A stretch of DNA of 64,000 nucleotides from Mariniblastus sp. (GTDB lineage: Bacteria; Planctomycetota; Planctomycetia; Pirellulales; Pirellulaceae): contig WTFU01000206.1 in NCBI GenBank assembly GCA_011523945.1, positions 1 through 64,000 of the forward strand, written 5' to 3'. Each line of letters starts with the position of its first letter. Within the stretch, counting starts at the first letter, position 1. A program made the translations under genes and the position numbers. The notes below the pieces were generated by a model. The model saw nothing but the letters and a program-made list of their open reading frames with translations. It was not told where the DNA came from and did not search any database. This document shows, piece by piece, positions 1 to 64,000 of the stretch.

Positions 1-1315
1 GCTCCAGCTCCACCTCCTGTGCCGCACGCCCGGGAATCTCAAAATTAACCCCGAATGCTTCAATCCCAAAATCATCCCAGGCACTCGCACTCAATTGAAC
101 TTCCTCAATGGGTGAGGCATCGATATCTCTCGCGGGCGTCAATAATTTCAAATCAGGAGGCAGATTCTCCAGAACATTTAAAACAAATTTAGGCGGCGTG
201 CGATTATCTCGCTGGTCGACATCCGTAAGTTCCAATTCGTACTTACTGGATTCAGCGAGTTCCAATGTGAGGGATAACTTCTTTGGATCTTCCGCATCGA
301 AGACTAAGTCAATCGGCTCCCCGCCATCCTTGGGAAACAAAACTGCACTGGCCACCGGTTTATTGAGGTAGAATTCCAATTGAGCCGTTGTCCCCTCAAC
401 TGCGGTCAGTCTTCGAAAGTCCTGCACGACTTTGTCCTCAGAACCCGTGTACTCGGGGTATTGCAATGTGGCATCCGCCCGAATGAGTCGCGGGTAGTCG
501 AATACGGTGACCTCGTAGTCATCGGTAGCTTGGTCAGCATATTTAATGCGATAGGAAAGAGGAGACCGCACCGATGGAATTCTCGCACCGAACACCGGAT
601 CGTCGAGACTCTTTGACATCGATACACTTACTTCCGCGCCTTCTTCATCGATGTAAACGAGATCCGCATTGGTAGGAATCGACTCCCCAAACCGCGCAAG
701 CACAAGCAAACTCGCACCTCGCTCGACCTCAGCATTCCCGGGCTCGACTGTAATTGTTAGCGCCTTCGCATCGATCGCCAAATCTGAAAATGAGATTGCA
801 GAACCCGAGTCGTGTGGAACGGCAAACCAAACCAAACCAATCATCGCAATCATCCACGCCAACAAACTAAAGAAACCAACCAAGGGGGCGGTAATTAGCT
901 GCCAACGTGGCACCAAAGAGGGCCAACTGTTTTCATAACTATGAGTCACGGCCCTTCTCATGACCGACTGCTGGAGAAAGCCAAGACTCCTCCCGTCTTC
1001 TGCCTGCTGTTCAATCGCCGTCAACAAACTGGAATCCAGTTCAGGAAATTCGCGTTCAATTCGCTTTACTGTTTTCAGCGGAGATTCGGACTTAAATAGG
1101 CCAAAACAAACACCGATGACCGATGCCACCAACGTAGCGGCTAAAAAAGGAAGACCAACCTGCGAAACATCAAGTTCGCTGGTGCGATTCAGGTAAATCA
1201 GTACGAGGGCGATCACCAGAGACAAGCTCCAAATCAAAGCGAGCGTCCACGCAACCCGAAGGAACCGAGTTCTGCGAATGACGGGCTCAATACGCTTGTA
1301 AATTACATGATCCAT
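1..1315 (-). CDS. DUF4175-like large membrane protein, partial (C-terminus outside window)
   Basis: An uninterrupted minus-strand reading frame starts at ATG 1315 and stays open to base 1, so at least 438 residues are present and the stop lies beyond the window. The N-terminus has two hydrophobic segments (about residues 24-44 and 56-76) and another near residues 155-180, followed by a soluble, acidic, beta-rich region. Its ATG overlaps the TAA of the BatA-VWA gene (TAATG), so the two are translationally coupled. Position after MoxR, DUF58 and BatA is where planctomycetes and alphaproteobacteria keep a DUF4175 membrane protein; I assign the family from this context and the membrane layout, not from a motif. 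Function unknown; probably part of a MoxR-dependent envelope complex. Confidence 0.8.
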   Translation of the reverse strand, partial: MDHVIYKRIEPVIRRTRFLRVAWTLALIWSLSLVIALVLIYLNRTSELDVSQVGLPFLAATLVASVIGVCFGLFKSESPLKTVKRIEREFPELDSSLLTAIEQQAEDGRSLGFLQQSVMRRAVTHSYENSWPSLVPRWQLITAPLVGFFSLLAWMIAMIGLVWFAVPHDSGSAISFSDLAIDAKALTITVEPGNAEVERGASLLVLARFGESIPTNADLVYIDEEGAEVSVSMSKSLDDPVFGARIPSVRSPLSYRIKYADQATDDYEVTVFDYPRLIRADATLQYPEYTGSEDKVVQDFRRLTAVEGTTAQLEFYLNKPVASAVLFPKDGGEPIDLVFDAEDPKKLSLTLELAESSKYELELTDVDQRDNRTPPKFVLNVLENLPPDLKLLTPARDIDASPIEEVQLSASAWDDFGIEAFGVNFEIPGRAAQEVELE

Positions 1316-3504
1316 TAAACCAATTCTCCACCAGTGCCGACCATCACCGTTTCGCCGTCCGACCATTTCGACTTGGACGATGTTCGCGCCGCAAGCCATG
1401 TCTCAAACATTAGTAATAAAATCGCCGCGACAATCAGCCACTTCCATATTTTTTGACGATCCTCAATATCGCGGTCCAGCATCGCGCGCATCTGAGATCG
1501 TTCCGATGCTGCCGTTTCCTGCTCTCCCACATTGACCGAAAACATTTCAATCTGTTCGAGTGGAATCACTGTCGTCGCACTCTCCGAGCGATTCACGTTT
1601 ACGGCAAACAGCACATCTTCCTTCCCGGAACCGTTTGCGCTTACGTCCAAATTCTCGCCAACAGAGCCACTGCCGTCGCTAATCAAGCGATAGATTCCCG
1701 GCTGATCCGTCTCAGAAAAAATTTCAACATCGGAGGCAATCACCTCACTCGCACCGTCCGGCTTAACCATTTGACGCTTGCACGAACTTGATTCGGCTCT
1801 GGGAATCACCATGGCCTCCCCGACCGTGTAAGACTTATCCAGTTCCGGCAGGTCAGCTGCAATTTCGACTAGGCCATTGATCAACGGGACGAACTTAGTA
1901 GACAACGCCAATTGGCTTTGGCGCGGATTCCAGCCACTCGCCATCACGTAAACGCATCCAAGATTAGCCTTTTCTAATTTCCAAATTGCCGGATCATCAT
2001 TTTCAAACCTAGCAAGCACCACCGCTTGCGAATCGACAATTTCAACCGCTTGATGATTCCAGAACCGAATGTTCGTAAAATCATTAAACCGCGGATTAGC
2101 AAACAACTGAAACAACCGACTCGAGAAATCAATCTCTGCCAACATCTGGTAATCATTTTTTGAACGCTGCCGTTGTCCAGTCTCCGCTTTCAAACGGGCA
2201 CCAATCCAATCCTGAGTAAAACGGACCGTTTCAGCATCTGACAACACCACGAGCAGAGTCCCTCCTGCTCTCAAGTAGCCATCAACTTCGTCCCGACGCA
2301 ATTCATCGAGAGGCGACGTCAACACGGTCAATGCCGCTGGTCCACTGCCAGTTCCTGCAAGTGAATCACTCGCCTCCACCTGCCTCGTAACCACCTTACG
2401 CGCCGGAGATTCAACTAAACTCCGACGCAAATAATAATGCAAACCCTCAGGATCGTCCGGTGAATCTTTACCGAGATAATCCACTCTCAGTATTTGTTGT
2501 TCAATTGGGGCGACAAAATATTCATTGTCGAAAATCTCGAAATCACCTGATAGCGTGAAAACCTGATTATTCAAATTTTGCTCCGGGGGAATTTGCATCA
2601 CTCGGCTCGTGCCCGCGGGAACAAAAAAAGGTAGCGATTCGGTATTCGTTCCATTTTTCCAATTCACAAAAAACTGATCGATCTTTGACTCCTCCGAATT
2701 CCGAACTCGTATTCGAAGACCTGAATCGGATTCATCGCTCGTCGCCGCTAACAATTGAAGCGTCGCATTGGTTAAGTCCTCAGCGACGACGGAATAGAAC
2801 TCGACAAAAACTGTGGCAGGCCACTGGTAAGCCTGCAGCGAATCTAAATTCGATCCTTTCTGCAAATCACTCACCACCACCATTTGAAGTTTGGCAACCG
2901 TTGCCTGACCTCCCTCCACTCGCTGGGAATCACGCCAAACATCAAGGTTATCCGCGACGGTGACCATCGCATTTCCAAGATCCGACCGCTGCCACCTCGG
3001 TTCCAGAGTTTTGAATCCCTTTCGAATAGAATCGGCTCGCATACTCAGACTGTCATTGAGTTGATCGTTAAAACCAACGACCGTTCGAATATTTTCGTCA
3101 AAGGCAATCAGCGAGACGTCGTCACCTTCTTCCAAACCTTCCAGCACTTTTTCAATCTGAGCTTCAGCTTGATCCCAAAGCCCCGCTCGCCGCATACTTG
3201 CACTTGTATCGATCAAAATGGCAATCCGACGGTTTGCGACCTCATATTCTGAAAGAGAGTTTTGCCCACGGAAAAATGGCCGCATAAAAGCGATTACAAT
3301 TAAGCCAATTGCAAGGGCACGCAACAGGAGTAACAGTATGTTCTCCAGTCGACTTCGACGCGTCAGGGACGGAGGCGAAGGTTTAAGGAACAACAGTGAA
3401 CTAAACTCCGTTTGCCCCTTTGGAGTCTGACGTATTAAATGAAGTAAAAACGGAAAGGCGATCGCCAAAGCGCCAAGTCCAAACAACCAGGCAAGTGCAC
3501 TCAT
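1315..3504 (-). CDS. BatA/VWA domain membrane protein
   Basis: 729-residue protein with the aerotolerance-regulator BatA N-terminus: a hydrophobic segment at residues 1-25 containing LHLIRQTPK, then a second near 58-78. A von Willebrand factor A domain follows, with the MIDAS motif DTSASM near residue 95 (DxSxS). A glutamine-amidotransferase-like beta/alpha region lies near residues 370-470, and a C-terminal hydrophobic anchor (WKWLIVAAILLLMFETW) lies near 685-705. It overlaps the upstream DUF58 gene by four bases (ATGA) and the next gene by one. In Bacteroides and Francisella such proteins work with MoxR ATPases in stress tolerance; here the role is inferred from operon membership. Confidence 0.9.
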   Translation of the reverse strand: MSALAWLFGLGALAIAFPFLLHLIRQTPKGQTEFSSLLFLKPSPPSLTRRSRLENILLLLLRALAIGLIVIAFMRPFFRGQNSLSEYEVANRRIAILIDTSASMRRAGLWDQAEAQIEKVLEGLEEGDDVSLIAFDENIRTVVGFNDQLNDSLSMRADSIRKGFKTLEPRWQRSDLGNAMVTVADNLDVWRDSQRVEGGQATVAKLQMVVVSDLQKGSNLDSLQAYQWPATVFVEFYSVVAEDLTNATLQLLAATSDESDSGLRIRVRNSEESKIDQFFVNWKNGTNTESLPFFVPAGTSRVMQIPPEQNLNNQVFTLSGDFEIFDNEYFVAPIEQQILRVDYLGKDSPDDPEGLHYYLRRSLVESPARKVVTRQVEASDSLAGTGSGPAALTVLTSPLDELRRDEVDGYLRAGGTLLVVLSDAETVRFTQDWIGARLKAETGQRQRSKNDYQMLAEIDFSSRLFQLFANPRFNDFTNIRFWNHQAVEIVDSQAVVLARFENDDPAIWKLEKANLGCVYVMASGWNPRQSQLALSTKFVPLINGLVEIAADLPELDKSYTVGEAMVIPRAESSSCKRQMVKPDGASEVIASDVEIFSETDQPGIYRLISDGSGSVGENLDVSANGSGKEDVLFAVNVNRSESATTVIPLEQIEMFSVNVGEQETAASERSQMRAMLDRDIEDRQKIWKWLIVAAILLLMFETWLAARTSSKSKWSDGETVMVGTGGELV

Positions 3505-4451
3505 TGAGTTCCCCTAACCTGTGTTGCGCGTTTTACGGATCTGCCCGACGACGCTCGTGATTGAATCAACTCTAACAACGCGACTTCAATCGGTTGATCT
3601 GTGGAAATGGTGAAAAAATCAACACCGATTTGATCACAAACCTCCTTGATGGCAGTCTCGTGCTCCGAAAATCTTCTCCGGTAATCTGCCACCGCTGACT
3701 GCGGGTCGACATAGATTTCTCGCCCCGTTTCCAAATCCCGAAATAAACTCGCTTTATCAAATTCAAACTCTATTTCCGTTGGATCAAGCGTCCTCAGGAT
3801 GACCACTTCATGACCGCGCGTCCGGAGGTAATTGAGGTTTTTCACAAAACTCTCAACAGGAGCAAGCAAATCTGAAATCAGCACAACAAGCCCACGCTTC
3901 GAAACCGTTTGCGCGATTTGCTCAAGCGGCGCCGACAAATCTGTAGACTTTCCAGATGTCGAATTTTCGAGCGTCAGCATCAACCGTCGCAAATGTCCTG
4001 CCCGATAGCGAGGTGGAATCATATCGACGATTTGTTCGCCGAAAGTCACCAGCCCAACCGCATCTCTTTGCCGATTCAAGAACCAGGCGAGCGATGCCGC
4101 GATCGTTTTGGCATAATCCAACTTGGAGTACTCGTCGGAGCCAAACCCCATTGACTGGCTCATATCGACCAGAAGATAACAGCGAAGATTTGTTTCATCT
4201 TCAAATCGCTTGATGTAGTACCGATCTTGCTTGGCGTACAACTTCCAATCGAGATAACGAAGGTCGTCACCGATGGAATACTGGCGATAATCTGTAAACT
4301 CAACAGAAAAGCCGTGATAGGGACTGCGATGAAGTCCGGACATGAAGCCTTCAACTACGATCTTAGCGCGCAATTCAAGGTTCTTGATCTGCATGATCGC
4401 ATTCGCTGACACTGCTGATGCTGATTCGTGAGTGGGTGAAAGATCGGCCAA
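3501..4451 (-). CDS. DUF58 family protein with VWA-like fold
   Basis: 316 residues. The DUF58 core is clear: a GDDLRYLDWK segment near residues 61-70 followed by YYIKRFEDETN, then the VWA-like strand LLVDMSQSMGFG with an intact DxSxS MIDAS motif near residue 96. DUF58 proteins are partners of MoxR AAA+ ATPases and are thought to be substrates or adaptors in metal insertion or complex assembly. The gene lies 65 bases after moxR and overlaps the BatA gene by four. Methionine 20 (MQIKNLELR) is an alternative start that would match shorter family members. Confidence 0.93.
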   Translation of the reverse strand: MADLSPTHESASAVSANAIMQIKNLELRAKIVVEGFMSGLHRSPYHGFSVEFTDYRQYSIGDDLRYLDWKLYAKQDRYYIKRFEDETNLRCYLLVDMSQSMGFGSDEYSKLDYAKTIAASLAWFLNRQRDAVGLVTFGEQIVDMIPPRYRAGHLRRLMLTLENSTSGKSTDLSAPLEQIAQTVSKRGLVVLISDLLAPVESFVKNLNYLRTRGHEVVILRTLDPTEIEFEFDKASLFRDLETGREIYVDPQSAVADYRRRFSEHETAIKEVCDQIGVDFFTISTDQPIEVALLELIQSRASSGRSVKRATQVRGTQ

Positions 4452-4516
4452 ACATTCCTCTAAGGGCTAAAACCTATCGTCGCTACTACTTCATTACCGC
4501 AAAACAATCGCTGATA

Positions 4517-5533
4517 TTATTGGTTTCCTAATTGCGGCACAGGCACATGCGCTAACAATTGATCGATGATTTTTTCGACCGTTATCCCTTCTGCTTCAGC
4601 GCGGTAACTTGGCAATATCCGGTGCCGCAATACAGGATGTGCCAATGACTTTACGTCATCGAGATTGACATGAGACCGTCCGCAGAACAGAGCACGAGCC
4701 TTGGCTCCTAGAATTAAATTCTGCGCGGCTCTCAAGCCCGCGCCCCAATTGACGTATTGATTAACAAAATCCGGTGCTCCCGCTCGGCCCGGCCGACTTG
4801 CATCGGCCATTTGCACCGCGAAGCGAACTAAGTCCTCAGCGACCGGCACATTTTTTACCGTTCCGTGAAAACGCCTCACATCCTCAGCGGAGAAAAGTTT
4901 GTCGATCGTTTGTTTAAACTCGGAGGTAGTCTGTTGAACCACTTTGACTTCTTCATCCTGGCTCAGATAATCAATTTTCACGTTGAACATAAATCGATCG
5001 AGTTGTGCCTCGGGCAGCGGATAAGTCCCCTCCATTTCGATTGGATTTTGTGTCGCCAAAACAAAAAACGGTTCTTCAAGCTTGTAGCTTACACCCGCTG
5101 CGGTTACCTGATGCTCTTGCATCGCTTCAAGGAGCGCTGCCTGTGTTTTGGGGGGCGTTCGATTAATCTCATCGGCTAGAACAACATTCGCAAAAATTGG
5201 TCCCTTCACAAATTGCATGGACCTCGAACCGCCGTCGGTCTCCTGCAGAATTTCAGTTCCGGTGATATCCGCGGGCATCAAGTCGGGAGTAAACTGAATC
5301 CGGCGAAAATTTAAATCGAAAACCTCAGCAATACTCCGAACCAACAAAGTCTTTGCTAACCCCGGAGCACCGGTGATCAGGCAATTTCCACCGGCAAAAA
5401 GGCTGATCAGCAGTTGCTCAATTACCACCTCTTGTCCAACTATCAATTTCGATAGTTGATCATATATTTTTTCCCGACCATCTCTAATCTGCTGTACGGC
5501 GTACTGTTCTTCTTCGTAGGTATTGAGTGTCAC
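4517..5533 (-). CDS. MoxR family AAA+ ATPase
   Basis: 338 residues, typical family length. Walker A is GAPGLAKT (about residues 55-62). Walker B with sensor region reads VVLADEINRTPPKTQAALLEAMQE near 117-140, the usual MoxR signature, followed by sensor 1 ATQNP and the LPEAQLDRF arginine-finger region. MoxR ATPases act as chaperones for assembly of protein complexes and are nearly always next to DUF58 and VWA genes, as here. The gene follows DUF4159 by 44 bases in the same minus-strand operon. The cellular substrate cannot be deduced from sequence. Confidence 0.97.
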   Translation of the reverse strand: MTLNTYEEEQYAVQQIRDGREKIYDQLSKLIVGQEVVIEQLLISLFAGGNCLITGAPGLAKTLLVRSIAEVFDLNFRRIQFTPDLMPADITGTEILQETDGGSRSMQFVKGPIFANVVLADEINRTPPKTQAALLEAMQEHQVTAAGVSYKLEEPFFVLATQNPIEMEGTYPLPEAQLDRFMFNVKIDYLSQDEEVKVVQQTTSEFKQTIDKLFSAEDVRRFHGTVKNVPVAEDLVRFAVQMADASRPGRAGAPDFVNQYVNWGAGLRAAQNLILGAKARALFCGRSHVNLDDVKSLAHPVLRHRILPSYRAEAEGITVEKIIDQLLAHVPVPQLGNQ

Positions 5534-5577
5534 TTCGTCAGCTCCAATTATTTAATCTGATTTCAATTGATTTCCAA

Positions 5578-6432
5578 TCAATGAGTCATTGCGTAGGTCA
5601 CGATATTTATCCCGAGGGGGTAGGCATAGGGCTCCGAATACGTTTCAAAATACCCTCGATCAACGCCTTCGCGCTCCCAGCCATCACCAAGGTCTGTATT
5701 GTGACAAATGAAGGCCATCATTCGTCCATCGTCGTCAAAGATACCGCGATAATTTGCCGACTCCGCATCTGCCCGCTCTGTTTTGCGTCCGTACATAAAA
5801 TGTTGAATGCTGGGGATTTGGGGCTTCTTATCCAGGTCGTAAACAATGTGAAAAATTTCATGATCAAGAGGGACATCTTCAGGCTCACGATCAGGAAAAA
5901 CCCGCTTCATCTCCCGATAGAAATTAGCCCACTCATCCTCTCCCCAAAAATCATCCACCATCAGAAAACCACCTTTGTTCAGATAACGGCGGAGCGCAAG
6001 CACTTCGTCTTCGCTAAAGACTAAATGGCCTGGCTCAATAATATAGATAAACGGATAGTCAAATAGGGATTCATCGGTAAGCCGCAGGATAACTCCTTCA
6101 GGCGCAACCTCGAGCGACGTCAACTCTTTTAATCGAAAGGAAAGGTTTAAATCTGCGTCGGGAAAATCGGTTCGCCACTTACCGCGACTGCCACCCCGAC
6201 CACCACGCCATCCATAATCTCCATAATGAGAGTCGTATTGAATACGAGCAAACGTAAAGACGTCGTCCTTGAATTCCTTGCTGGCTTCCCACATCGGGAC
6301 ACCCTTGCGTTGATCCTGATCAACTCCTCTCCGACCACCATATTGGCGCTGGTAATCTTGTGCGACGACCCATCCCGCAACCAACACTCCGGCCAAAAAA
6401 AAGTAAACCTTTTTACTGAAAATCGCGTTCAT
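5578..6432 (-). CDS. DUF4159 domain exported protein
   Basis: 284 residues with an N-terminal signal sequence (about residues 1-24, VYFFLAGVLVAGWVVAQ). The rest matches DUF4159: YIIEPGHLVFSEDEV, then GGFLMVDDFWGEDEW, then a conserved DHEIFHIVYD stretch, ending in the NIVTYAMTH tail that DUF4159 proteins share. The fold is thought to be glutamine-amidotransferase-like without catalytic residues. A glycine/arginine-rich stretch near residues 70-85 (GWRGGRGGSRGK) may be a flexible linker. The start codon overlaps the stop of the upstream TPR gene by four bases. DUF4159 commonly accompanies MoxR/DUF58 operons in planctomycetes, consistent with this location. Confidence 0.92.
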   Translation of the reverse strand: MNAIFSKKVYFFLAGVLVAGWVVAQDYQRQYGGRRGVDQDQRKGVPMWEASKEFKDDVFTFARIQYDSHYGDYGWRGGRGGSRGKWRTDFPDADLNLSFRLKELTSLEVAPEGVILRLTDESLFDYPFIYIIEPGHLVFSEDEVLALRRYLNKGGFLMVDDFWGEDEWANFYREMKRVFPDREPEDVPLDHEIFHIVYDLDKKPQIPSIQHFMYGRKTERADAESANYRGIFDDDGRMMAFICHNTDLGDGWEREGVDRGYFETYSEPYAYPLGINIVTYAMTH

Positions 6433-9056
6433 GGAGACTCCTTTTCAGTCTCAACCGCTTCGCCTTTGATGCTTTCCGTCCCCGATTCACTCGAAGGAGA
6501 AACAGCAGCCTGTGCATCCACAATTTTAAGCAACAGTTCATACGCGGCGCGATAGCGGGGCGCTCGCTCCAATGACCTCACTATCTCGTCCTTCGCCTCC
6601 GCAAACTGTTGCTGTCGAAATAAAGCTGAAGCAAGTCGATAGTGAACATCTGCAGCATCCAGAGGATCCATTCTTGAGAGAGCAGTCAACGACTCCACCG
6701 TCGCCTTATCATCTTGCGTCTGCTCTGCGGCCACTGCTAAAAATCGATAGGGTGACGGCAACAAGGGATTCAGAGCGAGCATTTTTCGAGCGGTCGATTT
6801 CACTTTTCCCCACTCAGCAGCAGCGGAATACACTTCGAGTAATCGCGTGAACAACTCAACACTATTAGCCTCCATCTCAGCGTACTTCTCGAGCATCTTC
6901 AGCTCTTCAGCAGGGACATCCAAGTTGCGGTAGCACTGAGCCAGAAGCGGGTAAGTGGATTTCATCTCAGGACAGATTTCTAATACTTTTAACAGCGTAT
7001 CTCTGGCAGATCCCCAACTCTTCTCTTCAATCGCTTGACGAGCCTCCTGATTTAAACCGGCAAGATTATTGGGATGCTCCTGATTCCATTGTTTCCAATC
7101 AGCAGCCGTTGCCCCGGCAATTGGTTTAACTTCATCCCAATTCGCGGTTGGAGCGAATGCTTGAGCCTTCTCTACAGCAAATTTAAGAAACGATTTGTCG
7201 ATGAATTCAATCGGGGCGCAATGGCGGCGCAACGCGTCGTTAATCGGTGTCCCAACAGCTAACTCCTCGAGCACGCTTTTCAACTTATCCAGACCGAATT
7301 CCTGAATCAAAAACTCCACCACTAACGATGATTCGAAATAGGCGAACTGCAAATGAACCGGGGATGCGGGACGCAAAAACGCACCACTCAGCTCACTGAC
7401 AGGTGTTAAACTTTCCGAGAGCAGCATTTCACGAAACACCGGCACCATTGTCTCTCCCCAGGCGGGGTCCGCAAGCTTCTCCTCATAGACAGATATCCCC
7501 TCACTTAGCCAGCGGGGCATCTTGTTCTTTGTTTTCTGAAGGGTCACAACATGACAGAACTCGTGCCACAACACCGACTCCCAGCTCGTCAAATTAGCCC
7601 CTTGAGCAGCCGGGCTATTCATCGTGATGACGCGACCAAAACAGACTCCGAGAAACCCCGAACCACCCGGCAAGCCAAATGTCCGAATCGCAAAATCCTG
7701 CTGGCGGGGGAAAATCTCAACAAAAACAGGAGTTTGTAAATCAGAGCCATACTTAGTACACAAATCCGCTTTCGCTCGAACAAGCAATTCCAGCACTCGT
7801 TCGCCATAAATCTCAGCCTCCTCCGTCCCCATCCGAACAACAAATCCATCTCGTTCCAACGTCTTAAACTTGGCAATTTCATCGCGTAACGTGACGAGGT
7901 TATAGGCAACAACACTGTACTGATCTTCGTTAAAAACCTCATCCGCCAGTTTCCAACCTTCTAACTCTTGCCCCAAACGAAGAAGGTCATGCGCTAATTG
8001 AATTTTTGCCGGAAGAAAATCTTCGTCGTAAACCAAAGCGCGTCTCTGATACGTCTCCCCCTCGGCGAAACGATATTTCTCTGAAAGCTCCCGACCAATT
8101 AAATGATCCACTCCAGGATTGCCAACCCAACTGGCAAATGCACGCTTCCGAAACTCACCCTCTTGCTGCGGCAGATTTTGTAAATGGGCAATCACGGCAC
8201 GGTAGGCCCATGCTTTGGGGAGCTTCGAATTGACTTCGTGAATTTTCTCTAGCGTCTCAATCGCTTTGACATAATCTTCTGAGCTGATCTGTTGATCAGC
8301 AAGCAACAGCAAAATTTCGACGTTTGCAGGATTGATGGCAAGCACTCGGTTTACCATCTCAGTTACTTTTTCTGAATCGCTCGGCAGAAAAGACTTCGCA
8401 AGTCCGACCATTGCATTGACATCCGAAGGAAGCAATTTCAACACCTCCGAATAATTCTCAGCGGCCAGCGAGTAGTCTTGTTTCGAAAATGCTAAATCCG
8501 CAATCGCTCGAAACACTTCGGGATTGCCCGGGTACCGCTTCCTAACGGGATAATAAAAAAGTTCCAACACCTCTTTCGCGTCCGCATTCCGACCAAGAAA
8601 GTACCTGCCGAGGGCGAGTTGATTGGCGGGGTCTTTGTACCGCCAAGCGTTTCTCGAAGCAAGTGTTTCTATTTCTGACAACAACTTGGTCGCACCCTCG
8701 TCGTCACCATTAAATCGCCGTACTTCGCTGCCCAACCCTCGCAGCCGAATACTATTCTTGAACCGAATCAACGAAGCGTCCAAACTCTCATTTGCTGCCT
8801 GATAATCCCCCGTCTTCATCTGACACTGGATTATGCGGATCGCCCATTTCTCTTCAACGCTGTAACGACCCAGATTTTCATCGATCGCCGATGCCAGCTT
8901 AATTACCTCGGAAAATTTTCCTTCGTTGTAGAGGCGTTCGGCCTGCTCCGATTCAGACTCAACAGGTGTCGAGTTAAGCGAATCAACAATACTCTGGCCA
9001 TTCAAAACGATGGGCGTGATTAAAAAGAATCCAAACGCGATACACCCCATACCCAA
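6429..9056 (-). CDS. TPR-repeat protein with peptidase MA-like metallopeptidase domain
   Basis: 875 residues: signal-like hydrophobic N-terminus (residues 1-20), TPR-type helical repeats to about 390, a gluzincin-type domain near 410-600, and more TPRs to about 850. Zinc-site residues are visible: H498-E499-F-C-H502 followed by E519 in WLSEGISVYEE, the HExxH(x16)E layout of peptidase MA-like and M61-like proteins. An alanine/serine-rich acidic tail ends the protein. It is first in the minus-strand operon with DUF4159, MoxR, DUF58 and BatA, sharing a four-base overlap with DUF4159. Likely a periplasmic or envelope protein; whether it cleaves substrates is not shown. Confidence 0.88.
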   Translation of the reverse strand: MGMGCIAFGFFLITPIVLNGQSIVDSLNSTPVESESEQAERLYNEGKFSEVIKLASAIDENLGRYSVEEKWAIRIIQCQMKTGDYQAANESLDASLIRFKNSIRLRGLGSEVRRFNGDDEGATKLLSEIETLASRNAWRYKDPANQLALGRYFLGRNADAKEVLELFYYPVRKRYPGNPEVFRAIADLAFSKQDYSLAAENYSEVLKLLPSDVNAMVGLAKSFLPSDSEKVTEMVNRVLAINPANVEILLLLADQQISSEDYVKAIETLEKIHEVNSKLPKAWAYRAVIAHLQNLPQQEGEFRKRAFASWVGNPGVDHLIGRELSEKYRFAEGETYQRRALVYDEDFLPAKIQLAHDLLRLGQELEGWKLADEVFNEDQYSVVAYNLVTLRDEIAKFKTLERDGFVVRMGTEEAEIYGERVLELLVRAKADLCTKYGSDLQTPVFVEIFPRQQDFAIRTFGLPGGSGFLGVCFGRVITMNSPAAQGANLTSWESVLWHEFCHVVTLQKTKNKMPRWLSEGISVYEEKLADPAWGETMVPVFREMLLSESLTPVSELSGAFLRPASPVHLQFAYFESSLVVEFLIQEFGLDKLKSVLEELAVGTPINDALRRHCAPIEFIDKSFLKFAVEKAQAFAPTANWDEVKPIAGATAADWKQWNQEHPNNLAGLNQEARQAIEEKSWGSARDTLLKVLEICPEMKSTYPLLAQCYRNLDVPAEELKMLEKYAEMEANSVELFTRLLEVYSAAAEWGKVKSTARKMLALNPLLPSPYRFLAVAAEQTQDDKATVESLTALSRMDPLDAADVHYRLASALFRQQQFAEAKDEIVRSLERAPRYRAAYELLLKIVDAQAAVSPSSESGTESIKGEAVETEKESP

Positions 9057-9405
9057 ACAGTTGAATAATTCACGAGAAAACGTAGGGGCAGGACAGGTAA
9101 TCGGATCAGCCTCGGCAATATTTGTGCAACTTAAATGAGGACGCCAAGAACGTCGGATAGCATTGTATTAAATGCTATTGCACGTGCAAAGTTGCGGACA
9201 AACTCGCATTTGTTCCAAATTACCGAGAAGTGTATCTCCCAAACGAAAAGCCCGAGGTTGATCTTACCTCGCACATCCACTATTTTTTCGGTTAAGGACG
9301 GGCCAATCAACAGAGCACAGGGTGCTCGGCAAGCAGATGGGCAATACCATAAACGCCACTTAACGGAGCAATTATTATGTTTGCTCCTGACGGGAACAGC
9401 AACGG
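9057..9405. other. Divergent intergenic region with a 12-bp palindrome
   Basis: The 349 bases separate the divergently transcribed TPR/metallopeptidase operon (minus) and a hypothetical gene (plus), so promoters for both should lie here. A perfect palindrome, TTGCACGTGCAA, spans 9178-9189 and could be an operator. I found no convincing sigma-70 promoter and no RNA gene. Short reading frames in the stretch (for example 9135-9467) have no planctomycete-like composition and overlap the following gene. Confidence 0.4.
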
Positions 9406-10155
9406 ATGTGGGGCACTTCACAAGGCGACCGAACACTCACCGGAGCGGAGGCTGCCTTGGTGCGTAAATCTGTCGGACATTTACGAGACATGATCACGGC
9501 TGGTCTCGATCTGGATGAACCCCACCGATCCGAAGTGGACGTTTTTGACCGCCTCCAACCGACACAACAACTATCCGTCCTCCACGAGGTCGCCCACGGA
9601 TTGCTCGACCCCGAGACTTCCATCATGGAACTCACCGCCGTTCGCGAGGGAACTGTCCACGCAATTTATCGTGAGCTTGTTAGCCTGGTCGAAATCGAGA
9701 TTGACCTTTCCAAGCATCGTGAAATTGAATTCGATTTTCATGAATCAGGAGAGCTAAGCGAACCATCGCTTAGCTCAACAGAAAACCTCACCCATCAAAT
9801 TCGCTCAACAATCGTCTCCGCTTGGCACGAACTGAATCAACCATCCAGTGAATGGAGTCCGGCCGGTTTAATTCCGGAAGAACGACATTCCCGAATTGTC
9901 CCTGAGACCGACTCCACCAATCTTGAATTGTGGTCTTCGACCATTGAGTTTCTTGCCAATCAAGTGCTGTGGGATCGCGACTTTGAGATGGAGTCTTTTT
10001 TCGCCGACCTTGACCCCGCGAAGGTCGCTGATATTAAACTGTATATGGGCATTCAGGAAAACTACTTTTCCTCCCCGGCACCCGACGCCAACGCCGCCGA
10101 TTACCAGCGGCTTGACCAGGAACTCGTGGCACTCACTCAAAACCTCAAAGTTTAA
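9406..10155 (+). CDS. Hypothetical protein
   Basis: 249 residues, acidic, no signal peptide or membrane segment, so probably cytoplasmic. The core contains LSVLHEVAHGLLDPET near residues 62-77 and a predicted helical region VREGTVHAIYRELVSLVEIEI. The C-terminal part is rich in Glu/Asp and aromatic residues. The HEVAH segment has the HExxH spacing of a zinc peptidase but lies in a short helical context with no obvious third ligand, so I do not call it a peptidase. The in-frame stop at 9388 makes ATG 9406 the first possible ATG. The gene holds a striking inverted repeat at 9751-9776. It converges on the Lon-like gene 49 bases downstream. I do not recognise the family. Confidence 0.75.
   Translation: MWGTSQGDRTLTGAEAALVRKSVGHLRDMITAGLDLDEPHRSEVDVFDRLQPTQQLSVLHEVAHGLLDPETSIMELTAVREGTVHAIYRELVSLVEIEIDLSKHREIEFDFHESGELSEPSLSSTENLTHQIRSTIVSAWHELNQPSSEWSPAGLIPEERHSRIVPETDSTNLELWSSTIEFLANQVLWDRDFEMESFFADLDPAKVADIKLYMGIQENYFSSPAPDANAADYQRLDQELVALTQNLKV
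9751..9776. repeat. Perfect 11-bp inverted repeat inside a coding region
   Basis: GAGCTAAGCGA (9751-9761) and TCGCTTAGCTC (9766-9776) are exact reverse complements separated by the four bases ACCA. The hairpin lies within the hypothetical gene and encodes residues around ELSEPSLSS. There is no following T-run. Confidence 0.8.
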
Positions 10156-10204
10156 ATTTGAGCTAAATCCAATTTACAAGAAACCTTGCTGGACTAGCTG
10201 CGAT

Positions 10205-12658
10205 TCAATTCTCATCTCCTTCGTTGGGATTCGGCAAAATGGGCTGATCATCGTCAGCGCCCCCGGCCGGCTGAACCTGCGATAGTTTCAGCGGGCTTGC
10301 CAACGTCAGCCTCCAGAATTTTTCGATCTCGTCATGAGCTTTCGCCAACAAAGAACCAGTTGGATACACCCCATTGTCGTCCGGCTGTCCCGCCGTTTGT
10401 CCAGTCATCAGCTCAATTGCATCGTAAATGCTATCCACCGCAAAAACGTGAAATTTCCCTTGTCGACAAGCTTTGACCACGCGTTCGCTGAGCATGAGGT
10501 CGCCGGCATTTGATTTTGGCACCACGACGCCCTGACTCCCGTTAAGTCCAAAATAATCACAGGCATCAAAAAAGCCTTCGACTTTTTCGTTGACTCCGCC
10601 AATCGCTTCGAGATGACCATGCTGATCGATTGCGCCGGTCATGGCCATCGACTGTTTGATGGGAATCCCCGTCAGTGCACTTAGTAAACAAACAATTTCA
10701 GCTCCGGACGCGGAATCTCCGTCAATGCCGCCGTAACTTTGTTCAAAGGCCAGAGACGCACTGAAAGCCATTGGATGCTCGGTCCTTAACAAGTAGCGCA
10801 GCAACCCACCAAGGATATGAAAGCCCTTTGTATGGATTGCACCCGACATTTGGGCGCGGCCCTCAATGTTGATCAAGCCCGCACTCCCGGGACCAATCGT
10901 CGCCGTAATTCGAGCAGGAAAACCGTAAGTCAAAGGACCGGAATGCATCACGGCAAGTCCATTGATTTGCCCAACCACCTCCCCATCGGTCTGCACCATC
11001 AACGTCTGATTTTCAACCATCTCACGAAATTTTCGCGACGGCAAACTGGCCCGATCCCGTGTCCGCTGCACCGCTTGCAGCACGTGGGACTCGGTCACAT
11101 TTTCTCCCTCAGATAAAAACGCCGCTTCTCTCGCGATATCAGCGATTCGACCAAATCGCGCGGTCAGGCGATTATTCCTTGCAACAATCCTCGCACCATG
11201 TTCAGCCAATGCCGCAACCGCTGATCGGTGAAACGGAGGCAAGCCCTCCGAACGACTTAAACCAGCGACCACACTCGCGTACTGACGAACAGCTTCGTCG
11301 CTTCTCGGCAATTCGCTATCGAAATCAGCGAGCACTTTGAACAGCTCACGAAAATCTGGGTCCGCATGATCGAGTTGATAATAGGTTCTTGCATCCCCGA
11401 TCAAAATGACGCGCACGCGGATTTCAATCGGCTCCGGTTGAGTAATTACCGTTTGCCGCATCCACCCCGCTTCCGGCGGCACAATTTCTAAACGGCCCGT
11501 TCGCAGAGTCCGCATCAATGAACGCCAGGCACCAGGCTCCGACACAACATCGTTTACATCCAAGATTAAATAGCCCTGATCCGCCTGCAACAGAGCGCCT
11601 GCTCGCACTCCGCGATAGTCGGAAATCGCCATTCCCCCCGGACCTAAATCCGATTCGACCGTTCCCAATAAATTAATCAAACTAGGGGTGTTCTCTTCAA
11701 TCACTGGACGTGATTCATCAGGATCATGAGAAAGTACAACATTGACGCCGTACAATTCCTTAAAATTCGGACCGTCCTCGTCACGGGCATGAAGATGATT
11801 CTCAATCACATCTCCGACGACTTCGTCCAAAAACGTTTTAACCGCAGCATCTTGATATTTCTCGAGAATAGGAACCGTGTAATTCTCTAACAATTCCGCC
11901 GCATATTCCTCTGTCAAACTAATGACCTTTTGCGATGCCGAACGAATGATCGAGTTTACTTCGCGACTGGTCTCGACAAGTCTTTTCTGATAGCCGGGAA
12001 ACGCATCCTCAAACTGCTTCAACTGCTCTTCACTAGCTTCATTCTTAGCGACCTTGGCCCGCAGTGCTTCTGGCGGCACGGGCTCGCCGTCGACAACGGG
12101 CATGATCATTGTCTGGGTAGAGGGCCCCTGTTGAACAGAGACAAGTGCCATGCCATTGCTTTCAATCTCCTTTTCCAGCGGCTCAGTGACTGACTTAATC
12201 GCAACTTGAACCTCGTCCTGAACTACCTGACGCCGGGAAGCATGCGGCTCCGATTCGATTGCTTTGGGCAAACCATCTTCGACAAACTCCGCCAACTTCT
12301 CCATCGACTTACGAAATGCACCTGCCTGCCCAGGGGGTAAAGTGATCAAGCGAGGCCGCTCTAACTTTCGAAAATTATGGACATAGCAGAAGTCCCGTTT
12401 CGCTGACGTAGCGGGCGCAAACTCATTTAACATTTGCCGCACCATTGTAATCCGCCCGGTACCTCTGGCACCGCGAACATAAACATTCTGTCCGTGAGCA
12501 GGACATTGTATTCCAAACTTCAATGCTTCAAATGCCGTTGGCTGACCAACGACACCTTGAACCGGATCGATCTCAGCCGTCGTCTCGAATGGCAACACAT
12601 CTAAATTACATTTCCAGCGGAGTAATTCTGGAGGCACTTCTCTTTCTAAAGCGGACAT
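10205..12658 (-). CDS. Lon-type AAA+ protease (COG1067/LonB-like)
   Basis: 817 residues. The C-terminal proteolytic domain carries the Lon Ser-Lys dyad: S649 in GDSASGAEI and K692 in GVNEKVEGF, 43 residues apart, the same spacing as S679/K722 of E. coli Lon. The ATPase part is atypical. The P-loop position reads GARGTGRIT with Arg where Lys is expected, and the Walker B region is GYLILDVNDVV, as in the LonH/YcbZ-like branch (COG1067). A long helical insertion lies near residues 150-270. The N-terminal Lon substrate domain is absent. Expected role: cytoplasmic protein quality control. The gene is alone, with a convergent upstream neighbour and no evident operon. Confidence 0.9.
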   Translation of the reverse strand: MSALEREVPPELLRWKCNLDVLPFETTAEIDPVQGVVGQPTAFEALKFGIQCPAHGQNVYVRGARGTGRITMVRQMLNEFAPATSAKRDFCYVHNFRKLERPRLITLPPGQAGAFRKSMEKLAEFVEDGLPKAIESEPHASRRQVVQDEVQVAIKSVTEPLEKEIESNGMALVSVQQGPSTQTMIMPVVDGEPVPPEALRAKVAKNEASEEQLKQFEDAFPGYQKRLVETSREVNSIIRSASQKVISLTEEYAAELLENYTVPILEKYQDAAVKTFLDEVVGDVIENHLHARDEDGPNFKELYGVNVVLSHDPDESRPVIEENTPSLINLLGTVESDLGPGGMAISDYRGVRAGALLQADQGYLILDVNDVVSEPGAWRSLMRTLRTGRLEIVPPEAGWMRQTVITQPEPIEIRVRVILIGDARTYYQLDHADPDFRELFKVLADFDSELPRSDEAVRQYASVVAGLSRSEGLPPFHRSAVAALAEHGARIVARNNRLTARFGRIADIAREAAFLSEGENVTESHVLQAVQRTRDRASLPSRKFREMVENQTLMVQTDGEVVGQINGLAVMHSGPLTYGFPARITATIGPGSAGLINIEGRAQMSGAIHTKGFHILGGLLRYLLRTEHPMAFSASLAFEQSYGGIDGDSASGAEIVCLLSALTGIPIKQSMAMTGAIDQHGHLEAIGGVNEKVEGFFDACDYFGLNGSQGVVVPKSNAGDLMLSERVVKACRQGKFHVFAVDSIYDAIELMTGQTAGQPDDNGVYPTGSLLAKAHDEIEKFWRLTLASPLKLSQVQPAGGADDDQPILPNPNEGDEN

Positions 12659-13178
12659 ATGATTGAGTATTTATTAGAAGACAGGATTAATTTGTTTCCC
12701 CTTATTCTAAGTCCCCATACCTCATTCCGACACCTAGGAACACACACATATTGGTACGATTCAAAACGCCAACCGACCGAGAAAGTCGAATTCCGGACAT
12801 AAATCACAAACAAAAAGCTGCAACGCCGGCCAGCATTCCAAGACAATTACCAGCCTGCTATCAGGGCAAATCGCAGGGAGCTTTTTGAGAACCGGAATGA
12901 AATATGAGTGCTTGCACACAAGGCAACCGGGGGACCTTTGGTCAGTCGTTGGGTCACTGCTTTCCTCACCAACTCGAAAATTCATTAAGTCGCCAATGCG
13001 TCAAACGATGGCTTCTTCGGCAAAACACCTCAACTCGAATGTCTTTGCTAGCAATCACAAATAGTCTGGGTGGTTTACCCAGACAATTATCGTGAAAACT
13101 CTGGAAATCGAGCGCTTTTCAAAAACCACCGATAAATGATCAGTGGTGATCTCATAATGTGCTTAGATTTAGGTAAAC
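12659..13178. other. Intergenic region upstream of the RND efflux operon
   Basis: A 520-base gap between the divergent Lon-like gene and the efflux operon. It must hold both promoters. A hairpin at 13064-13084 (see separate entry) is the only conspicuous structure. Small reading frames here (12761-12985 minus, 12904-13095 plus) show no domain, signal or supporting context. I see no tRNA-like fold. Confidence 0.4.
13064..13084. promoter_or_regulatory. Inverted repeat upstream of efflux operon, possible operator
   Basis: GTCTGGGT (13064-13071) and ACCCAGAC (13077-13084) are exact reverse complements around a five-base loop. The repeat lies about 95 bases before the start of the TolC-like gene and is not followed by a T-run, so it looks more like a regulator-binding site or 5' leader hairpin than a terminator. 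The regulator is unknown; no regulatory gene is adjacent. Confidence 0.4.
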
Positions 13179-14900
13179 ATGCTTTCTTTCAAACCTCCCT
13201 GCCGTTTTAGGTACAGGATATTGATTGGCTGCTTAGCACTTGCAAGTGTCGCTTGCGGGTCGAACCTTCTTGCGCAGACAGACAAACCTGCTCCGACAAA
13301 TTCAGTGAACTCGCGAGCCGGTTCTGTTCAAAATAAAATTCGGGAAGAGTTGCTTCGCAGCAGGCGATACTCTCCACGGCAAAGAGTCGAAAGTACAACC
13401 ACCTCCCAAGGTGGTTTGCCTAACACTCTGGAAGCACGCATCCGGCAGGAATTGCTAAGGCGGCAGCGCGGCCGATCGAACCCAAAAGCGGTCAGGACTC
13501 CGTCCGCGATTTCCCCTTCTCCGCAAACAGTGTCGACAACAAAGAACTTTGCCCTAGCCAAGAAAACCACAAGCTCAGATCAAACTTCCATTCAAGTTCA
13601 GCAGACGATGCCTAAATCTGAAAGCGGCGTCAAAAAATCTCGGCCCACTAATTTCGACAACAACGCGATTGCACAAGACTCACCTGCCTCCCTGACTCTT
13701 AATTCTCCTGAGTTAGTATCAAACGAATTTCAAGACCTCGATTCGTTCGTCAAATACGCGTTTGACAACCACCCAGCTTTGGTTGTCTCTGAGGCAGAAA
13801 TACAAGCAACTAAACACAAAGCCTTGCAAGCAGGGCTCGCCCCCAACCCCCAACTCGGCCTGTTTATTGATGAGCTTGGCAATGAAAATGATCCTGGTTT
13901 ATGGGGAGCCTACATTCAACGGAAACTAATTCGTGGCGACAAACGAGCCATTGCTCGTAAAGTAAAGAACCGTGAAGTCGACGTTCGCGAGATCAAAAAT
14001 GAAGCTCTCAGACTCAGCATTAAAACTGAAATCAAACGGGCGTTCTATCAAGTCTTAATCGCACAAGAAAAACTTAACCTTGCGACCCAGCTATCCGCAG
14101 CTCAACAACAGGCGGTCAGCCAATCACGCCAATTATTCGAATCGGGTGAAACTCCGAAAACAGATCTCCTCCAAACCGAGCTTCAGGCTCAACGTGCATT
14201 GGTTCTGTTGAGTGAAGCCCGCGTCATTCATAAAAATAGCTGGCGGCAATTAGCAGCCTCCGTCGGCTCGCCTAACCTTGAACAACGGCCTGTTTTAGGC
14301 ACGTTTGAACCCATTACCCAGCCTCTCTCGTTCGAAACCTGGCAACAAAAAATTCTAGAAAACAGCCCGGAGTTATTAGCGGCTAAAGCCGAAGTCGAGC
14401 GTGTTAAAACAACGATCGATCAGGAAATCGCTCAGTCCGTCCCGGATTACCAAACGCAATTCTCGTTAGGCCGCGATTCAAATTCAAATCACTTTTTTAC
14501 AGGGGTTCAACTTCAGGTGCCGTTGCAAATCTATGACCGAAACCAAGGCAGTATTGCTGCCGCCAAGTCGAATCTAGTCGCCGCACAAAACCGAGTACGT
14601 CAAATCGAACTTCGATTATCGAAACAACTGGCAAGTGAATTTCAAAAATACGAACTTTCACGTGTGAAAATTGACCTCTATCAATCTGAGCTGATTCCCA
14701 ATGCCGAGAAAACACTAGACTTGATAAAACTGGGCTACCCGGCAGAAGTTAGCTTTTTGAAACTCGTCTCCGCTCAACAAACCCTTATTGATCTGACTAT
14801 TAATTACCTAAATTCCATTGAAGCACTATGGAAGACACGTTTAAAAATCGAAGGTTTACTACAAGACAACAGCCTGGATTCCCAAACGATCCAAGATTGA
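13179..14900 (+). CDS. TolC/CusC-like outer membrane efflux protein
   Basis: 573 residues with an N-terminal export signal (hydrophobic residues about 14-32; a cysteine at 26 might be lipidated). The outer-membrane efflux protein fold covers about residues 185-560 and includes the typical duplicated helical repeats with long Gln/Ala-rich coiled segments. Residues 35-180 form an unusual low-complexity extension rich in Ser, Thr, Arg and Pro with two copies of an IRxELLRxxR motif (residues 54-63 and 88-97). It is the first of three genes, followed 174 bases later by the adaptor and then the RND pump, so it should be the outer-membrane channel of that complex. Confidence 0.92.
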   Translation: MLSFKPPCRFRYRILIGCLALASVACGSNLLAQTDKPAPTNSVNSRAGSVQNKIREELLRSRRYSPRQRVESTTTSQGGLPNTLEARIRQELLRRQRGRSNPKAVRTPSAISPSPQTVSTTKNFALAKKTTSSDQTSIQVQQTMPKSESGVKKSRPTNFDNNAIAQDSPASLTLNSPELVSNEFQDLDSFVKYAFDNHPALVVSEAEIQATKHKALQAGLAPNPQLGLFIDELGNENDPGLWGAYIQRKLIRGDKRAIARKVKNREVDVREIKNEALRLSIKTEIKRAFYQVLIAQEKLNLATQLSAAQQQAVSQSRQLFESGETPKTDLLQTELQAQRALVLLSEARVIHKNSWRQLAASVGSPNLEQRPVLGTFEPITQPLSFETWQQKILENSPELLAAKAEVERVKTTIDQEIAQSVPDYQTQFSLGRDSNSNHFFTGVQLQVPLQIYDRNQGSIAAAKSNLVAAQNRVRQIELRLSKQLASEFQKYELSRVKIDLYQSELIPNAEKTLDLIKLGYPAEVSFLKLVSAQQTLIDLTINYLNSIEALWKTRLKIEGLLQDNSLDSQTIQD

Positions 14901-15074
14901 CCGTTGAACGTGACTCTAGCGAAACAGACTCAATTACTACCGAGGTTTCGCAAAGTTGAATTGAATTTTCATCAGTACGCCGTTCCGCGTTATAATAAAT
15001 TCAAGCTCACGTTCAGGAACCTTGAATTCACTGCAACAAAATAGCATCCGGTCAGTTTTTGACAGACTCGTAAC

Positions 15075-16469
15075 ATGAACCCGCAAAGAACTAACATTTG
15101 GCCGACACTCGCGTTGTGCACGCTCCTGCTTGGGATTGGTGGGGCAACTGGATTTTTGCTTCGCCCTGTTATTCTCCCGCCGCCTTCCGTAAAACCGCAG
15201 GAAGCCGCAGTCGAAGAAGCCTCGAGCCATGGCAGTACAACAATTGTTGAGATTCTTGAATCCACCATGGAGAACATGGATCTAAAGACCGGCAAATTTG
15301 AAGTTCGTGACTACGCTCAAAAAATCCGGATTCCGGCAAAAATTGTCGAACGAATTCCACAAAATCGACGACGCGTTACTTCTCCTATCGGAGGCCACGT
15401 CACCGAGGTTCTGATTGCGGAAGGCCAGGCGATTAAACCGGGCGACAAGTTATTTGAATTCCGAATCACCGATGAATCTTTGGCAAAGGCCCAAATTGGA
15501 CTGCTTGAACTTTTAAAACAGATTGATGTTACCCGGCAAAAGATTGACCGACTCAAACCTCTCGTTGAGAGCGGAGTCGTTGCACGGAAACGACTACTTG
15601 ATCTCGAGCTTGAGCAAAGCGCACTCGAACAGCAACTGGACGCAAACCGACAAGAGCTTGTCCAACTCGGAATGCAACCTGACGGCATCGAAAAACTGGT
15701 AAACCAAAAACAACTAATGCAGAGCATTGAGATTTTCGCCCCCAACCTCCCGGATGGCTCAAGCACCTCCAAAAAACTCGATGATCAGCAATATTACACC
15801 GTCGAGTCCATCCAGGCACTTGAAGGAACCAACCAGGCGTTTGGAGCAAGTCTGTGCGAATTGACTTACCATGACGACCTACTGCTGGAGGGGCTTGCTT
15901 ACGAATCGGACATCGAAAAAATCTCGAAAGCGAATGAAGCTGGCTGGAAATTCTCGGCTCAATTCGGCGAAGGAGAGTCGATGGAATCGCGCGACAATTT
16001 GAAGCTCTTTAAAATTGAAAATCACGTCGACAGTCAATCGCAAACTTATCCGATTTTTGTCGAGATCAAGAATGAGATTGTCAGCAAAATGACGGACGAT
16101 AACGATCGAGACTACGTCAACTGGAAATTTAAACCCGGCCAACGAGCTCATCTGGAATTTCCAATTGAAACATGGAAGGACCAGATCGTGGTTCCTCTCA
16201 GTGCGATCGCACGCGAAGGCCCCGAAACATTTGTATTTTTAAAAATCAACCACACCCATGAAAGTCCCGAGGGGACGATGCATGAATTTCAAAAAACCCC
16301 CGTCAAAGTCTTACACACGGATAAGTACTATGCCGTACTCGCGCGAAGTATTCAGCTCGACCTTCTCGAAAACTACGCACTTGACCAAGCCTATAAATTA
16401 AATCTCGCACTTAAACAGGCAGCGGGCGGGGGCGGAGGAGCACACGCCGGACACAACCACGCGCCTTGA
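15075..16469 (+). CDS. RND efflux periplasmic adaptor subunit (CusB/HlyD type)
   Basis: 464 residues. A single N-terminal membrane segment (about residues 9-31) is followed by the split lipoyl/barrel-sandwich halves: VTSPIGGHVTEVLIAEGQAIKPGD near 96-119 is the classical biotinyl-lipoyl-like strand pattern. A helical hairpin lies near 135-210 and beta-barrel domains follow. The tail is glycine-rich and ends in a histidine cluster (HAGHNH), suggesting metal binding. It sits between the TolC-like and RND genes. By family the protein links the inner-membrane pump to the outer-membrane channel; metal specificity is not deducible. Confidence 0.93.
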   Translation: MNPQRTNIWPTLALCTLLLGIGGATGFLLRPVILPPPSVKPQEAAVEEASSHGSTTIVEILESTMENMDLKTGKFEVRDYAQKIRIPAKIVERIPQNRRRVTSPIGGHVTEVLIAEGQAIKPGDKLFEFRITDESLAKAQIGLLELLKQIDVTRQKIDRLKPLVESGVVARKRLLDLELEQSALEQQLDANRQELVQLGMQPDGIEKLVNQKQLMQSIEIFAPNLPDGSSTSKKLDDQQYYTVESIQALEGTNQAFGASLCELTYHDDLLLEGLAYESDIEKISKANEAGWKFSAQFGEGESMESRDNLKLFKIENHVDSQSQTYPIFVEIKNEIVSKMTDDNDRDYVNWKFKPGQRAHLEFPIETWKDQIVVPLSAIAREGPETFVFLKINHTHESPEGTMHEFQKTPVKVLHTDKYYAVLARSIQLDLLENYALDQAYKLNLALKQAAGGGGGAHAGHNHAP

Positions 16470-16575
16470 TTAGGACCTTGTGATTCCAATTATTTATCCA
16501 ATTAGAACTACCTTGAAATTTTGCATTTCAGTTGTAACGCGGACTTGATTCGCCGCAAAAGAAACGGTTAATTCT

Positions 16576-19500
16576 TTGCTAAACGCCATCATCCAACTAG
16601 CGCTGCGTCGGCGGGCCTTTGTCTTGTGCCTTGCCGTGGCTGCCATAATTACCGGGTTGATGGCAATTGAAAGACTTCCGATTGATGTTCTGCCTGATCT
16701 GACCCGCCCCCGGGTGAGTATCATTACGGAGTGTCCGGGCATGGCTCCGGAAGAAGTGGAACGGCAAGTAACAATTCCACTCGAATCGGCCGTAAGCGGG
16801 GCCTCCGGTATTATTGCCGTGCGAAGCAAATCGGATGTTGGACTGTCCGTCATCAACGTGGAGTTCGATTGGGGGACCGACATTTATCGGTCACGACAAA
16901 TTGTTACCGAAAGAATCTCGCTGGCAGAATTCGATTTACCACGGGGAGTTCAACCACGACTTGGGCCACTTTCGTCCTTACTTGGCCAAATTATGTTGAT
17001 CGGCATGTGGAGCGACACCAACTCCACCGAGCCAATGGAAATCCGTACTCTTGCAGATTGGATCGTAAAAAAGCGACTGCAACAGATTAAGGGCATCTCC
17101 GAAGTAATCACGATTGGTGGCGGACGCAAACAATACCAGGTGTTAGTCGAACTCCACGAACTGCATAAGTACGAAGTCACGCTCTCTGATATTCAAACTG
17201 CATTGAATTCGAGTAATCTCAACGTCAACGGCGGTTATGTGGATCGAAACTCTCAGGAGTTTCTGGTACGAGGAATTGGGAGAGTCGATTCTGTTGAACA
17301 ACTGAAGCAAATCGTCGTCCGTGCTGATAGTAAACGGGCTGTGCTATTGGAAAACGTAGCCCAAATTCAGCCCGTAGCCCAAGCTAAGCGCGGCGATTCC
17401 TCGATCAATGGAAAACCGGGGGTTGTTCTAACCATTTTGAAACAGCCGCGCACCGATACACGCAGGCTGTCGGATGACGTTGTTGCAGCACTCGATGAGC
17501 TACGGCCCAGCCTTCCAGAAGACATCCAACTCGAGGTCACGTATCAACAACGTGAGTTTATCGACCAAAGTGTCTGGAACGTTGTCGATGCACTAAGGGA
17601 TGGCTCAATTCTGGTTGTATTCATTTTATTTCTGTTTCTGTTTAACGCCCGAACCACAATTATCACCCTTACCGCAATTCCAGTTTCAATCGTTATCACT
17701 GCTCTCGTTTTTCGCTACTTTAATTTGTCGATCAACGTCATGACTTTGGGTGGCATCGCGATTGCACTTGGTGAACTTGTAGACGATGCGATCGTGGATG
17801 TAGAAAATATTTACCGACGACTCCGTGAAAACTCGAAATTAGAAAGCCCTCGCCCGCGGATCAAAGTTGTTTTCGAAGCCAGCGTCGAAGTTCGCAACTC
17901 AATTATCATTAGCACGCTGCTGGTAATTCTTGTCTTCGCTCCTCTTTTTGCCCTCAGCGGAATCTCTGGCCGCATGTTTATCCCTCTGGGCATTTCCTAT
18001 ATCGTCTCGATCATCGCTTCAACTATCGTTTCGCTGACGTTGACCCCGGTACTCTCGTATTACCTACTCAACTCGAAAAGCATGGCAAAGACTAAATCAA
18101 GCGACAGTCTTGTAGTGAGATCATTGAAACGCGTATTCACTCCGCTAATTATACTCAGCATGAAACGGATTCCGTTTTCTTTGATGCTGATCTCAACGCT
18201 CATAACAGTTGGAATTACCGGCCTGTTAGCCTATCGAATGGGGCAAGAATGGATTCCAAAATTTGACGAAGGCTCCGCCCAGTTGAACCTTTTTGCTGCC
18301 CCCGGCACATCACTCAAGACCTCTCTCGAGATTAGCGGAAACGCAAATCGCCAATTACGAAAATTCCTTTACAGTGACGAAAACCCAGATGGCTTCATCC
18401 GGTATTTCACCGCCCGCTCTGGACGTGCTGAAAATGATGAACATGTAATGGGCGTAAACACCACTGAATACACCATTTCTCTTATCGAAAATCATGGGAA
18501 AACTCGTAACGAAATCATCTCAATCCTCGAACAGGCTGCCAATCTCGTCCCCGAGGTAGAAAACGAAACAGATCAACCGATCCGGCATCTCATCAGCCAT
18601 TTGATTTCAGGCTCGACGGCTGAAATAGCTATCAAACTATTTGGGGATGACCTCGATACACTGGTTCGCAAGGGGAGTGAAATCCGGGATGCCATCAGTA
18701 CAGTTCCGGGAATCAAGCCTCCAAAACTGGAGCAACAACAAATCATTCCGCAACTCCGAATCAAAATTAATTATACGCAATTGGCTGCCTATAAATTAAC
18801 AGCAAGAAAAGTATTCGATTTGGTAGAAACCGCGATGCTGGGAAAAGTGGTTTCGCAGTTAATTGAAGGCGAGCGTCGATTCGAAATCGTCATGCGGTTC
18901 CCCGATGAATACCGCGAGAATTTTGAATCGCTGGAACGGATTCCAATTGAACTGCCTGATGGAGGCGTCATTCCACTCTCCAGCGTCGCTGACATATACG
19001 AATACGGTGGCCCCAACACAATCAATCGGGAAGATGCCCGCCGAAGAATCGTCGTACGCGTTTTTACCGAGAACGCCGATTTAGCCACTGCCGTGGCGGC
19101 AATTCGGAAAAAGATTGATGATACCATCGAACTACCCGAAGGATATTTCATCAGTTATGGTGGACAATTCGAAGCCCAACAAACGGCAACCCGACAAATT
19201 CTAATCTTGAGCTTAGCTTCGCTCGCCGTTGTCTTTGTTTTACTTTACTCCGCATTCTCTTCTTTCAACATTGCACTACAAATCTTAATTGCCTTGCCAG
19301 TCGCATTCATTGGAGGAGTGATAGCGCTGGTACTTACTGATCAAGTATTTACAACCGCCGCGATGGTTGGCTTCATTTCACTCGGCGGCATTGCTGCCAG
19401 AAATGGGCTGTTGCTGGTTTCGACTTACCTAACGGCAGGAAAACCGGTCGATCCCAACATCCGAGTAAGTAACCTCACCAATTCTGCCTGCCACGACTCC

Positions 19501-19755
19501 GAGCATGAAATCACCTCAGAAACAATCCTCAACGGCAGTCTCGACCGCCTCACTCCCGTGCTCATGACAACATTAACCACCGGCATTGGCTTACTTCCAT
19601 TGATTGTGGAAGGCAACTTACCCGGCCGGGAAATTCTCTATCCGGTTGCCACAGTAATTGTGGGCGGCTTGATTACATCGACCGCTTGCGAATTCCTCAT
19701 TCGACCCGGCCTGTTCTTCTTTTTCGGCCCGACCAGAACCCGCACCGACGCATAG
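16576..19755 (+). CDS. Heavy-metal-type RND efflux permease (CusA/CzcA family)
   Basis: 1059 residues, the usual RND length, with twelve expected membrane segments: one at 12-30, a cluster near 340-500, one near 540, and a second cluster near 870-1040. The N-terminus RLPIDVLPDLTRP and GMAPEEVERQVTIPLE are characteristic of the heavy-metal RND family. The TM4 region reads GELVDDAIVDVENIYRR, with the acidic proton-relay residues. TTG 16576 is chosen as start because it restores the conserved N-terminal MLNAIIQLALR segment; the next ATG would cut into the first membrane helix. Substrate could be Cu, Zn, Co, Ni or Cd. The B12 riboswitch begins about 120 bases downstream, but is probably a separate unit. 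Confidence 0.95.
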   Translation: MLNAIIQLALRRRAFVLCLAVAAIITGLMAIERLPIDVLPDLTRPRVSIITECPGMAPEEVERQVTIPLESAVSGASGIIAVRSKSDVGLSVINVEFDWGTDIYRSRQIVTERISLAEFDLPRGVQPRLGPLSSLLGQIMLIGMWSDTNSTEPMEIRTLADWIVKKRLQQIKGISEVITIGGGRKQYQVLVELHELHKYEVTLSDIQTALNSSNLNVNGGYVDRNSQEFLVRGIGRVDSVEQLKQIVVRADSKRAVLLENVAQIQPVAQAKRGDSSINGKPGVVLTILKQPRTDTRRLSDDVVAALDELRPSLPEDIQLEVTYQQREFIDQSVWNVVDALRDGSILVVFILFLFLFNARTTIITLTAIPVSIVITALVFRYFNLSINVMTLGGIAIALGELVDDAIVDVENIYRRLRENSKLESPRPRIKVVFEASVEVRNSIIISTLLVILVFAPLFALSGISGRMFIPLGISYIVSIIASTIVSLTLTPVLSYYLLNSKSMAKTKSSDSLVVRSLKRVFTPLIILSMKRIPFSLMLISTLITVGITGLLAYRMGQEWIPKFDEGSAQLNLFAAPGTSLKTSLEISGNANRQLRKFLYSDENPDGFIRYFTARSGRAENDEHVMGVNTTEYTISLIENHGKTRNEIISILEQAANLVPEVENETDQPIRHLISHLISGSTAEIAIKLFGDDLDTLVRKGSEIRDAISTVPGIKPPKLEQQQIIPQLRIKINYTQLAAYKLTARKVFDLVETAMLGKVVSQLIEGERRFEIVMRFPDEYRENFESLERIPIELPDGGVIPLSSVADIYEYGGPNTINREDARRRIVVRVFTENADLATAVAAIRKKIDDTIELPEGYFISYGGQFEAQQTATRQILILSLASLAVVFVLLYSAFSSFNIALQILIALPVAFIGGVIALVLTDQVFTTAAMVGFISLGGIAARNGLLLVSTYLTAGKPVDPNIRVSNLTNSACHDSEHEITSETILNGSLDRLTPVLMTTLTTGIGLLPLIVEGNLPGREILYPVATVIVGGLITSTACEFLIRPGLFFFFGPTRTRTDA

Positions 19756-19832
19756 CTCAAAATTTAAATTTTGCGGCCGTCGACAGCGAATCATCCAGTA
19801 AAGATCGGCCACCTGAAATACCGCGTAGGCAA

Positions 19833-19861
19833 TTGTGAATCATACAATTCGTTGTTATTAT
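19833..19861 (+). promoter_or_regulatory. Predicted sigma-70 promoter of the cobalamin riboswitch
   Basis: TTGTGA at 19833-19838 and TATTAT at 19856-19861 are separated by 17 bases, close to the bacterial consensus TTGACA-N17-TATAAT. Transcription would then start near 19868, just before the first conserved riboswitch segment. It overlaps a small inverted repeat (AATTGT/ACAATT). This is motif-based only. Confidence 0.5.
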
Positions 19862-19874
19862 ATCACCACTTGTT

Positions 19875-20082
19875 TTGGTGACCGCTGCACTTTTGCATGT
19901 GGTTAAAGGGAATTCAGTGTGAATCTGAAACGGCCCCGCCGCTGTAACCCGCGTGAAATCATCTCATTCTAAAAGCCATTGTTGAGACGTAAGAATATCG
20001 ACGAGAAGGCGAGATGGATTTGCGGGAAGTCAGAATACCTGCCATTTCAATAATCCGAATTTGTTCTGCGCGGGACGAACAA
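19875..20082 (+). promoter_or_regulatory. Cobalamin (adenosylcobalamin-type) riboswitch
   Basis: All conserved blocks appear in order: GGTTAAAGGGAA (19901-19912), GTGTGAATCTG (19917-19927), the B12 box GCCCCGCCGCTGTAACC (19933-19949), AGCCATTG (19974-19981) and GGGAAGTCAGAATACCTGCC (20024-20043). A hairpin TTGTTC/GAACAA (20061-20066 and 20077-20082) follows; its loop contains GCGGG (20070-20074), complementary to CCCGC (19935-19939) in the L5 loop, forming the kissing-loop contact that transmits ligand binding. The DUF1559 gene starts 22 bases after this hairpin, so control is probably at translation initiation; no intrinsic terminator is visible. Cobalamin binding should turn the downstream genes off. 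Confidence 0.93.
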
Positions 20083-20104
20083 ACCGAACATTAGTTTCAA
20101 AAGC

Positions 20105-20917
20105 ATGTATTACTTACATAATGCGGAGAAGGTACGCGCGAATCGCGGGTTCACGCTTGTCGAATTATTAGTGGTCATCGCGATCGTCGGCATTCTGATT
20201 GGGATGCTAATGCCAGCCGTACAAAGTATACGGAACGCGTCACGTCGGATTGCTTGCGGCAACAATCTCCATCAAATTTCTATCGCATTGCAAAACTATC
20301 ATGCGGCGCACGAAGCATTTCCAATCGGTGGCATTGAATGGCGGACTCGAAACGATCCCACCCGCCGCCAACTCGCCTGGAGTGTGTTCTTACTACCCTA
20401 TCTCGAACAAGAAAACGTTTGGCAGCAACTCGACCTCAACACTGCTTTCGACAGCCCTGAAAACGCTGAGGCAGCGGCTACTATCATTAACGTTTTTGTC
20501 TGCCCTAGCAGTCTGCGAGGACATCAAACAGTAAACGCTCGCGGCCCCTGCGACTACGGTGGCATTTATGGCGAACGCATCACATCGCCCAACAACCCTC
20601 CCAAAGGAACAATGCTTCACGATATCGCCATTGCACTTCGCGACGTTACCGATGGATCGTCTCATACACTTATCGTTGCCGAAGACTCTGGATGGTCAGA
20701 TGGGCAGTGGATCAATGGGAGGAACATCTTTGATCAAGCATTCCCAATTAATCAGGCTCCCAGTTTTGAAAATGACATTCGCAGCGAACATCCCCAGGGA
20801 GCGAATGCAGCCAGATGCGATGGCAGTGTTGGCTTTCTTTCCGAAAGTATTGATTTGCAAGTGCTTGCTGCACTTTGCACTCGAGCGGGAGGCGAAACAA
20901 ATACGACAAGCGACTAG
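20105..20917 (+). CDS. DUF1559 protein with prepilin-type N-terminus
   Basis: 270 residues. A prepilin cleavage/methylation signal is evident: G15-FTLVELLVV followed by a hydrophobic helix to about residue 36. The DUF1559 body follows, with the typical CGNNLHQISIALQNYH segment at about 49-64, YLEQENVW, a C-P-S-S motif, and the closing HPQGANAARCDGSVGFLS. DUF1559 is hugely expanded in planctomycetes; the proteins are thought to be pseudopilin-like or surface-anchored, function mostly unknown. Here it is directly under a cobalamin riboswitch and is followed 86 bases later by a PEP-CTERM protein. I infer repression by cobalamin and a role in envelope corrinoid handling. No clear Shine-Dalgarno is seen. 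Confidence 0.93.
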   Translation: MYYLHNAEKVRANRGFTLVELLVVIAIVGILIGMLMPAVQSIRNASRRIACGNNLHQISIALQNYHAAHEAFPIGGIEWRTRNDPTRRQLAWSVFLLPYLEQENVWQQLDLNTAFDSPENAEAAATIINVFVCPSSLRGHQTVNARGPCDYGGIYGERITSPNNPPKGTMLHDIAIALRDVTDGSSHTLIVAEDSGWSDGQWINGRNIFDQAFPINQAPSFENDIRSEHPQGANAARCDGSVGFLSESIDLQVLAALCTRAGGETNTTSD

Positions 20918-21003
20918 TAACTACGGCAGCTAATTTTTCAATGCAATCCAACAGATCACTCGAATCCCCAATCAATTCACTCAGCAACCTTGATAATCTA
21001 ACT

Positions 21004-21903
21004 ATGAATTTACGCAACCTCCTTTTCATCGCTTCTTTCTTCTTAACTACCGGAACATACGCCCAGACAACAGTCGTCGACTTTGAATCGCTACCCGTTC
21101 CAGCCGAACAGTTCTTCAATGGCGACACGAATGCTTCGAGTCCCTATCGAGATAATTTTTCAATCACCGGGACGCGGGATAACTTTGGTGAAACCGAGTT
21201 TCTCCAACTTTGGGAATCAAGCAATGTCGAATTTTTCAATGGCTACACACCCGGCTATAGTTCCTGGAATGGCTTTAGCTGGTCCAAAGTTACCGACACG
21301 ACCACCCCCGGCTTTGCCAATCAATATGCTTCTTTCGCAGGCGGAGGAAGCGATGGGGCAGGGGGGACGATTACGGGAACAAATTACGCAGTCGGTTTTG
21401 GTAATCAGAGTTTTTTTAATTTACCCGAATTAGCCACCGTCGAATCGATTGATATTACAAATACGACCTATACCGGCATTTCAATACGTGACGGAGATGG
21501 ATTTGCCAAAAAATTTGGTGGCACCTCCGGCGATGACGAAGATTTTTTCATGTTGACTCTAACAGGCTTCGAAGACGTCAATCTTGGCGGCGGCAGCACC
21601 GGAGCGATTGATGTCTTCCTGGCAGACTATCGATTTAGTGACAACTCCAAAGACTACATTCTTGATTCATGGAATCAGGTTGATTTAACAAGTCTTGGAT
21701 CAGCTCGATCCGTTGAATTTTCCTTTACGACCACCGACAACAGTGCCTTTGGCCCCAACACTCCGTTATTTGTCGCAATTGATAACTTGAGTTACTCCAT
21801 CAACTCAGTTCCCGAACCAACAGCTCCGTTGTTACTTTCGGTATGGGCCTTAGCCCTCGTCGCCCGACGATCAAGAAAACTGAATACACTTAACTCCGAC
21901 TGA
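21004..21903 (+). CDS. DUF4465-like PEP-CTERM exported protein
   Basis: 299 residues from ATG 21004. This start puts a signal peptide at the N-terminus (residues 1-21, ending TYAQ); the frame is open further upstream to 20875 but would overlap DUF1559. The mature part resembles DUF4465: WNGFSWSKVTD, YASFAGGG, SIDITNTTYTGISIRDGDGFAKKFGG (split here as ITNTTYTG and GDGFAKKFGG), VFLADYRF, SWNQVDLTSLG and TPLFVAIDNL. The C-terminus has the PEP-CTERM sorting signal VPEPTAP, a hydrophobic stretch and a basic end RRSRK, so it is probably processed by an exosortase-like system and surface-located. It shares the riboswitch with the DUF1559 gene. I recall DUF4465 members in corrinoid-uptake loci of Bacteroidetes, which needs checking. 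Confidence 0.85.
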   Translation: MNLRNLLFIASFFLTTGTYAQTTVVDFESLPVPAEQFFNGDTNASSPYRDNFSITGTRDNFGETEFLQLWESSNVEFFNGYTPGYSSWNGFSWSKVTDTTTPGFANQYASFAGGGSDGAGGTITGTNYAVGFGNQSFFNLPELATVESIDITNTTYTGISIRDGDGFAKKFGGTSGDDEDFFMLTLTGFEDVNLGGGSTGAIDVFLADYRFSDNSKDYILDSWNQVDLTSLGSARSVEFSFTTTDNSAFGPNTPLFVAIDNLSYSINSVPEPTAPLLLSVWALALVARRSRKLNTLNSD

Positions 21904-21915
21904 ATTTACCCTCGA

Positions 21916-22362
21916 TTAAAACTCAACCTTCGATTGACAGACCGCTGTATTACTGCGATTCCAAAGCCAAAGAATCAGCACACCGGTCGCGGCTACCGGC
22001 ATCCCCTCGCCAATTATCCAGTAAAGCGGCATAGGAGCCGAGATATCAATCCCCAACATTGTCAAACCGAGAGCCACATGCAGAAACCCGAACAATCGCA
22101 CTAGCGGCCAATAGCGAATCAGATCAAAGGAAACAAAAAACATCAATGCTCCATGCACTGCGTAGAGCAACGACGTCGACCTTGCTAGATAAAACGCAAT
22201 CGCAACATCGGGAAACTCACCAAGACCAAGCTGTTGATGCAAATAATTGATTAACCCAGCTGGAAAGAATATTGGCACTGCGGCCAATAACAATCCAGCT
22301 CCAGTTACTGCGAGAACCACTCGCAAGAAACGAAAGGGAACAGACTGCTGAAGTGGATTCAT
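21916..22362 (-). CDS. Small four-helix membrane protein, hypothetical
   Basis: 148 residues with four hydrophobic segments (about 12-32, 54-78, 84-103 and 110-130), so an inner-membrane protein. No catalytic motif is visible. It converges on the riboswitch-controlled PEP-CTERM gene with 12 bases between stops and is divergent from the Rieske oxygenase gene, so it is probably its own unit. I do not recognise a named family. Confidence 0.8.
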   Translation of the reverse strand: MNPLQQSVPFRFLRVVLAVTGAGLLLAAVPIFFPAGLINYLHQQLGLGEFPDVAIAFYLARSTSLLYAVHGALMFFVSFDLIRYWPLVRLFGFLHVALGLTMLGIDISAPMPLYWIIGEGMPVAATGVLILWLWNRSNTAVCQSKVEF

Positions 22363-22553
22363 TTTTTGATTCTCAAAAGAGCATTAACCATTTAATAAGC
22401 GTAGCAAAAACCCTGCTCAACGGCGGCTCATCGATCGCGAACCGCGATTTGCGTTTCCTTTGAACTACCTCGCATCTTCATTGCTAAACGTAACACGAGA
22501 ATACCATCTAGAAACAACTCGCCAACCCTGACACCGTACGTTAAGATCGATTC

Positions 22554-23678
22554 ATGAACGAATCCACTCCCCCCCCCAGATCGGCACAGGGCGCCTACGG
22601 CATCGCCGGCGAATATGTCACGTCTGAAGCGATCTACAAGAAAGAATCTGACGCTATTTTTTCCAGACGTTGGCTCTGCGCAGGTCGGCTCGAAGAACTC
22701 GATCCAAGCAGTAGCTGCCTGCCTATCACGCTTGAAAAACAAAACTTGTTTCTAGTTCGAGATGAGTCCGGAATGATCCGGGCATTTCGTAACTTTTGCA
22801 GGCACCGAGGAAGTCAATTAGTGACCGAATCAAACTGCAGCTCAATGGGAAAACGGATCCAATGCCCTTATCACGCATGGACTTATTCCCGCTCCGGCGC
22901 CTTAACCTCTGCGCCTAACATGGCCGAAAATGACGACTTCGATGAAAATTCACACGGACTTTTTGAGGTTTCCTGTGAAGTCTTTGGCGGCTTCATCTGG
23001 GTCAATTTCAATCCTGAGGAAACTGTTGCGGAATGGCTTCAGCCTGTCGCCAAGCATTTTCAAAATTGGCAGATTAGCGATCTGCGTCTCGGACATGAAT
23101 TGGTCTACCACGTTGAAGCAAATTGGAAATTGATCTTTCAAAATTACAGTGAGTGTTATCACTGTCCCATCGTCCACCCCATGCTCAACCGATTAACGCC
23201 TTACCAAGGTTCATCCAATGAATTGGACGAGGGTCCAATTTTAGGAGGCCCGATGGGACTTGCCGATTCAAGTCAAACGATGTCCTGCGATGGAAAATAC
23301 GCAGGTCCGCCAATCGGAAATTTAACCGCGGATCAATTGCGTTCGGTTTACTATTTTACGATCTGCCCCACGATGTTTTTGAGCCTGCATCCGGACTATG
23401 TTCTCATTCATCGAATTCAGCGAATTGATACGGGGAACAGCAAAGTAGTCTGCCAGTTTCTCTTCCCAACTCAGTCGAGCGATCAACAAAAACTGACGCC
23501 CGACCAAGCTATCGAATTTTGGGATCTTACAAATCGACAGGATTGGAATGTGTGCGAGTTAGCTCAAAAGGGAATGTCAGATCCAGCCTATCAACCAGGA
23601 CCCTACTCTAATTTAGAAAGCGTGGTTGCCGCGTTTGACCGAAACTACCTATCAGAATTGGATTCAAAACGCGACTAA
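22554..23678 (+). CDS. Rieske non-heme iron oxygenase, alpha-subunit type
   Basis: 374 residues. The Rieske [2Fe-2S] site is complete: C82-R-H84 and C104-P-Y-H107. The mononuclear iron site appears in NYSECYHCPIVHP with H203 and H208; the acidic third ligand is expected in the later SRPBCC-fold part. Length and motif order fit ring-hydroxylating oxygenase alpha subunits and related quaternary-amine monooxygenases. No reductase, ferredoxin or beta subunit is adjacent, so the electron donor is encoded elsewhere. Substrate unknown. The ATG at 22554 is preceded by AAGATCGATTC with no strong ribosome site. Confidence 0.93.
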   Translation: MNESTPPPRSAQGAYGIAGEYVTSEAIYKKESDAIFSRRWLCAGRLEELDPSSSCLPITLEKQNLFLVRDESGMIRAFRNFCRHRGSQLVTESNCSSMGKRIQCPYHAWTYSRSGALTSAPNMAENDDFDENSHGLFEVSCEVFGGFIWVNFNPEETVAEWLQPVAKHFQNWQISDLRLGHELVYHVEANWKLIFQNYSECYHCPIVHPMLNRLTPYQGSSNELDEGPILGGPMGLADSSQTMSCDGKYAGPPIGNLTADQLRSVYYFTICPTMFLSLHPDYVLIHRIQRIDTGNSKVVCQFLFPTQSSDQQKLTPDQAIEFWDLTNRQDWNVCELAQKGMSDPAYQPGPYSNLESVVAAFDRNYLSELDSKRD

Positions 23679-23772
23679 CAAAGGGGAAAATCCCAATTCC
23701 TCCCAAACAAGCTAATGACATTCCGGCTGTGTCACTCACCAAGCACCAACTCAATCTAACCATTGGCTCAGG

Positions 23773-26700
23773 CTATCGCTTGCCCCACTTTTTGGGTTCC
23801 GCTTTGGCCGAAAGCGACTTGCGGTCGATTAACATCTCGACTGAGGTCTTCCCCAACAGATCCGTCAGTCGACTGGTCAACTGTTCGCTGATCTCTACTT
23901 TCCTATTGGAATTCATTTCGACTCGCATCCCATCTTCAAGGATGATTTCAAATTTCAACTGCCGATTACCAGGATACCCTCGAATGATTTCGTAAACTGT
24001 TTTCAATCCGTCAAGCCCATGGGACTGCTGGTCAACCATGACTTTGATCCCGTGGGTCAAATTCTCATCGAGCTGGTCAATAGGAATCACTTTATCGACA
24101 ATCATATTTGCTTCATCGCCACCTCGGTAATCTAATCGCCCCTGCAGAACCACAATTGCGTCTGCCACAACAGCATCACCGTGTTTCGCAAAATCTTGCG
24201 GCCACAGAATACAGCGAATTGCACCGTCAACATCTTCCAGATCAAACATGACGTATTTAGTAGGCGAGTTTGCGTCCCGTGGGTTTTTGACATGGGATTG
24301 TTTGACTGCCGAAATCATTCCACCCAAGCTAACGCGGTCGCGATCTTTCGTGCCTTCGAGCCCAGATGTTTTATGTGAGCAGTAACGTGCCAACTGAGCT
24401 TCAAACTGAGCTAATGGATGGCTCGTCAAGTAAAATCCAAGAACCTCTTTCTCAGCATTTAGCAACGCTCGCTCTTCCCATTCATCCATTTCTGGAAAAA
24501 CGACTTCTGCATCTTCTGCTTCGTCGTCATCATCGCCGCCAAACAGATTCTTTTGACCACTTTTTTTATCCGCCATCATCGCTGCCCCAGCCTGCAAAGC
24601 GCGATCAGTGACGGCCGATAATTGAGAACGCTTCACCTCAAAACAATCCATTGCTCCCGCTTTGATAAGCGTTTCAATAGACGATCGATTGCATTTTGAT
24701 GATTCAACCCGCTCACAAAAATCAAAAATATCCTTAAACGGCCCATTCGCCTCCCGCTCCTCAACGATTGCCGCTGCAGCCGAACCACCACAGCCCTTAA
24801 CAGCAGACATTGCGAAATGAATCTTGCCGTTGGCGACCGTAAAATCAACTCCCGATTGGTTGATACAGGGTGGTACGACCTCTACTCCCATCCGGTCGCA
24901 ATCCTCCATGTGCTCAACGAGCGAGTCTTTGCTGGTAAAATTGCGTCCTGGAATATCCCCTGTTAACAGGGCTGCCATAAATTCAACCGGATAATGCGTT
25001 TTGAGATAAGCCGTCTGCCACGCAATCGCAGCGTAAGCCGTCGAATGGCTCTTATTGAAACCGTACCCGGCAAACTTGAGAATCATATCCCACATCTCTT
25101 GGGCATCTTTTTTAGACAGCCCTTGCTCCACCGCACCAGACATGTAGGCATCGTGATTCGATGCGATGATTTTTTCTTTCTTCTTACTGATCGCTTTAAT
25201 ACAGGTGTACGCAGCGGCGAGAGGAATCTTGCCGAGACGATTTAAAATCTGCATCACCTGTTCCTGATAAACCATCACACCGTTGGTCTCTTCAAGAATT
25301 TCTTTGAGAACGTCCAGCTTATATTCAGCCTCCCGGCGACCATGCTTAACATCGATGTACTGTTGCACCATCCCGCCCTCCAGAGGCCCCGGTCGGTAGA
25401 GTGCATTGGTCGCAATGATATCCCGAAAATGGTCGGGCTTCATTTTGGAAAGCAAATCACGAATTCCACCACTCTCCAACTGGAAAACACCCTTGGTATC
25501 GCCCGACTGAAGCAGCTCAAAAGTCGCCGGATCGTCGAGCGGAAAATCCAACGGATCGATCGTTTTTCCGGTAGTCTGCCGAATCAATTTCACGGTATTA
25601 CTGAGAATGGTCAGGGTTCGCAAACCAAGAAAATCCATTTTTAACAGGCCAGCAGCCTCAACGTCATTCATGGACCACTGAGTAATTACATCCTCTTTAC
25701 CGGCAACCCTGCCCAGAGGAACGTAGTCGGTCAAAGGACCGTCACTGATCACAACGGCCGCCGCGTGCGTGCCGATGTTCCGAGCCAGTCCTTCCAGCTT
25801 AAGTGCAAATTCGAGCAACTCCGCAATCTCAGGATCGCCTTCGTAGACCGCCTTCAGCTCATCACTTGATTCAATCGCTTGCTGAAGCGAGATTCCAAGT
25901 TGATCTGGAACCATCGAAGTAATCTGGTTCACCCGTGCTAACGGAATACCAAGCACACGTCCGACGTCCTTGATCGCCGCTCGAGCTTTTAAAGTCCCAA
26001 AGGTACCAATCTGAGCTACACTTTCTTCTCCGTACTTTTCTTTCACGTAACGGATGATTTCGCCACGACGTTCCTTGCAGAAATCAATATCAATATCCGG
26101 CGCTTCCAATCGATTCTCATCGAGAAAACGCTCGAACAACAAGCTGTACTTAATGGGACAAACGTGGCTCAAGTAAAGTGCGTAACAGACAATCGCTCCA
26201 ACACCACTACCACGGGCGGTCGACGGAATATCCCGCTGGCGGGCCTGTTCGACGAAATCCCAGCAAATCAAAAAGTAGTTCGCGAATCCAAGTTTATTAA
26301 TAACGCCTAACTCTCGATTCAATCGCGTCATTACCACTTCGGCAAGCTCACCGTTGGGCTTCATCTCTTCATTACCTTCGTAACGATCCATGAGTCCCTT
26401 GATGCAAAGATCTCTTAGTTCATCTTCTGGAGTGCGATCCTGCGGCAAATCAAAGACTGGAAAAAAACGTTCGCCAAGCTCAAGTTGGATATCAACGGTA
26501 TCTGCAATTTGCTGACTTCTTGCGACAGCATCCTCAAGGCCGGGAAAATTTCGATACATCTCTTCGGGAGGGCGAAGATAAAACTGATCACCCTCCATTT
26601 TCATCCGCTGACTATCAGTTCGGAATTTGCCCATATTGATACAGAGCATAACGTCCTGAGCCTCTGCATCTTCCCGGTCAACATAGTGGCAGTCACTCGT

Positions 26701-27336
26701 CGCAACCAAGGGCAAGCCAACTTGTTGAGCAATTTCAACCGCTCCTTGAAGTTGTGGTTTCTGAATATCCACATTGTTATTCATGATCTCTAGAAAATAT
26801 CGATCACCAAAAACTCCATGAAACCACTGAGCAACATTCTTTGCTTCGGCAAGACTTTCTTCAGCACCGTTCCCGGAACCTCGCAAAATTGCCCGGCTAA
26901 ACTCACTCGAAACACATCCGCTCAAACAGATAATTCCTTCGTTGTATTCTTCAAGCAATTCTTTATCGATCCGGGGCTTGAAATAGAATCCGTCGAGGCT
27001 CGCGTGGGAAGCCATTTTGACGAGGTTCTTGAATCCCGTTGCGTTCTGGCACAACAAGGTCAAGTGGTAACTGGAGTCTTTCCCTTTACCACCTGATTTA
27101 CTCTTCCGACTACCGGGCGCTATATAGGCTTCATACCCGATTATCGGATTAATGTCTTTTGATTTACAGGCACGATAAAACTCCAATGCACCGTGCATAT
27201 TACCGTGATCCGTCAATGCCAGCGCATTCATGCCATGATCTGCTGTCCGTTGAACCAATTTTGGAATTGAACTGGCACCGTCAAGCAAACTGTAATGGCT
27301 GTGGCAATGCAGATGAACAAACGGACGGTTAGACAT
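23773..27336 (-). CDS. dnaE: DNA polymerase III alpha subunit
   Basis: 1187 residues, normal for DnaE. The N-terminal PHP domain opens with HLHCHSHYSLLDGASS. Catalytic aspartates of the polymerase palm lie in APDIDIDFCKERRGEI. The finger region contains RNIGTHAAAVVISDG, and GFNKSHSTAYAAIAWQTAYLK is the highly conserved thumb/finger signature. A C-terminal OB-fold region follows (residues about 985-1070). It is the replicative polymerase catalytic subunit. No operon partner; the next gene upstream is divergent. Confidence 0.98.
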   Translation of the reverse strand: MSNRPFVHLHCHSHYSLLDGASSIPKLVQRTADHGMNALALTDHGNMHGALEFYRACKSKDINPIIGYEAYIAPGSRKSKSGGKGKDSSYHLTLLCQNATGFKNLVKMASHASLDGFYFKPRIDKELLEEYNEGIICLSGCVSSEFSRAILRGSGNGAEESLAEAKNVAQWFHGVFGDRYFLEIMNNNVDIQKPQLQGAVEIAQQVGLPLVATSDCHYVDREDAEAQDVMLCINMGKFRTDSQRMKMEGDQFYLRPPEEMYRNFPGLEDAVARSQQIADTVDIQLELGERFFPVFDLPQDRTPEDELRDLCIKGLMDRYEGNEEMKPNGELAEVVMTRLNRELGVINKLGFANYFLICWDFVEQARQRDIPSTARGSGVGAIVCYALYLSHVCPIKYSLLFERFLDENRLEAPDIDIDFCKERRGEIIRYVKEKYGEESVAQIGTFGTLKARAAIKDVGRVLGIPLARVNQITSMVPDQLGISLQQAIESSDELKAVYEGDPEIAELLEFALKLEGLARNIGTHAAAVVISDGPLTDYVPLGRVAGKEDVITQWSMNDVEAAGLLKMDFLGLRTLTILSNTVKLIRQTTGKTIDPLDFPLDDPATFELLQSGDTKGVFQLESGGIRDLLSKMKPDHFRDIIATNALYRPGPLEGGMVQQYIDVKHGRREAEYKLDVLKEILEETNGVMVYQEQVMQILNRLGKIPLAAAYTCIKAISKKKEKIIASNHDAYMSGAVEQGLSKKDAQEMWDMILKFAGYGFNKSHSTAYAAIAWQTAYLKTHYPVEFMAALLTGDIPGRNFTSKDSLVEHMEDCDRMGVEVVPPCINQSGVDFTVANGKIHFAMSAVKGCGGSAAAAIVEEREANGPFKDIFDFCERVESSKCNRSSIETLIKAGAMDCFEVKRSQLSAVTDRALQAGAAMMADKKSGQKNLFGGDDDDEAEDAEVVFPEMDEWEERALLNAEKEVLGFYLTSHPLAQFEAQLARYCSHKTSGLEGTKDRDRVSLGGMISAVKQSHVKNPRDANSPTKYVMFDLEDVDGAIRCILWPQDFAKHGDAVVADAIVVLQGRLDYRGGDEANMIVDKVIPIDQLDENLTHGIKVMVDQQSHGLDGLKTVYEIIRGYPGNRQLKFEIILEDGMRVEMNSNRKVEISEQLTSRLTDLLGKTSVEMLIDRKSLSAKAEPKKWGKR

Positions 27337-27778
27337 AAAGCGAGCCAGCCTCGGTGAAATTATTAGGATTGATAATGATTGAACTCTCGAGCATGGAATG
27401 ACAATTCAAAATCGATCCCATTGAAAATTTCCCCAGTCCAGTTGAAGGGAGACAGGCGTTTGCCTTTAGCCGCGGTTCTAGGTCAACGACAGATGGTAAC
27501 AAATCATCCGATTTTGACTATTGACCTAATCACGAAACAACACAAAAGCTCGGTAAAAATCGCAATATCGCGCACGACACCTGCGTTTCGTCCCCTCATC
27601 AAGAATTCATTCGAAACCATCGATTGTAACGGTTTTGCGGGAATATGCGAAAACCACCTATTTATACTCCTTGCACGAATTCCTGACCTATGTTTTCAGC
27701 GAGGAACCAATTGAAAAACAGCAATCCGCGTTTTGGGAACCTATTTGATTTACTCGATTCCACTTTAGTGGTTACGCC
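27337..27778. other. Intergenic region between dnaE and a coiled-coil gene
   Basis: This 442-base divergent gap should carry promoters for dnaE (minus) and the plus-strand coiled-coil gene. A TATACT box at 27663-27668 is a possible -10 element but lacks a well-placed -35. Two small plus-strand frames (27379-27714 and 27690-27896) show no domain; the second overlaps the real gene in another frame. No RNA gene found. Confidence 0.35.
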
Positions 27779-28690
27779 ATGCCAGCCTCGACAAAAGACA
27801 ATACAAATTCAAAGAATCACAATGACATTGCCGTCATCCTTGAGCACATCGAATTACTCGTTGAGTTGCACGAAGGACAAAGTGGCAATGCCGTGACATC
27901 GGCACAAGAAAATCTACGAAAAAAACAGGAAAGTGGATTCAGAGAATTAGAAAATTTGATTGAATTAAAATTCAAAACACTTGAAAGCAAAATTGATTCA
28001 CTCTCAAAATCATTCAACGACCAATCGAAAGTTCTTGAAACCAGTGGCGTCTACGATCTTAAATCTGCCGACTGGCTATTCCAGGAAGACAAGAAACAAG
28101 AACTCGAAACCAACTTGGCATCAGTTACTGAACAAATCACTGAAAAAACCGAATTCATCATCGGTTCTTTTGAAACGCGATTTGAAAATGTACTCCAAGA
28201 CATGGGTGAAAAGTTCTCAAAATTGATTGATCAAACTGAACCAACGGAGCAGGATTCATCTGAAGAAGACGATGGGACTTCACATTGGGAAAAACAAAAA
28301 GAAGCCATGCTTTCAAAGTATGGCATCGACTCTGAGTATCGTGAAACGGATGAACCCATCCCCTCAACGACCACAAAAGCAACCACCCCAACAAAAGCGT
28401 CAAAGAAGTCAACCACTCAATTGGGATCGCCAACCTCGGCCAAGCAGGAAGATTTCGCAGATATCGATGCACTGAAAGCTGAACTCAACGAAAAACTTCG
28501 CGAAGCCGAAATCGAACTCTCCATTGGCAGGGCAAAAATCAGCCAACAGCAAGCTGAAATTGCCTCTCGCCAGGTCGAACTGGAACGTCAAAGCGAAGCG
28601 CTTGAATCGAAACTGGCAGCCTGTCCCGACGGGTCCGCTCGAAAAACTGGCCTCCTCGACCGCTTAACGCGACACCTTCGTCAGGACTAA
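27779..28690 (+). CDS. Coiled-coil protein, hypothetical
   Basis: 303 residues, no signal or membrane segment. Long Glu/Lys/Gln-rich heptad stretches predict coiled coils at about 17-90, 95-150 and 218-285, with a flexible Thr/Pro/Ser-rich linker near 185-215 (TTKATTPTKASKKSTT). A conserved-looking motif DLKSADWLFQED lies near residue 96. The gene ends in an intrinsic-terminator-like hairpin (28694-28731). Protein of this kind often acts as a scaffold; no function can be assigned. ATG 27779 is used because it opens the frame. Confidence 0.75.
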   Translation: MPASTKDNTNSKNHNDIAVILEHIELLVELHEGQSGNAVTSAQENLRKKQESGFRELENLIELKFKTLESKIDSLSKSFNDQSKVLETSGVYDLKSADWLFQEDKKQELETNLASVTEQITEKTEFIIGSFETRFENVLQDMGEKFSKLIDQTEPTEQDSSEEDDGTSHWEKQKEAMLSKYGIDSEYRETDEPIPSTTTKATTPTKASKKSTTQLGSPTSAKQEDFADIDALKAELNEKLREAEIELSIGRAKISQQQAEIASRQVELERQSEALESKLAACPDGSARKTGLLDRLTRHLRQD

Positions 28691-28693
28691 TGC

Positions 28694-28731
28694 ACTCTGT
28701 GCGTTGCTTGAATTTTCAGAGTTCTTTTTTT
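28694..28731 (+). terminator. Probable intrinsic terminator
   Basis: ACTCTG (28694-28699) pairs with CAGAGT (28717-28722), closely followed by a run of eight T (28724-28731). It lies immediately after the coiled-coil gene. The stem is short (6 bp) with a 17-base loop. Confidence 0.45.
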
Positions 28732-29118
28732 GAATTAGCTGGGTAATTAGCAGTCTTTGCCTAGAAACAGCTATTACGCCAACCGCTAGCATGTACAGCA
28801 ATCGCGTCGACCGATCCTACACCACCCTCTCTAGCCCTCTGAGTACATGTGAATTTCATTTGGGGTTGTTTGTCGACCTTGCTTTTTGGTATTCCGTAAT
28901 CGCCTAAAACGTCTTGTCTCTGTGCGCCAGTATAAAACTGACGCACGAACCAGAGCCAATGTGACGTTGGCCAACAAATTAACGGCATGGAAGCCGACGG
29001 GTGTTTTGAGCGAACGGATTCAACTAATCCGCCAATCAAAATTGGTGCTCGGTGCGACATGCCAACATTTCCCAAATCGAGTTTGCTGGTTCAGCAAATT
29101 CACGATGGAAACAACAAC
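28732..29118. other. Intergenic stretch before the DUF11 gene
   Basis: About 390 bases between the coiled-coil gene and the chosen start of the DUF11 gene. A hairpin near 28921-28945 (GTGCGCCAGT/ACTGACGCAC, one mismatch) could be part of the 5' leader. The frame of the DUF11 gene is open upstream to 28987 but the preceding residues have no signal. A minus-strand frame at 28761-29075 lacks any support. Confidence 0.35.
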
Positions 29119-31917
29119 ATGTCCGAATCTGAAACCACACCGGAAATTGGCCCGCGGTTTACCAAGGCAACCATTATCCGTATTTCAGCGGTGGCCTTTT
29201 TTGTCACCCTGGGGTCGGTTGCTGTAATTCAATCGATGAACTATGTCTCATCTGATTCGAATGAAGATCCCAGCCAACTAGTTTCGGATACCGATAGTCC
29301 AAGCTCAGGTAAAGACTCTTTGCCGAAGGAAACGACCTCAAGCGAACCTCCTTCCGCATTCAACGAGCCGCCAAAGTCGACCGCAGACAAAAATACATTT
29401 AGCCCTCCTGATAATTTCGCAACCTCGATCGGGAAACCAGCCCCACCTGAACTGGGCATAAGAACAGCACCACCGGAAAATTCGTCCTTCAAGCCAACGT
29501 TGCCTCCCTTACAAGCGAGCCCAACTACCGCCGCCGCTCGACAAAGCGAAGGTTCCCTCGACAAGAAAAAACCCAGCAACGCTGGTTCAGGATTCAATGG
29601 CATTCCAATCGTAAAAGCTACACCTCCAGCCAGCCCGCCCGAACGCTTCGCATCCAAAGAAGCCTCGTTGCCGTTCTCAAATTCGAACAGTGGTTTCAAA
29701 CCACCAACTACGCCAACTCAAGATTCAGCAACCCAAACATCTACACCGAAGCAGACCAACACAAAAAAACCTAACCCGTTTCAAATTAACACACCCCCAA
29801 AGCAGGGCAGCGATATTCCGGAGCCTGGATCATCGTCGCCGGCATCGGCCAGTAACTCAGCCTCTCGATTGCTCGAACAAATTGCGGATGAGACGCCATC
29901 GACGCGACCAGTTTCCATGCCATTGGGTGGGGCCAACAAACCCAGGCCATTTTCCGCACCTGTTGGGCAGCCGGTTACAAAATCCTTTACCCCGCCAACC
30001 AACCAGCCTTCTCAACCAAAACTGCCTCAACCAAAACTGCCGAAATCACAATCGCCTCTATCCAATTCGAACGAATCGTCCCTAACCAACATTAGTTCGT
30101 TTAATAATCGCCCCCGTCCAACCGGGGCACCCGCCAACTCCCCGACCAGTAGCCAAGCCAAACCTGGGCCAGAAAAAACTAGTTCAAACCTGAATGAAAA
30201 GTTTCCAGAATCCGTGGCACCGAAGGTACCAAGTGCGTTTGCCTCGCAACCCATTACAGGCAAAACTCCAGCACCAACTACTCGATCCTTTGGAGCACCT
30301 CAAGCAGAATCTGAAACTGGCTCTCTGGGAACTTCCCCAAGTTTGACATCACAGACAAGCTCAAGCAATCCTCAAGCACCGAGGGCATTCGCGCCCAACC
30401 CAACTTCTCCCCGAAACGCCCCTTCATCCAATCGTTCATCGCTCACAGGCCCGGCATCTTCCTCACCCACAACCTCGACGATTCCAGTACCTCGATTAAC
30501 GCGAGACACTCCCGGAGATCGCCAACTCGAAGGCATTCAAGCGCCATCCTTAACGGTTGAAAAACTCTCACCCGCCGAAATCCAACTCAACCAGAAGGCT
30601 TCGTTTGAAATTATTGTTCGAAACATTGGTCGCGTTACGGCAGAGGAAGTTAAAGTAGTCGACCAGGTACCTGCTGGATGTGAATTTGTTGGAGCGACCC
30701 CTCAAACCCAACCTCAAGGAAAACTACAGAGCCTTAGCTGGAATCTCGGGACACTTAGACCCGGGCAAGAGAAAAAGATCACGTTTCAATTGAAACCAAC
30801 CCAACCCGGGGAGATGGGCAGTGTTGCCCAAGTCTCGTTTGCAACGCAAGCCTCCATGCGAACATTGGTTACCAAACCTGTTCTTGAGATTGTTCACCAG
30901 ACCGAGGCAACTCATTTAATTGGAGACCGCGTTATCCTCGATGTGATCGTTATTAATAAAGGCGATGGTCCTGCCAGGAACGTCCTGATCCAACAACAAG
31001 TACCTGAACAACTCGAATTTCCGGATGGTTTGCCAAACGCAAACCGGGGGATTGAATATGAAGTTGGCACATTGATGCCCGGTAAATCACAACGTGTTAA
31101 GCTGGCACTTAAGGCGGCTAACATTGGTAAGATCCAGAGTATCATGTACGCATCGGCCGAGGGCGGGCTCCGCGCTAAACATGAATTACCCATCGAAGTC
31201 ATCGCGCCAAAACTCGTAACCCAAAGCTCTGGTCCGAAAAAACGATTTTTGAAACGGAGTGCCACACATGAATTTCGCGTAACTAATCAGGGGACTGCCA
31301 ACGCCACCAACGTTCAACTCATCGCTAAACTTCCCAATGGCCTTCGCTTCGTTCAGGCAAATAACCAGGGGAGATATGACTCGAACAGTCATGCCGTTTA
31401 TTGGAGTCTGGCTGAACTCGCACAGAACATTGAAGCCAAAGTTGAATTGAAAACAATGCCGGTCGACGTTGGAAATCAGCCGATTACTTTTGAATCGTCT
31501 GCTGATTTAAATATAAAATCAGCACTCGAGCACGACCTCTCCGTCGAGCATCTGGTGGATGTATTCTTCGAAATTGACGATGTTATTGACCCGATCGAGA
31601 TTGGCGGCGATACCAGGTACCGAGTTCGAGTCGTGAATCAAGGCACCAAAGCAGCGACCAATATTCGGCTTCAAGTTGATTTCCCGGCTGGGATAACTCC
31701 AACCTCAGTCAACGGTTCATTACGGCATGCCATTCGCGGACAACAGGTTGTTTTTGAGCCAATCAACAATATGAATCCAGATGACGAACTCAGCTTCATG
31801 ATTAACGGACGAGGCCAATCCGCTGGTGACCATCGAGTCGTCGTGAGTATGCAAACCGACGGACGGACTTCGCCGGTATCCAAACAGGAGTCGACCCGTG
31901 TCTATTCCGACCAATAA
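29119..31917 (+). CDS. Large membrane-anchored DUF11 repeat protein
   Basis: 932 residues from ATG 29119 (MSESETTPEIG). This start places the membrane segment (about 17-40, IIRISAVAFFVTLGSVAVI) near the N-terminus with positive residues inside, so the bulk is exported. Residues about 45-475 are disordered and rich in Pro, Ser, Thr and Asn. Four DUF11-type beta-sandwich repeats follow (starting near 478, 590, 695 and 805), each with patterns such as VRNIGRVTAEEVKVVDQVP, VINKGDGPARNV and VTNQGTANATNV. DUF11 proteins are usually cell-envelope structural or adhesion proteins. It stands alone between two intergenic gaps. Confidence 0.9.
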   Translation: MSESETTPEIGPRFTKATIIRISAVAFFVTLGSVAVIQSMNYVSSDSNEDPSQLVSDTDSPSSGKDSLPKETTSSEPPSAFNEPPKSTADKNTFSPPDNFATSIGKPAPPELGIRTAPPENSSFKPTLPPLQASPTTAAARQSEGSLDKKKPSNAGSGFNGIPIVKATPPASPPERFASKEASLPFSNSNSGFKPPTTPTQDSATQTSTPKQTNTKKPNPFQINTPPKQGSDIPEPGSSSPASASNSASRLLEQIADETPSTRPVSMPLGGANKPRPFSAPVGQPVTKSFTPPTNQPSQPKLPQPKLPKSQSPLSNSNESSLTNISSFNNRPRPTGAPANSPTSSQAKPGPEKTSSNLNEKFPESVAPKVPSAFASQPITGKTPAPTTRSFGAPQAESETGSLGTSPSLTSQTSSSNPQAPRAFAPNPTSPRNAPSSNRSSLTGPASSSPTTSTIPVPRLTRDTPGDRQLEGIQAPSLTVEKLSPAEIQLNQKASFEIIVRNIGRVTAEEVKVVDQVPAGCEFVGATPQTQPQGKLQSLSWNLGTLRPGQEKKITFQLKPTQPGEMGSVAQVSFATQASMRTLVTKPVLEIVHQTEATHLIGDRVILDVIVINKGDGPARNVLIQQQVPEQLEFPDGLPNANRGIEYEVGTLMPGKSQRVKLALKAANIGKIQSIMYASAEGGLRAKHELPIEVIAPKLVTQSSGPKKRFLKRSATHEFRVTNQGTANATNVQLIAKLPNGLRFVQANNQGRYDSNSHAVYWSLAELAQNIEAKVELKTMPVDVGNQPITFESSADLNIKSALEHDLSVEHLVDVFFEIDDVIDPIEIGGDTRYRVRVVNQGTKAATNIRLQVDFPAGITPTSVNGSLRHAIRGQQVVFEPINNMNPDDELSFMINGRGQSAGDHRVVVSMQTDGRTSPVSKQESTRVYSDQ

Positions 31918-31960
31918 TTGACCTGGGAATGCCTTTCTGTGCTTAGATTGCCGGTCAATT
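31916..31960. repeat. Inverted repeat after the DUF11 gene
   Basis: AATTGACC (31916-31923, overlapping the stop codon) and GGTCAATT (31953-31960) are exact reverse complements separated by 29 bases. There is no T-run, so a classical intrinsic terminator is unlikely; it may aid factor-dependent termination or protect the mRNA end. Confidence 0.4.
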
Positions 31961-32173
31961 AACTACTCCAGAAGGTTAGTTCCTGCCTCCCAGACTGATC
32001 AAAACCGGCATGATTTCCATCAAATCCTGCTGTTCGCGCGATTTCGCTGGTTTTCATGCTCGAAAAACCGCGTTTCCTTGGAAATGAGCCGTTAATCTTA
32101 AGCTGATGTTCTGGTAGACTTACCGATTCGATTTTTGCCCTGAAAGCTGATTTATATTTGAGTTGGAGAATCC

Positions 32174-32938
32174 GTGAGACGCCCCCTAATTGCCGGCAAT
32201 TGGAAGATGAACCTCAATCGCGCTGACGCCGTTGCGCTTTCCAGCGACCTTGTGAATGCAGACAAATCCAGTGAGGTCGATGTTCTAATTTGTCCGTCTC
32301 ATATTTACCTCGACGCCGTTTCATCCACCCTCGGCGATTCAGGCATTTCACTTGGTGCCCAGGACGTATATTTTGAAGCTGGAGGAGCCTTTACAGGTGA
32401 AATCAGTACCGGAATGCTTAGCGATGTCGGATGCCAATTCGTAATTCTCGGACACAGTGAACGACGACATGTCATGGGTGAAACCGATTCGCTCATTAAC
32501 AAGAAAGTCAAAGCAGTTCTCGAAGCAGGGCTAACTCCCGTACTTTGTGTAGGAGAAACGCTGGAAGATCGCGAAGCGGGCAACACCGAAGCCGTCGTTA
32601 AAACACAATTCGAAGGCTCGCTCGCCGACTTGAGTCCCGAGCAGGTTCAAAAGACCGTCATCGCATATGAACCGGTATGGGCCATTGGAACTGGCAAAAC
32701 AGCGAGCCCTGAACAAGCTCAGGAGGTTCACGCTGACCTTCGCAAATTACTGAACGACCGCTATAATTCCGAGACTTCCGAACAAGTACGGATTCTCTAT
32801 GGCGGAAGCGTGAAACCAGACAATGCAAGCAATTTGATGTCCCAACCGGACATCGATGGAGCGTTGGTCGGAGGTGCATCTTTGAAAGCAGATGGATTTA
32901 CAGCGATCATTAACGCAGCCAACCAAAACGTCGCCTAA
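32174..32938 (+). CDS. tpiA: Triose-phosphate isomerase
   Basis: 254 residues, standard length. Active-site residues are all present: K11 in AGNWKMN, the catalytic His in ILGHSERRH, and the catalytic Glu in [13 protein letters not shown]. The phosphate-binding GGSVKPDNA and [10 protein letters not shown] segments close the barrel. It interconverts dihydroxyacetone phosphate and glyceraldehyde 3-phosphate in the cytoplasm. GTG 32174 is the start, with TTGGAG nine bases upstream as ribosome site. It heads the tpiA-secG-yicC-gmk-rpoZ-coaC-coaB run. Confidence 0.98.
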
Positions 32939-33012
32939 CGTGGTAACGAGCGACAAGCGAGAACACAAACAAATCACTAGACAAATCACCTCAGGTGGTA
33001 CGAGAAATTAAT

Positions 33013-33630
33013 ATGACTTTGGCTCAATTCCAATTTGTGGAAAACTCCCTACTGTTGTCCGAGTTTCGGTTCGGACTTTTTGTAATGGAAATTCTATTGT
33101 TTATGTGCTCCTTGTTTTTAATGGCACTCGTGCTTGTCCAACGAGGAAAAGGGGGCGGACTGACTGGTGCCCTCGGCGGCATGGGCGGACAAAGTGCATT
33201 CGGTTCGAAAGCCGGTGATGCGTTCACAAAAATTACGATCGTAACAGCGGCGATCTGGATCTTCCTCTGCATGATGACGATCGCTTTGTTCAACCCTCCT
33301 CCGGCACCTACTTCAACGCTCAACAATGAGCCAATTCTAAGTGGAGTCGGTGGCGAGGAACTTGAAGGAGATGGCGAAGCGGACAGCGACGCTCCCGAGA
33401 AATCGACCTCAGCCGCTGGTGATGCAGCATCTGAGGGTAATGATGATGCAGCAACTGAGGGTAATGGTGATGCAGCAACTGAGGGCGATGATAAAGCATC
33501 AGACGCTGCTGGAGAGAGTGGTTCGGGTGAAAAAGCAACGGACGCTAAACCAGTCGATTCAGAAGCGGAAGCTCAACCAACCGCCACAGACGAAACGAGC
33601 GAGACTAAGTCCGATGTTGAAGAAAAGTAA
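33013..33630 (+). CDS. secG: Preprotein translocase subunit SecG with acidic extension
   Basis: 205 residues from ATG 33013; GTG 32995 in frame is an alternative. Two membrane helices (about 20-45 and 75-95) flank the SecG signature QRGKGGGLTGALGGMGGQSAFG, with GDAFTKIT before the second helix. SecG assists SecYE in protein export at the inner membrane. Typical SecG is 75-120 residues; here about 105 extra residues form an acidic, Ala/Glu/Asp/Ser-rich tail, partly built from 24-base tandem repeats (33419-33490). The tpiA-secG order is common in planctomycetes. Confidence 0.95.
   Translation: MTLAQFQFVENSLLLSEFRFGLFVMEILLFMCSLFLMALVLVQRGKGGGLTGALGGMGGQSAFGSKAGDAFTKITIVTAAIWIFLCMMTIALFNPPPAPTSTLNNEPILSGVGGEELEGDGEADSDAPEKSTSAAGDAASEGNDDAATEGNGDAATEGDDKASDAAGESGSGEKATDAKPVDSEAEAQPTATDETSETKSDVEEK
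33419..33490 (+). repeat. 24-bp tandem repeat in secG
   Basis: Three consecutive near-identical 24-base units of the form G(G/A)TGATGCAGCA(T/A)CTGAGGG(T/C)(A/G)AT begin at 33419, encoding repeated (G/D)DAA(S/T)EGN units. A fourth degenerate unit follows. The repeats lie in the acidic tail of SecG and are prone to length change by slippage. Confidence 0.7.
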
Positions 33631-33725
33631 TCGTCTAGCAACTACCGCGAATTCCATTCGAACCGCGGCACGATCGATTTCTTGAATTTCAACCCGAATA
33701 CGCTTTAACGATACGGGAGTCTGTT

Positions 33726-34598
33726 TTGTTACTTAGCATGACCGGCCACGGACAGGCCTCCGTCCAGAATGATCACGTTCGCGTTGTAGCCGAACTCAAA
33801 ACCGTCAACAATCGTTTTTTAAAAACGTCAATCAATTGTGATCTCGACGCTGCTCATCAAGCAAAATTGGAAGCGTTGGTTAAGCAGCATATTCATCGAG
33901 GCAGCGTCAATCTGCGGATTAATTCACAGATTCTCAGCGGAGAATCAAATTATCAACTGAACGCCGAAGTCATTCGTGCTTACTGGCTTCAGCTTTCCGA
34001 AATTGCCGGTTCCACTCAGGCAATTAACGTTGAATCAATTTTGAAATTGCCGGGTGTTGTCGCAGACAATGTTAGCAACGACGACCAAAATGAGCGAGTC
34101 TGGCCAGCGGTAGAGCAGGCTACGCGAGAAGCGCTCGTGCAATTGAACAAAATGCGCGAACTCGAAGGCTCCGTGATGCAAAAAGATATGATTTCTAATT
34201 GCGAAATCATTTCAACCAATCTGGAATCCATTAAATCACTAGCCCCCCGGGTGATCACGCATTATTCGAAACGAATGACCGAGCGAATCAACAGCCTGCT
34301 TGAGTCCCACGATACATCAATCGATGCAACAGACATCGTCAAAGAGGTTGGGGTTTTTGCGGAAAAGTGTGACATCTCAGAAGAAACCGTTCGACTTGGA
34401 TGCCATATCGAGCAATTCAATAAACTAATTCAAGAGGATTCGAGCAACGGCAAGAAACTCGACTTCCTGGTTCAGGAAATGCTGAGGGAAACGAACACAA
34501 TTGGCTCCAAAGCGAATGATGTGGAAATCGCGAACCACGTCGTGGAGATCAAGACATGCATCGAGCGAATTCGAGAAATGGTTCAAAATGTCGAGTAG
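33726..34598 (+). CDS. yicC: YicC family endoribonuclease
   Basis: 290 residues. The N-terminus LLSMTGHGQAS and AELKTVNNRFLK match YicC, and the C-terminal domain ends with REMVQNVE preceded by KLDFLVQEMLRETNTIGSKAND, the strongest family signature. YicC-like proteins are reported endoribonucleases linked to RNA turnover and stress. TTG 33726 is chosen because MLLSMTG is the conserved start. It overlaps or abuts gmk, which is the usual partner, so the two are probably cotranscribed. Confidence 0.95.
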   Translation: MLLSMTGHGQASVQNDHVRVVAELKTVNNRFLKTSINCDLDAAHQAKLEALVKQHIHRGSVNLRINSQILSGESNYQLNAEVIRAYWLQLSEIAGSTQAINVESILKLPGVVADNVSNDDQNERVWPAVEQATREALVQLNKMRELEGSVMQKDMISNCEIISTNLESIKSLAPRVITHYSKRMTERINSLLESHDTSIDATDIVKEVGVFAEKCDISEETVRLGCHIEQFNKLIQEDSSNGKKLDFLVQEMLRETNTIGSKANDVEIANHVVEIKTCIERIREMVQNVE

Positions 34599-35214
34599 TA
34601 CCATGTCACAACAGCCCTCAAATAACCAGCGGTCCACCGATGCCAAACCTGGAAAATTAATCATCATTTCCGGACCCTCCGGCGTCGGAAAGACCACCGT
34701 TCTGAAGAGCTTATTCCAAACTTGCGAATTGCCCTTGGAAGCGAGCATCTCGGCAACGACGCGTCCCCGACGATCCGGGGAAACCGAGGGAGTAAGCTAC
34801 TATTACCTGTCGCCCGAACAATTTGAAGAACATCGAAAAAACGGGGATTTCCTCGAATGTTGCGAGGTTTTCGGCTACGGACACTGGTACGGAACACTCG
34901 AAGCACCCGTTACCACTGGCCTTCAAGCCGGAAAATGGGTAATCTTAGAGGTTGACGTCGAAGGTGCTGCCAAGGTCTTGAAACACCATCCCGACGCAAT
35001 CACAATCTTCATTCACCCAGGCAGTTTGGAAGAACTCGAACAACGACTGCGTGGCCGGGGAACAGAATCCGAAGAGGTTCTGCAAAAACGACTCGCCGTT
35101 GCCAAACGGGAACTCGACGCGTCATCCTCATATCAACACATCGTTACCAACCAATCGGTCGAACAGACCGTCAACGACATTTGTAGGTTGTTGCAACAAG
35201 CGGAGAAAAACTGA
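34588..35214 (+). CDS. gmk: Guanylate kinase
   Basis: 208 residues from ATG 34588, overlapping yicC by 11 bases; ATG 34603 is an equally possible start. The P-loop is SGPSGVGKTT, followed by SATTRPRRSGETEGVSYYYLS (the GMP-binding region) and GHWYGT. It phosphorylates GMP to GDP in the cytoplasm. The upstream frame to 34501 lies within yicC and has no conserved residues. The rpoZ-like ATG follows the gmk stop directly (TGAATG), so gmk and omega are coupled as in many bacteria. Confidence 0.97.
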   Translation: MSSSTMSQQPSNNQRSTDAKPGKLIIISGPSGVGKTTVLKSLFQTCELPLEASISATTRPRRSGETEGVSYYYLSPEQFEEHRKNGDFLECCEVFGYGHWYGTLEAPVTTGLQAGKWVILEVDVEGAAKVLKHHPDAITIFIHPGSLEELEQRLRGRGTESEEVLQKRLAVAKRELDASSSYQHIVTNQSVEQTVNDICRLLQQAEKN

Positions 35215-35475
35215 ATGTACGACGCACTAAAAGAAGAAGAAATCGTCCGCAAAGTCGGCGGTCGTTTCAAACTATCAACATTGATTCAGAAACGAATGGT
35301 ACAACTCAATCAAGGGTCTCGGCCTTTAGTTGAAACAAAATCGCAAGATAAAATGGCGATCGTGCTTGAGGAAATTCTCCAGGATAAAATCTACCTGGAC
35401 ACTACCGATAATCTTCGCAGTACGGCATCGCCCGATGTACCAGACATGCCTGAATTGGATCTGGACGATCTGTAA
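35215..35475 (+). CDS. rpoZ: RNA polymerase omega subunit
   Basis: 86 residues, fitting omega (about 70-100). The core [22 protein letters not shown] corresponds to the conserved omega helix with the R-x-x-x-L-x-x-x-x-x-x-x-Q-L pattern, followed by a short acidic tail. Omega stabilises the beta-prime subunit of RNA polymerase. Position directly behind gmk supports the call, as gmk-rpoZ adjacency is widely conserved. Confidence 0.88.
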
Positions 35476-35600
35476 ACCGCCGAAGACAGACAACTGCCCG
35501 TTTTCGGTGAGTGATTGATGCCCAGCCCCAAGGTTGCTTGAATTGCAATATACTCGAGCAACCGCCCGGGCAAACAAGCGCAAACAAAAAGGGTCAACCT

Positions 35601-36134
35601 ATGGCCGAAAAAGAAATCATCATCGCTGTCTCCGGCGGGGTTGCAGCGTTCAAGGCCGCCGCACTCGTGAGTCAATTAGCGCAGCAGGGACATTGCGTCA
35701 AAGTCGTCATGACACAATCGGCCCAAGCGTTTGTTGGGAAGGCGACGTTTGCGGCGCTCACGGGAAATCCAGTCGCCTCTGAAATCTTCGATAGTCGGTT
35801 TCCGTTGGGCGCTCACATTGAATTAGCGCGGTCCGCCGACCTCCTGTGCGTGGCTCCAGCGACTGCGAACTTCATGGCAAAAGCGGCAACCGGGATCGCT
35901 GATGATTTATTAAGCACACTTTATCTTTGCTTCACTGGGCCGGTACTCGTTGCACCCGCGATGAATTGTGAAATGTGGGATAAACCGCCGGTTCAGCGAA
36001 ACTATCAGCAGTTAGCCCAGGATGGCGTCCAATTCATTGATCCGCAAGAAGGCTGGCTGAGTTGCCGCACCCGAGGAATTGGCCGAATGGCATCACCCGA
36101 ATCAATTGCTGACGCCATCAACGACCGTCTTTAA
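35601..36134 (+). CDS. coaC: Phosphopantothenoylcysteine decarboxylase (stand-alone CoaC)
   Basis: 177 residues from ATG 35601. The flavoprotein fold starts with IIIAVSGGVAAFKAA. The catalytic His sits in GAHIELARSADLL, the PAMN motif in APAMNCEMW, and the flap cysteine in WLSCRTRGIGRMASPE. The enzyme decarboxylates phosphopantothenoylcysteine to phosphopantetheine with FMN in CoA synthesis. In most bacteria it is fused to the ligase (Dfp/CoaBC); here the ligase is the next gene, 71 bases on. The frame is open to 35511 but the earlier residues are not conserved. Confidence 0.93.
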   Translation: MAEKEIIIAVSGGVAAFKAAALVSQLAQQGHCVKVVMTQSAQAFVGKATFAALTGNPVASEIFDSRFPLGAHIELARSADLLCVAPATANFMAKAATGIADDLLSTLYLCFTGPVLVAPAMNCEMWDKPPVQRNYQQLAQDGVQFIDPQEGWLSCRTRGIGRMASPESIADAINDRL

Positions 36135-36205
36135 TCCCTCCAGACACCCAACCCGATGGTGGCTCCTGTTTCGAGTCTCCAAGAACAAATTGAACAGTAG
36201 TTTTC

Positions 36206-36841
36206 ATGGCCCGAATCCTCATCACCTCTGGACCAACTCGACAGTACATCGACCCCGTCAGATACATCAGCAATGCGTCGAGCGGACGCATGGGCTGCTG
36301 CTTGGTTGAGGCAGCAATCGAGGCGGGGCACGAGGTCGTTTTAGTCAGTGGCCCCGTCGAGATTCAATATCCCCCGGCAGCAGAATTGTTTTCGGTCCTG
36401 ACCACGGAAGACATGCTCGACGCCGCCACAAAATTATTTGCCGACTGCGACGGCATGATTGGCGTCGCCGCTCCATGCGATTACAAGCCGATTGAAGTTG
36501 CCGACCATAAAATCCGCAAAACGGGCGAGGCGCTCGAGCTAAAACTGATTGAAACTCCGGATGTAGTTGCCTCACTCGGTGCTAACAAGGAATCACACCA
36601 ATGGACAGTCGGATTTGCCCTCGAAACGGAAGATGCTCGCTTTCGAGCGATTACAAAACTGCAAAAAAAGAATTGCGATCTTGTCGTTCTCAACGGGCCT
36701 GCTGCGATCAATGCCGTTGACAACGAAGTTGAAATCATTGATTCCGAAGGAACGGTCATCAAATCGATAAAAGGCCCGAAGGCAACCATCGCAAGCCAGA
36801 TTCTCGCTGTCATAGAGCAGCAATTAATCCTTAGCCATTAA
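36206..36841 (+). CDS. coaB: Phosphopantothenate-cysteine ligase (stand-alone CoaB)
   Basis: 211 residues. The N-terminus ILITSGPTRQYIDPVRYISN and SSGRMG match the nucleotide-binding start of CoaB; AAPCDYKP and KIRKTGEALELKLIETPDV give the conserved Lys-rich loop. It joins cysteine to 4'-phosphopantothenate with nucleotide triphosphate. The split CoaC/CoaB arrangement, with both genes adjacent on the same strand, is what I recall for planctomycetes. Start ATG 36206 gives the family N-terminus. Confidence 0.93.
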   Translation: MARILITSGPTRQYIDPVRYISNASSGRMGCCLVEAAIEAGHEVVLVSGPVEIQYPPAAELFSVLTTEDMLDAATKLFADCDGMIGVAAPCDYKPIEVADHKIRKTGEALELKLIETPDVVASLGANKESHQWTVGFALETEDARFRAITKLQKKNCDLVVLNGPAAINAVDNEVEIIDSEGTVIKSIKGPKATIASQILAVIEQQLILSH

Positions 36842-36850
36842 ACCCAGGCC

Positions 36851-36873
36851 AAAAAAAGACCCCAATGGGGTCT
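36851..36873 (-). terminator. Intrinsic terminator of the small membrane protein cluster
   Basis: AGACCCCA (36857-36864) pairs with TGGGGTCT (36866-36873). Read on the minus strand, the hairpin is followed by seven T (36857-36851). It lies 25 bases beyond the stop of the 36898-37173 gene, so it ends that minus-strand transcript. It may also slow plus-strand transcription from coaB, though no T-run is found on that side. Confidence 0.75.
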
Positions 36874-36897
36874 CTCAATTCTTACTAACTTGCCGGC

Positions 36898-37173
36898 CTA
36901 AACTTCACCCATTCCATCCGTCTTCCAGGGGAAGTCGTTGGGGAAATCACCAAAGGTATTGAGTTCCATGAACATCAATACAGTCGCTGCTGAAACACAT
37001 AAAAGTGCGACCAGCAACATCGCGTCAAAAACCGTCAGCTTACTGAGAAATGACTTTCTCTCTTCGCCATCCTGATCGGTTTCCTCTGAGGTCAATCCGA
37101 CGTCCTCAGATTCGGAAGTCTCGAGATCAAGATCGCTTACCAGTTCTTCGTTTTCTTGGGGTATATCAGACAT
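36898..37173 (-). CDS. Small single-pass membrane protein, hypothetical
   Basis: 91 residues: an acidic N-terminal half (many Glu/Asp/Ser), one hydrophobic segment at about 48-70 (FDAMLLVALLCVSAATVLMFM), then a short tail with FPNDFPWKTD. The acidic end is probably cytoplasmic. Third gene of a minus-strand cluster with two other membrane proteins (12 bases after the preceding gene), ended by an intrinsic terminator. Family unknown; the cluster looks conserved-type rather than random because all three members have a similar tail-anchor layout. Confidence 0.8.
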   Translation of the reverse strand: MSDIPQENEELVSDLDLETSESEDVGLTSEETDQDGEERKSFLSKLTVFDAMLLVALLCVSAATVLMFMELNTFGDFPNDFPWKTDGMGEV

Positions 37174-37185
37174 AACCAGCTCGAA

Positions 37186-37395
37186 CTATTTAGAGAATTC
37201 ATTCGCGTTGACCGAAAACAAGATCGCAGCAACCACAAGGAAAATGAAGGACAAGATCAACATCAATGAATAGATATTGAAGCTCTGCTTTCGATAAGAA
37301 GGAGTCGAAACGACAGGTTCGTTCGAAACAAAACCATCTTGCCCGTCTTGCGGTGCCTCAAGCTCGTCACCGAAATCAGAATTTACTAGTGACAT
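37186..37395 (-). CDS. Small single-pass membrane protein, hypothetical
   Basis: 69 residues from ATG 37395. The start codon lies inside the end of the upstream coiled-coil gene (20-base overlap), implying translational coupling. The N-terminus is acidic with a VSTPSYRKQ segment, and one hydrophobic helix lies near 42-62 (IYSLMLILSFIFLVVAAILF). The frame is open to 37512 but those residues are antisense-free overlap with the upstream gene. No family recognised. Confidence 0.75.
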   Translation of the reverse strand: MSLVNSDFGDELEAPQDGQDGFVSNEPVVSTPSYRKQSFNIYSLMLILSFIFLVVAAILFSVNANEFSK

Positions 37396-38200
37396 GATCG
37401 CCCTCCCGGACCGTATCCAGGTTGAAATCAGGGTTGATTCTAACCGCAGCCAAATCTGTCTCCGTCTTGATAACGGTTCCTTTTCCAACGAATCGATCTT
37501 TGCGATAGACATCTAATTCATGTCCAACGCGAAGACCATCATCAGTACCAAGACTGATTGCGAACAATCCGTCTGACGAAGTCTTGACAACCAAACCGTC
37601 AAGTTTCGGCACGATGTGATCGGTCAGTGAGTTCATGGTCAAACCATTTCGGTCTAGAACTTTCTTCGACTTAGCAAGGTTCGCAGCCAAATCCATTTCT
37701 TTCTTCGTCAACAACTCAATTTGGTTTTTCAACTCAAATGACTGATTTGTTAGGTTACGAACTAGCGCGAACTGCGTCGCAATGTCGTCAACGAGTTTCT
37801 TATTGTTTGCCCTTAGGTCAGCAACTTCGATATCCTGATCGGAAATTCGCTTTTGAGCGTCTTCAAGTTCGTCCAACTGTTTCTGGCTCTGCTCTTCAAC
37901 AATTCGGAGCTCAGACTCTTTTGAATCTTTCAAGTCCGACAGAACTTTCAACTGCGACTCGAGTTGTGCAAGCTGCATGGCTCGGCTTGCTCGCTCAGCA
38001 GCCAACAATTTCTCTTTGTCGCTGGTACTCGATTTCGCTTCGACCAACGCATTCTTGTAATTCGCAGCTTCACTGTTTTTCTCAACAGCAATCGCTTTCC
38101 AGTTTCGGTGAGTTGCACCCACCATCAGAGCAATTACTAAAAAGCAAATACTCATGAAGAAAATCAAAAGCGTAAATATTTTGCCCATCAAGTTCATCAA
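37376..38200 (-). CDS. Membrane-anchored coiled-coil protein, hypothetical
   Basis: 274 residues. An N-terminal membrane segment (about 7-28, FTLLIFFMSICFLVIALMVG) is followed by an uninterrupted coiled coil from about 35 to 190 rich in Glu, Lys, Leu and Gln. The C-terminal 80 residues form a small beta domain (LVVKTSSDGLFAISLGTDDGLRVG is cut here to SDGLFAISLGTDDGLRVG) resembling the FlgT/MreC-like beta domains that follow coiled coils. First gene of the three-gene minus-strand cluster. The architecture (TM, coiled coil, beta) resembles MreC, suggesting an envelope scaffold, but sequence identity to MreC is not evident. Confidence 0.8.
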   Translation of the reverse strand: MMNLMGKIFTLLIFFMSICFLVIALMVGATHRNWKAIAVEKNSEAANYKNALVEAKSSTSDKEKLLAAERASRAMQLAQLESQLKVLSDLKDSKESELRIVEEQSQKQLDELEDAQKRISDQDIEVADLRANNKKLVDDIATQFALVRNLTNQSFELKNQIELLTKKEMDLAANLAKSKKVLDRNGLTMNSLTDHIVPKLDGLVVKTSSDGLFAISLGTDDGLRVGHELDVYRKDRFVGKGTVIKTETDLAAVRINPDFNLDTVREGDHVTSKF

Positions 38201-38703
38201 GACACCTCGTTGTGGCCTTAAAGTTGACCAAATTGGAAAGGACTAGCTGACTCTTCAACTCAACCCAAATTAAAATGCGAGTCTGCAGTTCACTGTAAAA
38301 TACACCGAAAGCAACCAAAGCAACTCTCGCTGTAAGTCAACCTGGCACGCAAAACAGCGAGCTGTCGACTCATAAAAGTATACTTCCATGAGTTTTAGCG
38401 TGCCAATTCTTTTGTTGAAATATCGACAATTCTTACGAATTCCAGCATGCTGCGCTCACACTTGTACCATCGACCATCCAAGACACATGGTTTGCCGAAA
38501 CCGACGCTTTGAGCCAAATTTGAGGGAGTCCCACCCCACTGAGCGGATTCGCAGGACTATCTTACTTGACCGTCAAAATCGGTTTTATCTGGCAATCGTC
38601 ATATTTGATTGCCCGGCTTCGATTATTCCAGCGGAGATCCGCCAGCATCGCATCGGTTCTCCTCGCTTACACCCGTTCTACAGCCATGTTTGCTGAGCGA
38701 ATC
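38201..38703. other. Long intergenic region without a gene
   Basis: 503 bases lie between the stop of pyrB and the start of the membrane coiled-coil gene, both on the minus strand. The region nearest 38201 should carry the promoter of the coiled-coil gene. Plus-strand frames (38388-38696 and 38566-38934) have compositions typical of antisense noise and the second runs through pyrB. No RNA gene, terminator or repeat was recognised. Confidence 0.35.
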
Positions 38704-39900
38704 TCAATTTGGCGATCGGAAGACATCAGAGAATGCAAAGAACAGGGAATCCGCAGCGTCAAACAAATGAACCAGCAACGCAGCTCTCGCCCACATACCG
38801 TTTCGAGCCTGGCGGAAGTACATCGCCCGCGGATCGGAATCGATACTTGTCGGAATCTCACCAACGACGCTGTCTCGAGGGAAGGGGTGGAGGATGGGGG
38901 CATAAGACTTCAGCACACCAACCCGTTCAGGTGAAAGTAAAAACGGATTGAGATCAATCTCGGCAATTTCCTGTTCAGTATCCTTTGAATTGTGCTCGCG
39001 TTGAATTCGTGTCATATAAAGACAGTCAGTCTGTCCAAGAATGCTTTCCCCGTTAACCTCCGAATCTAAACTGTTGACTTCATAAAAATCAACGCCGGTC
39101 ATTTTTAGCCGCTGCCTAAGTTCTTCATCCATAACCAAAACATCATGCTCTGGCGACACAAATATCATTCGCACTCCCTCATATTGGGAAAGCACAGTCG
39201 CCAGTGATCTTACGGTGCGGCCACGCCCAATGTCTCCACAAAAGGTATAGGTTTTCTGACTTGGTCCGCAGGTCAGTGATGGAAACGAACGTCGCAACTC
39301 ATTCAATCGGGACGGCCGGCTTTCCGAGTTTTCATCGAAATCAAATGTACGAACAATGGTATACATATCTAGGAGCGCTTGAGTCGGATGCTCATCGCTC
39401 CCGGCACCGGCATTGACAATCGGAACCGACCGCCGCTCTTGCCGTTCTAAGTCGCTCATCAAATATGCACAACACTCAGCAAAGTTGCTGATTTGGGATC
39501 GCATAATGATCACATCAAAGTAACTGCTAAACATTCGAATCGAGTCCATTCTCGATTCCCGTTTTACTTCGGATGACGTTTTGGGGTCCCGGACTTCATT
39601 GCACGAGAGGCCTAAAATTTGGCAAGCTGCCATAAAGGAGAGGAACGTGCGCGTCGACGGCTGCGTGAAATAAAGCATTGCTCTTTTATGAGCCAGTAAA
39701 TCGCGCAACCGACGATTTCCCTCGGGATTACGACTAAGTCGGCGAATGAGATCGGCCGAGCGACAGAGTTTTTCCAATAATTCGGGAGTAAGTTGCGAGG
39801 CCGCAATTAAATGCTTCAGGCGTCCGTGTCGCTGAAACTCAAGATTCTTTTCCTGCACGGAGCGGGACAGCAATGACTCAAATTCAGAAAATTCCTGCAT
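38704..39900 (-). CDS. pyrB: Aspartate carbamoyltransferase catalytic chain
   Basis: 398 residues. The carbamoyl phosphate-binding motif is FTQPSTRTFLSF near residue 98, followed by KRESRMDSIRMFSSYFDVIIMRS. NAGAGSDEHPTQALLDMYTI is the conserved central region. The C-terminal aspartate-binding loop reads HPFPRDS (HPxPR). It forms N-carbamoyl-aspartate in pyrimidine synthesis. About 80-90 residues longer than the E. coli enzyme (311), mainly at the N-terminus and in one internal insertion. OTCase is excluded because the 240s loop is HPFPR rather than HCLP. No pyrI or pyrC neighbour. Confidence 0.92.
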   Translation of the reverse strand: MQEFSEFESLLSRSVQEKNLEFQRHGRLKHLIAASQLTPELLEKLCRSADLIRRLSRNPEGNRRLRDLLAHKRAMLYFTQPSTRTFLSFMAACQILGLSCNEVRDPKTSSEVKRESRMDSIRMFSSYFDVIIMRSQISNFAECCAYLMSDLERQERRSVPIVNAGAGSDEHPTQALLDMYTIVRTFDFDENSESRPSRLNELRRSFPSLTCGPSQKTYTFCGDIGRGRTVRSLATVLSQYEGVRMIFVSPEHDVLVMDEELRQRLKMTGVDFYEVNSLDSEVNGESILGQTDCLYMTRIQREHNSKDTEQEIAEIDLNPFLLSPERVGVLKSYAPILHPFPRDSVVGEIPTSIDSDPRAMYFRQARNGMWARAALLVHLFDAADSLFFAFSDVFRSPN

Positions 39901-40041
39901 GTTATCTCATCAATAAAGAGACTGTTCACTTGTTGAAATGGTATCTTTTTTTCAAAAATATGAAACCGCCGCCCCGCCAAAGTCTTTCGAAAGAATCGAA
40001 TTAGGTAACTTAAAAACGACTTGGCAGACTTGGAATCAAAT

Positions 40042-40074
40042 AAAAAAAGCGACGTGCCATTGGACAGGTCGCTT
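40042..40074 (-). terminator. Intrinsic terminator downstream of the S41 protease gene
   Basis: AAGCGAC (40048-40054) pairs with GTCGCTT (40068-40074). On the minus strand the stem is followed by a run of T (40048-40042). It lies about 65 bases past the stop of the protease gene, which it should terminate. Confidence 0.75.
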
Positions 40075-40140
40075 AAAGCGGGTTCATTAAAAACAGGGGA
40101 TTTTATTACTCGAATGATCAGCCAACTGGTTCGCAGTGTT

Positions 40141-41850
40141 TTAACCGCCCACCGATAAAACTTGAGATTGTAAAGCGGCATTTCGGTCCACCATTTTCTG
40201 CTGGGCTGTTTTAATGCCCACCCGAAGACCGGTATCTTCTTGCGTTCCGATTGTCTCACCGGGTTTCAAAACATCCTGAATTACAATATCAGCCTTCACA
40301 CCCACACGACTAATCGCCTGACCGGTTGGAGAATAGAACTTGGCCGTCGTCAATCGAACACCTCCACCCGAAACGTTTAACGGGAAGATTCCCTGAACGC
40401 TTCCTTTGCCGTAGCTCTGGTTGCCCACAATGGTTCCGCGCTTATTATCACGAATTGCTGCGGCAAAAATCTCGCTGGCACTTGCGGAATTTTCATCAAC
40501 AAGGACGACCAGAGGCACGTCCCACGTTCCTGGAAGATTGGCTTTGTGAACAAAATCTTCCATCGGATTCCTGCCCTTCGTTGAGACAATCACCCCTTTT
40601 CGTACAAACCGGTCCGCAACCTCAACGGACGCCGAAAGCAAACCACCTGGATTCCCCCGCACATCCACGATCAAGGATCGCATGCCCTGAGCGTGAAGTT
40701 TCCACAATGCCGCATCAAAATCAGCGGCGGTGGTCTTCTGGAAATTGGTTAATTTGATATAGCCTACGCCCGATGCCTCATCGACAAGGCCCACCTGATC
40801 GACGCTTGGAATATCAACTCTTCTTCGCTCAAGGCGTAATGTCTGTATTCCGTTGCCACGATCAATGCTGATTAATATGAAAGACCCCTCCAGACCACGC
40901 ATCATATCTGCCGCACGGTTGCTTCCGATGTCAGAAACTTTTTGATTGTCGACCGCAACAATTCGGTCACCTTCGACAATCCCACCTATGCCTGCGGGCC
41001 CTTTGGAGATGACACTTACGATCTCCAGGTGATCGGCCTGTGTCCGCAACTCAACACCAAGTCCTACAAAATTACCTTCAATTTGGGACATCGTTTCACT
41101 GAACTGGTTGCTCGACATGAATGCTGAATACGGATCCAGCGCCGAAATGGCACCGCACACAAATTCGTACATGACGGACTGAGAACTCATGCCACATTGC
41201 CTATTTAGAAATACAGCAGTTTCTCTGGCAACAGCAAATGCGTCGTTTCTGGTTCGCACAGCCACGTTACTCAACCGCTTTTCAGCCTGCAAATAGACCT
41301 CTAACGCTGCCTCCTTCGAAATCGTCGGAAGATTAATTTTGCGAAATCCATCAGACTGCATCGCCACCTTTAAACTCGTCAATCCATAATTAACGATATT
41401 CGCCCAATTCGGTTCATCCACATAGTAAGACTGGATTTTCAACAGCACTTCTGCGTACACATTCATTGAAGTGTTCGCATCGGTCGACGTAATCGTTTTA
41501 ATGAAACTGGTATCAGCGTAACGCCGGTCTAAATCAAAATGAATCCTCGCAAAAGCCCGTTTGAGTTGAAGGGTTCGATCATCAGGATTTGCCTTGAGGG
41601 CGTTCTGATAAAGAGCAAGTGCCTCTCCCCACTGCCTCTGGCTTTCAAAAATCTCTCCCTGCTGCTGTACAGAATTGCTTACGCTGGATGCTCCCGCAGA
41701 ATCAACGACCGATGTATTCGGTTGCGGGGAAGACTGAGCCGGCAGACCTTGTGACAGCAATGCACTCCAAAGGAATACAGCCAAAACAGTACAAGGCAAC
41801 TTAAATCTCTCGAGCAAGCGCGCTCGATTAGCCAGTAACAAATAATCCAT
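40141..41850 (-). CDS. S41 family C-terminal processing peptidase with PDZ domain
   Basis: 569 residues from ATG 41850; this start exposes a signal segment (about 15-40, LPCTVLAVFLWSALLSQGLPAQ). A short TPR-like stretch lies near 58-90. The PDZ domain is near 265-345 (VGLGVELRTQ, GGIVEGDRIVAVDNQ). The S41 core follows with the nucleophile in DENSASASEIFAAAIRD and the general-base lysine in SYGKGSVQ. It is expected to act in the periplasm on C-termini of envelope proteins. The frame is open upstream to 41976 without conserved residues. An intrinsic terminator follows. Confidence 0.94.
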   Translation of the reverse strand: MDYLLLANRARLLERFKLPCTVLAVFLWSALLSQGLPAQSSPQPNTSVVDSAGASSVSNSVQQQGEIFESQRQWGEALALYQNALKANPDDRTLQLKRAFARIHFDLDRRYADTSFIKTITSTDANTSMNVYAEVLLKIQSYYVDEPNWANIVNYGLTSLKVAMQSDGFRKINLPTISKEAALEVYLQAEKRLSNVAVRTRNDAFAVARETAVFLNRQCGMSSQSVMYEFVCGAISALDPYSAFMSSNQFSETMSQIEGNFVGLGVELRTQADHLEIVSVISKGPAGIGGIVEGDRIVAVDNQKVSDIGSNRAADMMRGLEGSFILISIDRGNGIQTLRLERRRVDIPSVDQVGLVDEASGVGYIKLTNFQKTTAADFDAALWKLHAQGMRSLIVDVRGNPGGLLSASVEVADRFVRKGVIVSTKGRNPMEDFVHKANLPGTWDVPLVVLVDENSASASEIFAAAIRDNKRGTIVGNQSYGKGSVQGIFPLNVSGGGVRLTTAKFYSPTGQAISRVGVKADIVIQDVLKPGETIGTQEDTGLRVGIKTAQQKMVDRNAALQSQVLSVGG

Positions 41851-42387
41851 TCTCAATTGCCATCCTTCGAAGGTAACCCGGATCGCTCTGCTTGCTACTT
41901 TTATTTGGGAGCGAAGCAAACAGAGTTCTGAGTCAAACCAGAAAACGGCCAAAGCGAGTGTCCAACAATGGAACAAAAATCGACTACAAAAATGGCCGTT
42001 AAAAAATAGACCACGGTTGTCCGTTGGTCAAAAAATTTGAACCAACTTTTACCCGCGCAGTCCGCAATATCCATGTAGGTTAAGAAAAGCGTTACGATGA
42101 CAACGGTCTGTCAAAATGAGACGCTTGTATTGAGTTGCGGTTCATCCCTGTCACAACGCTTACGAAGCCTGTTCGCAGGTGGTTCAAAAATGTGATTCAA
42201 AATATCCGCCTGCAGAAAAGTCGTTTCTGAAATTCCCAAAAAGGTGCTTGCTAGTAGCATGTAAATGCTACACACCATCAATTCTCTACGACCTTTTAGC
42301 GCATAAAAAAACGCCCCGTCAGCGAGGGGCGTTACCGGGTTGGTCTTCCATTAAGAAGATAGCCGGATTGGTATACTGTTATTCACG
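41851..42387. other. Intergenic region upstream of the S41 protease gene
   Basis: 537 bases between the S41 protease and the next minus-strand gene. It holds the terminator at 42305-42333, a perfect inverted repeat GTAGCAT-gtaa-ATGCTAC at 42254-42271, and an imperfect inverted repeat GTTGGTCAAA/TTTGAACCAAC at 42023-42046. The latter two could be regulator sites for the protease gene. The plus frame 42179-42391 is not supported. Confidence 0.4.
42305..42333 (-). terminator. Intrinsic terminator after the small basic protein gene
   Basis: AACGCCCC (42310-42317) pairs with GGGGCGTT (42326-42333) around an eight-base loop. On the minus strand the stem is followed by a T-run (42311-42305). It lies 55 bases beyond the stop of the 42388-42747 gene. 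Confidence 0.8.
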
Positions 42388-42747
42388 CTAGGGAATCATG
42401 GTTCCCGACCCCAAAGGAGATGCCATTGGTACATTCGGAATCGGAACGGTTCCAGCGGTTGATTTTGTTTTACGACGGCGACGCTTCGCCTTGGCCTGGC
42501 TCCACTCTTTGGTTAACGCTTCAAACACCTCGGGAGACTCGTAGCGAACTATCGATTTCCCTTCCGAAAGCGGCCCGATTAACCCTCGAAACAATGGCAT
42601 GCCACGAAGCGTTAAATCAGTACTACAATCGTCGATCCCAATTTGGTCGTGGAGTGTCGCAATCTGATCAAAATCTTCGAAATCCTTGATCCGAAGCGAT
42701 CCGTCGGACGCCCGCGTTACTACTCTTATCTGCTTATTCAACGACAT
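42388..42747 (-). CDS. Small protein with basic region, hypothetical
   Basis: 119 residues, no signal or membrane segment. The first 80 residues are mixed alpha/beta (DCSTDLTLRGMPLFRGLIGPL, cut here to LTLRGMPLFRGLIGPL). A basic cluster KAKRRRRKTK near residues 86-96 and a Pro/Gly/Met-rich tail follow. Nucleic-acid binding is possible but unproven. Single-gene unit ended by a strong intrinsic terminator, which supports its being a real, well-transcribed gene. Confidence 0.75.
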   Translation of the reverse strand: MSLNKQIRVVTRASDGSLRIKDFEDFDQIATLHDQIGIDDCSTDLTLRGMPLFRGLIGPLSEGKSIVRYESPEVFEALTKEWSQAKAKRRRRKTKSTAGTVPIPNVPMASPLGSGTMIP

Positions 42748-43135
42748 ATGAATCTTTCCTTAACCGGAGTGCGAGTGCGACTATGACATAACCAACGTTT
42801 GGTTTCCAGCGCCCCACTTGTCCGTTGAAAAGGGGATTCGACTCCTTCGATTCACTGTCTGTATTCACTTATCGGGCGTGGCAGACGCAGGGTCTAGTCG
42901 TTTCGAGCCTAGATGAATTTCACCAACAACCTACAGAATCGCTACATTCCGCACCGTTTTAATAAAAAGAAAAAGTGCAAACGAAACATCCGATTATGAC
43001 GGTTGCAACGATAAAAACGAGCGAGTCACAAACCAGCCAATCCAAGCTCAATACTTGTTTGACCCTGCCGTTTGGAATAGTAGCAAGAAGGCAATGACAA
43101 TCAAGTCAGCTGCCATGAGGGGAACGGTTGGCGGA
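42748..43135. other. Intergenic region, nothing recognised
   Basis: 388 bases between two minus-strand genes. It should contain the promoter of the 42388-42747 gene. A plus-strand frame at 43055-43381 runs antisense into the VIT/VWA gene and is unsupported. I found no terminator for the VIT/VWA gene and no RNA gene. Confidence 0.35.
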
Positions 43136-46100
43136 TTATTTATCAGAAATCCCGATGGTGCTAACCGTCTCTTTTCCACCAACATCTTTCAAGTTCACCG
43201 TCTCTCGTGTCACAAGTTCGTTCGGCCTTCCGAAATTTCGATAGACCGTAACGTAAACTTTGCTGCGAAACTCGATACGGTTACTGTCCTGTGCGAAGTA
43301 ATTGACCTTCACATCGTACTTACCCTGCGGTGCTTTAACATTGAAATACATTTCCGGCCCAAACCCCGTCGTGATATCTGAACTAATTTGGCCGTTGGAT
43401 CGCGTGCGTTTATTTTGATAATTACACTGCTCACCGGATGGCTCTTGGACATGCAGATCGATATCAGTCATATCCGTATTCCACCTAATCGTTATTAGCA
43501 AATCAGATTCGTCGAACTTCAGAATATCCTTAAGGGTTTTTACCCTAGCGGCAGCGAAGCGCTGAAGTGAGCTATTGAGTTTCTTTTTTTCAATTTGCCG
43601 CAACAGGTGAAGATATTCTGCTGAGACAATTTGTTTAAAGTCACTACCGGTTCGCTGAAATTCGCCATTCAATGCGATTTCGTAATACACGATAGCCAAA
43701 TCCGGTTTACCCAACTCCGCCAGACAATGCCCAATGCTCAGGTATATACTTCCTTCAAATGGCCTGGCGAGGGCGACTCTTCGCAATAAATGATAGGCCT
43801 GCGCGGGGCGCCCCAACTGAAGTGCCGTATAGCCTACATCTCGCGCGACAACTAAATCGCCTGGGCTACTTTCGACGAGAGAACTATAAACTTTCACGGC
43901 ATCATCAATCGAAACGACTGCACGTCTCTCGGCTTCTGCTTCAATTAGATCGTAATTCAACTTTGATTGATTGAGACCTGTCAGGTAGGCTTTCGGCAGA
44001 CCGGATCGTGTCTCCAACGTCGTTTCAAGCGGTTCTGAAATTGCCGCTACATCAATGTCTTCCAACGCTAATTTAAGTGCTGTCGGCATTTTAAAACTCA
44101 TACCAGGCATACTCTCTAGTCGGTTTAGCCAAGCTTCTAATTGTGCTTTTGGCTCTGAAAGGTCAGAGTCAAATTGCTGCATTGCATCCTCGACTATCTC
44201 GTTGGCGGACTTGGTATTAATGACAAACAGGTCCTCCTGAGGCTTAATGTTAAAAGCCTCATAATCGGCTTCGGTTTCCAACATTAAGAGAGAACAGGTC
44301 TTTCCTGTGATTCGAAAATGCCTCGCATACGCGGACGACACATCGAATACACCATCTCCTAGACTCTCCAGTTGCCCAACGGCGACCTGACCGTAAAGAC
44401 GGCTTGCAAGTTCGGATTCGATTTGAGTTGGCTTCAAAGAGACGCTATGGGTCTGTCCGGCCTGCTCAAATTCACAAGACAACGTCTCACGCACACTGCC
44501 ACGACCGACCATCAGGATTGATTGGCCAGGATACACCCACTGCACACGTCCCGCCGTCAAAATATCCGTCGCCCCATCAACGACAAAGCCAGACAGCTTC
44601 CACGGTCGATTGCGGTGACCTCGCGAAGCTTTTGCAATTTCACTTTCATTGACCACGCTGAAAACCGCACCGCCCGTTTGATCCGTTAAAAATCGTAAAT
44701 TTGCAATAGCCGTCCCTGTCAAACCTGTTTGATAGGCGAACAAACTGCCCAGCGATTTTGATGCCAGCGCAGAACCGATTAACTGCAAATTAGTCTCGCC
44801 CCAGGTAGCCGCACCATCGCTCAACAAAAACAGATCCGGAGCGATTCCACCTGGATCAGCTCCCTGAGCGAGCCATGGCGCTTTCTTTATTTGTTCAATC
44901 GCACCATAAATATCGGTGGCTCCTTCGAGCGTTATTTCACCACAGCGCTCCATTAATTGACGGACATTCGCTGGGCTGTTATCAACCCACGCTTCTCTGA
45001 AAAAGTGCCCATCAACATCAAACATTAAAACATTAAATTGCTTAAGCGAATCTCGATTGTTTTCTAACGTCGCTTTTAAGAGTTTTAACCAAACGTTGAA
45101 CTTGTCAGGATTACTACTGAGTGACGTATCAAGTAGAAAAATACCGCGCGAGTTCACGACCTTTGCAGTTACGGGAAGCTTTGGCGTAAATTGGCACCCC
45201 CAAAACTCACCCTGATGTGAAAGTAATGTCTCTTTCGATTTCTTAATCAGTAGACGAATCGGCTTTCCCGGTTTTTCATCAAAGCGAAAGTGAAGTTGCT
45301 GGTCATCCTTATTTTTGATCTTCTCTGACTCCGCCGACGGCTCAATCTTATATTTCGCCCCCGGGGTTGCCTGAACATTCAAATCCACTCGTATCTTCCC
45401 AGTCTGCTCCGGCAATTCCAAGTCATAGATCCACTCATCTCCCACCTGCTTCAAATTCACGTCATAACCAATCACGATTCGGTGAAGTTTTTTAGGTGCT
45501 AATGGGAAGACGCGTGCATTAAAGACTCCGGCTCCCGCCCACTCTACCAAGGCTGGATCGACCTTCCGCCGTACCGTTTCACGAAACGCATGCGCAGCCT
45601 TTTCCTTTGGTACCATCCGTGATTCTTTCACGCGAATCCAATGCTGCTTGCGAGTCTGGCGAATATCGTCTGCTTTGAGTGAGACCCAATGATCATCTGA
45701 TTCAAGAAACTCATCGGCTAAAGGAGTCCCCTTGGAATTCAAACCATAAACACTCTCCCCAAAGGCAAAATAATAAAGAGATGCGTCGTCGGGTAATCGC
45801 AACTTGAAGTCTCCCTCAAGCTGTTGGTTTTGATTGTTGTAATACAAGTAATCAAGCAACACTCGGGCGCGAAAACCATCGACTTGCACCTTGACTTGCA
45901 TTCCTGAAAGATCCAGTTCCGTTTTGTCGCCAACCATAAGGCGGCTGGTATTAGGGCTTGCTGCCACCCGTTTCCAGGTACGCTGCTTTGGCTTTGATTG
46001 GCCTTGGCTCTTCTTATCTCCGGCAAGATCATCTGCCAAAGGCACGGAAGCCCCCGGCTTTGCAGTCGCATTGAGGCTCCTATTCATAAGGCCTTTCTCC

Positions 46101-47002
46101 ATCGCCTTTTCTTCTTGGACTCCCAAGTCAAGTGAATTTCCAATCATTGCCGGAGCAGTGCCATAAGGAGAATTATTCAGCTGTTCCTCCAACTCTCTCC
46201 CTTCTTTGAGTGAATATTCTTGTCTGTCTGCAGTCGACGAATCGAAAGAGCTATCCGCCAAATTTGCATCATCTGCAGCGATTGCATTTTTCGACCAATT
46301 CTGAACAGCAGGTGTTTCAGGACGCGTAGCAGAACGATTCTCTCCACTTTGGATTCGGAATCCCTCCGCCTCTCCAAAACCTCCCCCACGCGAACTACGC
46401 CTTCCAAATCCCTCCCCCGTCTCCTTTTCCATTGACTTAATTGCAGTCGCATCAGCATCAAGTGATAGGACTCCCTGACGCTTGGATGAAGGAGAGGTTA
46501 GTAATTCGGCAGCTTGGGCTTCATTTATAGTTTCCGCCAACATCTGATCCGACTCAGGACTGGAATCGTACCAAAGCTTGGAATCTGCATTCTCTTGCAT
46601 CTTTGATAGCTCCATTGCTGGTCCTGTAGATTTCGCAGGACGTGACGCGACGCGATTCTCTTGAGGGTCGCTAAAGAGGAATGCCCCGGCAACCAATAGT
46701 CCCAGCAACGTCGCCGCTAATGCCAATGGCGACCATGACCGCCCAGAGAATGAAGCCTGCTCGACTAACCGGTGATCCGTTTTTTGCATCTCATCCAACT
46801 CGGCGCGTTGGCCTTCAGTTAAATGGAGAGGCTCCTCCAATTCGTAGGCTACGTCCAACATCTCGGTCAGTTGGCGAATCCCCTCAACCGCCTGCGCTAA
46901 TTCTGGGGACGCGAGAACAGCCTGTTCGATTAATTCGTGTTCTGCGGGATCAAGTTCACCTAGTACAAAACTGGTCAGGCGAGGATCGTCATTATTAATC
47001 AT
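43136..47002 (-). CDS. VIT/VWA/TPR/DUF2135 membrane protein, putative anti-sigma factor
   Basis: 1288 residues. The N-terminus DPRLTSFVLGELDPAEHELI (about 6-25) resembles planctomycete anti-sigma domains, followed by one membrane helix near 92-112. A flexible region to about 350 precedes a VIT domain (about 355-490, DLSGMQVKVQVDGFRARV), then a VWA domain (about 610-790) with MIDAS DTSLSS, TPR-like repeats (about 1035-1120), and a C-terminal DUF2135 domain (about 1170-1288, DTDMTDIDLHVQEPSGE). The gene follows an ECF sigma gene by about 115 bases. By context the N-terminus may bind the sigma factor while the VIT-VWA part senses or binds envelope ligands. Confidence 0.9.
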   Translation of the reverse strand: MINNDDPRLTSFVLGELDPAEHELIEQAVLASPELAQAVEGIRQLTEMLDVAYELEEPLHLTEGQRAELDEMQKTDHRLVEQASFSGRSWSPLALAATLLGLLVAGAFLFSDPQENRVASRPAKSTGPAMELSKMQENADSKLWYDSSPESDQMLAETINEAQAAELLTSPSSKRQGVLSLDADATAIKSMEKETGEGFGRRSSRGGGFGEAEGFRIQSGENRSATRPETPAVQNWSKNAIAADDANLADSSFDSSTADRQEYSLKEGRELEEQLNNSPYGTAPAMIGNSLDLGVQEEKAMEKGLMNRSLNATAKPGASVPLADDLAGDKKSQGQSKPKQRTWKRVAASPNTSRLMVGDKTELDLSGMQVKVQVDGFRARVLLDYLYYNNQNQQLEGDFKLRLPDDASLYYFAFGESVYGLNSKGTPLADEFLESDDHWVSLKADDIRQTRKQHWIRVKESRMVPKEKAAHAFRETVRRKVDPALVEWAGAGVFNARVFPLAPKKLHRIVIGYDVNLKQVGDEWIYDLELPEQTGKIRVDLNVQATPGAKYKIEPSAESEKIKNKDDQQLHFRFDEKPGKPIRLLIKKSKETLLSHQGEFWGCQFTPKLPVTAKVVNSRGIFLLDTSLSSNPDKFNVWLKLLKATLENNRDSLKQFNVLMFDVDGHFFREAWVDNSPANVRQLMERCGEITLEGATDIYGAIEQIKKAPWLAQGADPGGIAPDLFLLSDGAATWGETNLQLIGSALASKSLGSLFAYQTGLTGTAIANLRFLTDQTGGAVFSVVNESEIAKASRGHRNRPWKLSGFVVDGATDILTAGRVQWVYPGQSILMVGRGSVRETLSCEFEQAGQTHSVSLKPTQIESELASRLYGQVAVGQLESLGDGVFDVSSAYARHFRITGKTCSLLMLETEADYEAFNIKPQEDLFVINTKSANEIVEDAMQQFDSDLSEPKAQLEAWLNRLESMPGMSFKMPTALKLALEDIDVAAISEPLETTLETRSGLPKAYLTGLNQSKLNYDLIEAEAERRAVVSIDDAVKVYSSLVESSPGDLVVARDVGYTALQLGRPAQAYHLLRRVALARPFEGSIYLSIGHCLAELGKPDLAIVYYEIALNGEFQRTGSDFKQIVSAEYLHLLRQIEKKKLNSSLQRFAAARVKTLKDILKFDESDLLITIRWNTDMTDIDLHVQEPSGEQCNYQNKRTRSNGQISSDITTGFGPEMYFNVKAPQGKYDVKVNYFAQDSNRIEFRSKVYVTVYRNFGRPNELVTRETVNLKDVGGKETVSTIGISDK

Positions 47003-47117
47003 GTTTCAACCTTAATATTTGATCACACTCAAAAACTTTGTGATCAGGATTCCGTGGAATCAAATGTTCTGTTCGAAAACTCAACTGAAAATGGACTCTG
47101 TCACTTCTAAAAACGCA

Positions 47118-47705
47118 TCATCCTGCGGGTACTAATCTCTGTCTCAATTTTGCAATCGCTGTGTGGAGAATAAATCCCACATTACTACTGGTTAGCCCTG
47201 TCACCTCCGCGATTTCCTTATAACTCAACCCAGCATTGAATTTCAGGCGCAAGATCTCCTGCTGTCGGTCTGGCAACTTTGAGATTTGAGACATTAATCC
47301 CGTCGCGGCTTCTTGACGTTCCATTGCGGCACTGGGCTGCAATTCCGAAACCTTAGAATTTTGTGCCAACTCATCTACCAACTGATCTTCCGGTGCCAGT
47401 TTCATGCGACGCTCCTTACGACAAACATCAATGGCTCGATTCCGACAAACCGTAAACAACCACTGAGCAACGCGGGGACGAATTTCATCGTTTGTTTGAC
47501 GACACAACTGCAGAAAAGTATCCTGCACGACGTCTCTCGCAGACTCCAAATCACGCACAAAGTGTTGCGCATAGCGCAGCAGTGCCCCTTCATGAAGTTC
47601 GATCGCAGCCCTCACCCAATCAGCCGAAGCAAGGTCGGTGTCTGTTAAACCCACTCCCGTCGAGATTCTTGCATCTTCCGAATCAGGTTTGATGTCATCA
47701 TTCAT
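47118..47705 (-). CDS. ECF-type RNA polymerase sigma-70 factor
   Basis: 195 residues from ATG 47705 (MNDDIKPD); the frame is open to 47738. Region 2 includes DLESARDVVQDTFLQLCRQ and the promoter-melting WLFTVCRNRAIDVCRKERR. Region 4 includes LPDRQQEILRLKFNAGLSYKEIAE with the helix-turn-helix end TSSNVGFILHTAIAKLRQRL. No extra domains. Directly upstream of the VIT/VWA protein, with which it likely forms a sigma/anti-sigma pair. It may autoregulate, but no promoter was recognised. Confidence 0.96.
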   Translation of the reverse strand: MNDDIKPDSEDARISTGVGLTDTDLASADWVRAAIELHEGALLRYAQHFVRDLESARDVVQDTFLQLCRQTNDEIRPRVAQWLFTVCRNRAIDVCRKERRMKLAPEDQLVDELAQNSKVSELQPSAAMERQEAATGLMSQISKLPDRQQEILRLKFNAGLSYKEIAEVTGLTSSNVGFILHTAIAKLRQRLVPAG

Positions 47706-47894
47706 ATAATGTTCCGTATTATTTTTTCGCCTTCTCAAGGCGAATCAGATGCCCGGTTCAATAAGACTACGAACAAACAATCGTATCCTTAGGGTGTTTT
47801 TGAAAAAAACTGAGAAAGCTCAAACAACGCTATTTTACGCCCGAAATCAAAAACAAGTAATTACGACAGGAAACATTGGTCGCTTCAGTCACTC

Positions 47895-48800
47895 TCAGTT
47901 CTCACCACTGCTATCCATGCGAACCGGCATGAACGCTGTCAAGCTAAAAACCAAGGTGGTGGTCAAACCGCACAACAAAGTTGCCAGCCCAAGGACCGCA
48001 AAGAGTGGCCCCATGATTCCAATCATTCCGTTGATCATCTGCTGGCCATTGACCCCGGCACAGGCCAGTAGGAATACGCTAATCAGCAAAATTCCTCCTA
48101 CCCAAATAACGCCTCGGGACGCACCTTGATAGTCACATCGACTTGGTGCCATATGACTTCCCACACATAGAACGAGATAAATAAAGGTCCAAAATCGAAC
48201 CGTCGCTACATTGGAAATCGTCACGATGTTAGTGACCACTGCCACCACGGAGTCACGCACTTGCAACAGAGAAGAATCGCCAGAATGCAAACGGGCCGAT
48301 TCCGCAGCGTTTGCCGCTGCTTCGGGATAAAACAGCCACAGCAAAATCGCCAGCACCGCGGATCCCCCCATCAACGGAGCGATACCGATAAACAGGTTAC
48401 CCATCTCCTGAAACCAATTGCCCGCTTCGAACGAGTGCCTTACATAACCCAATCGCCCGGAATCCCGATCCGGCTCAAAGAGTGCAACATCATCGATACG
48501 ATGTCCAAAAACGCGGCACATGAACACATGGCTTAACTCATGAACAGGTGTCCCAAGCCACCCCGTCCACAACACACTCTTCCAACCTAAACGCTCCGAC
48601 ATCCGTCGCTGTGTCAAATACTCAAACCAGTGAATAAGAACGGCAAATGCCACAAACGGAGCCAGAAGTATCAAAAACAGCTTGAACGACTCGACAAACA
48701 GGGAAATCACACCTTGACCTAAACCCCCGCTCGAGAGTGTCCAGGAACCAGCTCCGACGATCGACAATAATTGACTGATTTCGGAAGTAAAAATTCCCAA
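47895..48800 (-). CDS. Membrane protein with HExxH motif, M50-like
   Basis: 301 residues with six or so hydrophobic segments (about 25-60, 75-90, 120-150, 185-210, 220-245, 255-285). H87-E-L-S-H91 lies at the end of an amphipathic segment in GTPVHELSHVFMCRVFGHR, the layout of site-2-type zinc proteases in which HExxH is inside the membrane. A second conserved acidic ligand (NxxPxxPLDGG motif) was not found, so it may be an inactive or divergent member. No operon partner; the ECF sigma gene is downstream on the same strand. Confidence 0.8.
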   Translation of the reverse strand: MGIFTSEISQLLSIVGAGSWTLSSGGLGQGVISLFVESFKLFLILLAPFVAFAVLIHWFEYLTQRRMSERLGWKSVLWTGWLGTPVHELSHVFMCRVFGHRIDDVALFEPDRDSGRLGYVRHSFEAGNWFQEMGNLFIGIAPLMGGSAVLAILLWLFYPEAAANAAESARLHSGDSSLLQVRDSVVAVVTNIVTISNVATVRFWTFIYLVLCVGSHMAPSRCDYQGASRGVIWVGGILLISVFLLACAGVNGQQMINGMIGIMGPLFAVLGLATLLCGLTTTLVFSLTAFMPVRMDSSGEN

Positions 48801-48954
48801 TGTTTCCTCACAGAAAAAGGGGTCTCTGTTAACTTAGACCAAGCTCTGTTAGTTTTAATCTCTCGGACTATTGTGGACGATAGCAATAACCGGAGCCAAT
48901 TCAGGCTTCACCGAAATTAATCACCTTTTCCCAGCTACACCGGTAGCCAGAGAC

Positions 48955-49386
48955 ATGAACCAACTTCGACCGAAAATCCAGCGCGATCAACTAAAACCGG
49001 GGGAGGTTTTATGCGATTATTGCACGGCCAAATGCTGTCAATATTTCTCTCTCGCCATCGATCGCCCCGAAACGGCTCAAGCCTTTGGTTATATCCGCTG
49101 GTACCTGCTTCATGAATATGCAACGGTGTTTACCGAAAATAATGACTGGTTTCTGTTAGTCCATAGCCCCTGCAAACACCTTCGTGAAGACTACCGTTGT
49201 GGCATTTACGATACTCGCCCACAAATCTGCCAAGATTATACGACAGTAAATTGCGAGTATGACGATGGTTACACCTTTGACCGCTACTTCGAAATGGCCG
49301 AACAAGTCGAAGAATACTCAAATGCCCGTTTCCACGATTACCGCGATTTCCGAACTCCCAAACCCGGCCTTCCCGTTATCCAATAA
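48955..49386 (+). CDS. YkgJ-family cysteine-cluster protein
   Basis: 143 residues from ATG 48955, chosen because residues before it lack conservation (frame open to 48871). The cysteine cluster reads CDYCTAKCCQYF, SPCKHLREDYRCGIYDTRPQIC and NCEYDDGY, matching the UPF0153/YkgJ family (CxxCxxxCC ... PCxxL ... CxIYxxRPxxC). Eight or more cysteines suggest bound zinc or an iron-sulfur cluster; function unknown. It precedes hisS by 66 bases on the same strand and may be cotranscribed. Confidence 0.9.
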   Translation: MNQLRPKIQRDQLKPGEVLCDYCTAKCCQYFSLAIDRPETAQAFGYIRWYLLHEYATVFTENNDWFLLVHSPCKHLREDYRCGIYDTRPQICQDYTTVNCEYDDGYTFDRYFEMAEQVEEYSNARFHDYRDFRTPKPGLPVIQ

Positions 49387-49452
49387 CTTCTGCTTCTCCA
49401 GATTTAATTACCGCGTTTCATCAACAACCCTCTCACCCCGCAGACTTGCGAA

Positions 49453-50790
49453 ATGTCAAACCAATTGATTCAACCTCGAACGCTCAGCGGCTTCCGGGAT
49501 TTCCTTCCAGAAATGATGATCCCGCGAGAAAAACTGATGGAGACCGCACGAACGGTGTATCGATCATACGGTTTTGTTCCAATCGATACTCCAACCTTAG
49601 AATTATCGGAAATCCTCTGCGGTAAAGGAAGCGAAGAAACTGATCGACAGATGTACCGGTTTCAGCACGGCAAACGAGATGTCGCCATGCGTTTCGATTT
49701 AACTGTCCCGTTAGCGAGATTTGTTGCTCAACATCACAACGAGTTAGGGATGCCTTTTAAACGTTACCACATTGGTAATGTTTGGCGTGGTGAGCGACCT
49801 CAGGCGGGAAGATTTCGCGAATTCGCACAATGCGATTTCGATACCATTGGCACCAACTCCATTGCCAGCGATATCGAAACTGTGCTCGTCATCAACGATC
49901 TAATCCGCGCTATCGGTTTTGAGCAATTTAAAATCCGTTTAAACAACCGTAAAGTTCTCAACGGTATTCTCGAAAAGGCAAATCTGGCAGAGCACAGTGT
50001 TGCAGTCCTGCGAGCGCTCGATAAATTACCAAAGATTGGACCCGAAAAAGTCCGTCTGGAAATGCTTGAAACCACCGGCGCCCCGGATTCGTCAATCGAT
50101 CAAATTTTAATGCTTTCGCAAATCTCAGGCACCAATCGTGAGATCATCCAACAGCTTGGTACGCTCTGCGAGGGCAATGAGCTTGCCGAACAAGGACGCG
50201 GGCAGTTGTCGGATGTAATTGACGCCACACAAGCTCTCGGGCTGACAGAGCAAAATCTGGAAATCGATGTCTCCATCGCGCGTGGCCTGGACTATTACAC
50301 GGGGACAATTGTAGAAACGTTCTTAACCGATCTTCCCAGCTTTGGCAGCATCTGCTCGGGTGGAAGATACGACAACCTCGCTCAACTTTATACCAAACAA
50401 CAACTTCCGGGAATTGGTGCCTCGCTTGGCCTCGACCGACTCCTGGCGGCGATGCAACAGCTTGACTTGATTCCTAACACAAAGACGACAGCTGAAGTGA
50501 TGATTGTCCAATTTGATAAATCCAAGCTCAGCGAATACCTCAAACTTGCAGCCGATCTCCGCAGTCAGGGAATTGCTGTGGAGCTTTATCCCGAATCAAA
50601 GAAACTGAATCAACAATTCAAGTACGCCGATCGACGTGGAGCCAGAGCCGTCATCATTGCAGGAACTGACGAATTTGCATCCGGCGTGGTGCAAGTCAAA
50701 TGGCTTGCTGACGGCACGCAAACCGAACTCCCACTGGCTGAAAATTCAAATGAAATAACAGAGTGGTTGAAGACTCGTTTAACAAATTAA
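49453..50790 (+). CDS. hisS: Histidyl-tRNA synthetase
   Basis: 445 residues. Class II motifs are present: motif 2 RGERPQAGRFREFAQCDFD near 115-133, the histidine-binding ARGLDYYTGTIVE near 276-288, and motif 3 GIGASLGLDRLL near 318-329. The C-terminal anticodon-binding domain starts near 350. The N-terminus RTLSGFRDFLPEMM matches bacterial HisS. It charges tRNA-His in the cytoplasm. A weak ribosome site (GACTTGCGAA) precedes ATG 49453. Confidence 0.98.
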   Translation: MSNQLIQPRTLSGFRDFLPEMMIPREKLMETARTVYRSYGFVPIDTPTLELSEILCGKGSEETDRQMYRFQHGKRDVAMRFDLTVPLARFVAQHHNELGMPFKRYHIGNVWRGERPQAGRFREFAQCDFDTIGTNSIASDIETVLVINDLIRAIGFEQFKIRLNNRKVLNGILEKANLAEHSVAVLRALDKLPKIGPEKVRLEMLETTGAPDSSIDQILMLSQISGTNREIIQQLGTLCEGNELAEQGRGQLSDVIDATQALGLTEQNLEIDVSIARGLDYYTGTIVETFLTDLPSFGSICSGGRYDNLAQLYTKQQLPGIGASLGLDRLLAAMQQLDLIPNTKTTAEVMIVQFDKSKLSEYLKLAADLRSQGIAVELYPESKKLNQQFKYADRRGARAVIIAGTDEFASGVVQVKWLADGTQTELPLAENSNEITEWLKTRLTN

Positions 50791-50979
50791 TGGGCTTTAT
50801 TTGGCAACTACGCATCCGCGTTAAACCGTTTTTGCAGATAATGGGGACTGATCGTCAAAGGAATCTACTTTTTCCGTCCACCGAAACCTGAGTTCAAGGT
50901 TTGTCAGACCTCTACCAATTAAATAAACTACTGTTGACTGATCTTATACCACTTCGATTTCGACCGACGAGATTTCTGA

Positions 50980-51222
50980 ATGTACGAACAAACTGAGTAT
51001 TTATATGCTTATGGCTTAATTGCAGCATTCCTGCTTTTGGGCATGTTAGTTGTTTGTATCCCTCGGCCTCGCAAAAAAGGATTCATCGATCCGCAGCAAG
51101 CCGAAAAAGAAAAACGGCTTAAAATCAAGAAGAAGACCCAGATGAAAGCCGCCAAAAAAAGCCAAAAGGCAAAAAAGAAGCGAGCAAAAGCCAACGCGAA
51201 AAAGGTCAAACGCCGTTCCTAA
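50980..51222 (+). CDS. Small membrane protein with lysine-rich tail, hypothetical
   Basis: 80 residues: one hydrophobic segment (about 9-28, YGLIAAFLLLGMLVVCIP) and then a strongly basic cytoplasmic tail with more than 20 Lys/Arg (AKKSQKAKKKRAKANAKK). ATG 50980 is the only in-frame ATG upstream of the membrane helix. The charge pattern suggests contact with nucleic acid or acidic lipids, but the function is unknown. About 190 bases after hisS, probably a separate unit. Confidence 0.75.
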   Translation: MYEQTEYLYAYGLIAAFLLLGMLVVCIPRPRKKGFIDPQQAEKEKRLKIKKKTQMKAAKKSQKAKKKRAKANAKKVKRRS

Positions 51223-51240
51223 TTTATTTTCGCTGATGGG

Positions 51241-51474
51241 CTAGTCGTTCAGTTGATCTCTCATTCGTTTCGACCGGAGTGCGAACCACCACACGCCCAA
51301 AAAAAGCCCCATGACGCCAATGACAATCAGCGGCCTTCGGTAATCCGTTGACGCTTGGGTTTGAAATGCACCCAACGCGATGATTAATCCCCATAAGATC
51401 AGCGTTGCGAATACATAGACGATCGCCCGGGAGGATTTCGGTTGAGGGTTCGTTAGTTTTTCTGGTTCGCTCAT
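51241..51474 (-). CDS. Small two-helix membrane protein, hypothetical
   Basis: 77 residues with two hydrophobic segments (about 18-38 and 48-66) joined by a short loop with RRP, and a basic end SKRMRDQLND. A second frame over the same DNA (51224-51565) is longer but has no hydrophobic pattern and is rejected. Converges with the Lys-rich membrane gene, 18 bases between stops. No family recognised. Confidence 0.75.
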   Translation of the reverse strand: MSEPEKLTNPQPKSSRAIVYVFATLILWGLIIALGAFQTQASTDYRRPLIVIGVMGLFLGVWWFALRSKRMRDQLND

Positions 51475-51604
51475 AACTTAGCCGGATTAGATTTAACCTT
51501 TTCCCCGCATGATACCAGCAATCCAGTCTTCTCGCAGGGGATCGAAACGCGATGTTTATCACCATTTAATTGCGCAAATCTCCCGCAAAGTGGAAAACAT
51601 AAAT

Positions 51605-53254
51605 TCACTTGATGATTTCCTGGGTTTGCACCTCCGCTTGATGGCTTCGGTTGATCTTCTGAATCTCAACCGACGCTGAACCAATTGAAAAATGATTCTC
51701 GCACTGCAGCATCCCGCGGACAATACAATCTCCTCGAATCTCCGCGTCAATTGGAACTGTCGTTTTGAACGGCCCCGACTCCACCGAAATTGTCTTGGTC
51801 ACCCAAACCAGATCATGTGTTTTTTCATAAGTGCGTTGGTATTCGACCAAGGAATCGTTGCTCGGATCGTATTTCACTCTGCGGCGTGGCCGCTCTCGAA
51901 ACCGATCGCGAGGGTAAGCTAACTCAATCATTAAGTCACCCGCTACAGGCGAAACCCCAGAAATCTGCAATTGATTTCCAAGCAATGGAATGCGATTCAC
52001 TTGCAATTCCAAGGGCTTTGGACGCTTCAGTCGAAGCAATGGATCGCCAATCAATTGAATCAGCTGAGCATGTTCCAAACGTTCGAGTTCTAAAAGCTGA
52101 GGAGTAGGACTAAAAACTTGCCCCATCCCTTCGATCATTTCTCGATATTGAAGATTGTTCAAACTCCCCTTAACCATCCGCCGTTTGGAAAGTAGGGTCA
52201 ACTCACCAAGTGTTTTCACTTCACCGTGAAAATACTCGTGAACCATCTCCAAAGACAACAAGCTCATCGCATATGGCATCGTAACTCGACTTCCACAGAT
52301 CGCAGCAATCGGGCCGCCATCCTTTCGCAGCATTGTTTCCGCAAGGCAATCAACGGGATGATCCATGGCTCCCGTATAGCAGGCCAAAAACAAGGCGATG
52401 GGACTACCCTCAATACAATTGAGTTTACGAACGGTCTGATTATCGAGAATCAAATGGCTGCGATCTGGCATCCGCACTCGATCAAGCGCGGTTCGATTTC
52501 CATGACCAATGTAAATCCAAAACAAGCAACCTTCATTGAATCTCGAAATCGCAACCTCAGAAAATCTTCTTGGATCTGGACAAAATGGGCTGCACCAACT
52601 GCCGTAAGTCATGCTTGTTTCATATTCACCCGGCACCAAGTCGGTAATAATCGTTTTCGTCGTTTGTTCGATAAGCCCGTCAATCATCGAACCAAATCCG
52701 CCAACCCCCGCAATAAAATTAATTCGCCGTTGCCAGGCTTGCTTCCCAGACGGGCTTTCATACTTAATGATCCGCTCAATGTAATTGTCAATCTCAGCGA
52801 CTGTATCGAGCGGAATGCGACCAATAGAGAGTTCTGGCAAACCATCTAAATTTAAATCTGCATAGGGATTGTCAGTGGCAATTTCAGGGTCCGATCCGAA
52901 AAGAACGTTGACCTTGGCTTTTACAAAATCAGTCGGCACTTTTAAGGTGTTCCGCGCTCTCGGTTCTCCAACATCGCCCACAATCAGAACGTGTTTCAAA
53001 GAACCGGATTTGGCAACTGTTTGGATGGTCTGCTTAAGCGCCTCCACACTTAACGGAGGTGTTATCATTTTAATTACATGCCCCTGCTGTTTTCGATAGT
53101 CACACCATTTATCCATCACCTGTTGAAAAGGGGCGGGGCAGACAACTAAAGTATCCGGGCCCACGTCAGGCATCTCGCCCGCGACAGAGCAGGGCGAGAA
53201 ACCCAAAATCGCGGCAGTCACAATCAAGATAAGGGAACCTGAAACTCGCAACAT
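51605..53254 (-). CDS. Gingipain-like (C25) cysteine peptidase
   Basis: 549 residues from ATG 53254 (MLRVSGSLILIVTAAILGFS), which gives a signal peptide of about 27 residues; the frame is open to 53410. The caspase-like C25 core starts near residue 33 (DTLVVCPAPFQQVMDKW), with LIVGDVGEPR and the LSIGRIP segment. Catalytic residues are visible: H251 in FWIYIGHGNR and C292 in LFLACYTGAMDHP, equal in context to the gingipain His/Cys pair. C-terminal residues about 420-549 are beta-rich. It is expected to be exported and active in the periplasm or outside. It lies 256 bases downstream of a CHAT-like gene on the same strand. Confidence 0.88.
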   Translation of the reverse strand: MLRVSGSLILIVTAAILGFSPCSVAGEMPDVGPDTLVVCPAPFQQVMDKWCDYRKQQGHVIKMITPPLSVEALKQTIQTVAKSGSLKHVLIVGDVGEPRARNTLKVPTDFVKAKVNVLFGSDPEIATDNPYADLNLDGLPELSIGRIPLDTVAEIDNYIERIIKYESPSGKQAWQRRINFIAGVGGFGSMIDGLIEQTTKTIITDLVPGEYETSMTYGSWCSPFCPDPRRFSEVAISRFNEGCLFWIYIGHGNRTALDRVRMPDRSHLILDNQTVRKLNCIEGSPIALFLACYTGAMDHPVDCLAETMLRKDGGPIAAICGSRVTMPYAMSLLSLEMVHEYFHGEVKTLGELTLLSKRRMVKGSLNNLQYREMIEGMGQVFSPTPQLLELERLEHAQLIQLIGDPLLRLKRPKPLELQVNRIPLLGNQLQISGVSPVAGDLMIELAYPRDRFRERPRRRVKYDPSNDSLVEYQRTYEKTHDLVWVTKTISVESGPFKTTVPIDAEIRGDCIVRGMLQCENHFSIGSASVEIQKINRSHQAEVQTQEIIK

Positions 53255-53510
53255 CGCATTTCCGTTGTTGGGCAAGGGTTTATATCGGCATCTCTCCGAA
53301 GGCGAGTTTGGAAGAAACAGCGAATGAAAGCAAGACATATCTTGCCGAGTTTCCGCGTCAGGAAAAACCGTAAAAAATAACGCCCAGCAACGGTCAGAAA
53401 TCCGCCACAACTACGGCAAATCCGCTGCTAAACCGTCCGAATATCTTTAAATCGTTCAAAGAATTTACCTTGGAAATAACTTTGACCAATCCCGCCCGCG
53501 CTCAATCAAA

Positions 53511-56500
53511 TCAGCTCTTTTTGTCTTCTAGCGGCTTTCCATCAGGCTGATCAGGTTCGTTTTTAGCCTTGCCCTCTTCGTCGCCTTCCGGTTTGACTAC
53601 GTCTCCGATTGCTCCGTCCTCGCCTTCCGAGGGAGCCTCAGGTTCCTTCACAGGCGGGCGATTATCGGGAATCCCCAGCAACATTGGGCCTGCCCAAAAG
53701 AAAGGATGCTGCGCGTTAAGAACGGGATCCGTCTTTTTCATTCGCAATCGCGGTTCGTTTTCATAATCCAAAACCGTTTCCCGGGTTTCCTGCCGACTCT
53801 CCTTAATCGCTTTTTCAATTCCCAAAGCCTCTTGCTTGGCGGCAAATTTTCCAGTCAGCGTTAAACCTGTCTTACCGCCAGTTGCCCAGCGGCTAATCAG
53901 TGCCGTTCGAGTTCCCGAAGCCATTAATCCAATGGAAGTCAGAAACAAATCGTTTCCATTCAACTTCCCTCGTAGACCCGCGCCACCATCAGAATGAAAA
54001 CCTGGCAAAATTATATGTTCAGGTCCCTCCCACGGGAGTGCCATCCAAGATTCAATAGTAACGCCCACCTTTCCCTGATCAATTTGCATCGGACTCATCG
54101 CAAGCGGGGCATTTTTTGTCGACTTGATTTCGCTCCAAACCAAGAGTTGATCAAATAAAGAAGCGAAATAATTCGATGGCACCCGAATAGGTTTATCGTA
54201 TTGAATAGCGTCCGGTAGCTCTTTCAACAATCCGTCAAATTCGACTTTGGAGAGCTCAGCTTCCCCGCGTTGATTCATTCTTGCGGTGACAACCGCCGAA
54301 CGCTCAATCGGCCGTGCCGGCCTTTGCGCTCCGAAGGCCAGGAACAGTGTGGGAGAATACCTGACATTGACGATATCGCTTAAGTATTTTTCCTCATCAC
54401 CTTCTCCAATGGGAAAAATCTCAAAAGGTAAATACCAAAGAACCCCATCAGGCACAACGACAAGCTCTTTGACATCACCCCAATTCGCATCACTTTTATC
54501 GCCAAACAAATTATTCTTAATTTCACGAGCCGAATCCTTCCACTCTTCATCTTGAAGATTTTTAAGGTCGAGTGCAGCCTCCATCAGCCCCGTATCTTTC
54601 AGCAATTTAGAAACACCTCGAAGTATCGTTCGACCGTCACTCAAGCCCACATACTTAATTGCTTTGGAGTTAAGCAAAAAGATATGATACCCGCTCGAGG
54701 TCGCTAATGAGACCAACGCAAGTTGATCCGGCCGCAGCGACCGTTGGAATTCAGAGATGTTTTTTTGAGGCGGGAAAACCATTTCTGAAACCTCTCGACG
54801 CAATGAATAACTCGCAAGAACCGCTTCTTGCGTTTCAGAAATCGTCGCGAGTTCATCGAGTAATTTTCCTTGCTGAATCTCTTCCGGCGACCTCGGCTCT
54901 GGCTTGGCCGGCAAAGCTAATAATTCGGTACGAATCACATTAGCCCGGTCGTACATCGCTTTATACTTGGGATTGGAATTGAGAAACGCAGTGCGCTGCT
55001 CTCTTGCCGTTTGGCTGAGCGATTCAACGGGAGCATGAAGCATCCAGCGGAACGCCATTAAACGGCCTCCCAACGGCAATTGTGAAAAGAATCGATGTCG
55101 GCGAACCAGGTCGCTCACTTCGAGAGCCCGCTGGTGATTCATTCGGCCAACCACAAGGTCAAACCATCGCTCCATTGGCCCGACATGCGCAGAGGCTAAA
55201 AAAGCAAGCGCCTCCATCGGATCAGTCTTCCAGTCAAGATCGGTTGGATCTCGTAGAAGTGCCGAATATAACAATTCACCTTGACGCTGGGTGATACTGC
55301 CCGATACGACTAATTGATCAGCTAAACCGAGCTGATACAGCCAGCGAGATCCTTTTTGAAAATGTTTTAAAGCTGCAACTAGAGATGCAGAACCTTTTCG
55401 AAAATCTCCCTGCAAAAACTGAATCACCGCAGTCACATATTTAAGACGCGCACTGACGACCGCGTTCCCAAGCGAATTTCGCGTGCTGATTGGACCGTTT
55501 GCTTCGCGCAACACCGCCGCCGCAGAACGTGCGTCGCCAGCTTCCGCAAAACAGTCTGCAAGCTTCACAATCAAAGAAGCCTGCATCAGCCTGGCCTTAT
55601 TAAACGCAGCCCACTTGATGGCATTTTGAAGCGGCGCGTAAGCTGATTTAACTGTCATCAAATGAATGGTCGCACCATAATTCAGCGACTCTTCAACTAA
55701 ATCGTATTGACCAAAAATTCCGGCGGAGCAACTCGCCTCCAATGCAAGGTCGCCAGCCACGGAGTAGTTCTCAGTAACAGACGCAATTTGCGCCATCTCC
55801 AACAACGCCACCGGTGTCAGTGAATGATCCATCCCATTTAACTGGAGCGAGGTGTTCAGCGTACGGGCGGCACTTTCCCATTCCCCCATCGAAGCCTGAG
55901 CGATTCCCAACAGCACGCCGTTATACGCGCCCATAACCGAGCCGTTGCCGGCGCCTGCAACAGAAAGCCCGTTAATTAATTGATTTGTAAATGGATCGTA
56001 TTTCGAAATTGCACCCTTGATAACCCGACGACGATGCAAACAGAGAGCAGTACATCGCATGATTTCAGCGACATCGACTTTATAAATCTCAGCGTTATCC
56101 ACAACGCCACCATCAGAGAAGGCACGCTCAGAATCTAGCCGACCGAACAGCATCGAAAACGCATTGGGGACTCGCGCAATTGAAGTTCTTCGCTTTGGCT
56201 GACACCAATTTATCTTTGCTTGAACAAACGCGTTATTGTTTGCTGGAATTACCTGTGGGATCTGCAAACGCGATTGCCACCCTTCTGCTTGATAGGACAA
56301 ATACAGCCGAAGGGCCTGCTCATAGTTATTTACAGCTTCTGCATAATCGCCCATGTGGTAATTGCACTCACCCATCATCGTGAGATAACAAACCGAATCT
56401 AAAAAGCGACGCGTCCCAAATTTGTAGGCCGTGTTGTAACCGCGGCTGAATCGCTTGTAGGCATCCTGATAGTCGGCGGCAAAATAGTCTGCGTTGTTGG

Positions 56501-56687
56501 CAAAATTAATGTAGTAATCCGCTTTGGGAAGACGCCCCGTCTGGCCAACAACAGGAGAGCTACAGCTGACAGTTCCAATCGCAAAAAGAATAATCCAAAC
56601 GAAGGGTATCCGGTGACAGCTTGAGTAATTCCAACGACCGCCGGAAAAACTCACAGTTCGCTCTAATAACTGCTTCGATTGCATCAT
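53511..56687 (-). CDS. TPR-CHAT domain protein lacking the catalytic cysteine
   Basis: 1058 residues. An N-terminal signal-like hydrophobic segment (about 26-50) ends with SCSSP, possibly a lipoprotein Cys. TPR-type repeats fill about 60-560. The C-terminal CHAT domain starts near 640; PDGVLWYLPFEIFP (about 740-753) is its conserved opening, then VRYSPTLFLAFG. The catalytic region reads HIILPGFHSDGG (about 884-895) and LFLTSIGLMASG (about 908-919), where active members have a His-Gly and an S-A-C-x-T motif. The cysteine is therefore missing. A proline/acidic tail (GEDGAIGDVVKPEGDEEG) ends it. Probably a binding or regulatory protein rather than a protease. Confidence 0.85.
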   Translation of the reverse strand: MMQSKQLLERTVSFSGGRWNYSSCHRIPFVWIILFAIGTVSCSSPVVGQTGRLPKADYYINFANNADYFAADYQDAYKRFSRGYNTAYKFGTRRFLDSVCYLTMMGECNYHMGDYAEAVNNYEQALRLYLSYQAEGWQSRLQIPQVIPANNNAFVQAKINWCQPKRRTSIARVPNAFSMLFGRLDSERAFSDGGVVDNAEIYKVDVAEIMRCTALCLHRRRVIKGAISKYDPFTNQLINGLSVAGAGNGSVMGAYNGVLLGIAQASMGEWESAARTLNTSLQLNGMDHSLTPVALLEMAQIASVTENYSVAGDLALEASCSAGIFGQYDLVEESLNYGATIHLMTVKSAYAPLQNAIKWAAFNKARLMQASLIVKLADCFAEAGDARSAAAVLREANGPISTRNSLGNAVVSARLKYVTAVIQFLQGDFRKGSASLVAALKHFQKGSRWLYQLGLADQLVVSGSITQRQGELLYSALLRDPTDLDWKTDPMEALAFLASAHVGPMERWFDLVVGRMNHQRALEVSDLVRRHRFFSQLPLGGRLMAFRWMLHAPVESLSQTAREQRTAFLNSNPKYKAMYDRANVIRTELLALPAKPEPRSPEEIQQGKLLDELATISETQEAVLASYSLRREVSEMVFPPQKNISEFQRSLRPDQLALVSLATSSGYHIFLLNSKAIKYVGLSDGRTILRGVSKLLKDTGLMEAALDLKNLQDEEWKDSAREIKNNLFGDKSDANWGDVKELVVVPDGVLWYLPFEIFPIGEGDEEKYLSDIVNVRYSPTLFLAFGAQRPARPIERSAVVTARMNQRGEAELSKVEFDGLLKELPDAIQYDKPIRVPSNYFASLFDQLLVWSEIKSTKNAPLAMSPMQIDQGKVGVTIESWMALPWEGPEHIILPGFHSDGGAGLRGKLNGNDLFLTSIGLMASGTRTALISRWATGGKTGLTLTGKFAAKQEALGIEKAIKESRQETRETVLDYENEPRLRMKKTDPVLNAQHPFFWAGPMLLGIPDNRPPVKEPEAPSEGEDGAIGDVVKPEGDEEGKAKNEPDQPDGKPLEDKKS

Positions 56688-57136
56688 AAATCACTCCAAA
56701 AAGGAAAAACGCAACGGGTCACTTATCAACGCACCGGACTTTACAGTTCTGCAACCGAATGATGCCAGCTTCAGGATAGGCTCGCACACAACAACCCTTT
56801 AGTCTTTTTCGAACCTCTGACGGTTTCAGATAACCCTGATTCCAAAAAACTGCTATCACATTTTCGAGGTACGTACCTAATAAAAGGCTCGTCCAATCCC
56901 CAACGGTTAAAAATTCAAGTCCAACTCATCTTAGCAGTTCGCCTAACCCTCCACAAAATATTAAACAGGGCAAGCTAGAGAACAAGTGTCCACCAAACCT
57001 CAACGGTTGTAATGATTTTTCTAGATTTGTTCCAAAGTCTACCCCCTGTCGAGACGATAGAGTTTGTAACGGTTATCCCGCGGATGTGATGCTGTGATAT
57101 GAAACCGCGGCACCGAATTATGGAGTTTTCCAACAG
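56688..57136. other. Divergent intergenic region
   Basis: 449 bases between the CHAT gene (minus) and the small lipoprotein gene (plus). Both promoters should lie here. CCGCGG occurs twice near 57078 and 57106 and could form a weak hairpin in the leader of the lipoprotein mRNA. No reading frame or RNA gene is supported. Confidence 0.35.
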
Positions 57137-57367
57137 ATGTATTCTCGAATGAAATCAAGAGCTCTTAGTTTACTATTGTGTGGCGCCGCGATTATCTCGG
57201 CAGTCGCTTCCACCGGTTGCCAAATGAGTGTCGCCGGGCAAACGCTGCCGAGTGCGTACTTCCTCAGGGATGACGTACAGTATTTCGCGAAAGGTCCAGA
57301 GTTTAAACTCTCGCGAGAAGCCGCAGCGTTAAAAGAAGCGAGAGCAAACGAAAATCGAAACCGGTAA
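57137..57367 (+). CDS. Small putative lipoprotein, hypothetical
   Basis: 76 residues. A basic N-terminus (MYSRMKSR) and hydrophobic stretch (about 9-27) end in the lipobox-like STGC, so Cys28 may be lipidated. The mature part has YFLRDDVQYFAKGPEFKLSREAAALKEA, cut here to FLRDDVQYFAKGPEF. Planctomycetes carry many such short lipoproteins with an ALKEARA-type helix; function unknown. A terminator candidate follows at 57428-57464. Confidence 0.8.
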   Translation: MYSRMKSRALSLLLCGAAIISAVASTGCQMSVAGQTLPSAYFLRDDVQYFAKGPEFKLSREAAALKEARANENRNR

Positions 57368-57427
57368 ATAGGCCAAAGCCAAATTTCCTGGCTACCGATA
57401 GGTCTAGCGAATCGTTCACATCGCAGC

Positions 57428-57464
57428 AGCCCGTCTTCATGAGCAATCAGTTGGCGGGTTTTTT
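57428..57464 (+). terminator. Probable intrinsic terminator after the lipoprotein gene
   Basis: AGCCCGTC (57428-57435) pairs with GGCGGGTT (57453-57460) using G-U wobbles, and is followed by TTTT (57461-57464), overlapping a run of six T. It lies about 60 bases past the lipoprotein stop. Confidence 0.55.
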
Positions 57465-57619
57465 ATTAACTGCAATCCCTGAGCATCGTTTTCAATCCGG
57501 CGACCACCGACTCGCAATGGTACCATTAATTTACGTGGTACCGTTTTTCATGCGCTTAACTAAAACGAACGGATACTCGATTCGGTATCAGCTCAAGCCT
57601 CAAAGATTAAGTCGTTTGG

Positions 57620-58045
57620 TTAGGGTGTCCACATTTGCACCATTGGTATCCCGAGGATCAGGGCACCAACGATCGATGCGGTAAAACTCATCAGCAGAAC
57701 TGCGCCGCTAGCGATATCGAGTGCGTTAGCAACATTCTGATCTGTCTGTTTAGTAATCGCCTTGGCAAGTGACTCAAGACTGCTATTGAGCAGCTCAGCA
57801 ACCATTACGGTACCGATACAAAGCACCAACAGCGAAATCGGAATGGGTTCTAAACCAATCCCAATCCCAGTCAGCAAAACGGCGATCCCCACCGGCACAT
57901 GGATAACAAAACTGTTCAGGCTTTTTGGAGATTGAGCACCCGTCAGTCCGATTCGAAGACCCCGCATCGATATTTTGAACTTTTGAGCCCAGTGACGGTT
58001 CGAATAAGCGTCCTCGGGCAATTTGGCGTTTGAATCGTCGGTCAT
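57620..58045 (-). CDS. dgkA: Diacylglycerol kinase family (DgkA-type)
   Basis: 141 residues with three membrane helices (about 43-63, 68-90 and 112-135) in the prokaryotic DgkA/undecaprenol-kinase arrangement. The signature AELLNSSLESLAKAIT near 82-97, with N and E residues, and ALDIASGAVLL near 107-117 match the active-site segment ELxNTAIE ... AKDxGSAAV. It phosphorylates diacylglycerol or undecaprenol at the inner membrane. ATG 58045 lies two bases after the stop of the LptD-like gene, so they are cotranscribed. Confidence 0.9.
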   Translation of the reverse strand: MTDDSNAKLPEDAYSNRHWAQKFKISMRGLRIGLTGAQSPKSLNSFVIHVPVGIAVLLTGIGIGLEPIPISLLVLCIGTVMVAELLNSSLESLAKAITKQTDQNVANALDIASGAVLLMSFTASIVGALILGIPMVQMWTP

Positions 58046-58047
58046 CT

Positions 58048-61000
58048 TTACTCCAACCAGCCAGAACTGGCCGGCGGAATCGCTCTTCCACCGGGACGGA
58101 ATAACCGGGCGCGACTGCCAAATCGAGGTTCGAAACCAAATCGAAAACTCAAGTTATCGCGGCTAACATCATAGATCGCACCAAATTGCCATAAGAACGA
58201 CTCACCGATGTAGATCAGATTAAGGCTTTCTCCGATATTTCCAGTTTCACTAAAATCAATCTGGCTACCACCTTTAAAACCCCATTTTTCGCTCATCCGG
58301 TAAGTCACCGCCGCAGATAAAATATTGCTGCTTAGGGGACCTTCAATCATTCGATAGCCCAGATAGACATTGCTAACTTCTGGGCGACTGAAGTTGGCAC
58401 CAAAGCTTGCGGTTCTTAACCCCTGAGAAAAGAAGTCGAAATATCCGTCTGAGACCAATGAGAATCGATCTCCAATATGCCATCGAAAGTCATAGTCAAA
58501 CATTCCAAAATCCGCGCCGTCATTGTCCCGACTAGCGTTCGGAAATAAGATTGCCTGAGTGTCGAACGTGATCCAATCAACGATCCGCTGTTGCCCCGGC
58601 CTCCCGCGCTTGGTTTGCCATCGTTGCCGAACTCCAAATTTAATCGCCGATAAATCATCCGCAATTTCTGAGGAAGCAGCGGTTACATTTCCCTGCATTC
58701 CTGAACGCTTGGCAAAGTACCGTTCATCATATTTGGTTGGCACAAATTCATTGCCAATCGGAACATTGGGAATTCCAAAAGTCGTAACTCCAAACCGCCG
58801 CCTAAAAGCTTCCTGTGAATCATCATCGAGGTGATCATAAAGCGGTAAATCACTCATTGATTGCGATGAATCGGAGTAAAAAGCATCCATGTCAAAACTG
58901 ACTTTATGAGCCAGTCCATTGACATTCCAAAGAACACTTTGCACCGACGGATCAACTCGCCAAATCGGCAGACTGGCGCGAATTCCAGTTTGCCCATAAC
59001 CTCGCAACAGATCGTTTCCTTGAAGATCTTCCTGCCAGTAACTCAAATCCCCTAGTAAATACGGAACGACTTTGACGGGCCCAACTTGAACGGGAAAATC
59101 AAGTTCATTGCGAGTGCCAAATTTCATTCCGTCATAAATTCGGATGTCCGTATTATCAACATTCGTCTCCCAAGCGAGGAAATTGAAACTGGCCCCTTCC
59201 TGAATGTTTTGAGGCTGACTCGCCCGCTTCATCCTTACGTAGCCAGCTTGCGAATGACTGTGCCAGATAGCTCGGTTATTAAATAGCGGCTGACCAAGTA
59301 CAAAATGCTCGGCTCGTACTCCCGAGGTTTGTGTGAAAAAACCATTGAGTTGGAAATCGACGGTCAGGTTCTTGGATTGTGTCCCTTCGTTTCGCTCCAA
59401 CCAAAAACCGGTCGTGTGGTCTTTATCCGTATCCCACTCGACCTCGTAATACTGCTCCAGAAAATTTCGGTCCGAAATATAGCCGAGTTCTGCGCGAACC
59501 ACGGTGCCTGTATTTAAATCTTGACGATGCTGTAACCAAATTCGCCCACGGGGATCTTTTTCGGGAGGAATGTTAGATCGCCCCCTTCCAAGATTATCAT
59601 TGCCTCGATCACTGATAAACCAACTTCGGTACTGACCTCTTACCTTTCCCTGATATCTAAAAAAGGAGTCCTTCTCATAGTCCACCTCCGAACCAAAACC
59701 GACGCCTCGGTCACTCAGATAATCTAAAATGCCGATCCACTCGCGTGTTCCATTGGCTGGTTTCGGAAGACCAAGGACCTGCTCCATATTCCACCCGGTA
59801 TTGATTTGGAAACCGAAAATTTGATCATTTCCAATTCCGAAACGATCCAAATAGGGAGTCGAATCGCTCAGACTTGAACGAAACCTTGGCCACGCGAAAA
59901 CAGGAAGCCCCGCAACGTAAACCCGATTCTGCTGAGCGTCGACGACGTATTCATCTTCCACCGCATAGAGTCCCGTTTGTGGGTCTACCGTCTGAAGCAT
60001 CGTATCCGGATCAACCACCGGCGTCTCTCTACCGGAAAGCCCAATCCGTTCCGATTGAATCCAGTATTTTGGAACACCCAATTGACTGGAGGTGAATGCC
60101 GAACCAAACGCCTGCAAATTGTTCTCATCATATTGTTGCACTACATCTGCTTTAAGCCTGATTGTTCCTTCAAAATCCGGCACTTTAGCCGTTAATTCTG
60201 CTTTTAAAATTGTGCCCTGCTGCGTCGTCGCATCGTAAAACATTCTCTCTGAATAAATCGTTCGACTTCCCTTCGAGAAAATCACATTCCCTTCGAGATA
60301 AAACTGATCTCGCTTCGATCCATCCGGTAACAACGTTTGCCACTGGACCATATTGTCTGCGACGATGTAGAGCTTCCGGTCACGATCTCCCTGAAATGGC
60401 TCAGCATCAGCAATTAATGGGCTATCAATTACAATGCGAATTCCTCCCACGGCTGTCGTAATTCGCTCGTTTGGATTCTTGGGGTTGGGCGCACTGCGGG
60501 TATTCAAATCGCCACTTGAGTCCCTCCCCGTGATCTGAATATTAAATTGAGGCCTACTACCTCCTTGCGGTGAAGCCGCATTCTGCGACAACGCCGATGG
60601 CTTTTGGAAAACCGAAGGACCAATTAGCGGCGGTTGGAATTTTGGTTCTACCTGTTGAATGCGACCGGTTTGCGGTGAAATCACAATGGTCTCTTGAGGA
60701 ACCATCAATCCAACAGGCTGTACTGATGAATCCAAACCGTCCCTCAATACGGTTTGAGAGCGATGGTAGATAGTTGGCAAATGATCAAGATTCTGAGTCA
60801 ATGCGTTTCTATCAAGATCGACAGTCCCAGTTGTGAAAAATCGCCCTAACCACCTGTCGTCAACGATTTGATCTGCCGATTCTCCCACGGACTCATGCGC
60901 AGGCCCCTTACGATCTAGCTGAACCACTACATTACCTTCCAGATAGGCAATGATTTTGTACCCCCCGGCAACATCGCTTCCATCAGCGGGAGACTCAACA

Positions 61001-61236
61001 TAAATAATGGCCTCATCCGAAGATGCACTCACCGCGCCTTGTGTGATCAACACGCCCTTTGAAATATGCAAAACTTCAAATTGTCCAGCCTGCCAACGCG
61101 TTATGTTTCCGGAAGACACCGATATTGGAATGTCCGCCGCAGGTCGGGGGTATGAAATTTGTTTCGCCGAGACGTCGACCGTAACAAACATCGAGCCGAA
61201 TAACAGCACGGCCACCGAAGTAATCGCAAATCGCAT
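58048..61236 (-). CDS. lptD: LptD-like outer membrane assembly protein (OstA domain)
   Basis: 1062 residues from ATG 61236, which begins directly with a signal peptide (residues 1-25, ending VSAKQ); ATG 61290 is possible. The N-terminal region holds two OstA/LptA-like beta-jellyroll segments (about 45-130 and 245-360), the latter with NVIFSKGSRTIYSERMFYD. The rest is alternating hydrophobic/polar strands with many aromatic ends, typical of a large beta-barrel, and includes RIQQVEPKFQ and YVAGLPVFAWPRF, the LptD-like junction. LptD inserts lipopolysaccharide in the outer membrane with LptE. No LptE is adjacent. DgkA follows in the same operon. Confidence 0.8.
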   Translation of the reverse strand: MRFAITSVAVLLFGSMFVTVDVSAKQISYPRPAADIPISVSSGNITRWQAGQFEVLHISKGVLITQGAVSASSDEAIIYVESPADGSDVAGGYKIIAYLEGNVVVQLDRKGPAHESVGESADQIVDDRWLGRFFTTGTVDLDRNALTQNLDHLPTIYHRSQTVLRDGLDSSVQPVGLMVPQETIVISPQTGRIQQVEPKFQPPLIGPSVFQKPSALSQNAASPQGGSRPQFNIQITGRDSSGDLNTRSAPNPKNPNERITTAVGGIRIVIDSPLIADAEPFQGDRDRKLYIVADNMVQWQTLLPDGSKRDQFYLEGNVIFSKGSRTIYSERMFYDATTQQGTILKAELTAKVPDFEGTIRLKADVVQQYDENNLQAFGSAFTSSQLGVPKYWIQSERIGLSGRETPVVDPDTMLQTVDPQTGLYAVEDEYVVDAQQNRVYVAGLPVFAWPRFRSSLSDSTPYLDRFGIGNDQIFGFQINTGWNMEQVLGLPKPANGTREWIGILDYLSDRGVGFGSEVDYEKDSFFRYQGKVRGQYRSWFISDRGNDNLGRGRSNIPPEKDPRGRIWLQHRQDLNTGTVVRAELGYISDRNFLEQYYEVEWDTDKDHTTGFWLERNEGTQSKNLTVDFQLNGFFTQTSGVRAEHFVLGQPLFNNRAIWHSHSQAGYVRMKRASQPQNIQEGASFNFLAWETNVDNTDIRIYDGMKFGTRNELDFPVQVGPVKVVPYLLGDLSYWQEDLQGNDLLRGYGQTGIRASLPIWRVDPSVQSVLWNVNGLAHKVSFDMDAFYSDSSQSMSDLPLYDHLDDDSQEAFRRRFGVTTFGIPNVPIGNEFVPTKYDERYFAKRSGMQGNVTAASSEIADDLSAIKFGVRQRWQTKRGRPGQQRIVDWITFDTQAILFPNASRDNDGADFGMFDYDFRWHIGDRFSLVSDGYFDFFSQGLRTASFGANFSRPEVSNVYLGYRMIEGPLSSNILSAAVTYRMSEKWGFKGGSQIDFSETGNIGESLNLIYIGESFLWQFGAIYDVSRDNLSFRFGFEPRFGSRARLFRPGGRAIPPASSGWLE

Positions 61237-61560
61237 TTTGCAACCATCACTCCAGCTGCGCGCGTAGGCGCCTGCACCGGAAGTTGCCATCCTTGGTTTT
61301 CGATTCTGGTAAAACAAGCTCAAGTTAAATGAACCGTTAGTCGATTGAATTGATACGAATTGCTCGACCCTGTTTTTGCTAAAACGAGAAAAACTCGAAA
61401 CGGCGAACCTCTCCGTCCGCATCGCGCAGCAATAGGGTGCGGGAGTATAGGAGGGTGGGCACCGAGCAACAAGCCGGAAAAATTGCGGTAAACACCGCCA
61501 ATCCCGCAAAGTCTCTTTTAAAATGCGCGTATTTTTACAGATACGCTTCAACATTTAGAA
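61237..61560. other. Divergent region between lptD-like and hypothetical gene
   Basis: About 320 bases (270 if the LptD-like gene begins at 61290). The minus frame is open through the whole stretch but its residues look unlike a coding N-terminus. Promoters for both genes should lie here; none was recognised with confidence. Confidence 0.35.
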
Positions 61561-62139
61561 ATGCTATCGTTTAAACTGATAGCACTTCAGTTACGCCATC
61601 CCTTCTTTCGCCAGCAGACACCGGCCGTGAATGACTTTTTCTCTTTCGAAGTCCCCGCAACAATCCAACCACTCTTTAGTGAAAGCGCGTTCAGCAACTA
61701 CGCCCTGACTCCAAGCATTCAAACGGTTAGATCGACTCTGGGGGGATTATCAGCACGAGATTGCTTTCCGCGGGGCATCAAAGACGAATCAATGGCCCAA
61801 TGTTGTTTGTCAGGACTTTGGTTACTTCATAACTTCCTCAACGAATCTCATGAAATAAGCCAATCTATTCACTCTCGCGAGGGTAGTTACTGGCACGGGA
61901 TTATGCATCGCCTGGAAGGTGACTACTGGAACAGTAAGTACTGGTTTCGAAAAACTGGAAACCATCCGTGTCTCGAACATGTCCTTGGCACCCGTTCCTG
62001 GAATCCAAGCGACTTCACAGATCAATGTGAGTCTCACGCGGAACAGAATGATCAGTTATCGCCAGCCCTTCAGAAAATTGCGGTTGCAGAGTGGCGCGCA
62101 TTATTTGAATACTGCTACACCAAAGCGTCTAATGACTGA
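61561..62139 (+). CDS. Hypothetical protein with SREGSYWHGIMHRLEGDY motif
   Basis: 192 residues, soluble, no signal. The central segment REGSYWHGIMHRLEGDYWNS (about 103-122) followed by KYWFRKTGNHP is histidine/tryptophan-rich and looks strongly conserved; I have seen this pattern in planctomycete hypotheticals but cannot name a function. Histidines and aromatic residues in it suggest a binding or catalytic site. The start ATG 61561 gives a plausible N-terminus. Its nearest neighbours are lptD-like (divergent) and ugd (convergent). Confidence 0.8.
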   Translation: MLSFKLIALQLRHPFFRQQTPAVNDFFSFEVPATIQPLFSESAFSNYALTPSIQTVRSTLGGLSARDCFPRGIKDESMAQCCLSGLWLLHNFLNESHEISQSIHSREGSYWHGIMHRLEGDYWNSKYWFRKTGNHPCLEHVLGTRSWNPSDFTDQCESHAEQNDQLSPALQKIAVAEWRALFEYCYTKASND

Positions 62140-62221
62140 CAGAAGGGTAGGGGGTCCGAGACCTACCCATGCCCAAAATAGACGGTGTGAATCCAACCCC
62201 AATGCACGCGTCTTCGAAAAC

Positions 62222-63550
62222 TCAGGCGTTGCCGGATGACGGCTCTACCGTACTACGACCGATCGAATAGTAGGTAAACCCTAAGTCTGCCAGCTGAGCT
62301 GGATTATAAAGATTCCGACCGTCAAAAATCACCGGCGACTTCATGGCTGATTTAATTGCATCAAAATCAGGATGCCGGAACACATCCCATTCGGTATTGA
62401 TTGCCAGTGCGTCTACTCCCTCAAGTGCATCCATTGATTTTTCAGCATATTCGACTTTATCTCCCAGCTCCACTTTCACGTTGTCGACCGCCTCCGGATC
62501 AAAAACACAAACGGTCGCTCCACGCTCCAACAATTGTTCAATCATAACAAGAGCAGGTGCTTCCCGAATATCGTCTGTTTTCGGTTTAAAGGCTAACCCC
62601 CAAACCGCAAACCGGAGACCTTTTAAGTCACCTCCAAAATGCTGATCAACTTTTTGAGTCAGCACAAACTTCTGCCGGTCGTTAACCTGATCGACCGCTT
62701 CCAAAATGGTTGGAGGTAAATCGTTTGCTTTCGACATCGACGCCAGTGCGCGAACATCCTTAGGAAAGCAACTTCCACCATAGCCGACCCCCGGAAAAAG
62801 AAATGAAAAACCAATTCTTTGATCATGCCCAATACCCCGGCGGACATCATTAATATCGCCGCCCATCTTTTCACACAGATTTGCCATCTCATTGATAAAA
62901 CTAATCTTTGTCGCCAGTAATGCGTTGGCGACATATTTCGTCAACTCGGCACTTTCGGGTGACATTGAAAGAAACGGCTTGTCAGTTCTTAAAAAAGGAG
63001 AATACAACTCGTTTAGAATTTCTTTTGTTTCTTCTTCACGCACGCCAACAACAACACGATCGGGATACATGAAATCATGAATTGCCGCGCCCTCTTTTAA
63101 AAATTCAGGGTTACTCGCAACACGATAATGAGTTTTATTCAACTCAAATAAGCGATCATAAATCCCTTGATTGGTGCCAACGGGGACGGTGCTTTTCGTT
63201 ACCACCACCGTATCGGCGTTAATAAACGGGGCAATGCCGGCAACAACACTCCAAAGTGCCGACAAATTCGCTGAACCATCTTCCCCCTGTGGAGTCCCCA
63301 CAGCAAGATAAACGACCTTAGCTTTTTTCACAGCAGTTTCTAGGTCAGTGGTAAAGTGTAAGCGTCCGGCCTTATGATTACGCTGAACCATCTCTGTAAG
63401 ACCAGGTTCATAAATCGGAATAATGCCATCGTTCAACCGATCGATCTTGCCTTGATCAATATCAACGCAAGTAATACTGTTCCCGCTCTCCGCAAAACAG
63501 GTTCCCGAGACAAGCCCAACATAGCCCGTCCCAATCATTGCAATATCCAT
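62222..63550 (-). CDS. ugd: UDP-glucose 6-dehydrogenase
   Basis: 442 residues. The N-terminal Rossmann fold begins [19 protein letters not shown]. The catalytic cysteine lies in [16 protein letters not shown] (about residue 260). [12 protein letters not shown] and the C-terminal [12 protein letters not shown] segments are family hallmarks. It oxidises UDP-glucose to UDP-glucuronate with two NAD+ for surface polysaccharide synthesis. Alternative UDP-N-acetylmannosamine dehydrogenase is less likely given the residues around the catalytic loop. Spaced 168 bases after gyrA. Confidence 0.96.
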
Positions 63551-63718
63551 AAAATCGCCGCTTTAAAAACTTGAACATTTAGCCAACAACAAAGATCGCC
63601 AAACCTTCGAAAATATCGAATCCGATCGCATTTAAGGAATCACTTACTGAGAAGGCGATACTGCAATCAAATGGGAGAACTGCCTGAATCACCAACCAAT
63701 TCATCCCAAATCAAACCA

Positions 63719-64000
63719 TTAATTTTCGTTTTCCTCAGTGCCGGATTCAGGTTCGGTAGACGTCGAATCCGCCTCACTGAATGGCGGAGGCGAAACTGAT
63801 TCCGGCGTTTCACTCTCAGACTCATCACCCAATTCATCTCGAGGAACCACCGCGATAACGGCCAAAGAATCCTCGTCATCCAGTCCCATGATTCGAACGC
63901 CTTGCGTGTTTCGGCCGATCGTACTGACATCCGCACATTTAATCCGTTGGATTTTCCCTCGCGATGTCATCAACAACAATTCATCGTCATCATTGACCGA
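63719..64000 (-). CDS. gyrA: DNA gyrase subunit A, C-terminal fragment
   Basis: 93 residues of the C-terminal end are present; the frame is open to base 64000. The segment ELLLMTSRGKIQRIKC, followed by STIGRNTQGVRIM, is the last beta-pinwheel blade of GyrA (the GRxxQGV motif). The acidic Ser/Glu/Pro-rich tail (about 38 residues) is typical of gyrase A. ParC is possible but less likely, as the GyrA-style final blade and tail fit better. Upstream part lies outside the window. Confidence 0.9.
   Translation of the reverse strand, partial: SVNDDDELLLMTSRGKIQRIKCADVSTIGRNTQGVRIMGLDDEDSLAVIAVVPRDELGDESESETPESVSPPPFSEADSTSTEPESGTEENEN

Follow-up and report, generated by a model that had tools for sequence, protein, structure and literature searches.

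A cobalamin riboswitch locus with DUF1559 pseudopilin and DUF4465 genes: a candidate corrinoid-capture module in Mariniblastus and related planctomycetes

Organization of the riboswitch locus

The window, a 64,000 nt stretch of Mariniblastus sp. DNA (assembly GCA_011523945.1, contig WTFU01000206.1, positions 1 to 64,000), contains a cobalamin riboswitch followed by genes coding for a DUF1559 protein and a DUF4465 protein (Table 1). The ATG of the DUF1559 gene lies 44 nt downstream of the riboswitch, and 86 nt separate the two genes.

Table 1. Features of the riboswitch locus, in window coordinates
Feature	Coordinates	Strand	Basis
Promoter-like site, TTGTGA-17 nt-TATTAT	19833..19861	+	no better than chance
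Cobalamin riboswitch aptamer, RF00174	19859..20060	+	covariance match, 86.6 bits
Hairpin TTTGTTC...GAACAAA, GCGGG in loop	20060..20083	+	columns unchanged between the window and seven close relatives
DUF1559 protein, 270 aa, prepilin signal RGFTLVELLVVIAIVGI, H-X9-DG motif	20105..20917	+	Pfam matches
DUF4465 (BtuJ-family) protein, 299 aa, hydrophobic N-terminus, C-terminal VPEP, helix and basic tail	21004..21903	+	PF14717
DUF4465 cobamide-binding-type jellyroll domain	21256..21789	+	profile match, residue alignment

Riboswitches of the cobalamin family repress downstream genes when cobalamin is plentiful. The original prediction placed a complete member directly before the DUF1559 gene, and a covariance search confirms this, with a match to the full RF00174 model (1–189 of 189; E 5.7e-20; gathering score 31.5 bits). 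It is the sole gathering-level Rfam match in the window and the sole RF00174 match found in the draft genome, where 150 of 223 first-look candidates were scored. A promoter had also been proposed before the riboswitch; the site is promoter-like but no better than chance, three such sites being found in 19700–22000 where 2.6 are expected. The loop of the hairpin abutting the aptamer is complementary to an aptamer CCCGC near 19934, and the hairpin is probably the expression platform, acting through a kissing loop; taken alone, its stability is not unusual (z 0.50).

The first gene product matches both PF07596 (DUF1559, Pfam short name SBP_bac_10; 171 bits) and PF07963 (N_methyl; 34.1 bits) over their cut-offs, in agreement with its earlier description as a DUF1559 protein with a prepilin signal. 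Its AlphaFold2 model (pLDDT 90.8) has a long N-terminal helix (residues 18–69), and a Foldseek search returned nothing below E 0.001, with pilins weakly topping the list (best E 0.35). Like GspG and geopilin pseudopilins, DUF1559 has an N-terminal helix and a cleavage motif, but unlike them it has a C-terminal domain for which no solved-structure relative is found below E 0.001, and DUF1559 N-termini resemble GspG and GspH with equivalog scores below the cut-off. The prepilin signal, DUF1559 domain and H-X9-DG motif are common to its PF07596 paralogues, of which there are many, with 24 to 77 matches in each of four genomes counted; in Planctopirus limnophila they form the largest paralogue group, with 68 members of unknown function, two of them essential in a screen (PMC10632474).

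Profile searching gives a full-domain match (150.8 bits against a cut-off of 25) for the second gene product, in which DUF4465-like motifs had been noted; it is the only DUF4465 copy detected in the genome. DUF4465 is the BtuJ family, in which B12 binding has been demonstrated for eight members, including one, 'Pan', from Mucisphaera calidilacus (PMC13398666). The closest known systems are BtuJ1 and BtuJ2 of Bacteroides thetaiotaomicron (DUF4465, IPR027828) and D5EK51 of Coraliomargarita; BtuJ1 and BtuJ2 act on vesicles and tested members bind B12 (PMC12751083). The window protein shares with BtuJ its domain family, riboswitch control and predicted fold, an augmented jellyroll matching 9HMU (E 1.6e-19, TM 0.83 by target) and BtuJ1 (9FCT). 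It also shares three of the four conserved hydrogen-bonding residues, BtuJ1 Y146, N241 and T242 corresponding to Y156, N252 and T253, but has F256 for the B12-contacting Y245, a position occupied by Phe in 9 of 39 aligned DUF4465 sequences. By analogy with the relatives characterized in PMC13398666, the window protein may bind B12.

The ends of the protein also differ from those of BtuJ. There is no Cys within the first 35 residues, and a BtuJ-type lipoprotein signal is thus absent. The hydrophobic N-terminus suggests that the protein is exported. The C-terminus (VPEPTAPLLL...ARRSRK) resembles PEP-CTERM in its VPEP, helix (273–296) and basic tail, and the protein may be located at the cell surface. 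For its original description as an exported PEP-CTERM protein, profile searches give no PF07589 hit at E 0.001 and, for the NCBIfam PEP-CTERM family NF038120, a score of 26.2 against a cut-off of 80.

Riboswitch-linked DUF1559 genes in other planctomycetes

Among the riboswitch matches listed for the family Pirellulaceae, which are not every match, 136 loci were compared (141 less five with under 1000 nt downstream). Of these, 78, representing 35 of 47 genera, have a DUF1559 gene less than 700 nt downstream of the riboswitch, and 39 loci from 14 genera have both DUF1559 and DUF4465. The pairing is therefore conserved in other planctomycetes rather than absent from them. Among the relatives that combine the riboswitch and both genes are Roseiconus nitratireducens, Roseimaritima sediminicola and Zavarzinella formosa (loci L326, L361 and L373). 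Of 49 loci in which the riboswitch comes with DUF4465, ten lack a DUF1559 gene at that distance; in three of the ten, the operon holds one of the main clade at another position. Riboswitch orientation was also checked with a regular expression, which proved too strict, passing 73 of 141 loci; the others show the GGT...AGGGAA core by eye in the strand given, as far as it extends.

A phylum sample of 60 loci was hand-picked for family spread among the matches listed, 57 of them extending 1 kb or more downstream. Seven of the 60 have DUF1559 no more than 700 nt from the riboswitch, all in families f2 and f3, which belong to the window's order or class; outside the class no DUF1559 in the sample adjoins a riboswitch. 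In f3, a family of that class, the two genes are behind separate riboswitches, DUF1559 and DUF4465 (6 and 3 of ten loci, respectively; both in none). We found no DUF1559 pseudopilin described in the literature as a partner of a riboswitch-DUF4465 gene.

The riboswitch-linked DUF1559 proteins are also distinct in sequence. In a phylogenetic tree, 79 of them fall into three clades (57, 10 and 15 members) containing none of 26 other DUF1559s, the largest taking in three extra sequences that lie further inside riboswitch operons; two of 110 sequences, both riboswitch-linked, were omitted as under 120 aa. The 26 controls comprise seven from flanks and those from 19 of 30 fetched control loci, as only these 19 matched a profile built from riboswitch-region proteins, and the 11 unmatched loci are unplaced. 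The largest clade carries the motif W[IVA]N[GA].N.F in 47 of 57 members, compared with 0 of the 26 controls and 0 of 25 in the other two riboswitch-linked clades. Unlike other DUF1559s, the window protein belongs to a riboswitch-linked clade with a motif of its own, and we propose that it is a B12-dedicated paralogue.

Given the abundance of DUF1559 genes, one could simply happen to sit behind a riboswitch, but such a chance neighbourhood is extremely improbable and is ruled out by the locus survey and by clade specificity. The 78 of 136 loci compare with an assumed background of 2% (p about 1e-94, the loci not being independent), no riboswitch match is present in the flanks of about 1.5 kb of the 30 control DUF1559 loci, and no prepilin motif is found within 3 kb in any of 21 riboswitch-BtuB loci.

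DUF1559 is the constant element of these loci and the partner genes vary. The window operon contains no known B12 synthesis or transport gene, as had been noted, but relatives can have them: a cobQ-type gene follows DUF1559 in 10 of the 78 loci, and in one (L107) the Pfam-assigned order is cobQ-cobO-cobU-btuF-btuC-btuD-cbiB. In eight of the 78, judged on C-termini, DUF1559 precedes other proteins with a PEP-CTERM-like tail. In eight of the 78 no plus-strand gene is called within 500 nt after it, but L152, which is among these eight, does contain an overlapping ORF whose product has a VPEP tail. The PEP-CTERM-like tails, together with the GspG- and GspH-like N-termini, would fit a secretory role, DUF1559 being the pseudopilin in a type II secretion-like apparatus for DUF4465 export and having no contact with the vitamin, with import by another route. 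We regard this as rather unlikely, as the cobQ-type genes, the cob and btuFCD genes of L107 and the loci with no following gene called argue against it, and a purely secretory role leaves the absence of BtuB from DUF1559 loci unexplained.

The constancy of DUF1559 beside variable partners could instead point to DUF1559 itself as a corrinoid-binding or relay protein, with DUF4465 and the other PEP-CTERM-like proteins as optional accessory captors. The clade motif favors this reading, but its absence from the other two riboswitch-linked clades and the failure of Foldseek to recognize a B12-binding fold in the DUF1559 model make it unlikely.

Pseudopilin and BtuB genes at DUF4465 loci

The named DUF4465 loci compared here are the 80 best of 503 and lean towards the window DUF4465. 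A pseudopilin is present in 42 of them, a BtuB-like receptor in 20, neither in 18, and both in none, with kinship ignored. Of the 80, 23 are the same DNA as loci of the family sample; the 57 remaining loci include 23 with a pseudopilin, 20 with a BtuB-like receptor, and none with both (p 1.7e-6, kinship ignored). The 42 pseudopilins comprise 29 strong and six weak DUF1559 matches in Planctomycetota (one of the weak ones, in L343, being just an end fragment of a DUF1559 at the border of the locus), four in Verrucomicrobiota recognized by motif, and three unnamed, with phylum labels assigned from record titles. BtuB-like denotes a match to a profile of 21 riboswitch-linked receptors, and the receptors of L321 and L150 were verified by Pfam. 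DUF4465 is present in one of 21 riboswitch-BtuB genomes, the 21 being those among the sampled loci, and in 94 of 178 others (p 1.2e-5, kinship ignored).

BtuB-type loci carry a riboswitch of this family too (21 such loci in Pirellulaceae), and in other phyla they likewise have DUF4465 as a neighbor, but the window has a pseudopilin for the receptor; unlike BtuJ, the window DUF4465 gene has no adjoining BtuB or BtuCDF gene. This suggests that the DUF1559 pseudopilin stands where other bacteria keep the gene for the BtuB outer-membrane transporter.

B12 uptake is classically described as needing active transport across the outer membrane. The B12-dependent methionine synthase MetH is encoded in 24 of 28 genomes of the genus, including all 16 of high quality, and CobS in 0 of 28. 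No TonB plug was found in the window's own genome (92% complete) or in 13 sampled genus drafts, and for a BtuF-type protein (Peripla_BP_2) there is no match in the former and one, below cut-off, in the latter, these absences resting on draft genomes. With MetH present and none of the others detected above cut-off, an uptake route of some kind is to be expected. Not every member of the genus has the module, as the riboswitch was found in 22 of 28 genomes and 10 of the 13 sampled genomes have DUF4465; no genus genome showed more than one cobalamin riboswitch.

These observations bear on whether the module could serve capture and storage only, with DUF4465 hoarding cobamides at the surface or on vesicles and the pilin acting as an adhesion or display element outside transport. 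The action of BtuJ1 and BtuJ2 on vesicles (PMC12751083) and the window operon's want of a transport gene are compatible with this, but the need for an uptake route and the single riboswitch per genome count against it, and we consider it improbable.

A candidate corrinoid-capture module

The reading that we favor, and consider reasonably probable, is that the window operon is a corrinoid-capture module induced by B12 starvation, with a pseudopilin in the genomic place of BtuB. When cobalamin is plentiful the riboswitch would repress the operon; when it is scarce, the DUF4465 protein would be made and exported; its C-terminal tail would keep it at the surface, and its jellyroll loops would bind cobamides as in BtuJ. 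The co-made DUF1559 pseudopilin would be cleaved and assembled into a pseudopilus-type structure that either displays the DUF4465 binder or moves cobamide inward, and in the genome it would occupy the TonB receptor's position. Points that weigh against this reading are F256, the riboswitch-DUF4465 loci lacking a nearby DUF1559, the separate riboswitches in f3, the incomplete spread of the module in the genus, the 18 named loci with neither partner, and the non-significant family-wide exclusion of DUF4465 and TonB plugs. The original prediction of a surface device for corrinoid binding or uptake is partly supported: the capture role is well supported by the riboswitch, the B12-binding DUF4465 relatives, and the frequency of MetH without CobS, a TonB plug or an above-cut-off BtuF-type protein, and display, anchoring or assisted import by the pseudopilin is consistent with the comparative data, all of its mechanical roles being putative.

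This pseudopilin-linked module is possibly a new way of gathering B12, judging from the sequences. As the riboswitch names the ligand, it offers a direct handle on one DUF1559 branch, and B12 acquisition becomes testable in bacteria with a B12-dependent methionine synthase and no detectable TonB receptors.

A second pseudopilin family is found at DUF4465 loci of other PVC bacteria, and in one locus (L357) Peripla_BP_2 and FecCD genes come after a prepilin-like gene. A broader proposal, possible but doubtful, is that TonB-independent, pseudopilin-based B12 import replaces BtuB in planctomycetes and some Verrucomicrobiota, and was assembled on two or more occasions from distinct pseudopilin families. 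If so, the DUF1559 paralogues of planctomycetes would by extension form a set of pseudopilins dedicated to the uptake or capture of particular ligands.

Two wider comparisons were not retained. A family-wide exclusion of DUF4465 and any TonB plug is not significant (45 of 95 versus 63 of 104, p 0.066), and a comparison of riboswitch-BtuB with riboswitch-DUF1559 genomes (overlap 1) was set aside because the single locus obtained from many genomes makes it partly trivial.

A surface-protein gene is common to the BtuB-type locus L321 and the pseudopilin loci L320, L349 and L355.

Organization of the locus

A full-length cobalamin riboswitch is the sole gathering-level match to Rfam in the 64-kb window, and is followed by a DUF1559 gene and a DUF4465 gene. 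The neighbours downstream are a convergent gene of 148 aa and a Rieske oxygenase gene. In its own draft genome (5.4 Mb) the riboswitch and the DUF4465 gene were each detected once only, and there are 30 DUF1559 matches. The window shares with seven close relatives an unchanged hairpin 3' of the aptamer, whereas the leader beyond it drifts; the hairpin's loop (GCGGG) is complementary to CCCGC in the aptamer, with which it could pair. We read this hairpin as the putative kissing-loop expression platform of this riboswitch class.

Features of the cobalamin riboswitch locus (window positions)
Feature	Position	Strand	Remarks
TolC-type, HlyD-type and CusA/CzcA-type genes (RND efflux set)	13179-19755		immediately upstream of riboswitch
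Cobalamin riboswitch	19859-20060	+	Rfam covariance match, 86.6 bits
DUF1559 gene with prepilin signal	20105-20917		starts 44 nt past riboswitch
DUF4465 gene	21004-21903		86 nt past DUF1559 gene

The locus is most simply explained as a corrinoid-capture module, induced by starvation, in which a dedicated pseudopilin occupies BtuB's genomic position. We place high confidence in corrinoid capture as its role, and moderate to low confidence in the mechanism of the pseudopilin, which might display the binder, export it, or move the vitamin inwards.

Riboswitch-linked genes among relatives

We analyzed 140 riboswitch loci of relatives together with the window, and counts are from the 136 with at least 1 kb downstream. 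In 78 loci (35 of 47 genera) DUF1559 starts at most 700 nt from the riboswitch, in 49 (18 genera) there is a DUF4465 no more than 4 kb away, and the two occur together in 39 (14 genera). Ten of the 49 riboswitch-DUF4465 loci lack DUF1559 within 700 nt; three of these ten (L159, L175 and L181) carry a main-clade DUF1559 at another place in their operon. The 78 riboswitch-linked DUF1559s are followed by DUF4465 (39), a cobQ-type gene (10), other proteins with PEP-CTERM-like tails (8), other genes (11) or the contig end (2); in the remaining eight no + strand gene is called within 500 nt, although one of these (L152) has an overlapping ORF ending in a VPEP tail. The L107 operon reads cobQ, cobO, cobU, btuF, btuC, btuD and cbiB (Pfam). 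The remaining riboswitch targets are classic ones: a TonB receptor at 21 loci (a cluster with one member confirmed by Pfam), and a class I ribonucleotide reductase and MetE at one locus each (Pfam), which fits a B12 regulon. The proteins with PEP-CTERM-like tails in the DUF4465 place behind riboswitch-DUF1559 (L063, L085, L092, L093, L155, L162, L183, L184) are candidate new corrinoid binders.

In a wider phylum sample, DUF1559 beside the riboswitch is confined to the window's class (7 of 60 loci, one with DUF4465), and in another family of that class DUF1559 and DUF4465 stand behind separate riboswitches. The pairing did not turn up in a literature search that covered few subscription papers or preprints; in PMC13398666, a word search returned none of 'planctomycet', 'pilin', 'PEP-CTERM' and 'DUF1559'.

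In a tree of 108 DUF1559 sequences, the 79 riboswitch-linked members group into three clades of 57, 10 and 15 (supports 0.855, 0.999 and 1.0), the largest count taking in three that lie deeper within riboswitch operons; none of the 26 other DUF1559s falls inside these clades. Judged by this sequence grouping, the DUF1559s tied to the riboswitch are no random set of paralogues. In the largest clade, 47 of 57 members carry the motif W[IVA]N[GA].N.F, which none of the 26 controls and none of the 25 members of the other two clades has; GER[IV] is present in 33 of 57 versus one of 26 controls. No riboswitch match was found in the available flanks of 30 control DUF1559 loci. At L195:8756-9841 (-) a riboswitch-linked DUF1559 carries an in-frame fusion to a DUF1289 domain that precedes its prepilin signal (Pfam); the same fusion is seen by eye in the alignment at L176 and L184.

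The DUF4465 protein

Mucisphaera calidilacus is a planctomycete, and IPR013424 is PEP-CTERM. PMC12751083 and PMC13398666 report cobalamin binding for BtuJ1, BtuJ2 and six more DUF4465 members, one of the six from M. calidilacus, with structures 9FCT, 9I2L and 9HMU; PMC12751083 also gives IPR013424 in 88 of 824 DUF4465 members and names four conserved hydrogen-bond partner residues. The structure model of the window protein (pLDDT 89.0) matches 9HMU and BtuJ1 most closely, and the protein is predicted to share the fold of known binders. It retains three of these four residues (Y156, N252, T253), whereas the fourth, Tyr245, is F256; this column holds Tyr in 30 and Phe in nine of 39 aligned sequences. 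The DUF4465-corrinoid link put forward in the original prediction is borne out by both papers (PMC12751083, PMC13398666), in which DUF4465 is a known B12-binder family. The window protein is a further member of it, and the novelty lies in the DUF1559 partner.

Multi-domain loci, namely L189:4209-9920 (-) and others within L003-L031, have two to five DUF4465 domains in open frames of ~1000-2600 aa. Several of these giant frames stand behind riboswitch-DUF1559, and in the one put through Pfam three DUF4465 domains are accompanied by a dockerin and a planctomycete extracellular signal; they are possible multivalent B12 sponges.

B12 supply, pseudopilins and receptors

MetH was found in 24 of 28 genomes of the genus (16 of 16 high-quality) and the cobalamin riboswitch in 22 of 28; of 13 genomes sampled for DUF4465, 10 have it. 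CobS is found in none of the 28, and the 13 sampled drafts yielded no TonB plug domain and no Peripla_BP_2 match over cut-off (one lies below it). From this combination the genus appears, as far as the drafts show, to be B12-dependent with neither completing synthesis nor the usual importers visible. DUF6580, in the window's own genome (G000:C7:21671-22183) and 25 of 28 genus genomes, stands behind cobalamin riboswitches in relatives (L101:2322-2903 and L113:5500-6090 by Pfam; L039, L102 and L144 by BLAST cluster), and is a candidate for the inner-membrane step as a B12 transporter.

The best 80 of 503 DUF4465 loci in the GTDB set were compared for pseudopilins and BtuB-like receptors. The 46 labelled Planctomycetota have 29 strong DUF1559s, six weak pilin-like matches and no BtuB-like receptor, and the 31 of other named phyla have 20 BtuB-like receptors and no strong DUF1559. 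Counting all prepilin-type neighbours, 42 of the 80 have a pseudopilin, 20 a receptor, none both and 18 neither (p 9e-9, without phylogeny correction). The set is only partly independent, 23 loci being the same DNA as the family sample; without them the counts are 23, 20, 0 and 14 (p 1.7e-6, likewise uncorrected). Verrucomicrobiota loci split four and four, and 10 of 16 named loci scanned have a cobalamin riboswitch.

A second pseudopilin family sits at DUF4465 loci outside the window's planctomycete family. The eight compared (L324, L331, L332, L344, L349, L355 and Verrucomicrobiota L319 and L320) are alike over ~220-280 residues (27-79% identity), with similarity to the window DUF1559 mainly across 50-100 N-terminal residues. 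N_methyl exceeds the Pfam cut-off in L319, L331, L332, L344, L349 and L357, DUF1559 only in L349 among those scanned (41 residues), and the L320 pseudopilin has no Pfam match over cut-off. Two pseudopilin families in one setting favour function over an inherited neighbourhood. L316 and L357 were added by eye, as was an RWHG...GGYGYN...GWFG motif in some members; in L357 the prepilin-like gene precedes Peripla_BP_2 and FecCD genes.

The gene order is DUF4465, TonB receptor and surface protein in L321, and DUF4465, a homologue of that surface protein and pseudopilin in L320. This surface-protein family is common to BtuB-type and pseudopilin-type B12 loci (L157, L191, L320, L321, L349, L355); members scanned have no Pfam domain besides PEP-CTERM, and some share a DFAVFEN motif seen by eye.
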